A stretch of DNA of 64,000 nucleotides. Source: Chytridium lagenaria (lineage: Eukaryota; Chytridiomycota; Chytridiomycetes; Chytridiales; Chytridiaceae). Below, piece by piece: positions 1 to 64,000 of the stretch. The translations under genes and the position numbers were made by a program. Numbering within the stretch: position 1 is the stretch's first letter; each line of letters opens with the position of its first letter. The DNA lies in the NCBI GenBank assembly GCA_025449115.1, contig JAHLKC010000001.1:600844-664843 (forward strand), given 5' to 3'. Below the pieces are notes generated by a model. The model was not told where the DNA came from. It worked only from the letters and a program-made list of their open reading frames with translations, and did not search any database.

Positions 1-75
1 TAACTCTGACAGATGCGAAGCGTTATATGATAATTTGTGAAACATCAAGTTGTTGGTTGTTCCCCAAAAAAACAT

Positions 76-3000
76 ATGAAGAGACCCGAAAGCGACGCAG
101 GCTCAGAGAACTCGGATGAAAGGCGCACTGAAACCTCTGCCGTGGACAATGTGTCGATAAGCCTCTCCACTGGGAGTCTAAGCCAGTCTTCTGTAAAGAG
201 ACAAAAGCTGGAATCTCAAACGAAGGAAAATGGACACAGGAAAGATGGGAGTGTGGTGGTGGTGCTTGATGATAAGACTGAGAGCAATGAGGATAGTACC
301 GAGACATTCCATACCCCACCTCTTGAGGATGCGATTGATGCTCGAACAGGTTTGTTTTTGTTCACTTTTCATCTTTGAATGGGCATGTCCTTGCCACTGT
401 TCTAATGCCGTGGGGTTTAGGTTCGAGAACCTGCTGCAGCAATTTCAACACTCTTCATCGCCATCCGCTGTTATCGCTGAAATCATGCACGTGAGAAATC
501 AGGGAAGCGTCGCGGGCGACGATGGGTCTCATGCTGCGAATGGGTCGGAAACAGAAAGGAATATTTTGGTGATATCTTTTTGACATTTTTTAAATAAACG
601 AGCCTGTTATTTACTTGTTATTTTATTATTTTTTCCTTGCGCAGAACATTCGACAGGGGACATTTGCAAGAACATCTCAACGGCCCCCTTCTCCCGCCGC
701 TAGTTAGAGAAACCAAGCCTGTCATCCCACCCGAAAATTCACAGGTATAAGCGGCACGACCCCTACTCAGCACTCACCATTTCAATAGCCATTGTTTACG
801 ATATTCGTCTTCTTGGACATACACGAGCCTCATCAGAAAACGATCCAGTCCTTTATCCCGAAATCCCGGAACGTATCCGGGGAATATACCTGGAACTTCG
901 CACACAAGGACTTCTGGAGCGATGTCTAATGCTGCAGCCAAAACCTGCGAGAGCAGAAAGCGAAAATGGAAAGGACGACCCGCTTCTACTAGTTCACACA
1001 CCCGCACATATTAGGAATTTAGAAAAGTCAAGGAGTGAGGATCTTTTCGTAATTTTATATATTTACATATGTAGCTGAGGATGACGAGGGGCTACGAAAA
1101 CTTGCGAAGAATGATGAGGATATATTTTTCACGCCGGATACCGCCTATTGTGCGAGGTTGGCGTGTGGAGGTGTTATTGAGGCTTGTCGAGCCGTATTGG
1201 CGGGGAAGGTTGTCAATGCATTTGCGGTTATTAGGCCGCGGGGCATCACGCGGAGGAAGATAGGGTGGGTGCTTTATAACCCTAGCGTTCTTATTTCTAT
1301 TTCTTTTGAATTATTGTCGCTAATCTATATACCTTTTTTTTTTTAATGCATTTGATGATATTTTGCTGGGTTTAAGGCTATGTAAGTTTAAAGCGATGCG
1401 GTGATTTCTGGGAACATTCGCTCACACATTGTTGTCAAAGGGGATTTTGTCATGTGAATAATGTGGCGGTCGCCGTTTAAGCAGATTTTGGCTGAAGGGA
1501 CTGCACGGAAAGTCTTGATTGTCGATTGGGATGTACATCATGGTACTTCTTTTTTTCCCGCTCTGAATGAAAGTTCTGGATTTACGGTTTGTTGATGCGG
1601 TTTTGGCTTTTAGGAAACGGAACGCAGAAGGCTTTTTATTCTTCGCCGGACGTACTTTACGTGTCTGTACATCGGTACGAGAATGCGGACTTTTATCCGT
1701 ATGAGTCGATCGCGGATGCAGATCATATTGGATCGGGGTTAGGGAAGGGACGGTGAGGTTCAATTCCTCACATTTAAAGTTGCTTTGCGATGAAACTTCC
1801 CTTTTTTTTTTTTTTTTTTTGTTATTGATTTTGTTTTCTCATCGTTCCTCTTAGAAACGTCAACGTCCCATGGCCTTGTGCTGGCATGGGCGACGCCGAG
1901 TATCTCTATGTGTGGCGGAAGATTTTGTTGCCAATGGCGATCGAGTTTGAGCCGGATTTGGTTGTGGGTACGTTTTCCCGTGTGATAAGTTCTTTGTATT
2001 GATGTTTTGCAGTGTCCGCTGGTTTCGATGCGGCGGACGGTGATCCATTAGGAGGATGTAGAATAACGCCTGATGGATTTGGCCATTTGACGAGGAGCTT
2101 AATGGGACTTGCTGGAGGAGGGTTGTTCTTGCGTTAGAGGTATGTTTCACTTTTCTCCATCCGCCCTCCCCCTATTTTTTAATCTTTGTCTCGATATTAT
2201 ATTTTGTATCAGGGTGGTTATAATATCGAGGTAATCTCCAAATCCACTGCGGCATGCGTAAAGGCTTTGCTGGGGAGCCTATGCCACAAAAGAGGCTAAA
2301 AGAGCCCAAGATTGAGTGTATTCAGACGGTGGATACTGTTTTGAGTTTCATAAGGCCATATTGGAGTTGTTTTGGAAGTCGTCTGGTGGTGTTATTGGAA
2401 TTACAGGGAAGGGGCCAGCTCAAGGTACTGCCTTTATTTTATTATCTATTGGTTGATTTCTGATTCTCTATGATTCTATTTAGATCGGCTATATGAAGCA
2501 ACGTATCCATTGTACCTCCCTGTTAGTTGGTACAATCGGTCGGTGCTGATTGGGTTGTTGAATCTAAGGCCGCTCGCTCTTCCGCAAACAAAAATTATAC
2601 GGAAAGGTGTTGTTCATATGGGAGCTGTTGATGCGGATGATGTAGATGCACCTGTAGACCCGGTTCAGGTTTATGCGAGGTTGGTTTATTTTCTTGCTTC
2701 TTCTTGCGGTCATTTATGTTTATTCATTGATCGTATCTTTAACATATTTTTTAAAAACTTTACAGCTCGTCGTTATCAACAAACACTAACCCAATTATGT
2801 TAATGTTCCTGGAAAAGTAAGATTTTTTAATTTTTTTTAATATACCTGCTGACTCCCACTTAGCTCATGGACAGCGACCGGCGATCTTGCCGCTGAGAAC
2901 GTTCAGATCGTGAGTTATTTCATTCCTTGACTTTTCGGAATTCTTTCGTCGTCACTTGTCTCACATTCTTCCTCTCTTTCCTTAGACGGACGGTGCCTCT

Positions 3001-3654
3001 CCGTACTATCACGAATTCCTTTCGCGTGGCCATCCCATCGTGTCCACCGAGATCCAACAAGAGTTCTTGACAAAGCATTCGGCGATGAGTTTTGAGGACG
3101 CATTGCGGATGCCGGGGAGAGAGTTTACCGAGAAGTGGCAAAGTATGTTTTATACATTCATGGAAATTTTCTTCATTTTTTAACTAATGTGATATCTTAA
3201 AGGTGTTCACCGTCCAAATATTTCGTGCTTATCGGTGCGGGGAGGGGCTCCGAGGTTGTTCAGTATTTACTCCATAGATATGGTAAGTTTCCACAAATCC
3301 TTAATTTTGATATCTGTCAAGCTGCCTTATTTCTATTCAACTCACTCACTTTATTGCAGCTGATAATGAATCGCGTATCGTTGGCGCTTTACAATTCTGT
3401 CATGAGAGTCGGCCGAAAAAGGTCGTATCACAGAGAGGCCCAAGGCTTCTCCACACCTTTTTGTCAGGATTAAACCTTGACTCGACGAGCACCGAGACTG
3501 TTGGTGAGTGTTTTTTTTATTGTTTCCCGTAGTTACTGTAACTTACGCGCCTGTTTTAGATGATTCATCGTCATCCGTTGCTGAGTTGATGATTCGAAAC
3601 TTTCCGGCAGCTATTAGTCACATTAAAAAGAAAATTCTGACGATGACAGAATGA
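76..3654 (+). CDS. hda1: Class II histone deacetylase (Hda1-like), multi-exon
   Basis: Predicted nuclear Zn-dependent deacetylase removing acetyl groups from histone lysines. The chosen ATG opens an acidic/basic N-terminus with a KRQK nuclear-signal-like patch. The catalytic domain starts near 795 ([11 protein letters not shown], then [20 protein letters not shown]). It continues with a broken RPPGHHAE motif near 1237, [12 protein letters not shown] near 1443, [12 protein letters not shown] near 1525-1625, [11 protein letters not shown] near 1675, [14 protein letters not shown] near 1888 and [16 protein letters not shown] near 2015-2060. The tail (2490-3654) has [18 protein letters not shown] and resembles the Arb2-type C-terminal region of Hda1. 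Introns are short with GT..AG ends. Frame breaks of one base occur at about 1237, 1480 and 2120, each beside a conserved motif, so I read them as sequence errors. Family assignment is firm; exon borders are approximate. Confidence 0.88.
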
Positions 3655-4103
3655 TGGGGGTAGGAAAGAAGAGCGTTTTGGGTAAGGGTTTGGGGAGATT
3701 CGGGAAAAACGAAGAAATGGTGTATTTAGCACAAGCAATATAATAAATCGATAATCTTGCAGAGGATGATTTTGTTCCGAATTATACATTATTGTGAGTT
3801 GATGGACGTGATCAATTATCTCTGGAGATGGAAGAAATTAATGCTGATGCCTGGCCAAGGCTTCATTGTAGAATTTTCCATTGCCAGTGAGGTCAGTGAA
3901 AAATCGTGCATGTGGATCATAATAATAAACTTATCAGTTGTTAATATTTCACTTCGCATATATTTCAAACAATCAGTTTACGTTTTTGTTATCGGACGGA
4001 GTGCGTCACTGTTGCCTCATGCGGTAACCTTTATCTCCAGCTGCTCGTTCGGCTTCAGGAAGCATAGGAAATATATAGATAGTTGCGAACCATGGCAAGG
4101 CAC
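3655..4103. other. Intergenic, between convergent genes
   Basis: This stretch separates the 3' ends of the deacetylase (+) and the ABC transporter (-). Open frames of up to about 116 codons exist here but lack recognisable motifs. It most likely holds the two 3' UTRs. Confidence 0.5.
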
Positions 4104-7100
4104 TTAGAATGATACCCGGTCATTGATTCCCGACTGCCTCCAAAGCTCGAAGAATGGCCCTGATTCAGATGCAATCAGCTCGGCCGGTTTTCCATCCTCC
4201 AATATTCTTCCTCCTCCAGTTTCCCCGTCCTCCTTTGCCAACACCAACACCCTATCCAATCCTACAACACTCGCCAGCCGATGCGCAATCACAAGCACCG
4301 TCCATGCGGACGACCCAGCCTCAGCATCCGTCTTGGCGACTGACACTGCCCAATCCACAGCCTCCATGACCATCTTCTCTGTCTTGGGATCCAAATTCGA
4401 CGTGGCCTCATCCATGATCAGCACACCGCCACCTCCTTTTCGTCTCCTTGCTTCTTCAATCCCTCCGCTGATTTCGCCAGCCCTGCGCGGAGCCATCATC
4501 TTGAGGATAGTTCGTGCAACTGAGATGATCTGGCGCTGTCCCGCTGAGATGTTAGACCCTAACACGTCGATGGAACCATTAAGTGACGAGAGGGGCGAAG
4601 AAGGGTCGTCTTGGAGGAGATCAAACCGCGAAAGAACGGTGAGAAGGTCCGCATCGGTGTAAAGATTAAGTGGATCGAGATTTTCTCGAAGAGTTCCTCT
4701 AAACAGGAAAGGGTCTTGGGGAATAACGGCTATTCGACGACGCCTAATTATATGTAGAGTCAGATGATGCTCAAAGATCTTTCAACGCGATTGAGCATTA
4801 AAGAGAGTCAACTCACACATCTTCCGTTCCGAGTGCACACACGTCAATTCCATCAACCTCCATACGCCCCCTCCAAGGCTCCACAAGTCTCAGCACTGCC
4901 ATACCCAAAGTCGTCTTCCCAGATCCCGTTCGCCCCACCAAGCCAATCCGTTGACCAGGGCCCAACGTTAACGTTGAAGGATGCGGTGATAGCGTCACGG
5001 CAGGTGGCAGATGCGACGCATAGCGAATCTCTAGGTCTTTGAAATGAATTTCGCCGCGGCTCGGCCACTAGAAGGGAAGGTACCGCGTGTAAGCAGAAAA
5101 TGGAGAAGAAAACAAAAGGGAAAAAAAAACGGTATCAAAGGAGATCTTACATTCGAAGGTGGCCTGCTCGAGCGGATGATGCGTGGGGCCTCCTGCTCCA
5201 TATCAATGTATTCCTTGATCCTCTCAACACTTGTCATCGACATCTCAAGTGAGGCACTGTTGCGAACAAGCCACTGTGATAACATCAGAAAAAGTAATTT
5301 ATGAAAGGAATAAAAATCAGTATGCTTACTGTCAACACATCTGTCAACATCCCAGCATAATTCAAAGCTAACCCAAACCATCCTGCGTCTAAGTTTCCAT
5401 TTGAGGTTCCGACTCTACCTCCCATCGTCATGCCTACACCAGCTAAAAAAGCCACCAGCGCTCCCACGCACTCAACGCGGAACGCTAACCACCGATTCGT
5501 TGCCCAAAGAGGGAGAAATGCGGCATGATGGTCGTCAAGACGTCGCAAGAGGATTTGAAGGATGTAAGAATCGTGAGAAAATGACCGAATAGTTACGGCG
5601 CCACTAAAAATATGAACCGATTAGTACATACATATTTTTAAAAAAACTCTTTTGCAAGACTCACGTAATCGCTTCATTGAAGGATGAGAAGACTGGTGCG
5701 CGTGTTGACGATTCTAGTCGCTTGAAAGATCGAGTAGATGCAAGGAACTGCTTTGAAATGGGATAATAAAGAGCGGCTGCAACGAGCATATTAATTATAA
5801 TGAAAAAATTACAGCCATCATTTGAACAAAAAGGACCCGCAAATAAAAATAACGGAAATAAAAGTTCATGAATGTACCTATTGGAATGATCGCGATGGCA
5901 ATCAACGGTGCCGCCCACACCACTAAACCCACCACAAACAACCCATGCACTCCTTGCATAACCGTCTCACCCACGTTCCCCACAACTTCTTGATCCACTG
6001 TCTGCATGTCCCTCCCCAAACGATTCACCACTCTCCCCTGAGTCGTCCCCGAAAAGAATCCCCATGGCGCTCCCATAACCTTCCCCACCGCTTCCTCATG
6101 TATCTTTTCAGACGCACGAAGCGAATATGACGTCTGCACAACAAACCTCACGAACAGTAATAAGAGCGCTAGGACTGCTGAACAGGCATATCGCGTGAGA
6201 TAAGAGTTGAGGCAGACGAAGTGGCGTATTCTTTAAGGAAGTAGTCGTGAAGAAATGTTGAGGTGTAAGCGGCGAGGACTGAGAGAATAAGGAGGGTAGT
6301 GGAACGATGCCACCTGCAGCATCTATGTATGATTTATAGACGGACCATGCAACGCGCCAGTGGCTCCCTTCTCTTGATCATCGCCTTTTCTCTTATCTTT
6401 ATCGGTCCAACCGGTATATCACTGTCAATAACATCACGTGTTTCGTCGTGAGATCCCTTCAGGCTCTCTCGCCTTTGAGTGTTGTTCCTGACGTAACTTC
6501 TCTCACATCAACACCCGCTTCTTCAAATGCTTCCCTTACACTCGGATCTCTTTTGGTGCGTTCAAGAATCTCTTTGGTAGGGCCAGAGCAGGCTACAGTA
6601 CCGCCTTCACGAAGAATGATGATGAATCAGAGGAAGGAAGGCATAAGGGAAGAGATGCGGGCTAGCAACGAGAACTCGAGTTCTTTGTGAAGTTAAACGT
6701 GGATGTCGACATTGCTGGATGGGTCTGGGTGGAGGAGAGGAGAGAATTGTAGAGGTGCCGTGCGGTTTTAGCGTCGACGGCGGAGAGTACGTCATCCAAG
6801 AGAAGGATAGGAGCTTGAGAATATATTGCTCGGGCTTTACACGTTGAATGTACCAAAATATTAGCAGGTGGGTGTTATATAACACGTAACAAAGACATAC
6901 CTAGACAAATCCTCTGCCTCTGTCCGCCCGATAAATTTCTCCATTTTCACCAACCATTATAAGATCTCCTCTACCCTCTACCTCTAACTCTTCAGAATCT
7001 GCCATTATAACTCCCCGTCCAATGCGCAGGCCTTTAGGACAGACTCATATCTCCTCCTTTCAAAGAAAGATCCAAAAAGGATATTATCTCTCACGGTTGT

Positions 7101-10100
7101 ATTCAAAAGCCAAGGTTGCTGGGACACAAGCGCCATCGGTGTTGGCCCGGTGCGAAGGCTACGAGCTAAGGAGGTAAGTGGAGACACGCCGCGCCTCTTA
7201 ATGTGCGGAGCTCTGCATAATGGTATTGCGTTAAAATTAAAAGTCACAAGCTACAATTGAGAAAACGGGTTTCTTACCTCCTAATAATGCTAAGAGCAGC
7301 GACGTCTTTCCACATCCAGTCGGCCCAACAACAACGTCAGCTTTCCGACCGGAAAGTCCAAATTCAATCCTTTAAGAACCGCCTTTGTCCCGTCCTCCTT
7401 GTCTCCATGCGCAAACGTTGCGTCTCCTCTAAACGCCAACCCCAACGGCGGCACATCATCTCCAAGATTTCCTATACCCTCCTCCTCCTCCGATACTCGA
7501 AAAGAGTCCATCCTCTCAAACTTAGCCGCTCCATTACAAACCTCTCCAACTCCTCTTCCGCCAAAACGCCTCAACTCTCCCAACGGCAACTCCAGCCTCC
7601 ATCCATGCAACTGCTAGCTTTGGAACGACAACAAAGGGTATCGCAACGTTGTTGTACATGGTGAGTACTGTGAAAGCAGTTGCGGCGTCGATAGGGAAAG
7701 AAGAGGTGTAGTGTTGCACGAGGAATGTAAGGGCTGACGCGACGAGGGGCTGCCGCGCCAGAGGAGTTGGGTGGCGATAGTTGAGTGAAGGTAAGATCTC
7801 AAGGCGTGTAATTCTGGAATGCGAAGACGAAGCAGCTGAGAAAGAAAGAGGGGTTCCAAGAATTAGCTTGATAGTTTTTATGCCAGAAAAGATCTATGAA
7901 TCATCAAGGTCAGAGTTAAAAAGAGACGAAAATAAAAGACACCAAAGAGATGAGATATTAAACAGAGTGGGAGATAAAAGAAAGTGTCCCAATTAGAGAG
8001 ATAGCACATAATGAAAACAAAAAATAGCCGGCAACTAACCTCTCCAGCCGTGAAAGTCTCCCATCACTGGCGGCCATAACCTCCTTCCTCCATTTTTTTA
8101 TCCTCTTCCCAACCTCTTTCGTAGCCGGAACCGCCATCGCCAACGCCCCTATTCCCGCAAAGCCCCCCAAACCCCTACCGTCCCCACAAGTAACCCAAAA
8201 CACAACACCAGCAATACCGGCACCGAAATCGCATAATGACTCTGTCTAAACAATTGCATGATCTTTTCTGCATCTCCTGAGACAAGATTCGCTACACGTC
8301 CACCAGCAGCTGTACGTGTCCGAATGGCCTTTTCCAAAACGGCGGATGCGATGGCGGTGCGAATGCGCGCGTCGATTTTTCGGTTAATCCAGTAGAGTTG
8401 GGATTCACAGGCTGTGCGGGAAAGGGAGACGAAGAGAAGTGTGAAGAGGGCGCGAAGTATGGAGATGCGTTGGGTTGGAGCTGGAGGGAGGGATACTAGA
8501 TGTAGGAGGTGTCGAATGAGAAAGGGGTGGGAGAATAGGAGGAGATGATCGATGAGGGAGAGGACATATTCATATATGAGAGATGGGCGAACAAGGAGGA
8601 AGAGTGCATTTAGGAGGTGAGAGTGGGGAAATGTAGGGGAGGAAGCGGATTGCTTGCGTCTAGATTGCAGCAATAGGGAAGGTGAGTAATGACATCGTTA
8701 TCGCTCAACTTACAGAATATCCCGAAACGTTCCTGCAACATTTTCCGCCTTTTCTTCCTCACCAACTTCCCACAACTCATCCACTCCTGAAAACGGCTCT
8801 TCAAAGCCCGTCTCATTAACGGATTCATCCACGAAAACGATATCATTGACAGCCATCCCGCCCTCTTCTTCCCCAAGTTCTTCCACTCACTGTCTTTCTC
8901 ACGTGTTTTGTAGCCGACACATTCCGGAGGACGAGTAGAAGAAGTGTGCAGGAAAGTAGAAGGTGAGCGCCTACAGATATAGGTGAAGACTCGATAGGAT
9001 GTCACGAAATCGTAATACATGCAAGAGTGAGGAGAATGGGGAGAGGAAGCAGAAGGTGATGCGGAGTTGGCGCCGTTCGAACGGCCAATATAATATGAAT
9101 CTACGAATTATGTCAGTATTAAACAAAGGGCCGTGGAAAACCCGTACGATTACCTTTGTTGAGGTCTCCATCATCCATACAACCAACCTCCCCACCAGGG
9201 TTTCCTGGAGGCCCATCCAACGACAGCCCTCTTATCGCCATCAACCCGTCATCCCCACCACGCATCGCATCATCCACTTCCATACCCAGTCCTCATGCCT
9301 CTTACTCGACTGGGCCGAATCTCGCTTCCTCCGTCCGCCAAACTCTGCATCCAGCGGTAGCCGCTCATACGGTTGAAGGAGACGAAAGAGGATTGATTTT
9401 GACGATTCGCGACGTAACGCGGTGAAAAGGGGGAGGAGAATGGGGAGTGTGAGGATGAGTGTTAGCAGAAATGGAACGAGCCAGACCAAATGCTTTTTAT
9501 GTTAGATGATTAGTTGGACTCTTTCAAGAATCACAAGGGAAAGGGAATATGCGTACATCTTGCTAATGCATGTTTCATGTATCTCTTGGCCATCTTAAAG
9601 TCTATTACATTCTAACGAAATGAAGCTTTAACCCATCAATTCGGCCAAACTTGTATCAATAGCGCAGTTTCTGCCTACCATCGACTTTTCTAGCGTAGGC
9701 GCTTTGCACAGGAACGACATGAATCCCGTTGACACTTTGGGTGCATCATTGATATTCTGCATGGCAGCAGTGAGTTTTCTTTTTTGTTTTTCTAAAAAAA
9801 TGTCTATTCAATACTATGCACAACACACAGACGCATTCCCCCATTATTCTTCCTCCCTCGCCCCCTCTTCCCTCACACCTGTAGCTTTTTGGATATACGG
9901 CAAAATCGATTTCCACGACCAGTATGCAGCAGCAGCGCCTAGAGGATACTTTAAGACCGAAAAAATAAATGCAACTCGTCGAATTGAGAACAAGATGTCG
10001 GTGGTATCACCGAACCCTTGCACGAGAGACACGAAAACAAGGAGAAAGTCGTGATGAGGATGGTAAGGTTTTGGCGAAATGGTGGCGGGAAAGAAATGGG

Positions 10101-10937
10101 ATGTGGAGGACAGTGGGTATGCCGTAAAGTGAATGGTAAGATACCATGTTATCTAATAATGTTTTATAAATGAATAGGCTTTTACATAAAAAAACAACAA
10201 CATAACTTTACATAAGAACATGGAAAAATATGCAGACTCCTACTTACCTGCGACATCACTGTCATTCCAAAAATGTACACTGCAGCTTCCGGTCTCTCTC
10301 CAGCCCCCCAACACCCCTTAATCCCGAGCGCCTCCAAACATCCTCTAATCACCTCCAACGCCAATCTCAACATTACAAACAGCTTAAGTTTTTTCACAAT
10401 CTTTGCACGTTCCCCAGTTTTATACGTGGTATCGTATGGTTCTCGTGAATGCGTCAGACGGTCAGTTAAGGGAATACCGTCCTCTTCATTGGAATGAGGT
10501 TTTTGATTTTTCAAAGGTTTACGGGTGGTGTAGAGGAGGTAGAAGTATGCGAGCAGGGTGCAGGTGAGAGGGACGAGCCAGGCGATTAATCTGTTGGGGA
10601 TAAGGTAAAGGACGTGAGACCGTATATCATCCTTCTCTATGGAGGTTTCGATAAGGCGAAACAAAAACAGAACTTTAAACTATTTAACTTGCTACTAACA
10701 CTTTCTGCCGACATGTATCAAAGATATCCCTCACTTCCTGATGATTGATAGGGTTCTACTCATGCACGAATTAGAACAGAACTGGATCATAGACACCACC
10801 AGATCAAAACAAGCTGCATACAGCAGCTATCGGATATCATCACATACCTTGGAGTAGGATTCTGCTCTGCATATAAAGCTGGCGGGATCATATGTGTTGT
10901 ATCCTAACTGAAACGTAGGCGGTAGATCCTCGCTCAT
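4104..10937 (-). CDS. ABCC/MRP-type full ABC transporter, multi-exon
   Basis: ATP-driven membrane exporter of the multidrug-resistance-associated family, which typically moves glutathione conjugates and other organic anions, often into the vacuole; the substrate here is unknown. From the N-terminus (ATG at 10937, [10 protein letters not shown]; exon ending at a GTATGT donor near 10849): a TMD0-like set of helices (10664-9240), the linker motif [14 protein letters not shown] (about 8800), TMD1 (8673-7540), NBD1, TMD2 (6150-5230), NBD2. NBD1 has a frame-broken Walker A ([11 protein letters not shown], about 7318), the Q-loop [30 protein letters not shown] (about 6925) and Walker [19 protein letters not shown]2 has [19 protein letters not shown] (about 4930), [25 protein letters not shown] and the H-loop VIAHRLASV. 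One-base breaks lie at about 8165, 7324 and 6936, all in homopolymers. All catalytic motifs are otherwise intact. Confidence 0.9.
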
Positions 10938-11327
10938 GCCTTTGATTCCAGAGAATTGTAATCCCAAAAATTGATGTGGGCTTGCAACACAGGAAAATCG
11001 TTTCGTCATAACGACAGAACACCACGTACAACGTTAAGCGAGATTCTAACGGATTAAAAAACTGCAAGTTAAGAGAGAACATCAAAGAGTCTATACAAGT
11101 ATGACAACAGTAAAGCTAAATGATGATGATAATATTTATATATATAGTCTTTACACAAAACCAGGAACAAACCCCATGAAACCCACACCCATAGAAACAC
11201 GCGCCTCATACACAATCCACACCCAAAAGAGGTCGACACAAATAGAGCACAGCTCAAATACATAGATTCCCTTAAACTAAAGCCAGATTTAAACTACAAA
11301 ATAAAATAAATTCAAACACAACAAAAA
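10938..11327. other. Intergenic spacer between two minus-strand genes
   Basis: AT-rich spacer between the transporter's 5' end and the 3' end of the acyltransferase. It probably carries the transporter promoter, but I see no clear TATA box or defined motif. Confidence 0.4.
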
Positions 11328-14300
11328 TCACGCTAAAATGCTTCCCTCAAACCCACACCGTTCAGCCATCGCCTCCAACTCAGTAAGCAAATACTCTTTC
11401 ATGGCACCAGGATGTCGAATCATCGCATCCGACGTACAGAAATTTCTATAAAGACATCCATCAATATCTCTGTAAAAAACCCAAACACACTCACGCATAG
11501 ATCTTTCCGTCATAAGAGACCATATTCACATGATGTACCATATTCGGTACAATAAACTGCACATCCGTCACTTTCGCTTTCGCAACATAAACCGTCTAAA
11601 CCAAAAACAAACAACAACAAAACAAATCAATAAAAAAAATTCAAATCTGGTGGGTTCCTCTACCTCCTCCATCCCTGGAACATTTGCTAAAACACATGTA
11701 TGTGAAGCTACAACGTCTACGGCAATCTTGGATTGCACTTCGTCCCCTAACCATTCCGATGTCCATTTTTGGAGTGTAAAGGTGGCTTCGGCTTCAGGAG
11801 TTGACATGACGGATCGGTTGCTTCGGCTGTTGCGGCAACGCGCTCGAGTGGGTCCCCAATCGACACGAGGAGTGGGATCGACACTAAACTCCATCTAAAA
11901 AATAAGGAAGCAAAAGTCACATATCAGATCAAACCCAAAAGTATCAACTGCAAAAACTACAGCACGGGCGAAAAGAAAAGAAAAAAAAAAGAAAAAAAAA
12001 ATAATAGGATGCACAACATACCTGTTATGCAAAGCATCGGCTAAAACCTCTTCATCCTCCATCTCCAAATCCACCTTCTCCCCAACCCCCCCAGCAATAG
12101 CCCAAGGCACCAAAGCCCTCATCCTCAACCCTTTAAAAGGATCCTTCTCCCCCTCCCCAAACCCCTCCTCAAACTCCACCAAATACCTTCTAAAAGCCCC
12201 TGCAAGCGCCGCCGCAACCACATCCCCTCACTACAATCCCTTCCCCCAAGACTTCCCTGTCTCTCCAGCGCATCCCGCAATCCAACCCCAATAGCACGCA
12301 CAGCATCTACTTTAATCGGTGGGCAGAGCACAACCGATCGGGTTGCTCGGGACGCGCCCATGCACGTGAGACGACGCGTGGACCAGGTCTTGTCGGGACT
12401 GTGGAGAGCGGTCGTGAGGGTGTCGGTGGGGAGGAGCGGGAGGGTGGCGGCCCGGTACCAGCCGAGGAGGTGGCGGTATGTGGCGTCGGTGTAGCTGGAA
12501 AGGGTTTGGAAGAGGGTTGGGGTGGAGGTGGTAGTGGCGGTGGGGAGAGGGTCGCAAGTGGGAATGGTGTGACGGATGGGGTCGCCGTTGGAATCTGTGA
12601 AAAGGGAGGTGGCGGCGAGCATAATAGACATTCTAACAATCGAAATGTTGTTAATAAACGAATTTTGTTTTAAAGCCAAGACTTACCCGTCTCCCAATCG
12701 CATGGTGAATGTTAAATATCAAACAACTCTTTCCACCTCCCACATTCTGCACAGCATGCACATTCCAAAGAGGTAACGACTTGTCCAAAGAAATCTTACA
12801 CAGCGTCTTCATATACCTTTCCCAACCATTCAGCCAAAAAACATCAAGGAAATAAATACAATACCTCTCCATCCCTTCATCATCTTGAACACTCGATAGA
12901 ACAACATGCGGGTGAATGTTAAACATCTCGATCCTCTCCCACTGCATTCCAGACGCGCCAGTGCGGACGAGAACAGAGCGGAATCGGTCGAACCGCAATG
13001 CAAGACGGGTGAGGAGCTCGGCCTTGAGTCTGCCGATAGGTGGAAGTTGGTCAAGCCATAACACGCATTGTACAATAGTGTCCTATAAAAAATAAAACCC
13101 CCCAAGGTATCAAAGTTGTTTCAGTATACAGGAAAAATAATCAGGTTTCAAGCACAGCATTACATATGTGGAAAAAGTCAAAGAGACCGAAAAAGATTAA
13201 AGAGAAACACAAAAACGGAATAATTAATCAAGACACCAGGGACAAGACTTACAGGAATACCAAAGGAAGGTGGGAACCCCGTCGCCAACTTCTTTGTCAA
13301 CCAACTCATCTCCCTTCTAACAGGTCCATCCCTCCTCCCCTCCGCAAAAAGCCCTCGGCGGTCTCCTCTGCTGCATCTCCCTCCTCTTCCCAACCACAAC
13401 CCGCCGCCCTCCCTCGGCTCCGCAACCTCCACCCCACCCTCCCCAGGCGCATAAGGCAACTCCTCCCTCTCACTCTCCGTCTCCTCCGCCGCCGCCATCG
13501 CATCAAGAATCAACGTCGTCGGCTCCATCAACGACGTCGGTTCATCAAACACGAGAATCGGCGAACGAACAGGCGTCGCGGATCCCGCTGTCTGGTGCAT
13601 TCAGGGACGCGCTCATGGCGAGTGAAGAGAGGATGGCGTTTTCGACCACGGATTCGATGCTGGGGAGGCGTAGGGTAGGTCGTCTCGTGATGGTGGGGTT
13701 GCGAGGGGTCGGAAGGGACGGTTGTGGGGGAGGTGGAAGGTGAGGTCGTCGTCTGATGGGAGGTCTGCTGCGACGTTGAGGATGACGTGGATGTCGTTGG
13801 GATGCTCTGGTACAGGGGTTGGGGCGAGGATAAGGGTTGGAGGTATGTCGTCATCGAGGAGGTCAACAGGGTCGAATGGGATGGGTTCATGGGGTCGACT
13901 GGAATAAGGTCTGGAAGGACTTGCGTAATGACGGGGTCTTGGACAACTTGAGTTGCGAGAACGGGGTCTTGAATATTCGGGGCAATGGAGGGAAGTTCGT
14001 CTGCTTCGCCCTCTTTCGTACAGAGGTTCATTGACGGGTTCAGCAGAAGTTATGGTAACTCCATCACTAGCCGATACCTTTCCCCCAAAACATAAGTTAG
14101 CTCCATACCCTGGCAAAGAAAGCAACCGCAATAGACTCACTGAACCACGGGAACTCCTACGTCGAAGAAGATTGGTAAAACTCCTCCTCACTGGATTTCC
14201 CACACCATCATTCGCCCGACTCTGTTGTGCCGTTTCGCTTCCCCGTCTCCCACCCAACCTCTGCAACGTAGACTGCATAGCACGAGACATAGCCCCGCCA

Positions 14301-14444
14301 TCCATACTCATCCTGAGTCCCGAAAAAAGCAAATGTGAGCTCCCAACGTAAAACCAAAACCACAAATACTCACCGTCGTGAAGGGGCTTCTTGCTCCCCT
14401 TGCTGTCGCTGCTGCTGAAGATCTACGGACCTTCTTCTGAACAT
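11328..14444 (-). CDS. Wax ester synthase/diacylglycerol acyltransferase-like protein (WS/DGAT)
   Basis: Predicted acyl-CoA:alcohol or acyl-CoA:diacylglycerol acyltransferase making storage lipids. The ATG at 14444 begins a short basic exon (MFRRRSVDLQQQ) ending at a GTGAGT donor. A Ser/Arg/Pro-rich N-terminal region (14310-13620) follows, unlike the compact bacterial enzymes. The acyltransferase core includes RSPILVFDEPTSLMEP (about 13550), PLWNVHAVQNVGGGKS and the active-site HHxxxDG region near 12690-12705. That site reads HHAIG then RR in the given frame, but becomes HHAIGDG, joined in frame across the intron to MSIMLAATSLF, if one G is removed from a GGG run. The C-terminal DUF1298-like part has VDVVASHTCVLANVPGMEEV (about 11690), VQFIVPNMVHHVNMVSYDGK and a terminal GFEGSILA. 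Introns are short. Substrate preference cannot be judged from sequence. Confidence 0.8.
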
Positions 14445-15054
14445 GGCGTTGGATAGCGTTTCGTTCGTCGGTGGTATGAGGATAGAGAGGACGGAGGGTA
14501 AGTTTTATTGTTGAAGGCGGGAAATGAATTGGTTGGAAAATGCTTGCATGCGCATGCAAGTCAATAAATAAATAAATTGGCTTTATTAAAAAACTTTTGA
14601 GGACTCCGCCCCCGATATGGCCCCCGAGTACCGCCGCTAGGAGCGATGACGCCAATGTAAACAAGGCAGATTACGGTGAAGTTCTCTATGGTATCCCGTT
14701 ACTATTGAGACAAAACGATTTCAAAAAGGCATAAAGGTCCATCACATTTTTCTTTCTCTTTATTTACTTGAAAAAAGCCGTTGAAAATGAAAGAAATAAG
14801 GGAGAATGCAGGAGTTACTTTCTACGGCATTGAATTGACGACCCATGCAGGGGGAAAAATCAAAAAACACCGTTAAAATGAGGCATGTCCATCTCCATAA
14901 CGCGGGAGAAAAAAGGGTGTATCTGGGATATCATCACAAGAATAGAAATAAAACCAAGGACGAACAGGGGTTGGCGAATTCACAACAAGATGAGGAATAA
15001 GTATAAAAAAAACAACAGTAAACCAGCAACTCATCCTCGTTCCACACTCGCCGA
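14445..15054. other. Intergenic region
   Basis: About 600 bp between two minus-strand genes. It should contain the acyltransferase promoter and the permease 3' UTR. No further gene or clear motif was seen. Confidence 0.4.
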
Positions 15055-16437
15055 CTATGACCTTTGTGAAAGCAACGGCGACCTATCCGAAAATCCTCCC
15101 TCATCATCAACCACCTCAATCTCACCCAACACCTCCCCCTCCTCCACCAAAACACTCTCATCCTTCCCTTCAACCCCCTTCCTCAGTCTCACAATCAACA
15201 CCGCAACAACCCCCCAATACCCCAACCACCCCCCCAAAGTCGCCACAGTAGGTCGACACCGATACCCACCAACGCTTTCAGCACCTGAAACCCCACCACT
15301 TTCTCCTCATCACAACACCACCCCGCATCCCACACAACCCCCGCGTCCTCCCAAACCCATCCCGCAACATCCGACACCAACGAAGCAGACAACACCAACA
15401 TCATCACTGCAGACGTCATCATCAATGTCCGCAGTTCAAGCGTCGCAGAGAATCGGTAAATCAATACCCCTGTCATCGTGGATGCGGTTAATCCGAGGAG
15501 GAATGGAGGGAGGATGAGGAGAGGCGGTGTGCCGATGGTTATGGTGGTGAGGTAGAGCACGCATTCGAGGCCTTCACGGAGGACTGTAGTGAATGCGAGG
15601 AGGGCAAAGGCGTACGTGGTGAACGTTTTGGGGGTTGGAGTGAGGTGGTGTGATATCTTGCGCTCCCATTTGGCTGTAATGTGGGAGGGATTGGAGATGG
15701 AGAGGATCTTGATAGCGAGGATCTGGTGGATAGAAAAAGTTAGCCCACTACGGATTTTATCGAGAAAGAGCTGAAGAGGAGTGAAAAAACAGAGGCTGGT
15801 CATTCAACTCCAGCCATCGACTCTAATCCATATCATCCTTTTCCTAGCGACGACCATCACCTTCAAACAGCAGGACGTTCAACTCTATTCCGTATCCTCT
15901 TTCCAGCTACGACAATGACCTCCAATAATCAGGTCGCTCAACTCTTCGCATCGTCTATCCTAGGGACGACGATGCCCTCAAACAAAATAAAATCATCTGT
16001 TCCCAGCAACGACAACAACCTTCAATAAACAGGCCGTTCAATCCAGCGACGACAATAACCTTCAATAAGCAGGCAGCTCAATCCTATTCCCCATCCCCAT
16101 CCCAGAGACGACAATGCCTTTGAAGAAAAAAAAGCAAACCAACACCACTCACGTCTGCACTCCAACCGCAACCCCCTTAAAAACCCCTCCCAACTCTCCC
16201 CACCGCCTCTCCCTCCCCCTTACAACCCAAACCCCCCAAACAATCCCCGCCCCAACACCCATCGCCACCCCAACCCCGTAACAGCCCACCCCACACATGT
16301 CGACAGAGCCGCCATAAAAGCTCGGGTTGCAGGGATAACGACTTTTGTAGGAATTGGAGCAGCAGGGAGATGGTTATCACGGCTTCCAGGGATTCGCGGA
16401 AGGTGATGAAGAAGATGGGGAGGGAGGTTGGGACATT
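15055..16437 (-). CDS. ftr1: High-affinity iron permease, Ftr1 family
   Basis: Plasma-membrane Fe(III) permease; in fungi it normally works with a multicopper ferroxidase (Fet3), which is not in this window. Both hallmark iron-binding REGLE-type motifs are visible: FRESLEAVITISLLLQFL in the first exon (about 16395) and REGLECVLYLTTITIG in the last exon (about 15575). TAKWERKI (about 15670) precedes the second motif as in the family. The start ATG at 16437 (MSQP) requires one more C to join the frame of SLPIFFITFRES. A second break near 15265 separates QVLKALVG from the final helix GWLGYWGVVAVLIVRLRKG and an acidic tail. The intron between the two main exons (about 16152 to 15733, donor GTGAGT) contains a minisatellite. 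Function is well supported; the frame breaks look like homopolymer errors. Confidence 0.85.
15806..16100. repeat. Degenerate minisatellite inside an intron of the iron permease gene
   Basis: Four to six imperfect copies of a unit of about 40-65 bp share the core CAGCGACGACAATNACCTTC, then CAATAAGCAGGC and GCTCAATCC. Copies start near 15845, 15905, 15965, 16003, 16045 and 16110. The array lies between the two permease exons and has no open frame. Confidence 0.7.
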
Positions 16438-16633
16438 ATGCTGGTTTTTTTTTTTTAATGGAAGAGGCTTTGCGGTTCGTTTATAAAAGGCGGTTTTTGG
16501 GGCCAAGCAGCGGACCTTGAAAATTTCAATTCGATCCCCTCATGCAAACCTTCATGAAAATTCAAGGACAACAACATGATGCGCTTATAAAATTCTATTC
16601 AACTTTATAAAGAAACAAGTAAACCATTCGCCT

Positions 16634-18534
16634 TTAAGCGCTCTCCTTCTGCTGTCTCGCCACCATCAAACTCATCGGTACAACACATGCATCACAACTA
16701 GGATCTCCAAGACACGCCGGGAACCCACACATCTTCCCAACACTCGTCGTCTGAGGCGCGGCGGTGGTCATGGTCTTGCTCGTCGTCGTGGGAACAGCCG
16801 TGATTTGAGTTGTGGTCGTGGGGGTGATTTTACCGCTCGGGTCGATCAGACCTTTGCTTCCGGTTTGAACACCCGAACCTACACCGAATAGGACATCGCG
16901 GTGAGCTGGGGAGAGTGGGGTTGAGGTTGACCGGGTGGTGCGAGTTGCGGTGCGGGTGGTGGTGCGGGTGGTGGGGAGGTGGGTGGTGGTGGAGGGGGTG
17001 ATGGCGTTGAAGCCTTGTTCGCCGCCGTTGAAGAGGAGGTAGTTGAAGGTGTTGTTGGGAGCGCCGGAAACTTTTACGCCGTTTTCTATTGGAACAAGAA
17101 GCGTTAGAAGAAAAAGTTTGGAAGAGAACATTAGAAGGTATGAACGATGGAACAGGTACTTACAAAAGCAAGTTCATTCACCGCATCATAGATCTTGTCC
17201 ACTGACGAAAACTTTCTCTGACCCATCAACAACGCCATCACTCCCGCAACCATTGGCGCAGCAACCGAAGTTCCACTCGACACAACCCCTCCCTTCCCCC
17301 CTCATTATCAAGACTCACCACATTCGTTCCAGGCGCAACACCCCTCACACACTCTCCGCCATTAGAAAACGGCGCCCAACTCACAGTCCCATCCACAAAC
17401 GACACAGCAGCAGCTCCAACCGTGAACGCCGCAGAAGCTCCAGCAGGACTCCCCGCACATGCATCAACACCAGGTCCATCGTTTCCAGCCGCAGCGACAA
17501 CAGGATTACCAGCGAGGAAGGCTTGAGAGACGGCGAGTTCCCAACACAAAGTCTTTGGATCCACCCAGCGAGAGGTTGATGATGGAGGGTTGACGGGTTG
17601 CCCGGGCAGAGAGGATGGCGTAGTTGAGGACCTTGGAGGAGGGAGGAGGTGGTGCCGCGGCCTTCTTCGTCGAGGACACGGACGGAGATGATGTTGGAGT
17701 TGGGGGCGACGCCGTAGGTTTTGGAGGAGATGAGGCCGGCGACGTGGGTGCCGTGGCCGACGGGGGTCACCCGTGGTGTCGTTGGTGCCGATGAAGGGTG
17801 GCGCCAAAGATGGCGCGGCCTGGTTTTGTGTTTGGGAAAAACCCGGTTAGAATGGCGTTTGTGTATTGGGAGATGAGGATGAAGTTATGAGTGAAAACGT
17901 ACTTCAAAGTCGGGGTGGTTCAACATCAACACCAGTGTCAAGAACGTAGACGGCGACGCCAGCACCAGCAGTGTCAGGGACTATGTCAAAAGAAATAATG
18001 TTAGAGATGTTGAATTACAACAAAGGAGTGATCTATTTTAAGGAAGACGCACAGTTGTAGGTGTCAGAGTTTCCAGAAATGACGGGAAGGTGGGAAGCGG
18101 CAGGGTTTCTCTGAATGGCGTGCATGTAGTGGTAACGGTTAGGCTGACAACGTCAACGGTTTCATGGCATCGTCAGAGATTTAGCGAATTCCTCGTTACA
18201 TCCATCCAACAACATATCTAAAATTTCCAATGTAAGCATCTATTACAAAGAGAAAAGAAAAAGAAAAACATACCCAGGTAAAGTCGGTCCCAACGTTCCC
18301 TCTGAATCCGTAAAGTTTCAAGTAAGTCAACAATGGTTCATCAAACCCTTCCACAGGCGTCCACTTGGCTTTCAGTTGATTGCTCAGCCAACCCACATGG
18401 GATTCCCAGTTGGAACCGGGAGCCAGGATGACGATCCAGGAGTTGGGGACGATCTCGGGAACGTCTTGGGAGACAGCGAGAGAGGCGACAGCTGCGATGC
18501 GGCCTGCGAGGATGGTGAAGATGTGACGCGTCAT
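16634..18534 (-). CDS. Secreted subtilisin-like serine protease (S8, proteinase K type)
   Basis: Extracellular endoprotease. MTRHIFTILAGRIAAVASLA is a signal peptide, followed by an inhibitor-I9-like propeptide (NSWIVILAPGSNWESHVGWL). The catalytic triad is visible: Asp in VYVLDTGVDV (about 17955), His in GHGTHVAGLISS (about 17750), Ser in SSGTSVAAPMVAGVMALL (about 17265). The oxyanion Asn is in AAGNDGPGVDACAG (about 17480). After the protease domain comes a Thr/Ser-rich linker (about 16990-16780) and a short Cys-rich end, CGFPACLGDPSCDAC, before the stop. The linker probably carries O-glycans; the Cys-rich end could be a small binding module, but I do not recognise it. Frame breaks occur near 17920 (inside what would read NHPDFE), 17765, 17650 and 17545. 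Several short introns fit GT..AG. Confidence 0.88.
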
Positions 18535-19128
18535 GGTGTTTGTTTGGTATGCTATGTGTGTTTATGCAAAAGTGAGAGTGCAGGATGGGAGTATGCAAGT
18601 GAGAGTGCTAATGTGATGATGATGGTGAGAGGGTTTTTGAGAGTTGACAGTTGAGCTTTTTATATTGATGGTGGATGGTTGGTGTATAATTGCATTTTGA
18701 AGGGGAAGGAAAGAGGAATGAATTGAATTTAATTTAATTTATTTTCTTGTTTTGGGAAATGGAGTCCCTTCAAAATGACATTTATTTGTTAAAGCATTAA
18801 TTAATTAATTTCCATAAATGGTAATAATGAATAAAATATTGTACATACATAATATTTTTACAATGAAGGGGAGTCCCTGTTTCTCCCCTTCATAAGGATA
18901 ATAAGTATGTAATGTAAATATATAGAGCATTTAATGTAATATTAATGTAATTCATCTGTGTAATAGGTGTAGAATATTTCTTTTTTCGCTTACTCAATCC
19001 CTTCATTTTATTGTATGTACATAATTTATTTATTATTCTATTTATTTATTCAACAAATAACATGTAAATACATAACTACCAATAGATTTAATTAATAATA
19101 AAATTTATATAAGATTAAATAAATCATA
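18535..19128. promoter_or_regulatory. AT-rich divergent intergenic region
   Basis: About 590 bp between the divergently transcribed protease (-) and the AT-hook gene (+). It is strongly AT-rich with runs of TTAATTAATTA and a TTTTATATTGATGG stretch about 120 bp upstream of the protease ATG. It presumably holds both promoters; no specific operator is recognised. Confidence 0.4.
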
Positions 19129-20307
19129 ATGGGTAAACATGCTGCAAAGAGGACGTCATCCTCTGTGAGTAAACCACCGTCAAAGGCATCCGTTCTTCAA
19201 CCCATCATCATCACCAACAACAACATCACTGCTGCTACTACTACAGCAACACCATCATCATCACCATTAGGAGGAGGGACAACGGTAACGTATCACTTGC
19301 TTCCCCTTCAATGTCAATCTTAAAACTCATCACGTCATACCTACTACGTCGTGTTCTCAGCAACCCAGCAAAACCGCCATCAACTATGAGCCTGGCGATG
19401 AGGACAAGGAGAATGCATATTGTCTCTCTAAATCAACAAAGAGCAGCACCACGTTAGACCTCCCCATTCCCCATCCTCTGTCACCTGGACCAGGTAGGGT
19501 GGCTCACTCAACATGATTTTCTGGACACGTCACCATATTCACATCTAATTACACCCTTTCCCCCCTTCAGCGCTGCAGTTCACCAACCCTGAACTTCACA
19601 ACTACGCCTCCGCATCCACTTCAACATGGGCATCCCAACTCGCCAGCAGCACAGCAAGCCTCCACCTTTTACCAAACCGTCGCCTCAATCAACCCACCAA
19701 CACCACTCCTCCCATCCCAACCACAGCCTCGTCGTGGCCGTCCAATGAAATCCATACCTGCCCGCAGTAAACCCGTCAAAGCTGACAAAAAGTCCATCAA
19801 CAAGCGATCCACCATGCAGACCGACAACCGTTGGACCATGGAGCAAGCTTTTTGGCGTATCGTGCGGGGTTGTTGAGATACACTGTGCATGACAACATGG
19901 GCTTTATGACGGCTGCTGAGGAGGTGAAGGAGGGAGCGATTGCGCGGTTGTGGGGACCTCGAAAGTGGGGAGATGGCGTGCGGATGAAAAAGGCTGCTGT
20001 CGTTTACATGGGTCGTCAGGGTGGTGGAGTGGTGCCGTTGTTAAACGAGTCTGAATCCATGTTGAAGATGGGAAGCGCTCTCGTGGCGTTGAAGAATGCA
20101 TCTAATGTGACTGCTGACTCATCTCTACCTGCTTCATTGACGAATTTCGATGAAACAGACTCAGAGGCACCCACACAAAACCTTTTCCATCCATCACCCG
20201 TTGACATGGACTTTCAATTCCCTATCACCGACTACGAGCGTCCATCTCCATCCACCCTCCTCATCCGCACATCGCAAGAAAACCGGGTAGACTCGGATGA
20301 CATGTAA
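19129..20307 (+). CDS. Unidentified protein with an AT-hook-like motif
   Basis: I do not recognise the family. Three exons can be read: MGKHAAKRTSSSVSKPPSKA (19129 to about 19283), then QPSKTAINYEPGDEDKENAY after an AG at about 19361, then LQFTNPELHNYASASTS after an AG at about 19570. The last exon holds QPRRGRPMKSIPARSKP (about 19725), whose RGRP core matches a DNA-minor-groove AT-hook. Next come WTMEQAFWRIV and GLLRYTVHDNMGFMTAAEEV, which look globular. A frame break near 19860 separates these last two. The frame ends DSDDM at 20307. A nuclear DNA-binding role is inference from the AT-hook and the basic start. Confidence 0.5.
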
Positions 20308-21516
20308 CCAACTCGCAGGATCCTCCCTCACCCTTCGCTCCCAATCTTTCTCAAGCGTCATGCTATCGTCATCCTTTGAAGATGACCCTTCCTCCTCGTT
20401 TGGCGGTCCAATGCCAGACACCACGGGCGGCATCGCTAAATGCGAACAGCAGATTGAATCACGGGTCGAAGAGGATGTCGACTTTGCAAGTTTCATCGTC
20501 ACCGAGAGTTCACCTTGGGCGTCCCGTTCTCCTCCAAACACCTCGACCAACCGTGGACGCTTTCATCATCGCAGAGCGTTCATTCACGACGTATGATGAC
20601 GCTTTCGTCGTCACCAGCGGTGGCGAGATCTGTTGTTCTTCGTGGGATTGCGGAACGCACACATGGGGTCAGGTGATAGTAATGGGGGTGAGGAGCAGTA
20701 GTCCTGCGAGGTCACCGTTGAAGCATCTCTCGTGGTCTATTAGACGGTGTGAGGGGACATCGGCGAGGTTGGCCAAGTCGCCGTATTTTGGGGATGGTGG
20801 GAGGATGAGGAGTTGATGAGGGGCGTCGCCTCCGGCGTTGATGAGGAGTCCGAGGGGTGGAGGGGATTGGAGGACGCCATGTAGGAAGAGGAGGCCAGAT
20901 GATGGAGGTGAAGGGGATGGCAATGGGGATGATGGTTGGGTCGGTGAGGAGGGAGGGCGGCTATGGCCTTGTGTATTCTTAAGCGGAGTGGAGGAGGTCG
21001 TAGAGAAGGTGGAGCAGGAGGTGGATATCGTCATGGACGCAGCAAAACACATAATTAGGTAGTCTGCCTTTTAGGATCACTATAAGGCTGCGGAGGCAAA
21101 TAAGTGTCATGTTTAATGTAGTGAGAAAATAAATAAAAGCGCGGAAGCAAAAGAAAACTCCAGACAGCATTTATTCCATTTACGACAAATGCGATTTTTA
21201 ACCTAAAAATGGGATATGTAAAGAGAAAATGAATTTTTGGAAATAATTTCTCAAGTTTTCAAAAAAGTTTGCTCTCACGGGTTTTAAGCACCTCGACACC
21301 GAAACAAACGACACCTCATCTCAACCTTCACCCCTGTCATCCACGTCATAGAGACAACGGAGAGGGTATAGAGAGCGAGAGAGCGAGAGGGACAGGAGCC
21401 TCATCGTTTACAGCTGCACGCTTCCTCTATCCACGTCCCATCTAACGAATTAATACCGCTCTATTGTCCGACTAAAGTTCTGGTTCAAAGTACGCTGACC
21501 AAACAGGTCGACAAAA
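20308..21516. other. Ambiguous region: possible 3' part of the preceding gene, then CSL promoter
   Basis: Between 20308 and about 21060 both strands have open frames. The plus frame with ASFIVTESSPWASRSPP and the one with TVDAFIIAERSFTTYDDAFV look most protein-like and may extend the AT-hook gene across another frame break. I cannot settle the strand. From 21060 to 21516 there is no open frame; this is the likely promoter and 5' UTR of the CSL gene. Confidence 0.35.
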
Positions 21517-24500
21517 ATGAACCCTTCCAACCACCACCGTCACCACCGTCAACACCCCAACACTGCAGGGTACGGCGTCGGTCTACCTCCAGACCCTTCC
21601 CTATTCCATCCAGGAACCCCTCCCGTCCACTACCAACACCTCCTCCATCATCAACGCATGGCCCCTCCATATCCTCATCATCACCACCCACAACAACAAC
21701 CCCCAACACTCCACCCTCACCACCTCTCCCCTCTTCACCATCCCTCCCTCCCTCCTTCCCCTATCCTCAACCATCACCATCACCCTCCTCATCCAGACCA
21801 TTACCCTTTATTCCACTCCCCCTCAATGCCACCTCACTCCTACTCTGTTCACCACCCTTACGATCACCCACCTCACCCTTACGATCCTGCTTACCATCAC
21901 CCACATCGGCACCCCCAACACCATCTCCAAGATCCCGCCATCATCCCATCCAAACGAACCTGGTCCAATCGTCGCCAACCACATCACCACGCCATTGCAG
22001 CAGCATTGGGTGACGTTGACGAACCCTATTTACATCACAATGCAATCGAGCCTACGTCATCCGCCAGTGGTGACGTGTCCAATAAACGTCATGCCACAGG
22101 TAAACACTTCATCTCGTCATCGCAGTAAGATTTTTTTTTTTTGGAGAGGGGATCGTTCCCTCGGGTTTTTTTGGGCTGATATGAAGTAGAGCTGACCCTG
22201 TTTTTGTCGGAGGCGTCAAAAGGGGTGTTTCTTGGTTTGTTCATTCGAGCGGGTATTTCACGTGGAGGGTTCTCATCGCGTACCCCCTTTTCCTCTAGTG
22301 GACTTTTTCTGGAAAGGGTGGAGTGATGGGAACCCTCCCGTCTTTCTCGTGCGCGGGTTCTCACGCGATAGAAAGTGGGTTTATAGGAAAACTTGAAATC
22401 GCCCCCTATGTTGATACATAAATATCTCCCCAACTTCCCCCCCTACCCTTCCTTCCCCTTCCACTATTTGTATTGTTTTTGACGGAATTTCTAGGCAACG
22501 ACATGCAGTGGAATGGACAGGCGTCCGCGATCAACTTCAATGCGCTCAATTCCGCACCTTCTTCTGTCTTTACAAGCCAGCAAAGTGTAGGGAGTGGCGC
22601 TTCGTCTGTGTCTGGAGACATCCCGTCTGGGTCTATCGACCCTCTTTCCGTCTACTCCAACGGCGTCAACTTGGATGACGTCAACATCACTTCGAGTAAT
22701 ATCGCCTCGTCTAACGTGACTTTGAATGACGTTCATATCACCTCTAGTAACATTGGCCCTTCCAACGGCATCAACTTGAACGACGCCAACATCCCTTAAC
22801 CAACAACAGATATCCTACACCCACCACCTCTCAATCTAACCCCCAACTCCAAGTCTCTTCCCAAACCACCCTCCTCTCTATGCTCGAAGACCACTCCACC
22901 ATCACCTCCAACCCTCGCACCCTTTACGCTAAAAACGCTCCACGCGCCCGCTTACTCGGTCTCGAAGGCTTCAAGATCCAGCTACCCCAACTGAAATCCT
23001 CAGCAACACCATCCCACCCTCAAACCCACATCGTTACGTCTCTGTCTTCCCTCTCCCCCAAATGACATGGGATAACACCCTCCTCCCAAACAACCCTATC
23101 CCCGTCCCTCCCTTTCACAACGTGACATCAAAACGACGCGTCGGTCGACCCTCAAAAAAGCTCGTTGACGCTGATAAACTCCCTTCCATCAACGACTTGG
23201 AATCAATCCCTCTACTCTCCCATTCCCGTCGCTCCATCCCAATCTCTCCTCCCTGAAGCCCCGGCATGGACGGACGCGGAACCGCATTTTGGCCGATCAT
23301 GGGGATTATGTTGTTTATGTTGATGGAACGATGGGGACGTATGAGAAGCAAGGGTTTGATGGGAAGAGGTTTCCTGAAGGGATGGAGGAGTTGAGGAATG
23401 GGACGGGGGAGTGGGGGCCGCCGAGGTGTGTTTTGGAGGGGCCTGTGGGGGTTGGGAAGAAGGTTAGGTTTTTGGGGCGGTGGGAGAGGGGAAGGGGGGA
23501 CGGGGGGTGAAGGAGGTGACGGAGGGAGAAGAGGAGATGGTGTTGAGGAATTATTTGACGTGAGTTCTCCGGCGTTGGTGTATTTGTTTGTTTTTTTGTT
23601 TTTTTTGGTGTTTCATGGTTGTTTTTGGATTATATATTTTGTTCTTTTCTTTTGAAGAAATTCTACTTTTTCTTTTTTACCTTTTTTTATTTTGCATCGT
23701 TTTGTTGATTTTTTTTTGTTTTCTTTCAATTTCGTCATGTTAATTTGTAACGTTGTGGTATGCTCACGCTTTTAATGGTTTTTAGGAGTGTCGTCAATGC
23801 ATACTTTCTCGACAAATCCGGTGAATTCACTATCGTCATTGAAAATCCAAAAGTCGTCCAAAAGTCCTACGGCTCCGAAAAACGGTACACCCTCAACACC
23901 TTTCCCACATCCTCACACACCCCCTTATAGATTTCTTTGCCCATACCCTCAAGTCATCCTCATCGGTAAAGGCTGGACCTCCTCCGCCCTCGCCCCAGAC
24001 GGTTTCAACACCCCACCAAACCTCCGTATCGGTCCCGAAGTTGCCTTCCGGTCAAAACGACGACCGACCGCCAGCACCTTTTCAGAGACGGAATGGCCCT
24101 GGTCTGACCCCCATGTTCGAGTCACTGGTCGATGTATCGTGTGTCGACGAACGTTGCAAAAGACAAACGTGTGCTGGGATTGTCGATCTGTGTATGAGGT
24201 GGCGGGCGGTTGGATCTGATGAACGCGGGGAGGCGTTGCCGCTTCGTTTGACTATACGGATGGCGGAAGAGGCGGATGGGATGTGGGTCATGGATAATCG
24301 GAATCGGAAGGCATTTAGCCTTGGCGTCGACTTCGGCTGGTGCTGTTGGGGTGGATCAGAATTTGGGGTTGGAACCTGATGTGGATAGTGATGTTGAGTT
24401 TCCACCGCATGGGATGTTTAAGGGGGCTTTTGGACCGATTTTTCCGGGAGATGCGGCGGCCACGAGGATGAGGGTGGATTTGACTTCGCGTACTACGAGG

Positions 24501-26677
24501 GTTCGTGATGGGGTTGTGAAGGCGGGTGGAGATGTTGTGGATGGGAGTGAGAGTGAGAGTGATGAGAGTGGGGTTGCGCGACGACGGAGTGCGGAAGAGG
24601 CGCGGAGGAAACGGGGGTTGGAGATTGGGGAGGATGTTGGGAGACCGAGGAAAGTTGTGAGAGCGTTGTTTAAAACAGCTTTTTGTGAGTGATACGGAGA
24701 TGAGAAAGGCGTTTTCGTTGTTTGTTAGGGTGCATGCGAATAATTTTGATATTCTTGGGACTTTTAGGAGTGAACCTATAAAGGTCATTTCTAAACCGTC
24801 AAAGAAGAAGCAGACAAAGGATCCCGATCGTAAGTTTCATCTTTATTTGTCTTTGCATTTTTTTTCACGGGCATTGTTTTCATTGTATTTACGACATATT
24901 TGATCCCATCAGTCTGCGTCATCTCTGGCTCCCTCATCTCCCTCTCAACCGCGTCCGTGCCCAAAACGTTTCCACCCGTTTTCTCTCCACCTCCATCTCG
25001 GGGGACCGTTTTGAACTCCCGCAGCGCCACATGGGAAGCCTGGTACATCTGGGCCCTCGATGACCCCCGTCTCGACCCTACCCACCGTCCCAGGAGAAAG
25101 CCCACTCATCCCCCTCCGCACCCCTCTCCCAACTCCACCCACCCTCCCCGCAGACGATCCCCAACACCCCCTCATCCTCTGCACAGGGGCGGATCGATCG
25201 TTTGCGCAACTCCCGAGCGACGCGCTCTTCCAGTCCTACCAGGGAGGCGATGATGCGCATCAACGGTTTGCGGGGGATGAAGGGATGTTGAGTCCTGGAG
25301 CTAGACCGGGGGGTGCTGTTGAAGGGGGGGAGAAGAATGGGGGACGACCTGTTTGTAGAAGTGCGGTTTGGTTGAAGGGGGGACGGCCTTTGAGGTATGG
25401 GGATGCGGTTGTGTTGCAGAATTCGGTGACGGGGTTGGTGAGCGTGCCGCTTGTGTTGAGGAATGTGGATGGGAGGAATAGAGTCAATGTGGAGCCGATG
25501 AGTAAGACTTTCGTTTGTTTTTTTTGATTTTGTTTTCGCTTGCTCCCACTTTGCGTTAATTCTTTTGCATTGTTGCTTTCCACATCGAATTGACGTCTTT
25601 GCCCTTTTTTTCGTTTTGTATTGATTTATTATTGTATTATTCTTATCACGTCGTATTGACGTCGTTGTCACTTTTTTTTTTGCATGTAGATCAGACATCT
25701 GAAGACCGACTGTTTGGGAGACGCCATTTCCCAACTCCACAAAGTCGCTCTCCGGTATTCTCGGCAAACCCCACCACTACCTCGGCGTTGATAGCATCCT
25801 CCCACCCTCTCCCTCCCCTCCCCCGACCTCCCCAAGCTCCTTCGACTTTTTCCTCCTTTGAAGATCTGATTGACCCTAATTTCTTGAAAAGCACGTCATC
25901 CATCACGGCGGTGCAGGCGGTGGTTGTTGGAGACGATGGGTCTGGGGAGGAGGGAAGGGGTACGCTTGATATTGCGGCGGAACTTATTAGGAAGATTCAA
26001 CCGGCTAGGAGGAAGAAGGGGGAGGGGAGTCGGAGTGGAGGGGGGAAGAATGGGTTTGGATTTGAGAGTGTTAATGAGCAATCTGTTTGGACGATTGTGG
26101 GAGTTGGTATGTTGGGGTTGAAAAAGTTTTTTTTTATTCCCTTTGTTTTTAGCGAGTTTTTTTTGGTTTTTGGTTTATTGACGGTTCTTTTTGTGTTAGA
26201 CCATTGCGAGTATTCGTTTTGGATACCCCCACCTAGCCTCGTTCGACCCTCCGATGCCACATCCAGTGTCACCGTCATCCCACCCCATGTCCGCATCCCC
26301 GGTCCCGGCCGCAAGAACCCATTACCCGTCCCGTTGTCATTTCCGTCACCGCTGTCACGACCCAAACGATGATTGTTCTAGGGGAGGGGTTTACCGAGAA
26401 GATGAGGATTTTCGTCGGGACCGTGATGGCGCGGAGGAGTGTTTTCAGGTGTGAGGAGGTGATTGAGGTCGATGCTTCGAATTTGGAGGGATGGAGAGGG
26501 GCGTTGGGGGAGGAGGCGGGGGAGGGAGAAAGGGTGTGGCCAGTTTTGTTGGTGAGGGATGATGGAGTTGTGTATAGGACGGGTGAGTTTTCGGGTTTGG
26601 CGTTTCCTGTCTTTTCGTGTTTGCGGTTTTGCTTACACTAACTCTCTTTTTGAATAGGCTTTTATGCAAGGTTTTAA
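21517..26677 (+). CDS. CSL-family transcription factor (RBP-J/Su(H)/LAG-1 type)
   Basis: Predicted nuclear DNA-binding regulator of the family whose fungal members include S. pombe Cbf11/Cbf12. The start is MNPSNHHRHHRQHPN, followed by a His/Pro-rich region of about 180 residues and a Ser/Asn-rich region with repeated NLDDVNITSSNIA-like phrases (22670-22795). An AT-hook-like KRRVGRPSKK lies near 23130. The Rel-homology NTD begins LRNYLT (about 23550), then NAYFLDKSGEFTIVIENPKV and VQKSYGSEKR, split from FLCPYPQVILIGKGW by an intron of about 44 bp (23885-23928). The beta-trefoil domain is marked by VISKPSKKKQTKDPD (about 24785-24830), ISGSLISL, RVRAQNVSTRFLST, DAVVLQNSVTGL and LGDAISQLHKVA (about 25705). 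The C-terminal Ig-like domain has GEGFTEKMRIFVG (about 26380) and VLLVRDDGVVYRTG, with a final exon ending YARF at 26677. Frame breaks near 24950, 25015 and 25740. Identity is very well supported. Confidence 0.9.
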
Positions 26678-28195
26678 TGTTAAAAAATCCCTCCTTTTCT
26701 TCTTCTTATTGTATTTTATTAACCTTTTCTTTCCCTTATTGCATATTACGTATCTGTAAATCTACTATGTTGACTATTATTATGTTGTTTTTTCTTCGCA
26801 GCCTATATTTCGTGAATCTAGTAAACTATTGTGTTATTGTATGAGTCGGCTATGGGGTGTGGGAATATTTGCGCTTTTGTGGGTTGTTGTCTGTCATTTA
26901 ACATCTGGAGATGTCGCCTTAACTGTGTCATTGACGACTTCTTCTGTGTCATCGGATGGAATGGTGTCATTGACGACCTCCACTGTGTCAACCTCAACTG
27001 TGTCATCGGATGGAATGTATGAACCCATCAAAGGCATTCTGTTTGTCATGTGATGAATGAATGGATAAGATGGATTATACAAGCGATTTTCTCGTGTTTG
27101 TTTCAATGACGCTGTGAATATGACTATATTCTCATGCTAAAATGCTTAAAGAGCGAAGAGTTGAAATAGGCGCGGCCATTGAACTTTTGACTGATGACCA
27201 AGGTTGCAGAATGGTTTTATGGGTATGGTCTAGTTTTCTTTTTCCTTTAATCGACAGTAGTCTAGTCTTTTTATTACAGTGTACTTTTGCTATTTGTTTT
27301 ATTTGTATGTTCTGCTGAGAAATCGGAGGGTTATATGTGTATTATAACGCGGCATTGTGCAGAATTAATCGTTTCCAATGCAATTGACGGTGCTGGAGGT
27401 AAGAAAAAAAGTGTGTATATATACAAGCAAAGCACAGTTCCATGCCCAATCCTTCAATACCCACACTCTCCCTGCATACGAATTCAATTATTTCATTATT
27501 ACGAATTGAGAGCCGCCAAGAGTGCACGGTAGAAGACTGATGTCATTTAAGATAAAGTAATACACGACGTTGGCTAAACTCATCTGTTTCCGAATCACTT
27601 ATTATTATTTACGTATCGCAGATTGGCCGCTCATCCCGTTCATTCCGTTATGACCACTCTGCGCTCAACCAAGGGCTTCATTCATTATAAACGTTCTCTT
27701 GGCACGCCGCGCATCCTCCCCACTCGCCAAGATGACGCTCTGCCACTGTTATTTTAATAGCGGAATTATTACGGGAATTACGGGCATCGCCTCCAAAATA
27801 TATCACCCGAAAAAGCCCCTCTTTTGCTAAACTAAAAAATGTGCTACTTTTACCTCTTTTAGGCCCAATTTTTTTCTCTTGGAAGCCAAAGGATTCTTGG
27901 CTTATAAACGAAAAGGCTAAATTCAACTCGTAAAAAGCTTGGAGCTCGGCAGAGTCAACTTCCTGGAATGGAGAATGTGCGCGTTGCTTGATGTTGGCAG
28001 TTGACTTTTTCTTGTACAAGATATGCCATTTGCTGACAGTGTGATTGTTGAGGGAAGACGTTTCTGGGCATGGCGGCCTGGAGGAGTGTTGATATCTCAA
28101 TCGATCCTCTCTTAGCGTGTATAAAAGGAGCATCAGCCTCCCCCTCATGCACCCATCCTCATTCCATACACACTTACTTATCCTCTTTTACGAGA
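26678..28195. other. Intergenic region with a small internal repeat
   Basis: About 1.5 kb between the CSL gene and the carboxylesterase. At 26918-27016 a CTGTGTCAT-containing unit is repeated; the longest identical block, CTGTGTCATCGGATGGAATG, occurs twice (about 26945 and 26998). A 74-codon open frame crosses it (MCYCMSRLWGVGIFALLWVV, then Ser/Thr/Val repeats) and has a signal-peptide look, but I cannot support it as a gene. Nothing else recognisable. Confidence 0.4.
28120..28127 (+). promoter_or_regulatory. TATA box of the carboxylesterase gene
   Basis: TATAAAAG lies 69-76 bp upstream of the esterase ATG, a normal position for a TATA element with a short 5' UTR. Confidence 0.6.
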
Positions 28196-30161
<1,966 letters not shown>

Positions 30162-30794
30162 ACAATTCTGTATCGGAGCTGAGTTAAGCAGCTCTTAGTG
30201 GTCGATCTTTCCAAGCCCTTTCTTTCTTTCTTTCCTTTTTTTCTTTTGGAATCCGCGTACCTCTTTGAATTTTTTCCTTTTATGTTTTGTGTTTACGGTG
30301 GAATATCTCGTTATCGGTTTATTAAGGCTGTGATTGTATTTCTTTTCCAAAAAATGGTTTGAATAAGGCAACAGTTTTATAGTGGCCAAATATATCTTAA
30401 ATGTTTCAGCATAAAGTACGTTCACTCCAAAACATTTTGAGACAAAAAAAAAATAAACGTCGTCAAGCAGCACGTTCAAAGATGCGAATCGCCAATAATG
30501 CTGGAATGTATAACGGAGGATTATGAATTAAATGATACACAGTTATTTAAGGTTCCTTTGTTTTGGTAACTATTATTTATAAAACCGAAGGTTCCAAAGT
30601 CAAACAAAAGGCAAGGAATGGGAAAGGCTATGAGAAAGAAATCATCAAGGCAAAGCTTTCCATCGATTTAAAGCCTGATAGAAAAATACAGAAGAGCAGA
30701 AAAAAAATTGGGGACAGCAATGAACTTTGGAACAATACAAAGCTCGAAAAAAAAACAAACAAAAAACAAAAACGGTTTGTATGATGCAAAGGCT
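30162..30794. other. Intergenic, between convergent genes
   Basis: About 630 bp of AT-rich sequence separating the esterase and CSN8-like 3' ends. It has A-runs and K-rich spurious frames only. Confidence 0.4.
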
Positions 30795-32004
30795 TTAACC
30801 CAATTTATGCAGCCAACGCTGGTTCCCTTTCAAGATGCAGCACAAATCAGTAAGCATTTCCATATGAGCAAGATCCTCAGCAGTACCTCCGTCCGCCCCA
30901 GAAGGCAACCCCAAAGCCGCCGCAATCCCATCCACCTTACCCTTCACAAGCTCCCCTGCTTCCCTCGCCTTCCTCGCAAAGGCTTTCCGGCTCCTCTCCG
31001 TTACAGTCTTGGAAGCATGCGCGAGAATCCACGCCCCACCCTCTGGGAACGGTTGCACACCCTCTGTAACTTCCTCAACATCCCAACCAGCCTGCCTCGC
31101 AAAATTCTTAGCTGCTTCAATGAGCGGCGCAATTTCTGCGGCTGGGGTGCGGGACGCGCGGGCTGCTCCACTGGGGTGGGAGGAGGTGGGAGAGTGAATG
31201 AACCAGTGGCCGTCGGGGTGGAAGGGTCGATGGGTTCGTTGGTGGAAGCGAGACGCTGGGGGGTGGAGATGACGGGACCCACTGGACGTCTGATCTCGGG
31301 AGGTTCATCGGGATGAATGAAACCCAGCCACCTCCTTGCACGATCGACGGTGAGGGAATCGTAGGCGGCGGCGATGAGGTCCTTTGCACGATCTTGGATG
31401 GATGTCCAGAGGTCATTTGCGACGATGACGAGAGAGGCGTCCCATTGACCACGACGAGCATGGAGGGCGTGGTAGGCACGTTCAAAGTCGAGGTTATTGA
31501 GAGCTGATGCCGTCTCTCTAAGTGCGGCGTAGTCTGACGTGGAGGGTGGTGTGGGGAGCCCTTACCGTTAACGCGGAGAGGGGAGGGGAGAGAGTTTGAG
31601 GTGGAGGCAGAGGGCCAGTGGCCATCAACGCGGAGAGTGAGTGCCCTTGCTTCTGGGAGTTGGTTCAGGATGAGTAAGGCCGCAAGCTCAATACTATAGA
31701 TGCGAGGATCGTGAGGTCTGACTTGAGCATGGGCAAAGACAGAGGAAGCTACCGGCGAGTCTGAGGTGATGGCCATGGCGTTAGGATCGGCGGGTTCTTC
31801 GTCTGTTTCCATTGAAGAGTCGGATGAGGAGGATGTGCTTTGGACAGGGTCGTAGGGTCCAGGGCCAGTTGCATTGACAAAAGCAAAGTCCAACTCGAGC
31901 TCTTCGCAGACAGCCGCCACTTGAGAGTAATCCTTTACAGCTAAAACTGATTCCAAGCTGGCCAATGCATGGCTAAAGTCTGGAATAAAGTCTTCTGAAG
32001 CCAT
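30795..32004 (-). CDS. COP9 signalosome subunit 8-like protein (CSN8/PSD8 fold)
   Basis: Candidate CSN8, the small PCI-family subunit of the COP9 signalosome, which removes Nedd8 from cullins. The start is MASEDFIPDFSHALASLESV. Helical N-terminal repeats follow, with an acidic Ser-rich loop, and then IYSIELAALLILNQLPEARA (about 31680). A probable very short intron (about 31563-31528) joins RVNG to DYAALRETASALNNLDFERA. Next come HARRGQWDASLVIVANDLW and AKDLIAAAYDSLTVDRARRW, which match the family's arrangement (Tyr-Ser/Asp-Ser-Leu then Ala-Leu-Gly). A Pro-rich stretch (about 31270-31170) separates a tail with GWDVEEVTEGVQPFPEGGAW. The family call rests on pattern similarity; the related PSMD8 or eIF3k folds are the alternatives. 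Confidence 0.55.
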
Positions 32005-32415
32005 TGCAAGTGGTATGCGTGGTTGGTAGTGAAGCAGCAAAGTCTGTGAATTCAACAAAATTTCTCTTCTCGAAACAGACCGTCAAGTTACGCTGCGTTG
32101 ACTTTATGCACAGGAAAATAGCATCCACAGTGCACGGCCATCTGTTAGATTTCGACATGCTGAAATGCAGCTCTTGGTATAAAGAACTTCAGACCTGAAT
32201 TGAAGTTGCGCACCCATGGTGTGAGCTTATTTACGGTTCAGGGTGAATTCGGATCTCAAACGTCATCCAACGATGCCTCTATCTTGCATTATTGAGACTT
32301 TGCGCATACAGAACGTGGACTCAAAAACAAGATAGATACTCTGAAGAACTGTTGCATTATTGTTTAAAGTTTCGCTGATTTGTAAGAAATTCTTGCCTGC
32401 AGCGTCAACGATATT
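32005..32415. promoter_or_regulatory. Divergent promoter region
   Basis: About 410 bp between the divergent CSN8-like and ankyrin genes. It must contain both promoters, but I see no recognisable element. Confidence 0.4.
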
Positions 32416-34412
32416 ATGTTGGCACTGTCTGTTCCGGAGGTGGTGGACCGAATCCTACTCTACCTCAACGACCTCACAAGCATCACTCGTTTTCTCTTCA
32501 TGCTGCAAAACAATCCGCTCAGTCTCAACGCGATCTGACCGTTGCATACAAATGCGGGTTTACTCCAAGATGCCCGATGGATGGAGTGCCCTGTCACTAG
32601 CAGCTAGATACGGCAACCTGAAAGTCGTTGAATACATATTGAAAAACAGAAGAGACATTTTTATAGACCTGGATGGCATGCATGGCAGTGGAAGGAATGT
32701 CCGGACTCCACTTGAATGGGCTGCAGGAGGTGGGCATTTAGGGGTTTGCATCGCGCTCTTCAACGCTGGCGCAACATCTCCCGGGGCTTTGATCGCGGCC
32801 TGCAAACATAACATGAGTGAAGTGTGCTGGTTTCTGTTGACGGCGGGATGGGAGCCGTCGTGGTTCCCTGACGAGTGGTGCAGCGTCAAACCATGGGACT
32901 TTGACGGTGAAAACGAAAAGGACCCGTTTGACGAAGGCATGACAGCTTTACACTGGGCAGCCTGCCGTGGGAACAGCGAGGTGTGCCGAATGCTTCTTGA
33001 TCAGAGCTTGATGTGGATTCCGCCAGCATTGTGGATGGACGAACTCCGTTGGCTCATGCGGCTCTGCATGGCCATATCGAGACGATCCAGTTCCTTGTTC
33101 AGCGAGGGCAGACGTTACTTATGTGTGCGATACGTCAACCGTCGGTAACTTGGGAAAACCTGTACTCTTCACGCAGTAAGAGGCAGGAACGTCAAAGCTT
33201 GCCAAGTCTCGTGGATCTGGGCGCTTCCCTCATCGCTAGGCATGAGGCGCCTCACTATTAAGCTGCGCCGTGGTGGCGGTAGGGAGCCTGAAGCACTTGA
33301 CTGGGTGCTCTCTTGGTTCCCGGAGACTTTAACGAGATGACTGATTTTCAGCCAAGGACAGCACTAATGGAAGCAGTGCTGACGGGGAATGCCGAAAACT
33401 ACTCAAGACTGGGAAGTCTCCATCGATACCTCCGACGCAAAGGGGTTCTCTGCACTACACTTTTCAGCCATCTCGAATAAAGCAAGCATTACTGCTCTTC
33501 TTCTTGAGAAAGGTGCGGACCCAGAGCTGATGGCGCAGGCTTGAATACGTTAAATATGGCGGCCATGAAGAACGCCTCTGACGTGATAAGGCTTGTAGCG
33601 CCAGGGATGGACATGAGTAAGAAGACCTCAAGCGGGTTGACACCGCTTAGTATGGCCATCTATAAGCAGAACCTGGATTCCATAACCGCTTTGATCGAAT
33701 GCGGGGCGGGCATCGAGAACATTGATCCGGATGAGATGACTGCCGCGGGCTTGTGCGCATCACAGGGTTTTCTAGAGGCCTTGGAGTGCATTGTGAAATT
33801 GCGCCCCGATTTATTGGAGCTCCGTGACGTTGAGAATGTGACCTCCCTCATAATCGCCTGCGAGAACGGTAACGAGGAGGTTTGTGAGAGGTTGATTGCG
33901 CTTGGAGCCTCTGTGGATTGTATGGAAAATGTCGGTAAGGAGAAGCGAGGAGGAACTCCGCTCTTGGCAGCCGTCACGCAAGGCCATTCGCGCGTTGTAG
34001 AGCTTCTTTTAGAACACGGTGCAAAGGCGGATGCGTTGTTTCACAGAGTTCCACCATTATGCCGAGCGGCTAGGCTAGGCTTTTCTGAAGTCTGTGGGGT
34101 GCTGATTCGTTATGGCTGTGCTCTCGACGATAGAGTTGGGAGCCTCACCGCGCTGCAAACGGCGGCGTCTCAAAATCATGCGGACGCTGTCACTGTCATT
34201 GAAAGGGCTATGATCGAGGCCGGGTTCGGGTTAGAGCTTCAAGATAGTGATGGGAACACGGCGTTGGCACTAGCAGCCTATTACGGGAAGGAGAATGCTG
34301 TGAGTGTTCTTGTCGGAATGGGGTCCTCCAAGGACGCGAAAATGGTGGTGGAATGACACCAAAGGAATGTGCTTTAGCAGAAGGCCATATCACTGTGTCA
34401 GGATACCTTTGA
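32416..34412 (+). CDS. Ankyrin-repeat protein with an F-box-like N-terminus
   Basis: Protein-protein interaction scaffold with at least ten ankyrin repeats. The first ATG opens MLALSVPEVVDRILLYLNDL, which resembles an F-box or similar helical cap. Repeat signatures follow: GWSALSLAARYGNLKVVEYI (about 32580), TPLEWAAGGGHLGVCIALFN, MTALHWAACRGNSEVCRMLL (about 32940), TPLAHAALHGHIETIQFLV, FSALHFSAISNKASITALLL (about 33440), TPLSMAIYKQNLDSITALIE, TPLLAAVTQGHSRVVELLLE (about 33955) and NTALALAAYYGKENAVSVLV. It ends GGGMTPKECALAEGHITVSG. Frame breaks near 32530, 33030, 33130, 33290-33390, 33410, 33540 and 34330. If the N-terminus is an F-box, a role as an SCF ubiquitin-ligase receptor would fit, but that is inference. 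Confidence 0.8.
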
Positions 34413-34956
34413 ACTTGAGGGTTCTTTTGTTTATTGAATTAGTTGTTGACTTGATCTGTATTTATGCAGTTTTTTATTTTAAAGTAATATGACATTCTTC
34501 TACATATCGCCATTAGTTCATAGATAGATTGACCGCATAGCAGCCGATCACACTTTACGGATGAAGAAGGACACTTAGAGTAATATTTAAAATCTTAGGA
34601 AAACGCACACGGATATAATTAATCACTCCAACCCGGTCAGGATATTCTTTTTGCTCGAGTCGTGGCCTCCTGACGGCTTCATCTACAGACTCTCCGCTGT
34701 AGCTGTATTTATAGTTTGTGCAGCAGACTTCACAAGCTCAGCCATTGAACAATTCAAATTGTCAGCGGGAAGCAAAGACACATTTTTGGTTCAACCTAGA
34801 GCCCTATACCCAACCACCTTCCACAAAACATCACAGGAGACATTCCCTCCTCTCAACTCGATATCCAACTTAGAGCAAACGAGCCTCAGTAAAGCGATAA
34901 ATATCTTTCGCTCATCCAACGGCTCCATCCATAACGGATAAAGGAATCATTTAGCC
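34413..34956. other. Intergenic region
   Basis: About 540 bp, no motif recognised. An open frame of 96 codons at 34651-34941 has no features supporting it. Confidence 0.4.
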
Positions 34957-37900
34957 ATGCGCTGCATCGCTGCTATCACCATCATGGTGCAGCTGATCAT
35001 GCTAGCAACATACACCTCAGGAGTTGATGCATACGCTTATAAAGGCTTCAAAAGCTCTCCGTTCGGTAGAAAGGTTAGCGCTGCGGCGGCGTTTAGAAAG
35101 CCGGATGCCCCAACTTTAGAAGATCCAGGGTGAGTTAATAATCTGTTTGGTCTTTGTTGTACGTTATGCAAGGGAGGTGAGCGGGGTGCCTCGGTGAGGA
35201 GTGTGGGCGTCGCAGGCAGCATATATGTACTCAATAGGATGTTAGCATGGATATCAGATAGCCACAGGCTCCATCCTATGCGCATACCTTGAATCGACCT
35301 ACTTTCTTATGTCATTTTAACTTACCAAATATTATTTCAGCCCCGACTTTAGCCTTCTCGCTGGTGGGCCAGGCACGATTGATACAGACACCGTCCGTAA
35401 TCGGATCAACAAAATTCAGGATATTGTCGAAAAGAATTCGAAAAAGGCTTTCTTTAGACCCGAGGCGATGGCGGCGCTCATTGCAGAGGATCTAGCAGCT
35501 GAGGAGGCTGTCGCAGAGGCGAGTGTCGCTCAAGAGGTTTCATCCGGAAGAGTGAGTGGATTAGATGCAGATTTAGCGGATATGGAGGATGAGGAGGAAG
35601 GCGAGGAGAAGGATGGTGACGAAAAGAAGACGAAGGAGGAGGACGAGGGGTCGAAGAAGGCGGAAAAGAAAAAAGGGAAGGAAAAGAAGCGAGCAAAGAA
35701 AGGAGGAGCATCTGTGGAGGTGACAGAGTTCAAACCTGGACATACGCGACGGCCTTCGGTGCTTTACGCAAATCTTATGAAGTCGGAGAAGGATGAGAAG
35801 GACGACGACCGCGCTGATGACAATGAGGGGAAAAAGAAAGGCAAGAAAATGGACGGCGACGATGCCGATGATGACGATGAGAAAAAGAAGGAGAAGGAGG
35901 AACCCGTCAACCGTACCAAGCTCCGCATAGCTGCCGGTCGTGAACGTTTCGAAGCCGCTCATCGCAGACTCATGACGATGATGATGGCTGCGCGAAACGC
36001 TATTGGTGGAATGATTGGACATATGTTCCCTGGAAATCCATCTGACAAAAAGGCATCCACCGAAGACAATGAAGATGACACGAATGATATCAAAACTGTT
36101 GCGGAGCCTTCACCTTTCGCGAAATTCTGGAAGGGAATGGTTGAAAGGGTGAAGAAGAGGGTTGCAGATTTAAGGGTAACTATATTACAGCACTTCCTTT
36201 ACATTCTTAATGTTTTTCTCCTTTCTGTAAAACTCATAACGGGTACTCATTCTAGGCCCTCATCATGAAGTCTCGGTCCAAGGCTGTAGAGTCTCCTACC
36301 AACAGTGAACCGCACCAGCGCACCATAGTAACCGTCGTGGAAGACACCCCGTTCGCCAAATTCTGGCAAAAAATACTGAAAAAGGCTAGAAATTTACCGA
36401 TTCTTTAAGGTGATATTCGCTCATCTCCGCCATCCTTTCTTTAAGCATTTCTATACATTTATTTATGCTTCAACTAACGCATTGCTTTCTTCAAAGTCTC
36501 ATTTTTCGAAGCTTGGTTCTGAACCTGCCACAAATGCCAAACTCCAACGGGCCGTCGTCACCGTCACCGAGAATAGCATAGGACCGTTTGCGAAAATGGG
36601 AAAATGGATCTCGGACAAAGCCCATCAATTCATTAAAAAGTTAGGGGTAAGTAATCTTTAGTTTTATATTTTTCTAACGTTTCGCTGTGTACAGGATAAC
36701 CTTTATAAAGACTCCAAACCTGTCATTTCAAGAAACCAAGGTCCCTCCAACTCTGTCGAGCTTGTGGCTAAACGCCCCGCAAAGCAAGATGACGAACTCG
36801 GAGACATAGTCAACGATGTGGGCGACGAAGAGAAATCTGCTCCGAACCCACCAAAAAATCACCCTCTACCCCCGGAGAGCCCGCTGCTGATGACATATCC
36901 TTCCTTGGCCAGGAAGACAATGCCGTCCCCGCAGATTCAGAGAAGAAGGGCCCAGCCGGAAAGAAAGCTTCCGCCAAAAAATCACCCGGAAAGCCCGCAA
37001 CTGATGACCTCTCCGACGTTGTTCAGGAAGACAATGCCGTCCCCGTAGATTCTGAGAAGAAAGGCCCCGCCGGAAAGAAGCTTCCGCCAGAAAATCACCC
37101 GGAAAGCCCGCTACTGATGACCTCTCCGACGTTGTTCAGGAAGACAACGCCGTCCCCGCAGATTCAGAGAAGAAGGGCCCCGCTGGAAAGAAAGCTGTCA
37201 AAAAATCACCGGCTGCCCCCGGAAAGCCCGCTACCGATGACATCTCCGACCTTGGCCAGGACGAAAACGCTGCTCCCACAAATTCAGAGAAGAAGGCCCC
37301 CGCTGGAAAGAAACCAATGTCTGGAAAGCTGGAAAAGAAACTTTCCGCCAAAAAATCACCTGGAAAGCCCGCTGCTGATGGCCTCTCCGACCTTGGCCAG
37401 GAAGACCCCACAGATTTAGCGAAGAAGGGCCCCGCTGCAAAGAAAGCTTCCACCAAAAAATCACCCGCTGCTGATGACCTCTCCGGCCTTGGCCAGGAAG
37501 ACCCCACAGATTCAGCGAAGAAGGGTCCCGCTGCAAAGAAAGCTTCCACCAAAAAATCACCCGCTGCCCCGGAAAGCCCGCTGCTGATGGCCTCTCCGAC
37601 GTTGGCCAGGAAGAAAACGCTGTTCCCACAAATCAAGAGAAGAAGGAGAAGAAGGCTCCTGCTGGGAAGAAACCAATTTCTGGAAAGCCGGAGAAGAAAG
37701 CTTCCACCAAAAATCACCCGCTGCCCCTGGAAAGCCCGCTGCTGATGGCCTCTCCGACGTTGGCCAGGAAGAAAACGCTGTCCCCGCAGATTCAGAGAAG
37801 AAGGAGAAGAAGGCTCCCGCTGGGAAGAAACCTATATCTGGAAAGCCGGAGAAGAAATCTTCCGCCAAAAAATCACCCGCCACCCCCGGAACGCCCGCCG

Positions 37901-38482
37901 CTGGTGACCTCCCCGAAGTTGGCCAGGAAGAAAACGCTGTCCCGCTGATTCTGAGAAGAAGGAGAAGAAGGCTCCCGCTGGGAAGAAACCAATTTCTGGA
38001 AAGCCGGAGAAGAAATCTTCCACCAAAAAATCACCCGCCACCCCCGGAACGCCCGCCTCTGGTGACCTCCCCGACGTTGGCCAGGAAGGCAACGCCATCC
38101 CGGCTGATTCTGAGAAGAAGGAGAAGAAGGCTCCCGCTGGAAAGAAACCTATCTCTGAAGAGCCGGAGAAGAAACCTTCCGCCATGAAATCACCCGCCAC
38201 CCCCGAACAGCCCGCTGCCGATGGCCTCTCCGAAGTTGGCCAGGAAGAAAACGCCGTCAACTCTGTCAAGGAACGCCATCATGGAAGAAACCGCCTGTCG
38301 GCAAACCCGTCAAGAAGGCGGCGTTTGCGGCTGTGGTCGGATCTATAGATGATGTCGCTGCTGCTCATGGAGCGAGGTTGAGTGAAGATGAGGTTGTGGA
38401 GGTGGATAGGATGTGGGCACCTGCACATACCCAGGGACCGTTTCCGAGACGCGTTAAGGGGGTGAGGAGGGGGAGGGTTTGA
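34957..38482 (+). CDS. Secretory Lys/Glu-rich repeat protein
   Basis: I do not recognise a family. MRCIAAITIMVQLIMLATYT is a signal peptide. Exon 1 ends at a GTGAGT donor (35130); exon 2 starts at 35341 with PDFSLLAGGPGTIDTDTVRN. A highly charged region follows (35550-35910, runs of D/E and K), then MTMMMAARNAIGGMIGHMFP. Next, three related blocks carry PFAKFWKGMVERVKKR (36113), PFAKFWQKILKKARN (36350) and PFAKMGKWISDKAHQF (36585), each preceded by a V-E-rich phrase and apparently on its own exon. From 36840 to 38275 an 11-copy coding minisatellite encodes units such as SEKKGPAGKKASAKKSPGKP. The C-terminus is PVGKPVKKAAFAAVVGSIDD to GVRRGRV. Several one-base breaks change frame inside the array. 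It could be a secreted polycationic protein or a precursor of repeated peptides. Confidence 0.6.
36882..38275 (+). repeat. Coding minisatellite, 11 units of about 96-159 bp
   Basis: Units start with CTGATGACCTCTCCGACGTT or close variants at 36882, 37000, 37113, 37233, 37374, 37470, 37583, 37740, 37899, 38057 and 38215. The second half of each encodes Lys/Pro/Ala-rich sequence. Length steps mostly preserve the reading frame, and shorter units lack an inner KKPISGKPEKK segment, showing unequal exchange or slippage. Confidence 0.85.
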
Positions 38483-39480
38483 ATCCTTTTGTGAGTCTGT
38501 AAGCTGTAGATGGAGTTATATTTCTTATGCGTGAAGTAAAAGTGTACTTGACATTGTTTATCTGAAAATGCTGTTAAAAAAAAGAATTATTCGTTGATGC
38601 CATGTTGTTTTAATGTAGCGGAATGTGACGAGGTGCATTCTCACATTTATCTTTATTTGTTGCAGGAGATAAAAAGGCAAAGTATCCCTTAAACCCTATA
38701 CTAAAGGCTGTTAAGGATTTTTTTTTATTTTTTATTGAGGCCAGAGACACATGTCTGATGTAGAACACTTAAATAATAAACTATGATCATCTGCTAGGGA
38801 TCAGAATACGTAATAAAATTAAAGCGTATTCATTAAAGTGGTTTCGTAAGAATATGATATAACATAAGCACAATCACAACATCACAATCTCTGTCATAAA
38901 TGACATATTCATACAATTGCCGTAGAACGTCTTATTTCCGTTCTGGCCTTAAGAGTTGGATGGATTTTGAACCGTTTTACCGCTATTAAAAGGACGTATG
39001 GATTTTGACGAAGGGGGCATCAAGGGCCGTCTCCAGACGATCCGCGGGTCTCTGTTTTTTTCCGTTTACCGCGGGTCCTAACATATATATCCACATTTTC
39101 ATCGGTTCTTCGGACCACTGTCCTTTCCTTTTTCAAGATTGTATTAAGCTTAATCTTTTTCAAGGTTTATGAGCTACGTCGTAACGCGGTTTGTCTTTGC
39201 GCGGGGCTACTTCAGCTGTTATGTATGTTTTTATTATTGTCAATTAATTACCTATATGATACCACCAGTACATTTAATTTGATTAATGTTAAAAGCGTTT
39301 GGGGTGCATTGGGATTTTTTACTAAGAGACTCTAAGTGTGATTGCCACATTATCGGACGCGATCAGCATTGAATGTGGCAATCTTGACCACCCATTAGTA
39401 CATTGAGGAGAGCGATGCAGAAATCCTTCCCACTATTTCCTTCCTTCAAATCCTCATCACTCTTTGTAAGAGTATAATTA
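38483..39480. other. Intergenic region
   Basis: About 1 kb, AT-rich in places. No open frame or motif of note. Confidence 0.5.
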
Positions 39481-40322
39481 ATGCCATCTATCATGAGCTT
39501 CATCAAGACCTCTTCCCAGCGATTTATGGAGACCGTGAGCGCTTCAACGCAACGTTTTGTTGAGACCGCGTGCGAAAACGCCTTTGCGGGCATCAGGGAA
39601 AGGCTTTTTAAGCGGGTGTTTGAGGAAGGGTTCAGTGATGTTGAGTTTACGGTTGTTCTTGGGAAGGTTTGTGACGGGGTTGAAACAAGAGGTCATGGCT
39701 TATGATGATAGGTTGATGGGATGGACGAGATTGAGGTTATCGAGAGCACGGAGGATGTGGTCGTTCAGGACGATAAAATGTGTATCAGTGATTCCGTTAA
39801 CTTCAACCTTGAGTTTATGGTGAAAGAGTTGGATGCTGTGGAGACTGTAAGATAGCTGTTTTTGTCGATTTCTCATGTTTGTAGTCTCCACACCAGCAGG
39901 AGCTATTGGCGTACAACCCTCACCTTGATACGACCCTTGACTTTATTTTTGATAATAAGGGTGATTTGACGCCTCTTGGGAATTGCTTGCTGTCCATTTT
40001 TGATATGCAGTTCGAGGTCTCTCTTCATGATTTTAACGTAAAAGCTCTGTTAAAACCTGTACGCTAACACCATTAGTGCGTTGACAATTTCACGAGCACT
40101 AACGACAACAATAATAACGACGACGACGACGAGTTCATTGACTTTGATGGTGGTTTCGGGTTTGGGTACATGGCTGCGATGAATGCAGCAAAGAGGGTAT
40201 GGTTTACTTTTATTTATAGTGTTTAACGGGATTTCAAGGATGTTGAGGCGAAGACGGTTGCGGTGGTGAAGGCTGATAGTACGTTGAGGGATTCTGCTGT
40301 ATCGTTGTCGGAAAATCTTTGA
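39481..40322 (+). CDS. Unknown multi-exon protein, tandem paralogue A
   Basis: Family unknown. The first exon reads MPSIMSFIKTSSQRFMETVS and continues to GIRERLFKRVFEEGFSDVEF. Later exons include LLAYNPHLDTTLDFIFDNKG and LGNCLLSIFDMQFEVSLHDF (39900-40050), an Asn/Asp-rich stretch with FDGGFGFGYMAAMNAAKR (about 40145), and a last exon with ADSTLRDSAVSLSENL. Each block has a counterpart in the next gene, which supports both being real. The protein is acidic and helical in appearance, without signal peptide or membrane segment. Splice sites are approximate (GTAAG/GTATGG donors near exon ends). Confidence 0.55.
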
Positions 40323-40789
40323 GCGATGAGGACGTTAGCGATGATGTTTGAATAGCCGTTGATCGTTAAAGTCCACGAATCATCTATATTTATTCCCTAA
40401 ATCCTTATTTTTTATTCATTTATTTTATTACTTTTAATTTTTGGTTTTCCCATCTGTCCCCTGAAAACTCTCCCAATTTAAAATATGTAATCGCGATATA
40501 TAAAAAACGAATGTAAAACATGTCAAGTAAGAATCGAAGCGTTTGATGGTGTGCCGTCTCTTTAGTGAAGCATGACGCTTCAAGAGATCACCCGTCACAC
40601 AATGTTGCCTGGAAGAACAAAGGATTGAGATCGCCGCGTTCCCGATTGTTCCAACAATGCGGATTTCTGTGAAGCAGATCCATTGCCCAAAAAAAAATGA
40701 GATGAGAAAAAGAAGCAGGCAATGGTTGAGAGTCGAGTTTCAAAAAGATTACCAATTACCTAACTTCGCAGCAACGTCTATCGTCAACC

Positions 40790-41744
40790 ATGCAGTCACT
40801 CATGACGTCCTTCAGCTATGGAGCAAGTCAATTCCTTCTATCCACAGCTGTTGGCGCCATTTTGGGTATCAAGGAGACACGCTTGATGAATATGCTTGCA
40901 GAAGGCGCCTTAAACGTTATGGACTTTGTACCTTTACTTGAAGTAAATGTGTGTACTCGCTTCTAAGTTCAAGATGCTGATTCTTTTAGGATGCTAATGT
41001 GGACGAGACTGTGCCTGACAGCGTCAACATCACGGAACCTATTAAGATGGATCCTTGGATGCAGAGCCTTGCAGACGCCGCGCTTGATGGGGAGATGACG
41101 CTTCTTTCAAGCTCGTTGCAAGAGTCATTCAACAACGACTTCACTGAAAATAGCCTGAGCCCTTTTGAAATGGTAAGGTTGAGAGTTTGGTTCTTTTTGC
41201 TGACGGTGTAGTCGGAGAGTCATTTGAAGCTTCTGCAGTATAACCCTCAACTCGAAGCCGCTCTTGATGCTCTTCTTGATGGGGACGATGATATGACGAC
41301 GCTTGAGAGTACTTTAGATCATGTGTTTGACATGGATTTCAAGCTTGCATCGTTTGATGTAGCGTTGAACGTAAGGACATGGTTCCATACCCCGGCCCAT
41401 TGTTGACTTTTTTCCCTCAGGTTATAAAGGATTCCGAACCGGCCGCCTACAACGAGCCGGAAAAATTCACTCTCGAGTCTGACGATGCTGAGGATTTTAC
41501 GTCGATGAGTTTGAGTTTTGGCGTTGACGGAGGGTTTGGGTTGGGTACATGGCTGCACTTCGTGCATCGACTCAGGTACCTTCCATCAAATATATTTGTA
41601 TTTGGTTAACGCGCTATCTTGTAGCAGCTGCAGGTTGACAAGCTTGTTCCTGAGGAAAAGGCGAGTGCTGATCATATGAGGGATTCTGCGGTGTCGTTGT
41701 CTGGGAGCGAGAATAACAGTTGGATGCCTTTGGCGAAGCTTTAA
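40790..41744 (+). CDS. Unknown multi-exon protein, tandem paralogue B
   Basis: Sister of the upstream gene. Exon 1 is MQSLMTSFSYGASQFLLSTA to GIKETRLMNMLAEGALNVMD, matching the GIRERLFKRVFEEG block of copy A. Exon 2 has VDETVPDSVNITEPIKMDPW; exon 3 has LLQYNPQLEAALDALLDGDD and LDHVFDMDFKLASFDVALN, aligned with LLAYNPHLDTTLDF and FDMQFEVSLHDF of copy A. The exon with VDGGFGLGTWLHF and the end HMRDSAVSLSGSENN also match. The order of blocks is conserved, so this is a diverged tandem duplication. No function can be named. Confidence 0.6.
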
Positions 41745-42895
41745 ATTAAGAACTTTGAAGCTCAAAGTTTATTCGTATTTTTTTTAATTTGTTGTCGAGT
41801 TAGCTCATGCCTCCCCATCCCCGAATAACATTTTCTTTCTTATGATCGTGAACACTTTTCAAAATACTTTGGAATATATATTTCTTTAGACTTGCGTGTT
41901 TCTCTTTGGTCGTTGGACGTGTTTGCCATGTCAACGTGCCATTTATACGTGACAAACCTTGTTTGGCAGGCAAAGGACATATTCGATATACGGTTCAATG
42001 GCTGACTGGATTTCGATGAAAGCTTCATTGCTTGCTGCATGCCCCATCGTTAATCTATATCATTTTTTAAAGAAAAACAGTGGTGGTGTTTAAGCGACTC
42101 TCTCTGATCTGGGGTTCAACAGTAAAATTGTTTACCTTTTTAAATGCTCGCAAATCGTCTCCACATGCATACAAGCCGTACTTAAAAGAAACTTCATCTC
42201 TCCCGATGTAAACTCGTGGAATTATGAATTCGGAATCAATGATGATTTTCGACGAGGAGGGGCAGGGAGGTCAAGACGTCCAAGGATTCACCAACTTGGC
42301 TCCCTCGTATGTTTGATATTTTCCGTTATCGTTCATGCTGTAAGAAAGAAAAGAAAAACCAATCAATACCATGATCCAGATTCCGATGATCGTCAAAGTC
42401 TACTTAGTTGTTTTACAAATGAATATGAGACTATAAAACTATAACCTTTTCCTTTGGGTTTTCTTTTATTTCTTCTATGCATAAATTGAAATACCGTGGT
42501 GCTCGTTAAAGTTAGTGCATTGATTTAGGGTTACGGTTACGAAATGTGTGGAACTCTGGAATATTAAAAATATCCTGAATTTTTATTTTATTTAAGATTA
42601 TTCTGGAAGGAAGTATTCATTTTTGTGCTTATTCGGTACCACTCACACTATCAGTAATATTTAATTGTGTACATGTAATCAATACCACGGAATTAACTGA
42701 TATGGAATGTTTCGACATTTTCGTCATCAACAACTTAAAAAAACCCCTTCTTATAGATATACCCATTATTGGACAAACACTTGGACAGCGTTGTTGGTCC
42801 TTCGATCGTACTTCTTAGATTCTCACCTCATCGTTCATTGCCTGCAACCTCCGTTAGTCGAAGCATAAACTTCAAAGAACCAAAGGACGAAAAGC
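41745..42895. other. Intergenic region
   Basis: About 1.15 kb. A 30-codon frame at 42224 (MNSESMMIFDEEGQGGQDVQ) is the only noteworthy reading and is too short to support. It presumably includes the promoter of the downstream phosphodiesterase-like gene. Confidence 0.4.
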
Positions 42896-44705
42896 ATGGC
42901 CTACCCGCCAACATCTTCAACGGCTTTTGCCACCTCATCATCATCGGGAGGGAATTCCACGGGTTTCTTTAAAAAGCTGTTTAAGGGTGGTGACCGGGTG
43001 CGTTCGACTCTCTTCTCTAAACCTCAATCCGTGTCGTCCGCTGGTCAACAACGCGGATACAGATGTCTTCACTTTGACCTCATCTGTCTATCTTCTTGTT
43101 TGCTTATTTTATCTTAGACCGGTATTAGAACAACACTCACCCGACGTCAAGTTTTCACCATCGCTGCCATCACCGTCGGAATCGTGATCGGTATTGCTTT
43201 GACCGTCGGTCTGACTCTTGGTCTTCGGAAGAGCAGCTCACCGTTGAGGCCAGAACAAAGGTTGTTTTTGTGTGTTTGGATGGATTCAGACCGGATTACT
43301 TAGAGTCTGGGCTCGTTCCCAGGATCAAGGAGTTTTGTGAGTACAATTATCCGTGGCCTCTCTTTGGATTACCTACCGTCTTTTTACGTTTTCTGATGCA
43401 TATGGTATTATAGTCGACAAGGGTGTCAGCGCCAAAGCCGGAATCCTTCCCGTTTATCCCGCTCAATCCTTCCCTAACCAATACAGTATGCTCACGGGTC
43501 TTTACCCCGCCAACCATGGCATCATCGGCGACTACTTCCACGTTCCTGATGTTCCCAGTAACAATGGTTTCAACAGGTTCACCACTTTTGCAAGGAACGA
43601 GAGTGGAACTGTCAATCAACCCATCTTCTGGGGTGGAGTGCCTGTAAGCCTCTTGTTTTAAAACTTTATTTCTTTTCTGACATACTCCTAGCTCTGGGTT
43701 ACTATCCGTCGCAACAACCTCGACGTTGGAACCGTCAATTGGCCTGGAACGTCGGCAAAGCCCTTCAGCATCCCCCAACCTATGATCAGCCTTTCAACAG
43801 AAGTCAGACGGATAGGCAGCGGGTGGTGACGCTTGTGAGCTGGATCAAGGGCGTTAATCTGCTTACAAACTCGGTGCAACCCAAGCCGGTGTTTATTGCG
43901 ACGCATTTCAGGGACGCGGATGCAAACGGGACATTGTTTGGGCCAGATGTGAACGTATGTTTGCAAATCTTTATACTCAACATTAGTATTTCTGCTAAAT
44001 ACTGGTCAAAATTCTCTGTCCTTAAATGCAGAGCCCCAACTTTAGGGAGGTTCTCGCCCGTGTGGACAGCAATTTCGGCTTCATCCTCGACCAAATTGAA
44101 GAAATCGGCATGACGAACTCTATCGACGTTGTTGTCACCTCGGACCACGGCATCTCCCCTACCCCAAACAACGCCTCCTTCCATCTCTTTTACGAAGACT
44201 TCCTCGACCTCTCCCAAGTGGACATTGTCCAAAATCGCCCCCTGACCTACGTCTACCCGAAATCCACCTCCTTTGACTTGAACGCTTTCGCTGAGACCAT
44301 GAGGAATCGCGGCGACCGTGTACGCACATACATCAAGGGCCGTACGGATTCGTTCGCGTACCCTGCAGAATTTGGAAAATCCGACGGCCCCAATTTCAAC
44401 AAAATCCACCCATCACCTTACAGGCGAGGGAGGGTTACACTTTTTTCTACAGGAACGAGTCGTTCCCAGACCGAATCAGTTTAAACCGTAATCAGTTGGG
44501 ATCTGGTGGTTATGATGTGGATTTGCCAAATATGTTGGGAATCTTTGCTGCGAGGGGACCATCTTTCAAGATTGCCGGGAAGTTGGGAGGGGATAAACCT
44601 GAAATTAAGACTGTGGATATGTATCCCCTTTTGGCGAAATTGGTGGGTGTGGAGCCGGAGAAGAGTGATGGAAGGATTGAAGTGTTTAAGGATTATCTCA
44701 AGTGA
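42896..44705 (+). CDS. Type II membrane nucleotide pyrophosphatase/phosphodiesterase-like protein (ENPP family)
   Basis: An alkaline-phosphatase-superfamily ectoenzyme fold. The cytosolic start is Ser-rich (MAYPPTSSTAFATSSSSGGN). The membrane anchor IAAITVGIVIGIALTVGLTL lies near 43165-43225. After a frame break near 43230 the catalytic domain begins VVFVCLDGFRPDYL (metal Asp). The nucleophile region is YPAQSFPNQYSMLTGLYPAN (about 43460), with Ser where the family has Thr. VVVTSDHGI (about 44130) supplies further metal ligands. The Asp-x3-His motif reads DADANGTLFGP (about 43920), and the usual GxHGYDN reads GSGGYDVD (about 44505), so two ligand histidines are missing. The end is RIEVFKDYLK. 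Introns near 43335-43412, 43645-43690 and 43955-44031. Fold is secure; activity is doubtful. Confidence 0.82.
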
Positions 44706-45317
44706 TCGCTTTTCTTTTATCGGTTTGATGCCAGTCAAATGCAATCCCTTTTTATTGAGTTACATATCGATAGAGTGATTTCTTTTGTCGTTCCTCATTT
44801 GTTCGTTTTTTCCTTTCCCTTTCCTCATTTTAATGGTTTACTCTTACTTCTTTTCCCCTTTTTCTTTGGAGCGCTTTCACTCTACTTGCCTTGATACAAC
44901 ATAAATATTTTTCTACCGACTTTTGTTGCTCACTTTTTGAAATTACTTTGTGTGTTGTTTTTTATACATGTCCCCACCAGCATCCTCACCCGGATCGTTC
45001 CTAACGATCCGTATAATGAAGCTCAAAAGACGCGACTACCCCCTTATCTCTGTGCCATCCTTTCCGGTGCGTATCTCCACCTTAAACCCTACCAAACTAG
45101 TACACAGGGAACTTTAAATAGGTAAGAGAAACGGATTCCAAACTTGTTGTGCACCTTTTTGAGACAAACTCGTTGTTTTTTGAAAGCGGCGAACTTGCCG
45201 ACGATGAGTAAGTTCTGTGGAATGTCGACTGGTTGACTCCAGGGGTGAACGTAGCCAAGTGACTGTAAAATGATTACGTTGACGGCAATCCCAGCTACAA
45301 GTATTATTCATTGTTGC

Positions 45318-45560
45318 CTATTCAATGTCCTTGATCCTGATAACGTTGCCTTCCTTGATGGTGACGTCATTCACGTAAGTCCTACGTCGAAGCCTTGACG
45401 ACACCTTGACATTGGCCATAGCTGGTTTAAGTTCTTTGATCAGTGCGTGAAGAGCTTGATCCCTTTGTAATCAATCTCCAGTATATACGTGTGCGAGACG
45501 GTCTTAAAATCGGATATTGAGGAAAGTCTATGATCAGGTCTTTGCATAACCCAGTCCATT
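45318..45560 (-). other. Possible gene remnant
   Basis: The minus strand reads MQRPDHRLSSISDFKTVSHT, YILEIDYKGIKLF and, after a frame break, LIKELKPAMANVKVSSRLRR and NVIRIKDIE. The text looks protein-like but matches nothing I know, and frames both upstream and downstream are broken. The rest of 44706-46361 holds nothing recognisable. Confidence 0.25.
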
Positions 45561-46361
45561 GCACGGATTTCGAACACGCCGTGGCGCTTGGCTGGATGAA
45601 AGACGGCCAATAGGAAACTTCACGTCAACGTGTCATTCTTGTAGAACTTGAGTCTGTGGTCATGGTTCCGCGTTGAAGGCGTGAAAGCACGGAGTGGGGT
45701 CAGAAGGAGGCGACGTGTTTGCGGGAGGTAGGGAAGAGGCAAATATTGACTGCGAAACTGTTGTTAACTGGCCACGGAAGTGCGTATAAAGATATAACAC
45801 CAAAAGTAGAGGAGAGCAATGAAGAGGCATGAAACGAGAAATTATGGTATCCTTGAAGCCCCCACTGGAACATACTAAACCTCTATGTACATCATAGGAG
45901 CTGTGAAAAATAAAAACGGAAACAGAATCAAGTAAAGTATTCTAGATATGGTTTCGGAAAAATGAAGTTTATTATCCATGTTGTTGCAGCCCATTATCAT
46001 CCATTTTATGTATGTAAAATATTAATAATAAATAATATTTAAAACAACGTGTTTTAAAGATATTTTAAGAGGTTTTAAGGATCTCTTTGGTTGTGCTACC
46101 AAGTGTACCGCAATTTTTTCTCTTTTCCTTTCTTGAAAATATCAAGACTCTTTTAGCCACCAACCAACCATCTTGCCACCAACCATTTCATTATTAAAGA
46201 GTATATAAATCAAGGGGGGGTTTCTCCTGGAACAATTTCGTTTGTCCTTTGATTTTTCTGTTTAATAGTAAATAAATATTATTTATTAGAAAATAGTATT
46301 TATAAAGGCTGCTGCAGAATATCATCATCTGCAGCCATTCTTACATCACATCGTCAGCATC

Positions 46362-49106
46362 ATGCTGTCAGCCATTGTTCTCGCTTCTCTACTCTCCGCA
46401 GGCATCACCCATGCTGTCCCTCTCGAGAGGGCAGGAGGTCATGCCAATCCATTCCTTGATTCCGTCTCAAAGTTAGAGTTGGAGAAATGTGGGGTTCCCA
46501 AGTATGTTACGGTAAGTTTATGAGTGCAGGTTCTGTCCATGTTTGTAACTCATGGATGCGTTGCATGCATGCATGCATTGCAACGGACGTTGTTTTCCTT
46601 TCTTTCCTTACTGTTTGTGGAATGCCATTCTAACTGTTTGTTTTCAATGACTTTCTTTTCGAATCATCCTGTTTTATCTTTTTTAGAATGGAGACTCGTG
46701 GGAGACCCTCGCTGCATCCCTTAGCGTGGTGAGTGTTCTTTGCTACTTTTATTTCCGTTTCTTTGTTCATTTGTGGTTGTCTTGTATGAATTCTTTGAAG
46801 GACGGACAATGTTCTGGACCTTCCCAACCATACTTGGTTCTAACCCATAAACTATCAATTTTTAAAGAACGTGGACTCGCTCAAGCAATGGAACCCTTAC
46901 AGGACCGAGGTCACGGTAAGAATCAAATAACAGTTATTCCTGCCTTGAGCGTTTTGTTATTTTATTGCTTTGATCTTGTATAAAGGCACGCATTAATACT
47001 TTAAATTATTTTTGTAAACAGATAGGTCAGATTATTTGTGGTGCTAGCCCAAAGATCTCGTGCAGCACCCGCTTCAGCGTTGAAACGGCAACGACCTGTA
47101 CCGACCTAGCCGCTCTCCTCCAGATCACCACCAACGTTATTAACGAGCTCAACCCCGGTCTTCTCTGCGGTGCCATCGTTCCAGGTATGTGTAGCCTGCT
47201 CATCAATTACCCTCTCTAATGCTATCCAAACAGGCACCCACGTTTGTGTCAACAGCGTCACGAGCCAAAAACGTGGGTGTCAACAGCGTTGATAAATTCC
47301 AGATCGGTCAAGCCCTTTCTCTTGGTGCCTCCACCGGCAGCCCCTCTGGACCCGCCAACCCCACCGGCTGCCCTAACAGCCACATCATCGAGTCTGACGA
47401 CACTTGTTATAAAATTGCCCTCAAGAACGTCATGGCTCTGGCCGATCTCGTCGCCCTCAACCCAGGTGTCGACTGTTATAAACTCCAGATCGGTCAAGCC
47501 CTTTGTCTTGGTGCCTCCACCGGCAGCCCCTCTGGACCTGCCAACCCCACCGGCTGCCCTAACAGCCACATCATCGAGTCTGGCGACACTTGTTATGAAA
47601 TTGCCCACAAGAACGGCATGGCTCTGACCGGTCTCGCGCCCTCAACCCAGGTGTCGACTGTGATAAACTCCAGATCGGTCAAGCCCTTTGTCTTGGTGCC
47701 TCCACCGGCAGCCCTCTGGACCTGCCAACCCCACCGGCTGCCCTAACAGCCACATCATCGAGTCTGGCGACACTTGTTATAAAATTGCCCTCAAGAACGT
47801 CATGGCTGTGGCCGATCTCGTCGCCCTCAACCCAGGTGTCGACTGTAATAAACTCCAGATCGGTCAAGCCCTTTGTCTTGGTGCCTCCACCGGCAGCCCC
47901 TCTGGACCTGCCAACCCCACTGGCTGCCCTAAGAGCCATATCATCGAGTATGGCGACACTTGTCATGAAATTGCCCGCGAGAACGGCATGGCTCTGACCG
48001 GTCTCGTCGCCCTCAACCCAGGTGTCGACTGTTATATAACTCCAGATCGGTCAAGCCCTTTGTCTTGGTGCCTCCACCGGCAGCCCTTCCACTTCCCTTC
48101 CTGCTCCGGCCCCTGCCCCTGCCCCTGCGCCCATCGGCTGCGCAAGGTCTCACACCATACATTCTGGTGACACCTGTTGGGCCATTTCCCTTAAGAACAA
48201 CCTCGATGTCGACGGTCTTATCGCCATCAATGACAACCTCGACTGCGGTAACCTCCAAATCGGTGCCGTCATCTGTGTTTGCCCTGAAGGTCGTCAATCC
48301 GCTCCTGCCCCAGTACCGCAGCCCACTGTTGCTCCCCGTCCACCGTCGTCCCTGAACCTACCCAAGCTCCTCAACCCACTCAGGCTCCCCAACCGACTCA
48401 GGCTCCTAACCCCCCCCCGCTCCTCAACCCTCCCCCGCCCCTCAACCCTCCCCCGCCCCTGAACCCGCCCCCGCCCCAGCTCCCCAACCCTCTATCTCAG
48501 CCGAAGAGAAAGGCATTCTTGACGCACACAACCGCGAGCGCGCAAAGTATGGCGTTGCACCTCTTCAATGGGACACAGGGTTGACCGCCTCATCCCTCTC
48601 GTACGCTCGTGAACTTGCTGGTAAAGGATGTCCTATGGTTCATCGTACCGAAGGGTATGGACAAAACCTTTGGGGAATGTACGCGGGAGAGGGTTCAAGT
48701 CTTCCTAACGATGTTGATGGCGCGTGCTGTGGATGATTGGACTCGTGATGAGGATAACAAGGGGTTATATGCGACCAACCACTGGACTCAGGTGATGCTT
48801 TTCCCACCCCTGTCTTTTTTTTCCGATGCGATTTATTTGCTTCTCTCTTGTATTAACGATTTTTGATTGCTTTTTGTAGATGGTGTGGAGGTCTACTACA
48901 AACGTTGGTTGCGCCAAGGCTTTCTCCGGCGGAAACAAGTGTCTCGCCATCGTGTGCCACTATAGTCCTCCGTAAGTCCCTTCATATGCTCCCTGGCCTC
49001 CTCTTCTTCTCCACATTAACACCCTCTTTTCTCCCCGTCCCCTTTCTTCTCCAATCTCACACCTTCTTTCTTTCAGGGCAACTACGTTGGTCAACCCGCG
49101 TTCTAA
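46362..49106 (+). CDS. Secreted multi-LysM protein fused to a CAP (SCP/PR-1) domain
   Basis: MLSAIVLASLLSAGITHAVP is a signal peptide. Two divergent LysM-like modules span the first exons (YVTNGDSWETLAASLSV, VDSLKQWNPYRTEV, IGQIICG; then VETATTCTDLAALLQITTN, INELNPGLLCG). Then come a partial and four nearly identical Cys-containing LysM units (SHIIESGDTCYKIALKN, VALNPGVDC, LQIGQALCLGA) and a final divergent one (SHTIHSGDTCWAISLKNNLD, NLQIGAVICVC). A Pro-rich linker (48300-48490) leads to a CAP domain: GILDAHNRERAKYGVAPLQW, GYGQNLWGMYAGEG, NHWTQMVWRSTTNVGCAKAF, CHYSPP, GNYVGQPAF. The stop taken is in the first of two duplicated terminal exons. LysM modules bind chitin or peptidoglycan; CAP proteins bind sterols and other lipids. 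The joined roles are inference. Frame breaks near 47637, 47714, 48030 and 48350. Confidence 0.85.
47366..48107 (+). repeat. Tandem 186-bp LysM-encoding repeats
   Basis: Units start with GGCTGCCCTAACAGCCACAT or a close variant at 47366, 47552, 47736 and 47922, with a partial copy just upstream. Spacings are 186, 184 and 186 bp. The 184-bp unit lacks one base in CTCGTCGCC and one in a CCCC run, which breaks the reading frame. High identity implies recent expansion or gene conversion. Confidence 0.9.
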
Positions 49107-49286
49107 GTTCGTTATAGCGGGTTATGTCTCATTTTAGAACCCCTATCTTATCCTCTTTTCTCCCCGTCCCCTTTCTTCTCCAATCTCACACCTTCTTTTC
49201 TTTCAGGGCAACTACGTTGGTCAACCCGCGTTCTAAGTTCGTTATAGCGGGTTATGTCTCATTTTAGAACCCCTATCTTATCCTCT
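49023..49286 (+). repeat. Direct tandem duplication of about 130 bp carrying the terminal CAP exon
   Basis: The block starting CCTCTTTTCTCCCCGTCCCC recurs at 49023 and 49152. Each copy contains a pyrimidine tract, an AG acceptor, the GGCAACTACGTTGGTCAACC exon with its stop and the same 3' flank. Differences are limited to a base or two in a T/C run. Confidence 0.9.
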
Positions 49287-50560
49287 TGAGAAAAAAAGAA
49301 AACCATACCTTTTTTTCGTATTCCGACTTTTTTTTCTTTTTTCCCTTCGTATTCTTTTTGCATGGCGCTGATCATATCACGTCTCGTTCCCGCTCACTTT
49401 TTTTTGTCATCGTTTCGTATTCTTTGCGCGATATGTATTTTTGCGCGCGCTACATGCCCATTTTATTTTCTTTTATCAGTGAATTGGAACTGTCTTTCGT
49501 TTCTCGGTTTTTCCATTCTTTTTATTTGCTTGCTGCATTTGTTTGGCTCTCTATGAAGAAGTTGGGAGTCGGTTTTTTACATTTTTATTTTGCATCGTTA
49601 TGGGTGAATAAAGATATTGCTTTCGTTATCTATTTTGCGTTAAACTAGTTTAATAAGACATTTTTAAACCTACTTTTTTTCGACATTTTTAAACCTATTC
49701 TTTTCGCGGTTAAGAGAAATAGTCCTTATATCATCTTCCCTTCTGTGCCCTGTCGAAACCCACAAAGAACAATAACTTTAACTTGCTCGCTTTTATTTAA
49801 TAAGTATTCGATTCCTCTAATCCTCTTTCCCAACTCGAAAAGAAACAAAACAAACCACCAAAATAAACCCCCAAAAGAACTCTTACACCTAAAACGCGAA
49901 AACTAACAAACTTCGAAAATCTACGTTTTAAACAAAACTCCTTCAAAACAAAAAAAAACAAACATGATGAACCACCCACCCACACAAAGAAAACATCGGA
50001 ACGAAAATAACAAGGAATAACGCTTCGACGTGATCGAGCGTCTTCCAGACGAAAATGAAAACACATCAACCCCAAATGCGCATAAACCGACAGAGACCAT
50101 CACAGCGATCCTCTTCAGCGCAAATGTTGGGAACTGTAGTTATATTAATGGTGACGACAAGAAAGCTATGGGAATAAACAACTCAGCTTTAATTTACAAT
50201 GCTATAATCAGGGTTAGAATCCTTAAGTTGAGATATTTTAATGGGATCACACGGTGGGGCTTCTTAAATTATCGGTTGCAGGATTGTACACGTCTTGGGG
50301 TTCTCGCATTATAATTATTATGGATCATATTTAACTTGGATTTAGACTTGGTTTATGTTGAATGAATTTGTAATAATCATTTTTGGCATATCGTATCGTA
50401 ATTTTGTTGCTTCATTTTTGGGGGTTTTCTTTTTGTGGGTGTGAGAGTTTTTTGTTACTTTTAGTGATATCTTTTTGCCTCATAAAATTTTTGGCAGAGG
50501 AACTGAAATTCAGATTTGGTATTCTTGAGAGCCATATGTGGCATACTATAGGTAGGGTAG
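49287..50560. other. Intergenic, low-complexity
   Basis: T-rich then A-rich sequence with no supported gene. The region marks the transition to the mobile-element-rich right third of the window. Confidence 0.5.
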
Positions 50561-50579
50561 ATTTAGGGTGAAAATTTGA

Positions 50580-50715
50580 AACCATCATTTGAACTCGCGA
50601 CGTATGTCATCTCTTCAGCAGAGGAACCCTTTCCTTTAACACAGATTGTGGCACCAATTTGGAGATTGTTGCAGTTGAGTCCTTGGTTAAGGGAGATCAA
50701 AGTGTCAACCTCTAT
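50580..50715 (-). pseudogene. LysM-domain remnant (antisense to the flanking helicase)
   Basis: The minus strand reads IEVDTLISLNQGLNCNNLQI then GATICVKGKG, very close in pattern to VDGLIAINDNLDCGNLQIGA of the LysM-CAP gene's last LysM module. Only the second half of a LysM module is present and there is no start or signal peptide. The fragment ends where the helicase remnant begins on the other strand. Confidence 0.6.
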
Positions 50716-50736
50716 GCTCTCACTAGAGCTCATTGG

Positions 50737-51834
50737 AAAGATTGATGCTGGACTACGACAGGCCAAAATACAACCTGATGTCTTTTTTGGCGGGTTGTCC
50801 ATCATCCTTGTCAGAGATCTTGCGCAGCTTCCCCCTGTGATGGGTGCAGCAATTTACAACATTGGTGGGAAGCAGACTGCTCGGAAAGTACGAGGAGTGG
50901 CCGCTTATCGCGAATTTCGAAAAGCCATCCGTCTTTAACAACGTCACAGGCAAGAAAACAGAGATAGTGACGCCTTGCAAACCACTTTTACGGAGGAGAG
51001 TCAACAAAGTTTGAAAGGCTTACCCGTTGCAGTCCTTGCAGTTGTCCTTTCTATGTCCATGCTCGCATCTGTATTATAAAAAGACCAAGTAAATATATTG
51101 GGAAAGTCGACAAAATTTACAAGGGTTACCCATTGCAGTCCTTGCATTGGTACTTTCTACGTCCATGCTCGCAGCAATGCAACATGGGCAAGTCACTCAG
51201 AAGCATTCCGAATTTCGGCAAGTCACTCAGAAGCATTCCGAATTTCTTCAAACTTGCGCTCCAAACCTTATTCCAAATTTTGAAGAGGACTTTGCTGATG
51301 CAATGTACCTTTTCATGACAAATGCGGACGTGGATCGTCAAAATGTTAAGCTGAAGTTTCTCAGAAATCAAGTGGCTTGCCTCACGGCTATTAATGAACC
51401 TTTGAGCGCGAGATCTATCCAATCCGAAGACATTGGAAGTTTGGAAAACTCTGTTTACCTTTCAATTGGAGCTCGCGTTTCATTGATTGTTAACCTGGAC
51501 GGAGAAGGGACTTACCAATGGCGCTCTTGGGACAGTGCACAATATAGTCTACCTCAAACACAGTGATTGAAGACAAGGGTTATTAGTTCTGGAGATGTAT
51601 GTCTACACTGGACCTGTGTTTTCCGGTGATCCCCAAAAGTCAACGTTTGTTCCTATCGGCACTTGCCAATCCCAGACTGATAACTACAAAAATTCTCGCA
51701 CCCAGTTTTCTATTTGCCTTGCCTATGCCATGACGATTTGCAAGTCTCAAGGTCAAACTTTGGGCAAGGTTGTGGGAGAAGGAAGCTGTGTCTGGACTGT
51801 CTTTTGTGGCTCTTTCACACGTCAAGAGCTATAA
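50737..51834 (+). pseudogene. Pif1-type helicase fragment, degenerate
   Basis: Readable pieces match Pif1-like DNA helicases as found in Helitrons and host genes: PDVFFGGLSIILVRDLAQLP (about 50775; motif II region, with VRD where GDF/GDP-like residues are usual), RHRQENRDSDALQTTF (about 50945), VYLSIGARVSLIVNLD (about 51455) and FSICLAYAMTICKSQGQTLG (about 51705; the family's final TxHKSQG motif, His replaced by Cys). Walker A is absent, so the N-terminal half is missing. Frame breaks and stops occur at about 50938, 51060, 51290 and 51560. Between 51010 and 51245 two short direct duplications interrupt the domain. It cannot encode an active helicase. Confidence 0.65.
51010..51246 (+). repeat. 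Two short direct duplications inside the helicase remnant
   Basis: A block of about 58 bp (core TTGCAGTCCTTGCA, then TTTCTA, then GTCCATGCTCGCA) occurs at about 1025 and 1130 past 50000, i.e. near 51022 and 51126. Just downstream, GGCAAGTCACTCAGAAGCAT plus CCGAATTTC is repeated head to tail at about 51186 and 51217, a 31-bp period. Confidence 0.8.
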
Positions 51835-52689
51835 GGACCTTGCGGTGATCCCCACAGCTTTCAGTCGGTACTTGAAGATAACAGCGAATGTGAACGGAGT
51901 GGGAGGAAAGAAGGATGGACAGAATGTCAGTTTTGGATGATCCCCGTTCTCATTACTTACCCAATTGAAATCATTGTAATATAAATAATTGTTAAGAAAA
52001 TAAATTGTAATATAAATAATCATTAAGGAAATAAGATGAACACTGAATATTAAGACAATGCGGAATGGACCGAAAATTAATCTAATATCTAATTGCATTA
52101 TACCCATTTTTTAAGGCAAGGTTTAAGGCTACATTTTTACTATCTTTATTATTCAGCACTTGCAACAATGTTTTCACTCAAACTTTAGCAAAGAAAAAAG
52201 CTCAACACAAATTAAACAAAGTAAACATCCGCATTTTTAAACCCTTTATCCCCACTTGCTTTCCCAAACCACGACAGAACAAGTTTCTCCTGCTCCGATA
52301 CGGCAAACTCCCTTTCTGCCCACTTTTGGATTAACAATCTAGGCAAAATTCTATTCTCCAAGGTTGCTTTCCGGATTTTCCCTGCAATGTCAATTGCCCG
52401 TCTTCGCCGCCTTTGTGCAATATTATAGGCCCGTCTTTGCCGCCTGTCTATAACTCTGTCTGCCTCTTACTCACCCCTCCCCTTTATCTCTCCCTCTTCC
52501 TCACCCTCATCCATCTCCACATCACTCTCCTCTACCCCCCCTTCCTTAACATCTAACTCAATGCTACCATTGCATTCCGCAATATCTGTATCCTCTATCC
52601 CCCTTTGTTAACATCTAACTCGATGCTTACATTGCATTCCTCATCATCTATTATCACCAACTTGTAAACCTCTTCCTCGCGCCTCAGTG

Positions 52690-52865
52690 CCACTCCTTGC
52701 ACGTCTTCATTACGACGCTACTCCTCTTTCTCGCGCCATGGTACCTCTTGACGCCTATCCTCTTTCTCGCGCTGTGCTGCCTCTTGACGCCTCTTGTCTT
52801 CCTGGCGCAGTGCCGCCTCTTAACGCCTCTCCTCTCTCTCGCACTGACAACCCAAAAAAACGCGA
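52690..52865 (-). repeat. Arg/Lys-rich coding-like repeat
   Basis: About four copies of a unit of roughly 36 bp (plus strand GCCTCTTGACGCCTCTCCTC with variants) read on the minus strand as ARKRxGVKRxHxARK. The surrounding 52200-53500 has broken minus-strand frames such as ITGNRRGHLYPDVFKEWEKI and looks like an old element I cannot name. Confidence 0.5.
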
Positions 52866-53772
52866 CAAAGTACACTGGGGGTTTTCTACCATACTACCCG
52901 CCAAATGGGGTGACAATTTTAATAAGTGTTGGAACCTTCCTCCTCCACACAACTACAACAAGAACCTGATGCCAACCTTACTAGCTTCTCTTCCTCATCT
53001 ATATCACACACTGCAACTATAATTTCCTTTTCCTTGTGGCTAATAGTTTAGAAGGATCTCACAAGTTATTTACATTTAATCTCATTACCTCAACATTCCA
53101 GCAATTGGAATGAATCTCTGTGGGGAAAATATTATGTGGTGCTGTCTGAATATAACATGCGGGCCTATCCAAATATTTTCATAAGGGGCTATGATAAAGG
53201 CTTTTTGAACATTCCCCCCTCCCCAAAAAAGGGTAGACCTACTCCAAATCACTTTGGTCACTGCCTCTCCCTCCTCCAAAAGACTTCTTCCCTAAAAATG
53301 TCCACTGTGACTCTTCCCCATTGAAATGTGATATTATTGAACCATTTCCGCGGGATATCTTCTCCCACTCTTTAAAGACATCCGGATATAAATGTCCCCT
53401 CCTGTTTCCAGTTATTCTTGGCAGATTCCAACCTCTCAACACGATGTTCTCTTGTCGTAAACAGAGGTAGCTAGCTACTGGAGTCAAAACAGTTGACGTA
53501 TATTACCAATGTACTCATTTTGGATCCAACATGGCTGGGTACAGTAAACACGGCCGTAACCGGTCTGTGAGAATCTGACGAAAATTGCCGCTTAAAATAA
53601 CGGTTTTTCCCTTAATACTTAATCTTTTGCTCCTAAATCTCGAGGGTTCCTAAGAACAATTTGGTCGCAACTGCGCATTGTTACTAAGAGACAAACACAA
53701 AGCATAATCGGCCAGCCGTAACCGGTCTGTCAGAACACAAACCAAAATACGGCCAAGTCCGGCGTGCCAGTC

Positions 53773-54392
53773 GTATATTGTTATTATTATTAATATTTTT
53801 ATTAATATTATCATTATTTATTATATTGTTATTATTTTAATATTAATAATTATATTATTAATTATATTAAATTAATTATATTATTATTCTATTTTTTTTA
53901 ATTAATATTATTATTATTAATATTGTTAATTATATTATTATAATAATAAATATTATTAATATTATTGTTAATTATATATTTTATTATAATTATAATATTA
54001 TAATATTATTATGTAATATGTTAATATATAAATATTAATAATATTATTAATTAAATATTAGTTAATATTAATAATAAATTAATATAATAATATTAATATT
54101 AATACCTAATATGGTATGTAGGTCACATGTCTATTAATATAATAATATTAAATATTAATACCTAATAATAATATTAATTAAATATTATTTATTAATTATA
54201 TTAATTAAATATTAATAGTATTTAAATACCTAATATGGTATGTAGGTCACACATCTATTAAATATACATATATTTAAATTAATATTAATCAAATGGGAAT
54301 CAGGGCTAGGGTCACACATTAATATTTATTAATATTATTATTATTATATATTATTTTTTATATATTGATATTATTATATATGTATATGAATC
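53773..54392. repeat. Extreme AT tract
   Basis: About 600 bp made almost entirely of TTATTA/TTAATA/TATTAT runs. Embedded are two copies of ACCTAATATGGTATGTAGGT followed by CACA and TCTATTAA, at about 54105 and 54229 (roughly 126 bp apart), and a related GGGTCACACATTAAT near 54310. Confidence 0.85.
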
Positions 54393-54512
54393 CCGTCACG
54401 CGCGGGCACCGCGTGGTGCCCGACCCAGCGCTCCGGCGGTCCCCTACCCCCGACGGAGCAGCGACCCCTACCTCCCTGTGACCCAGCGCTCCGGCGGTCC
54501 CCCCCTCCCTTC
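54393..54512. repeat. GC-rich block with duplicated segment
   Basis: Abruptly GC-rich. GACCCAGCGCTCCGGCGGTC plus CCC occurs twice (about 54422 and 54480), and CGCGGGCACCGCGTGGTGCC forms an imperfect hairpin. It marks a sharp composition boundary with the AT tract. Confidence 0.75.
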
Positions 54513-55079
54513 TTTATTAATGCTGTGAATGTACATGGGTAGAGATGAAGCGATGAATAAACTTAAGAAAGGACTGAAATGGAGATGCTGGGTTTGGTGG
54601 TGGAAGTAAATTGGGCTAACTCTTCAGTCTGCCCTCGAGCCAATAATGTGAAGGTGCCATTTTTGATGAAGAAATGGCTTTGCGAGACGAGAGTTTGTGT
54701 ATGTATGGAGGTGTGATAGGGATTGTGGAGAGGTACAACATACTTAGGTTAGGGAAAAATTTTGCACAAAATCACCAAAGTGCCAAAATCGAAAACTAAC
54801 CATCATCAAAGATCCAACCATATCCGACGGTTGCCGAACCAGAGCTTGCCGAAACAATGCCTTAGAGCCCTCCAGTTCCAGCATCTGAGAAAGAGAGCTG
54901 GAGCAATCTCGATAGTCTAGGTTAGTCTGTCCTATTGTCTACAAAAAGGTGTGAAGTGGACACAAAGCCAACTGGACAACGCCACTACTGAGTTCGTCGT
55001 TTTCAATCCGCTGCGACGCAAAGCCCCGGATCACCCTGCGGACACGCTGGAAGATTAACGACTATACTACTAAGCAGGA

Positions 55080-56750
55080 GGACTCGGATTACCTGGTATG
55101 ACAACAGATCACGCAGCTCATCAGAAACTGGAATCACTTACCCAATCTGAATTCGCAACCTGCGGCAACCCTACCAAAAGCTGTTAAGACCCCCAAAGCA
55201 CCTCTTACCACCAGCCGATCCTCATCCCCTACCCTCCTTACCTCTTTAAACCATCCCCATCGCTTCCCATACCCATCCTGCCCTATCGCCTCATCCATAG
55301 ACCTCGAACCCCCGCTCACTGATACCAACCTCACCGACACATCAACACTTACCGGACCTCTTATCACTAACGATCTGGACCCTTCCCCTACTACTAACCC
55401 ATCCCCCGTCGAAGGGACTTCTACTTTTTTGCAAACAGATTTGCTCAATTCTCTATAGGTCACGTGACCAAACACCCACCGACAACACAAGTATTGCCAA
55501 TCTGTCAACATCGACTATGAGAAATCTTCCCCCGGCACCCACCTGTCCACCATGATCCCATCCCTTCTCGCCCATCTTAGAGGAGAGATCTCTCGACTCC
55601 ATGAGAAGATGGCCGAAATGATGCAGACCATGGCTGGGACTTAGTGAGGATAACCGGAGACTTGGCACGTTTGGAATCTAAAGATGAGGAAATCAGTCGC
55701 CTTCTACTCCTTATCGCACCTCATCCAAAAGCGACGGCCACCTCTACACATCTTCTCTCTCTCCACCTCCTATGCAGCAAGTCCAGCAATTACAGCAACC
55801 CCAGCGGCCATCATGGATGAAGAGGAAGGCGAGATTCAAGAACCGCCCTTACACCCATCTTACGCAAATGAAGGCCGACATCATTAAAGCTGTCTCCACC
55901 GAACTTACCAACGTCATGAAGGAAATGATCACTACTCGCATGCCGACCCCAGCTGAATCTCGACGGCCTCTCCCAAAACATTCTCTGAAAACTTCGACGT
56001 TAACCGACCCCGACCCCAGCTGGACCCCCCAGTTTTGCGGCTGCTGTACGTCAAATCACCCGCGAGAAGCCTCCTCCGACCACGCTGCAAGAGTCGTTTT
56101 CCGCAGCTCGTATCCCGTAGCTTGATTACCGGCATCACGAACGTATACATGAAAGGCAGTGTGCCCTCCGGTGTTATGTGGCCTCAACGATTTGTGATCA
56201 TCCGCGAAGCTTTATCGTCCTTAGGCATCAAGAAGGCATCGTCGATATGAGCTTCATTGGAAAGTCAGTTATACATCTGTTCTGTGACGATGCCCACGTT
56301 ACCAACATTACGAAACGCCTCCAAGATGCCGGCCATCTTCTCGTTAATTTCGACCCTCTTGAAGTTCCGGATCTTGTAGTCGCAAGCACCAAAACTAAAA
56401 CTGAACGAGAAAAGGAAGGAAGAGAGAACTTCGTTAAACGACTTGGGGCCATGTATAATAGAGGGGGTTTCCAGCTTAAACAGGCGTGCTTACATGGTGT
56501 CCCGGAAGACCTTGCTACTGCTATTCGACATCATGCCGCCACATATGCCGTCTCAAATGTTTTTCGACCCCCACCTCCTCATGAAGAACACCGCCCCATC
56601 GCCCAACCTAAAACCATACTCAAACGCCCCTCACAAAGCTTGCCAGCACAGAGTACCACCCTCGCCAATCGTTTCCGCAGCCTTGAAAACATGGAGGATG
56701 AGAATTTGCACACCGTTGATGCCGACGTTAACATGGATGTTAATGTCTGA
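55080..56750 (+). CDS. LINE ORF1 (Gag-like), frame-broken
   Basis: Pro/Ser/Thr-rich N-terminal part (55130-55460), Gln/Pro-rich middle (PPMQQVQQLQQPQRPSW, about 55765), then a better conserved C-terminal frame: YMKGSVPSGVMWPQRFVIIR, FIGKSVIHLFCDDAHVTNIT, NFVKRLGAMYNRGGFQLKQA. The position directly before an endonuclease/RT ORF and the general layout fit an ORF1 nucleic-acid-binding protein. No zinc knuckle is visible. Breaks near 55460, 55640, 56030 and 56245. The stop overlaps the ORF2 start. Confidence 0.6.
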
Positions 56751-57094
56751 AGACGGCGACGTTCATATTTTACGACTTGGCTTCTTGAATGCCCAAGGGC
56801 TTAGCGGTAAAGCCGAATTGATCACTAATACTTGCATAGATTTGGACATTGACCTCATTGCTGTTACTGAAACGTGGCTTGCGCCAACGGATGGAGTTCC
56901 TATGAGACGGGTTATCGCCAACAGCACCGCACCAGCACGAAAACGCCAAGCCGACGGCACAGCTACAGGCCGTAGGGGCCAGCGGGGCGTCTTAATGGTG
57001 GGACCTGGTGATAGGGAAGTTGGGACCGAGGTGCTGGGGATTGATTCTGAGGGGAGGTGGTTATCTATCAAGGTGGGAGCACTCGTCATAGTAG
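56743..57094 (+). CDS. LINE ORF2, N-terminal half of the endonuclease domain (interrupted)
   Basis: ORF2 of a non-LTR retrotransposon. The ATG overlaps the ORF1 stop (ATGTCTGA). LRLGFLNAQGLSGKAELI and DIDLIAVTETWLAPTDG are typical of the APE-like endonuclease/exonuclease/phosphatase domain (the Asn and Glu metal-site motifs). The frame runs to SIKVGALVIVV and is then cut by the left LTR of the copia element; the domain resumes at 62705. Confidence 0.8.
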
Positions 57095-57315
57095 TGTTTG
57101 GGACAATAATCACCAGGCGAGAGTGTGTCGTCGAGAAAAGATGAGAACGCGGTGGGACAAACTTTTGTGGGATTAAATGGAGGGCGATGTTGCACAGGTT
57201 CCTCATCTTGTTTATTCAATTTGAACAGGTGAGGATGGGGAGAGAGTGATGCGATGATGAGGGGAAATTTAAGCATGTATATGGTTTAATACATCTTGTT
57301 TATTCAATTTGAACA
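57095..57315 (+). repeat. Left LTR of the copia element
   Basis: Starts TGTTTGGGACAATAATCACC and ends TTCAATTTGAACA. CATCTTGTTTATTCAATTTG plus AACAG occurs twice within it (57204 and 57292). No primer-binding site matching a usual tRNA 3' end (TGG...) follows; the next bases are GATTAAGAGTCTGAAGCTCC. Confidence 0.92.
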
Positions 57316-57473
57316 GATTAAGAGTCTGAAGCTCCAGCGGTCGAGCTACGTTGACAGGAATCTAATCGTCGCGTTCGTCATCGAGAAACGCACAGGAGAA
57401 GACGAACCAAGCAGGAGTTCGGACAAGAAAGGACGAAAGGAAACGAGAGAGACATCACGACAGTAAGGCGAGG

Positions 57474-59623
57474 ATGTCTAAGGCGATAGGAAAGATGGGT
57501 GTTCTCCCGAGAACCCCCACGAACGAGGAGTTCTTGGAATGGAAGGACTCGATCTTGCAAGCTCTCAGCTTGATTGCCGTGCCGAAGGGATACTATCGCA
57601 TTGACCAGATCTCGGATCAGCTCCTCAACGCAATCGCCATGCCTGTTCAAGCGGAGTTCATGACGACTGTTACGGCTCCTAACGTGGAAGGATTTAGGAA
57701 AGAGATGCAGGCTTGGAAACATGTGGAGGGATTGATCAAAGGAGCGATTAGAGAAAGGTTGGGGAACAAGACGATGATTGATTTGGCTACGAAAAGTGGG
57801 ACGCACATGAGGGATGGCTCCTGCTCTTGACCGACATCGACTTCGAGAAGGACAGCGCCATTGAAGCGTTGAACGCTCAAGTCGAGACATTCGCACAGGG
57901 AATTCGAGAGGCGGATCTCGCGTATGCGAACCGCCTGCAGGATTTGATTCATAAGCTCCGAGTACTCGAATACCCCGATGCGTCTCAGGCTGTTTTGGTC
58001 ACTCAGTTTGATGAAAAGATTGCCAAGAAGTTCATCGGCGGTCTTCGTGAGGACAGAAAGGTGGCCTTATACGGAGCGTTCGACAGCAAAAATCTCCTTA
58101 ACGACTTCACGGGCATGAGGACGTATTTGAAGAAATTCGGTAAAGTCATCGCCAAAGGAAAAGTTCAACGAAGGGAGAGAGAGGAGAGCGAGCGTGACAG
58201 GGCCCTTATCGCTCGAGTCTCCGGGGCAGAGAAGGATTTGAGAAAGCAGCCGTGGAAGAAGTCCGGGGGAAAACAACACGAGTCGGTGGACAACAAGAAG
58301 CTCTACGTTGGCAACCTACCCTACACCATGACGAGCGAGGGATTGCAGAAGGAGTTTGCTGTTTATGGCAACGTCGTCGATGCCTTCGTCGTCCCATCAC
58401 ACGAGGACGGGATAGCGAATAGAGGATTTGGGTTCGTCGAGTTCTCGAAGGAGGGTGAGGCTCAGGCAGCAATCAAGGGATGTGAGAGCAAAGTAATTGG
58501 TGGGAGACCTGTGTTTGCCAACGTCGCCAAGCCTAAACCTGGGGGAGGAAAGGGAAAAGAGGCCGAGCAAGTCAAGAAGGTAGTTGAAGAGGACGGGAGC
58601 GATGGGAAGGATGGGTCGGAGTCGTCGGACGACTATGAAGCTCTTCCAAAGGGCTTTGTCATGAAAGCTAGGGAGATGGGACCAGAGGATGTCTCTGAAG
58701 AATGCCTGTGGTCATCCTCGGATGACGATGAAGAAGAGATAATAGATTTCTTCTCCTCCTACCCTTCGCATGATTTCAAAGTTAACGGAAACGACGATGG
58801 ACACATGGCTCTGTCTTGTCGAAAACATGTTGAGGTTACCGACCCAGAGAAGTATTCCTCAATCTTTTGGGGATGGGTAGACTCTGGATGCACATCTCAT
58901 ATGACGCCTGACGACTCACTTCTATCTGACCGGGTAGTCACAGACGTGCGCAAAAGGTTCACGACTGCAAACGGGCATCAGATAGCCAGCACTGGGGTAC
59001 AAGGAAACTACGAAGGTATCAGTGAGGGTGCAGACGTCCCATTCGAAGTGAAGGGGATAAGTCACGTACCAGAAGCGGACAGCACCTTGCTGTCCGTATC
59101 GCAATTCGTGGACGAAGGATACGATGTTTGGTTTTGCAGGAAGACGAAGACGGTGAACATAGGCATTCTGTGCGAGAACGATCACGTCGTAGCGGCGAGA
59201 GGAAACCGGATAAACGGAATGTTTAGGCTCGCGCTGATGAAGCCGTCGGGGATGGCCATGTTAGGAAAGGGTCTTCCTTTGACGAAAGACGCTGATCTAT
59301 GGCACAGGAGATATATGCACGTGGGCTTCAAAAGCCTGAAAAGGACCATGGGGGCGGTACATGGCCTAAGGGTATCTGGGACGTTTCCAAAGGAACCTTT
59401 CTGCAAACCCTGCATAAAAGGCAAGATGCATATCCAGCCTTTTCCGTCAGCAGACAGCAAATGCGAAAAGATTTTGGGCGTTGTTTCTCTGGACCTGCTT
59501 GTGATGTCAAAGAAAATGATGTCGTTGGGAGGATCACGATACTTTATTGGTCTTTCCGTGCGGAAAACAGGTTTGAAATTTGGATACGCGGTCGCTTCAA
59601 AGAAGGGGTCGCGTCACACCTAA
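57474..59623 (+). CDS. Copia Gag-RRM-protease-integrase (N-terminal part)
   Basis: The first frame (57474-57830) is Gag N-terminus: MSKAIGKMGVLPRTPTNEEF, LEWKDSILQALSLIA. A one-base shift leads into a 598-codon frame. There, residues 1-110 finish Gag (LEYPDASQAVLVTQFDEKIA, FIGGLREDRKVALYGAFD). Residues about 157-238 form an RRM: RNP2 LYVGNLPY, RNP1 RGFGFVEF, ending VFANVAKPKP. An acidic Ser-rich linker follows. The aspartic protease site is WVDSGCTSHMTPD (58876-58914). The pre-integrase zinc motif is LWHRRYMHVGFKSLKR with FCKPCIKGKM. Integrase begins GVVSLDLLV (first catalytic Asp) and the frame ends at GSRHT, where another shift continues the domain. No CCHC zinc knuckle is present anywhere between Gag and protease. 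Confidence 0.9.
58295..58541 (+). other. RNA recognition motif (RRM) within copia Gag-Pol
   Basis: About 82 codons with the full beta-alpha-beta-beta-alpha-beta pattern: KLYVGNLPYTMTSEGLQKEF (RNP2 plus helix 1), VYGNVVDAFVVPSHEDG, NRGFGFVEFSKEGEAQAAIK (RNP1 plus helix 2), GGRPVFANVAK. Aromatic RNA-contact positions are Tyr in RNP2 and two Phe in RNP1, all present. The motif is uninterrupted and in frame with Gag upstream and protease downstream. Confidence 0.92.
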
Positions 59624-60305
59624 CTTTCGCGAGAGAGTGGTTAGAAAGACAAGTCGGAGAAAAGGTGCTCGAATGGCATGCTGATAAAGGGGGGGAGAAC
59701 ACATCCAACTCACTGAAGGCGGCGTGTAGGGAAGCAGGGATAATCCTGAGTCTCTCCAACACGGAGGCGCATCAGCAGAACGGCGAGATTGAGCGCTGGT
59801 TTAGAGCCAGCTTCGATATGGTTCGGTCGAATCTTGAGGAAACCGGCGCACCAGCGAAGCTATGGCCTGAATGCATTCAAACAGCTTGCTACTGTCATAA
59901 TCGAACAGTGCACGAAGGTGAAACCGAAACACCTTACCAGCAAACATTTGCAGAAACCGACGGTTTTCAGATTTACGAGTGCTGAACTGCTTAGCCTACG
60001 TCAGGGAACTGCCTAAGAATTTAAAAGATAAGAAACTTAGTCCGCGAGCTAAAAAGGGCAGATTCATCGGCTACGCGAGATATGACGGGCAAATGGTGCA
60101 AACTAAAGGATACAGAATCCTTCTTGACGACGACGATGCGGACTCCGTCGTGGTGAGCAGAGATGTCTACTTCGTGGAGGACCAATTCGACATAAAGAAC
60201 CCACAGCCGCTCACGTCGAAACTAAAGCTGACGAAATGGAACGATCATCACGACGACAATCACTTCGACACAGCTGATCGCACACCCCAAGGGGAGGATG
60301 ATTGA
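59590..60305 (+). CDS. Copia integrase, remaining core and C-terminal part
   Basis: The frame continuing the integrase core reads VASHLTFAREWLERQVGEKV, EWHADKGGENTSNSLKAACR (second catalytic Asp) and SNTEAHQQNGEIERWFRASF (catalytic Glu of NGxxER). Then ECIQTACYCHNRTVHEGETE and, after a shift at about 59983, LNCLAYVRELPKNLKDKKLS, PRAKKGRFIGYARYDGQ, RILLDDDDADSVVVSRDVYF. These are the expected conserved blocks of copia integrases. A stop at 60303 and shifts before RT break the polyprotein. Confidence 0.82.
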
Positions 60306-60737
60306 TACGACGATGAAGTAGCTGGGGTGCCGACAGCTGCGCCGGCGACAGTACAAGCGGATGATCTCACGATGACGAACGAAGAGGAACGCGAGACTGA
60401 GCCATTGCCGTCGCCCACGAACACTGAAGGGACGACCAGCAGAAGAAGGACTACGGTTCTTAGTCAACCTATTGCAAGCACATCGAGGTCGACGAGGAGC
60501 AAAGGGCCAGCCAAGCTTTAGTAAAGTGTTGGGAAAACTCTGGGACGAAGAGGAAGCTCCAATGCCAGGGGAGCAAGCGCCAGGGGAGCAAGTGGCAAGC
60601 AGCCCTGAAGACCCTGAACATGTCTCTGAGGACGAGGAAGGGGAACCGGTCCAGGAAGCCAGTCCGACGATCACAGCGAGCCCTGTGTCGTCAAGTCAAA
60701 CTAGACAGGGATTCGAGTCTGGGTTCAGTGGTAATCA

Positions 60738-61620
60738 GTGATTCAGAACACGAGGTTTTCGAGGATGCGGAATCAGGATGGGCGGGGATGGCCAAGATGC
60801 GGAGGAGGACGAGAAGGGGTGCAAGTCTTCATCATAGTTGAGGAGGAGTTCATCGATCGGATAAACCAGGCTGGGTTCGTTGGAAGCATGCACCGATGGA
60901 GGAACACGAGCTATGTTGACGAGAGACGGTCCGAAAAGCATCAAAGAAGCACTGAAGGACCCAAGGTGGAAGGCGGCTATTCAGAAGGATACGATCAAAT
61001 GTTGGGGATGAACGCGTGGAAACTGGTTCCGCTCCCGCCGGGAAAGAAAGCGATTCCAAGTCTCTGGGTCCTGAAAGTGAAAGTCAACGAGGAGACGAAT
61101 GAGGAGCAAGAGAAGGCGAGGCTGGTGGTGGATGGGGAAACAGATAGCAGGGGAGGACTATGATCGAACCTTCACGCCCACGCCGAGCATGAACTCGTTC
61201 AAGATGCTGATGGCTCTGAGGACGCAGAGAGGAATGATTACCAGGCAGTTGGACTGGACCGGTGCGTTCCTCAACGCGAGGTTGATCGATCACAAAATTC
61301 ACGTAAGACAGCCAAAAGGGATGGAGGTAAAAGGGAAGGAGGATTTGGTATGTCTCCTCGAGAAGGCGGTCTACGGTATATGTCAAGGGTCGTTTCTGTG
61401 GTTCTCGGAGGTTGGGGTTCTCTTCGTGAAGGAGTTGGGCTTCGTCAGGTGTCCTTTTGAGCCATGTTTGTTCACGAAAAGAACACCAAGGGGATATTCA
61501 CGTTGAGATACATACGGACGACGCGGTGATCCTAGCAGATAGAGGAATGCAACAGGAGGTGGACGATCTGGTGGAAGAAATCGAAAACGGCACAAAATCA
61601 GGGATCTTGGGGAGCTGAAT
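60738..61620 (+). CDS. Copia reverse transcriptase (frame-broken)
   Basis: Blocks of a copia RT: MNAWKLVPLPPGKKAIPSLW, VLKVKVNEETNEEQEKARLV, then after a shift QIAGEDYDRTFTPTPSMNSF, RQLDWTGAFLNARLIDHKIH (first catalytic Asp), EKAVYGICQGSFLWFSEV (Q-S in place of the usual L-K-Q-A pattern), and after another shift IHTDDAVILADRGMQQEVDD (catalytic DD). Shifts near 61125 and 61495. The upstream stretch 60306-60740 is a Glu/Ser-rich linker. Confidence 0.78.
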
Positions 61621-61854
61621 CAATATTTGTTTTGAGGCCAAGTGCGCCGAAGGTTCAACCTCTTGGATCAGGAGGCGTACTGTCTCTCCATACTGGATGA
61701 ATTTCAGGAAGAAAAGCAAAGGCTGAGGAGGGTGGCTTGGGATGGTGAGCTGGACGAGGAATTTGATAAGGGCTTTGCCGACCGACGAGGACTGGGAGTA
61801 CGGAGCGAGATTTCTGGCGCCTGGTTGGGAAGCTACAATACCTGGTACATACGC

Positions 61855-62450
61855 GCCCGGACATAGCGTACGGGGTTGGCAACTGGCGAGGTTTGCGTCG
61901 CGCCAAGGAGAATCACTGGGAGGCGGGACAACGGGTTTAGGCTATCTCAGGGGAACGACAGATATGAGGCTCACGTACACGAGGAGGGATGACGGGATGG
62001 AGCCGACATGTCAGTGGTTGATTCCTGAGTGTTTTTCTGACGCGGATTTCGCTGGGACCGAGAGACAAGAAGATCAACATCTGGCTTGGCTATCACGATG
62101 TGTGGAGGGGTGGTGGTGGCGTCAAGCAAGCGTCAGACGACTGTCGCGGACTCTACGGTGGCAGCGGAGACGATTGCTTGTACGGTTTGACGCGGGAGGT
62201 ACTTGGGTGAGGAATATGCTGGGGTGGTTGCGGGTTGGGAAGCCCGGACCTACTGTTCTTTGGTGTGACAATGCGGGGGCCGTAAGAAACTCTCAGGAAG
62301 GTTCGGAAAGCACACACGAAAGCATATGGACATTAAGTATATGTTTATTCGTGACATAGTGAGCAGGGGTTAGTGGAGGTCAGACATATGGGAACGCGAG
62401 GGATGGTGGCGGATATACTGACGAAGGGGCTGAAATGGGTGGATTTTTGA
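61855..62450 (+). CDS. Copia RNase H (frame-broken)
   Basis: Fragments: RPDIAYGVGNW, YLRGTTDMRLTYTRRDDGME (about 61942), CFSDADFAGTERQ (catalytic Asp), later PTVLWCDNAGAVRNSQ (catalytic Asp near 62270) and, in another frame, VEVRHMGTRGMVADILTKGL close to the end, the usual end signature of copia polyproteins. Breaks near 61920, 62095, 62200 and 62350. Confidence 0.72.
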
Positions 62451-62476
62451 GAAGCACAGGGATGCCTCGGCCTGGT

Positions 62477-62485
62477 GAAGGGGAG
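62477..62485 (+). promoter_or_regulatory. Polypurine tract of the copia element
   Basis: GAAGGGGAG lies immediately before the right LTR, where the plus-strand primer of an LTR retrotransposon is expected. Confidence 0.65.
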
Positions 62486-62704
62486 TGTTTGGACAATAAT
62501 CACCAGACGAGAGTGTGTCGTCGAGAAAGGTGAGAACGGTGGCACAAGCATTTGGTGGGATCGAATGGAGGGCGATGTTACACGGGTTCCTCATCTCGTC
62601 TATTGAATTTGAACAGGTGAGGATGGGGGAGAGAGTGATGCGATGATGAGGGGAAATTTAAGCATGTATATGGTTTAATACATCTTGTTTATTCAATTTG
62701 AACA
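62486..62704 (+). repeat. Right LTR of the copia element
   Basis: Matches the left LTR end to end. The half after GTGAGGATGGGG is identical apart from one G in a run; the first half carries most substitutions. It ends GAACA and is followed by LINE sequence. Confidence 0.92.
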
Positions 62705-64000
62705 AGTATGGGTTATCTTCCCCCAATGGTTGATGATGCTGCTGGAGCGGCACATATGTTACAAGAGTTTGACGAATTCCTAGATGGGATGGTGTTAAAG
62801 TGCCCCACCTCACCTATGGTGGTGGTAGGGGATTTTAATGCCAGGATGGGGCAAATTACAGGATATGACTGTAGGGGAACCCATACGAAGGACCTGGATG
62901 AAAACTGGATTAATGATCCAGAATGGACATTACTGGAACCGTCGCGCGGCAAATGGACGACGCACTCAATCCGAGGACGAGGCATCACGGACTTTGTTTT
63001 TTCTTAACTCCTTAGCTCTCCTTTTGGCCCCAGACCTAGTTGTGCATGAAGACATCACGCTAGGCAGCGATCACTCCCTACTTACCATAGAGATCCCTCT
63101 ACCTGGTGCCTTCTGGAAACCTTCCTTTTCCCGCATCAACGTACAACAGCTACAAGGCGCCGCCTGGATGAATACAGAGACGCGTTGAGAGACAGACGGG
63201 AGGACATTATGGCACGCCTGGGATTGCTTGAAGTTACTGCGGCGGCACAAAGAGTAGCTGGGACCGTCTTGGACTGGGAACGTCGCCTCAGAAAAGTCAA
63301 CGGGGCCTCAGATATAGTGGTTGGATGGCTTCTGGAAGCGGCTGAAGGCTCGGTGGGACGTTTCAAGTTTAAGAGTGGTTCCCCACATCCCGGTTTCGAT
63401 ACCCCGCACATCACCGCTCTTCGTAGATTGGCACAGCAAGCCCATGGACTTTTCACCTCAGCCGACATGATTGATAGACCGCTCTGGTGGAGATACCGTC
63501 AAGAGGCCAACCGTCTTTATAGAGCCGCAGTACGACTTCATCGTACACGAATATTTCGACAAAAAGCGGATACTATCTTGTCTCAGCCTATCGTTGCCGC
63601 CAAAATCCTCTCGTGCCAACTCTCCCGCCATAAACGTGCTCATTGTGCTCTGGACCCCGAGGAATTGGATCGATACGCCACTCACTTCACATCTACCTTT
63701 GGCGCAGAACCCACCGGCACTGCCATCCCTGACGACGACTTTCTTGAAGCTACGGACCCTGCCACTCCCCAACGTGTGATGCCTGACCCCACCTGGCTCA
63801 ACGATCTGGTAATGACAAATGTAATTAGTATGACGGCATCAGGAAAAGCAACCAGAGAGGATGAGATCTTTGGGGAAATGCTCTCACGAGCCCTACCTGA
63901 AGTTCTTGCCCCACTGCGAGTTCTCTTTACTTTGGTTGTCGTCTACAAATGCATTCCTTCATCATGGAATATCACCAACGTCGCCCTGGTATTCAAGAAC
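62705..64000 (+). CDS. LINE ORF2 continued: endonuclease C-terminus and start of reverse transcriptase (runs off the window)
   Basis: Resumes the interrupted endonuclease: GYLPPMVDDAAGAAHMLQEF, MVVVGDFNARMGQITGYD (catalytic GDFN), GRGITDFVFS and LGSDHSLLTIEIPLP (catalytic SDH). After shifts near 63005 and 63180 comes a helical linker (ALRDRREDIMARLGLLEVTA, WWRYRQEANRLYRAAVRLHR). The RT N-terminal region follows (MTASGKATREDEIFGEML, IPSSWNITNVALVFKN) as far as the right edge. The polymerase catalytic YADD lies beyond the window. Confidence 0.82.

Follow-up and report, generated by a model that had tools for sequence, protein, structure and literature searches.

A Ty1/copia clade with an RRM domain at the site of the Gag zinc knuckle

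In a clade of Ty1/copia retrotransposons, a canonical RRM of cellular source has probably taken the place of the zinc knuckle with which Gag usually ends, and would serve as Gag's RNA-binding and packaging module. The window, the whole 64,000-nucleotide stretch of Chytridium lagenaria JAHLKC010000001.1 that was analysed, contains one decayed and dead copy of such an element. Retroviruses and most LTR retrotransposons rely on a zinc knuckle as their standard RNA-packaging module, with packaging, chaperoning and primer annealing all bundled in it, and Ty1/copia Gag usually, though not always, ends in a CCHC knuckle. We weighed replacement of the knuckle against an accessory role for the RRM, several independent captures and artefact, using copies in the same genome, related proteins from elsewhere and trees of Pol and of the RRM.

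The window copy

All features of the element described here lie on the plus strand, except the target-site duplication, to which no strand applies. BLASTN of both flanks identified a 5' LTR with TG...CA ends (57095..57315) and a 3' LTR (62486..62704) that are 92% identical (207/225), with ends placed by eye. Also by eye, a likely 5-bp target-site duplication, AGTAG, was found at 57090..57094, with its 3' counterpart AGTAT at 62705-62709 (one mismatch), and a polypurine tract, GAAGGGGAG, at 62477..62485. The sequence directly after the 5' LTR (57316-57335, GATTAAGAGTCTGAAGC...) does not resemble the usual initiator-Met primer site. LINE-like coding with endonuclease-like motifs, recognised by eye at 56443-57141 and about 62710-64000, flanks the element on both sides, so the copia element appears to be inserted in a LINE; Pfam was silent in the two stretches of this flanking sequence that were scanned. 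Elsewhere, the window holds a carboxylesterase-like gene part (28218-28826; COesterase, 133.4 bits), ankyrin-repeat-like ORFs (32360-34356; Ank_2, 67.6 bits in the first) and LysM-like tandem repeats in two overlapping frames (47219-48170; LysM, 51.8 bits in the first).

Three-frame translation beside the C56 copy placed the N-terminal part of Gag at 57474..57818, in a frame that differs from that of the following ORF and is followed by a frameshift; a Pfam scan of this part alone returned no match. A 598-codon ORF (57827..59623) then encodes the remaining Gag capsid, the RRM, an acidic linker, the protease and gag_pre-integrase. The RRM (58295..58525, residues 157-233) contains RNP2 LYVGNL and RNP1 RGFGFVEF. 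The linker between RRM and protease (58526..58858) is a low-confidence region with a net charge of -15 over 103 residues (229-331) and block-mean pLDDT mostly of 28-38. Downstream, Pfam places Pol_BBD at 58874..59122, a region that includes the protease motif VDSGCTSHMTP (DSG at 58880-58888), and gag_pre-integrs, the zinc-binding start of the integrase, at 59282..59428 (35.7 bits). The sequence-only reading had described an RRM fused between Gag and a DSG protease in one 598-codon frame, and this was confirmed by matches to RRM_1 (58.2 bits; curated cut-off 20.7) and Pol_BBD (42.2 bits). The domain has the beta-alpha-beta-beta-alpha-beta fold, and structure searches returned matches dominated by RRMs.

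The remainder of the element is broken. Three-frame translation recovered decayed integrase, RT and RNase H at 59624..62470 in several broken frames, and the P0065 match to this decayed pol part (C1:661753-663216) contains 13 stops; together with the frameshift in Gag, stops in these three domains leave the copy without intact coding capacity. The order is that of copia, with integrase before RT: pre-integrase, then broken integrase, then broken RT in the window, and gag_pre-integrs, SH3_retrovirus and RVT_2 by Pfam in its relatives. The elements thus share with Ty1/copia (Pseudoviridae) the LTRs, the order of Gag, protease, integrase and RT in one polyprotein, and the Pol_BBD, gag_pre-integrs, SH3_retrovirus and RVT_2 domains; they differ at Gag's C-terminal end, where an RRM appears to stand in for the CCHC knuckle.

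Copies in the genome and a wider clade

Searching the genome with the window protein gave matches at C56 (76% identity), C121 (in fragments of 38 to 86%), C326 (39%) and C160 (30%), and an RRM match was present at all four copies. At C160, a protease-like motif lies 3' of the RRM in a different frame. C148, where the RRM alone was read, carries a domain 92% identical to that of C160. These RRMs indicate that three families carry the module (C1/C56/C121, C326 and C160/C148). The LTR occurs at eight places in the genome, with pairs also around C56 and C121 and single copies at C116 and C33; C116 has an LTR and RT related to the window element, and the window protein matched no Gag, RRM or protease there.

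Constraint on the RRM was assessed by simple counting in one pair, window and C56. The proportion of nonsynonymous differences (pN) came to 0.073 for the RRM and 0.077 for the protease/Pol_BBD region, against 0.099 for Gag and 0.201 for the linker, with pS of 0.55 to 0.75, which is high or saturated; in the comparison with C326, pS was at or close to saturation. By Fisher tests on this pair, the RRM differed from the linker (p 1.2e-4) and not from Gag (p 0.40) or the protease (p 1.0). These counts place the RRM under purifying selection, with a constraint like that on the protease, and indicate that it was preserved during the time when the elements were moving. The dN/dS-type comparison proposed beforehand thus points to constraint on the domain.

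The first protein search returned one close Pol relative, P0001, which is truncated short of Gag; P0001 and then P0049 served as the next queries. With 7995 candidates scored in the first search and 7990 in that with P0001, at least 13 clade proteins were obtained. They come from contigs of JGI and ENA that are probably metagenomic, and a gap in E-value separates them from other copias (5e-155 vs 5e-59 with P0001, and 5.7e-91 vs 3.6e-29 with P0049). RRM_1 scored above its cut-off in 9 of the 13 clade proteins found (P0048, P0049, P0050, P0058, P0059, P0061, P0062, P0063 and P0065). P0060 starts inside the RRM and scored 15.2 bits, under the cut-off, and the sequences of P0001 and P0051 do not include the RRM region. 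P0064, an otherwise open polyprotein of 1584 residues, has a degenerate RRM-like stretch at residues ~325-400 with a weak DbpA-type match (17.7 bits, under the cut-off). Scans of genome_contigs and viral_contigs confirmed no DNA loci of clade relatives.

Four of these proteins, P0059, P0063, P0064 and P0065, have lengths of 1484 to 1584 residues and run without a break from a Met across Gag, the site of the RRM, protease, integrase and RT by Pfam, with RNase H recognised by eye, and apparently intact clade members therefore exist. Open polyproteins with an RRM site would be unlikely to persist if the RRM broke the element. Between these proteins and the diverged genome copies, the fusion proved to be old and common to a whole clade; the sequence-only reading had proposed to check whether a family shares it. 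A chimeric assembly join was ruled out by the presence of the fusion in those copies and in polyproteins from elsewhere. That the fusion reflects chimeric assembly, or an RRM gene inserted by chance in one dead copy, is accordingly a negligible prospect: a broken copy such as that in the window could tolerate junk, but the pN/pS comparison with C56 indicates constraint.

RNP residues were compared by eye across the aligned rows. Position 2 of RNP2 is aromatic in all 10 rows that reach it, and position 5 of RNP1 is Phe in 11 of 12. At position 3 of RNP1, which normally supplies an aromatic side chain for stacking on RNA, 7 of 12 rows are aromatic and the other five, all of the P0049 type, have Cys; a subclade of P0049, P0058, P0059, P0061 and P0062 has this Cys. 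Given the Cys in 5/12 rows and the degenerate domain of P0064, RNA affinity may vary within the clade.

Probable replacement of the zinc knuckle

Pattern searches, strict or loose, found no CCHC in the window, C56 and C326 frames, bearing out the earlier observation that none is visible in the window Gag, and none in the 11 clade proteins found in which the sequence ahead of the protease runs to 100 residues or more. Among outside database rows, a strict CCHC lies upstream of the protease in 31 of 38 and is missing from 7, four further rows being too short. Copia loci in this genome have a CCHC in 9 of 12 cases without an RRM, a set that includes near copies of one another, and in none of four with an RRM. 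Because CCHC is also absent from 7/38 outside rows and 3/12 non-RRM loci, and because Ty1 Gag, which is not known to have an RRM or a zinc knuckle, packages RNA by means of a chaperone region, a missing CCHC alone proves no substitution.

Comparison with related Gags bears on this point. Among CCHC copias, the Pol tree places C40 and C138 nearest to the RRM clade. Both carry CHTCLYRGHTSKKC between Gag and protease, and hhalign against a profile of seven clade proteins showed the C40 Gag to be a homologue of the clade Gag (probability 98.1, E 8.8e-14, 219 columns). The probability against the clade Gag profile was 96.9 for C34, 91.0 for the more distant common UBN2 type and a low 27.8 for C3. 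A Gag homologous to that of the clade therefore keeps CCHC at the RRM's site in related elements, which fits replacement, not addition, and supports the earlier suggestion that the RRM was swapped in for the knuckle. At L039, L040 and L052 (C40, C138 and C115, respectively), a Cys-rich stretch precedes an unusual CCHC (CHTCLYRGHTSKKC; CTKCQYYGHHSKRC).

For the Pol tree, 15 of 70 matched rows were dropped as weak, short or very divergent, leaving 55 rows with 390 columns. The tree placed the 14 RRM rows, which include the partial P0060 and degenerate P0064, and three rows lacking the region on one side, with support of 72/18. Adding C40/C138 to this clade raised support to 98/95, and adding C34/C5/C115 to 100/100. 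The pattern search found no CCHC in C5, C34 or C24; C5 has a frame-broken half motif, which is what its CCHC label in the tree denotes, so that only C115 of the outgroup C34/C5/C115 has a full CCHC. With CCHC in C40/C138, C115 and most outside copias, the simplest history is that the knuckle was lost and the RRM gained within this branch. Due to the weak 72/18 support, C40/C138 may lie inside the clade. Among the copies compared, none of the same family had a CCHC and lacked an RRM; C40/C138 represent a separate lineage, with 38% identity from protease to integrase.

Origin and role of the RRM

To place the RRM among cellular domains, we built a tree of 78 rows and 71 columns from 15 element RRMs, 35 host RRMs and the 28 database RRMs that scored best against the window RRM. 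For the host set, 40 stretches were taken from the 103 RRM matches in the genome; one of them (C148) is an element, and a domain filter kept 35 of the remaining 39. The tree had little resolution and split the element RRMs into several groups; forcing all 15 together cost 36.9 log units (p-AU 0.099), and for 13 rows p-AU was 0.233, so a single origin is not rejected. After C56, the best scores against the window RRM were those of the six database RRMs P0021, P0012, P0020, P0025, P0022 and P0023, followed by C326 and host RRMs; judged by eye, P0021, P0012 and P0020 have a bacterial look, and the scores are too weak for any donor claim. The proposed phylogenetic comparison with host RRMs was thus compatible with a single origin and with a source either in this host or elsewhere, but it neither united the element RRMs nor identified a donor among the host and database RRMs included.

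The split among element RRMs could instead reflect several captures, in which P0049-type, P0063/P0065-type and window-type lineages each gained an RRM independently. We regard this as unlikely, because the cost of joining the 15 rows comes from only 71 columns and does not reject a single origin, the best Pol tree has all RRM rows on one side, if weakly, and every RRM occupies one Gag site without CCHC.

The position of the RRM at the knuckle's site suggests that the element packages its own RNA with a borrowed domain. Placed at the C-terminal end of Gag, the RRM, which probably derives from a cellular RNA-binding protein, would use its RNP1/RNP2 face to bind the single-stranded RNA of the element; many Gag copies would coat this RNA and package it in the particle, and the protease would later free the RRM-bearing piece as nucleocapsid. 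The main rival, to which we give slightly more weight than to several captures but still consider improbable, holds that the RRM is an accessory module that recruits a host RNP, retains Gag on its own mRNA as this is translated or directs it to RNA granules, while a basic Gag chaperone region packages RNA. Yeast Ty1 Gag, also a copia Gag, packages RNA by such a region C-terminal to the capsid, according to PMC10951436. An accessory role would also suit the open polyprotein P0064, which retains merely a degenerate RRM, and the window Gag, with a net charge of +5 ahead of the RRM and -1 in it, where four relatives have +2 to +4. However, the stretch ahead of the RRM is not consistently basic across five proteins (+5 in the window, then +4, 0, -1 and -4), three of the five have an acidic stretch behind it, and the RRM itself occupies the knuckle's site and is constrained like the protease. 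We therefore favour the RRM as the packaging module. The fuller proposal, that a captured cellular RRM replaces the zinc-knuckle nucleocapsid in a widespread, possibly still active copia clade and selects genomic RNA by its own sequence preference, seems to us evenly balanced.

Cellular RRM proteins (PABP, ELAV/HuR, hnRNP A18 and bacterial-looking single-RRM proteins) share the fold and RNP motifs of the element domain but have no capsid or protease fusion. LINEs are non-LTR elements that are not known to have a Gag capsid, and their RRMs are reportedly noncanonical, as Khazina and Weichenrieder are said to have found in 2009, whereas most copia-clade RRMs have aromatic RNP1/RNP2 residues. LINE ORF1 types I to III likewise include retroelement RNA-binding proteins with an RRM: PMC4120745 lists RRM plus CCHC in type I, coiled coil, RRM and CTD in type II, and PHD with an occasional RRM in type III, so that the type I RRM, unlike that described here, adjoins a retained CCHC. 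Searches of a full-text library with few subscription journals turned up no LTR element, chytrid copias included, whose Gag contains an RRM, and none is described for copia Gag in passages of PMC3605345, PMC5563155, PMC4427930, PMC11105155, PMC7602945, PMC10951436 and PMC4120745.

If the proposal is true, this clade would have the first RRM-based nucleocapsid of any LTR retroelement, a case of convergence with LINE ORF1. Gag may be able to swap its RNA-binding end for a cellular domain, comparable to the use of RRMs by LINE ORF1, and a knuckle-free RRM clade with apparently intact members would offer a natural experiment on nucleocapsid requirements.
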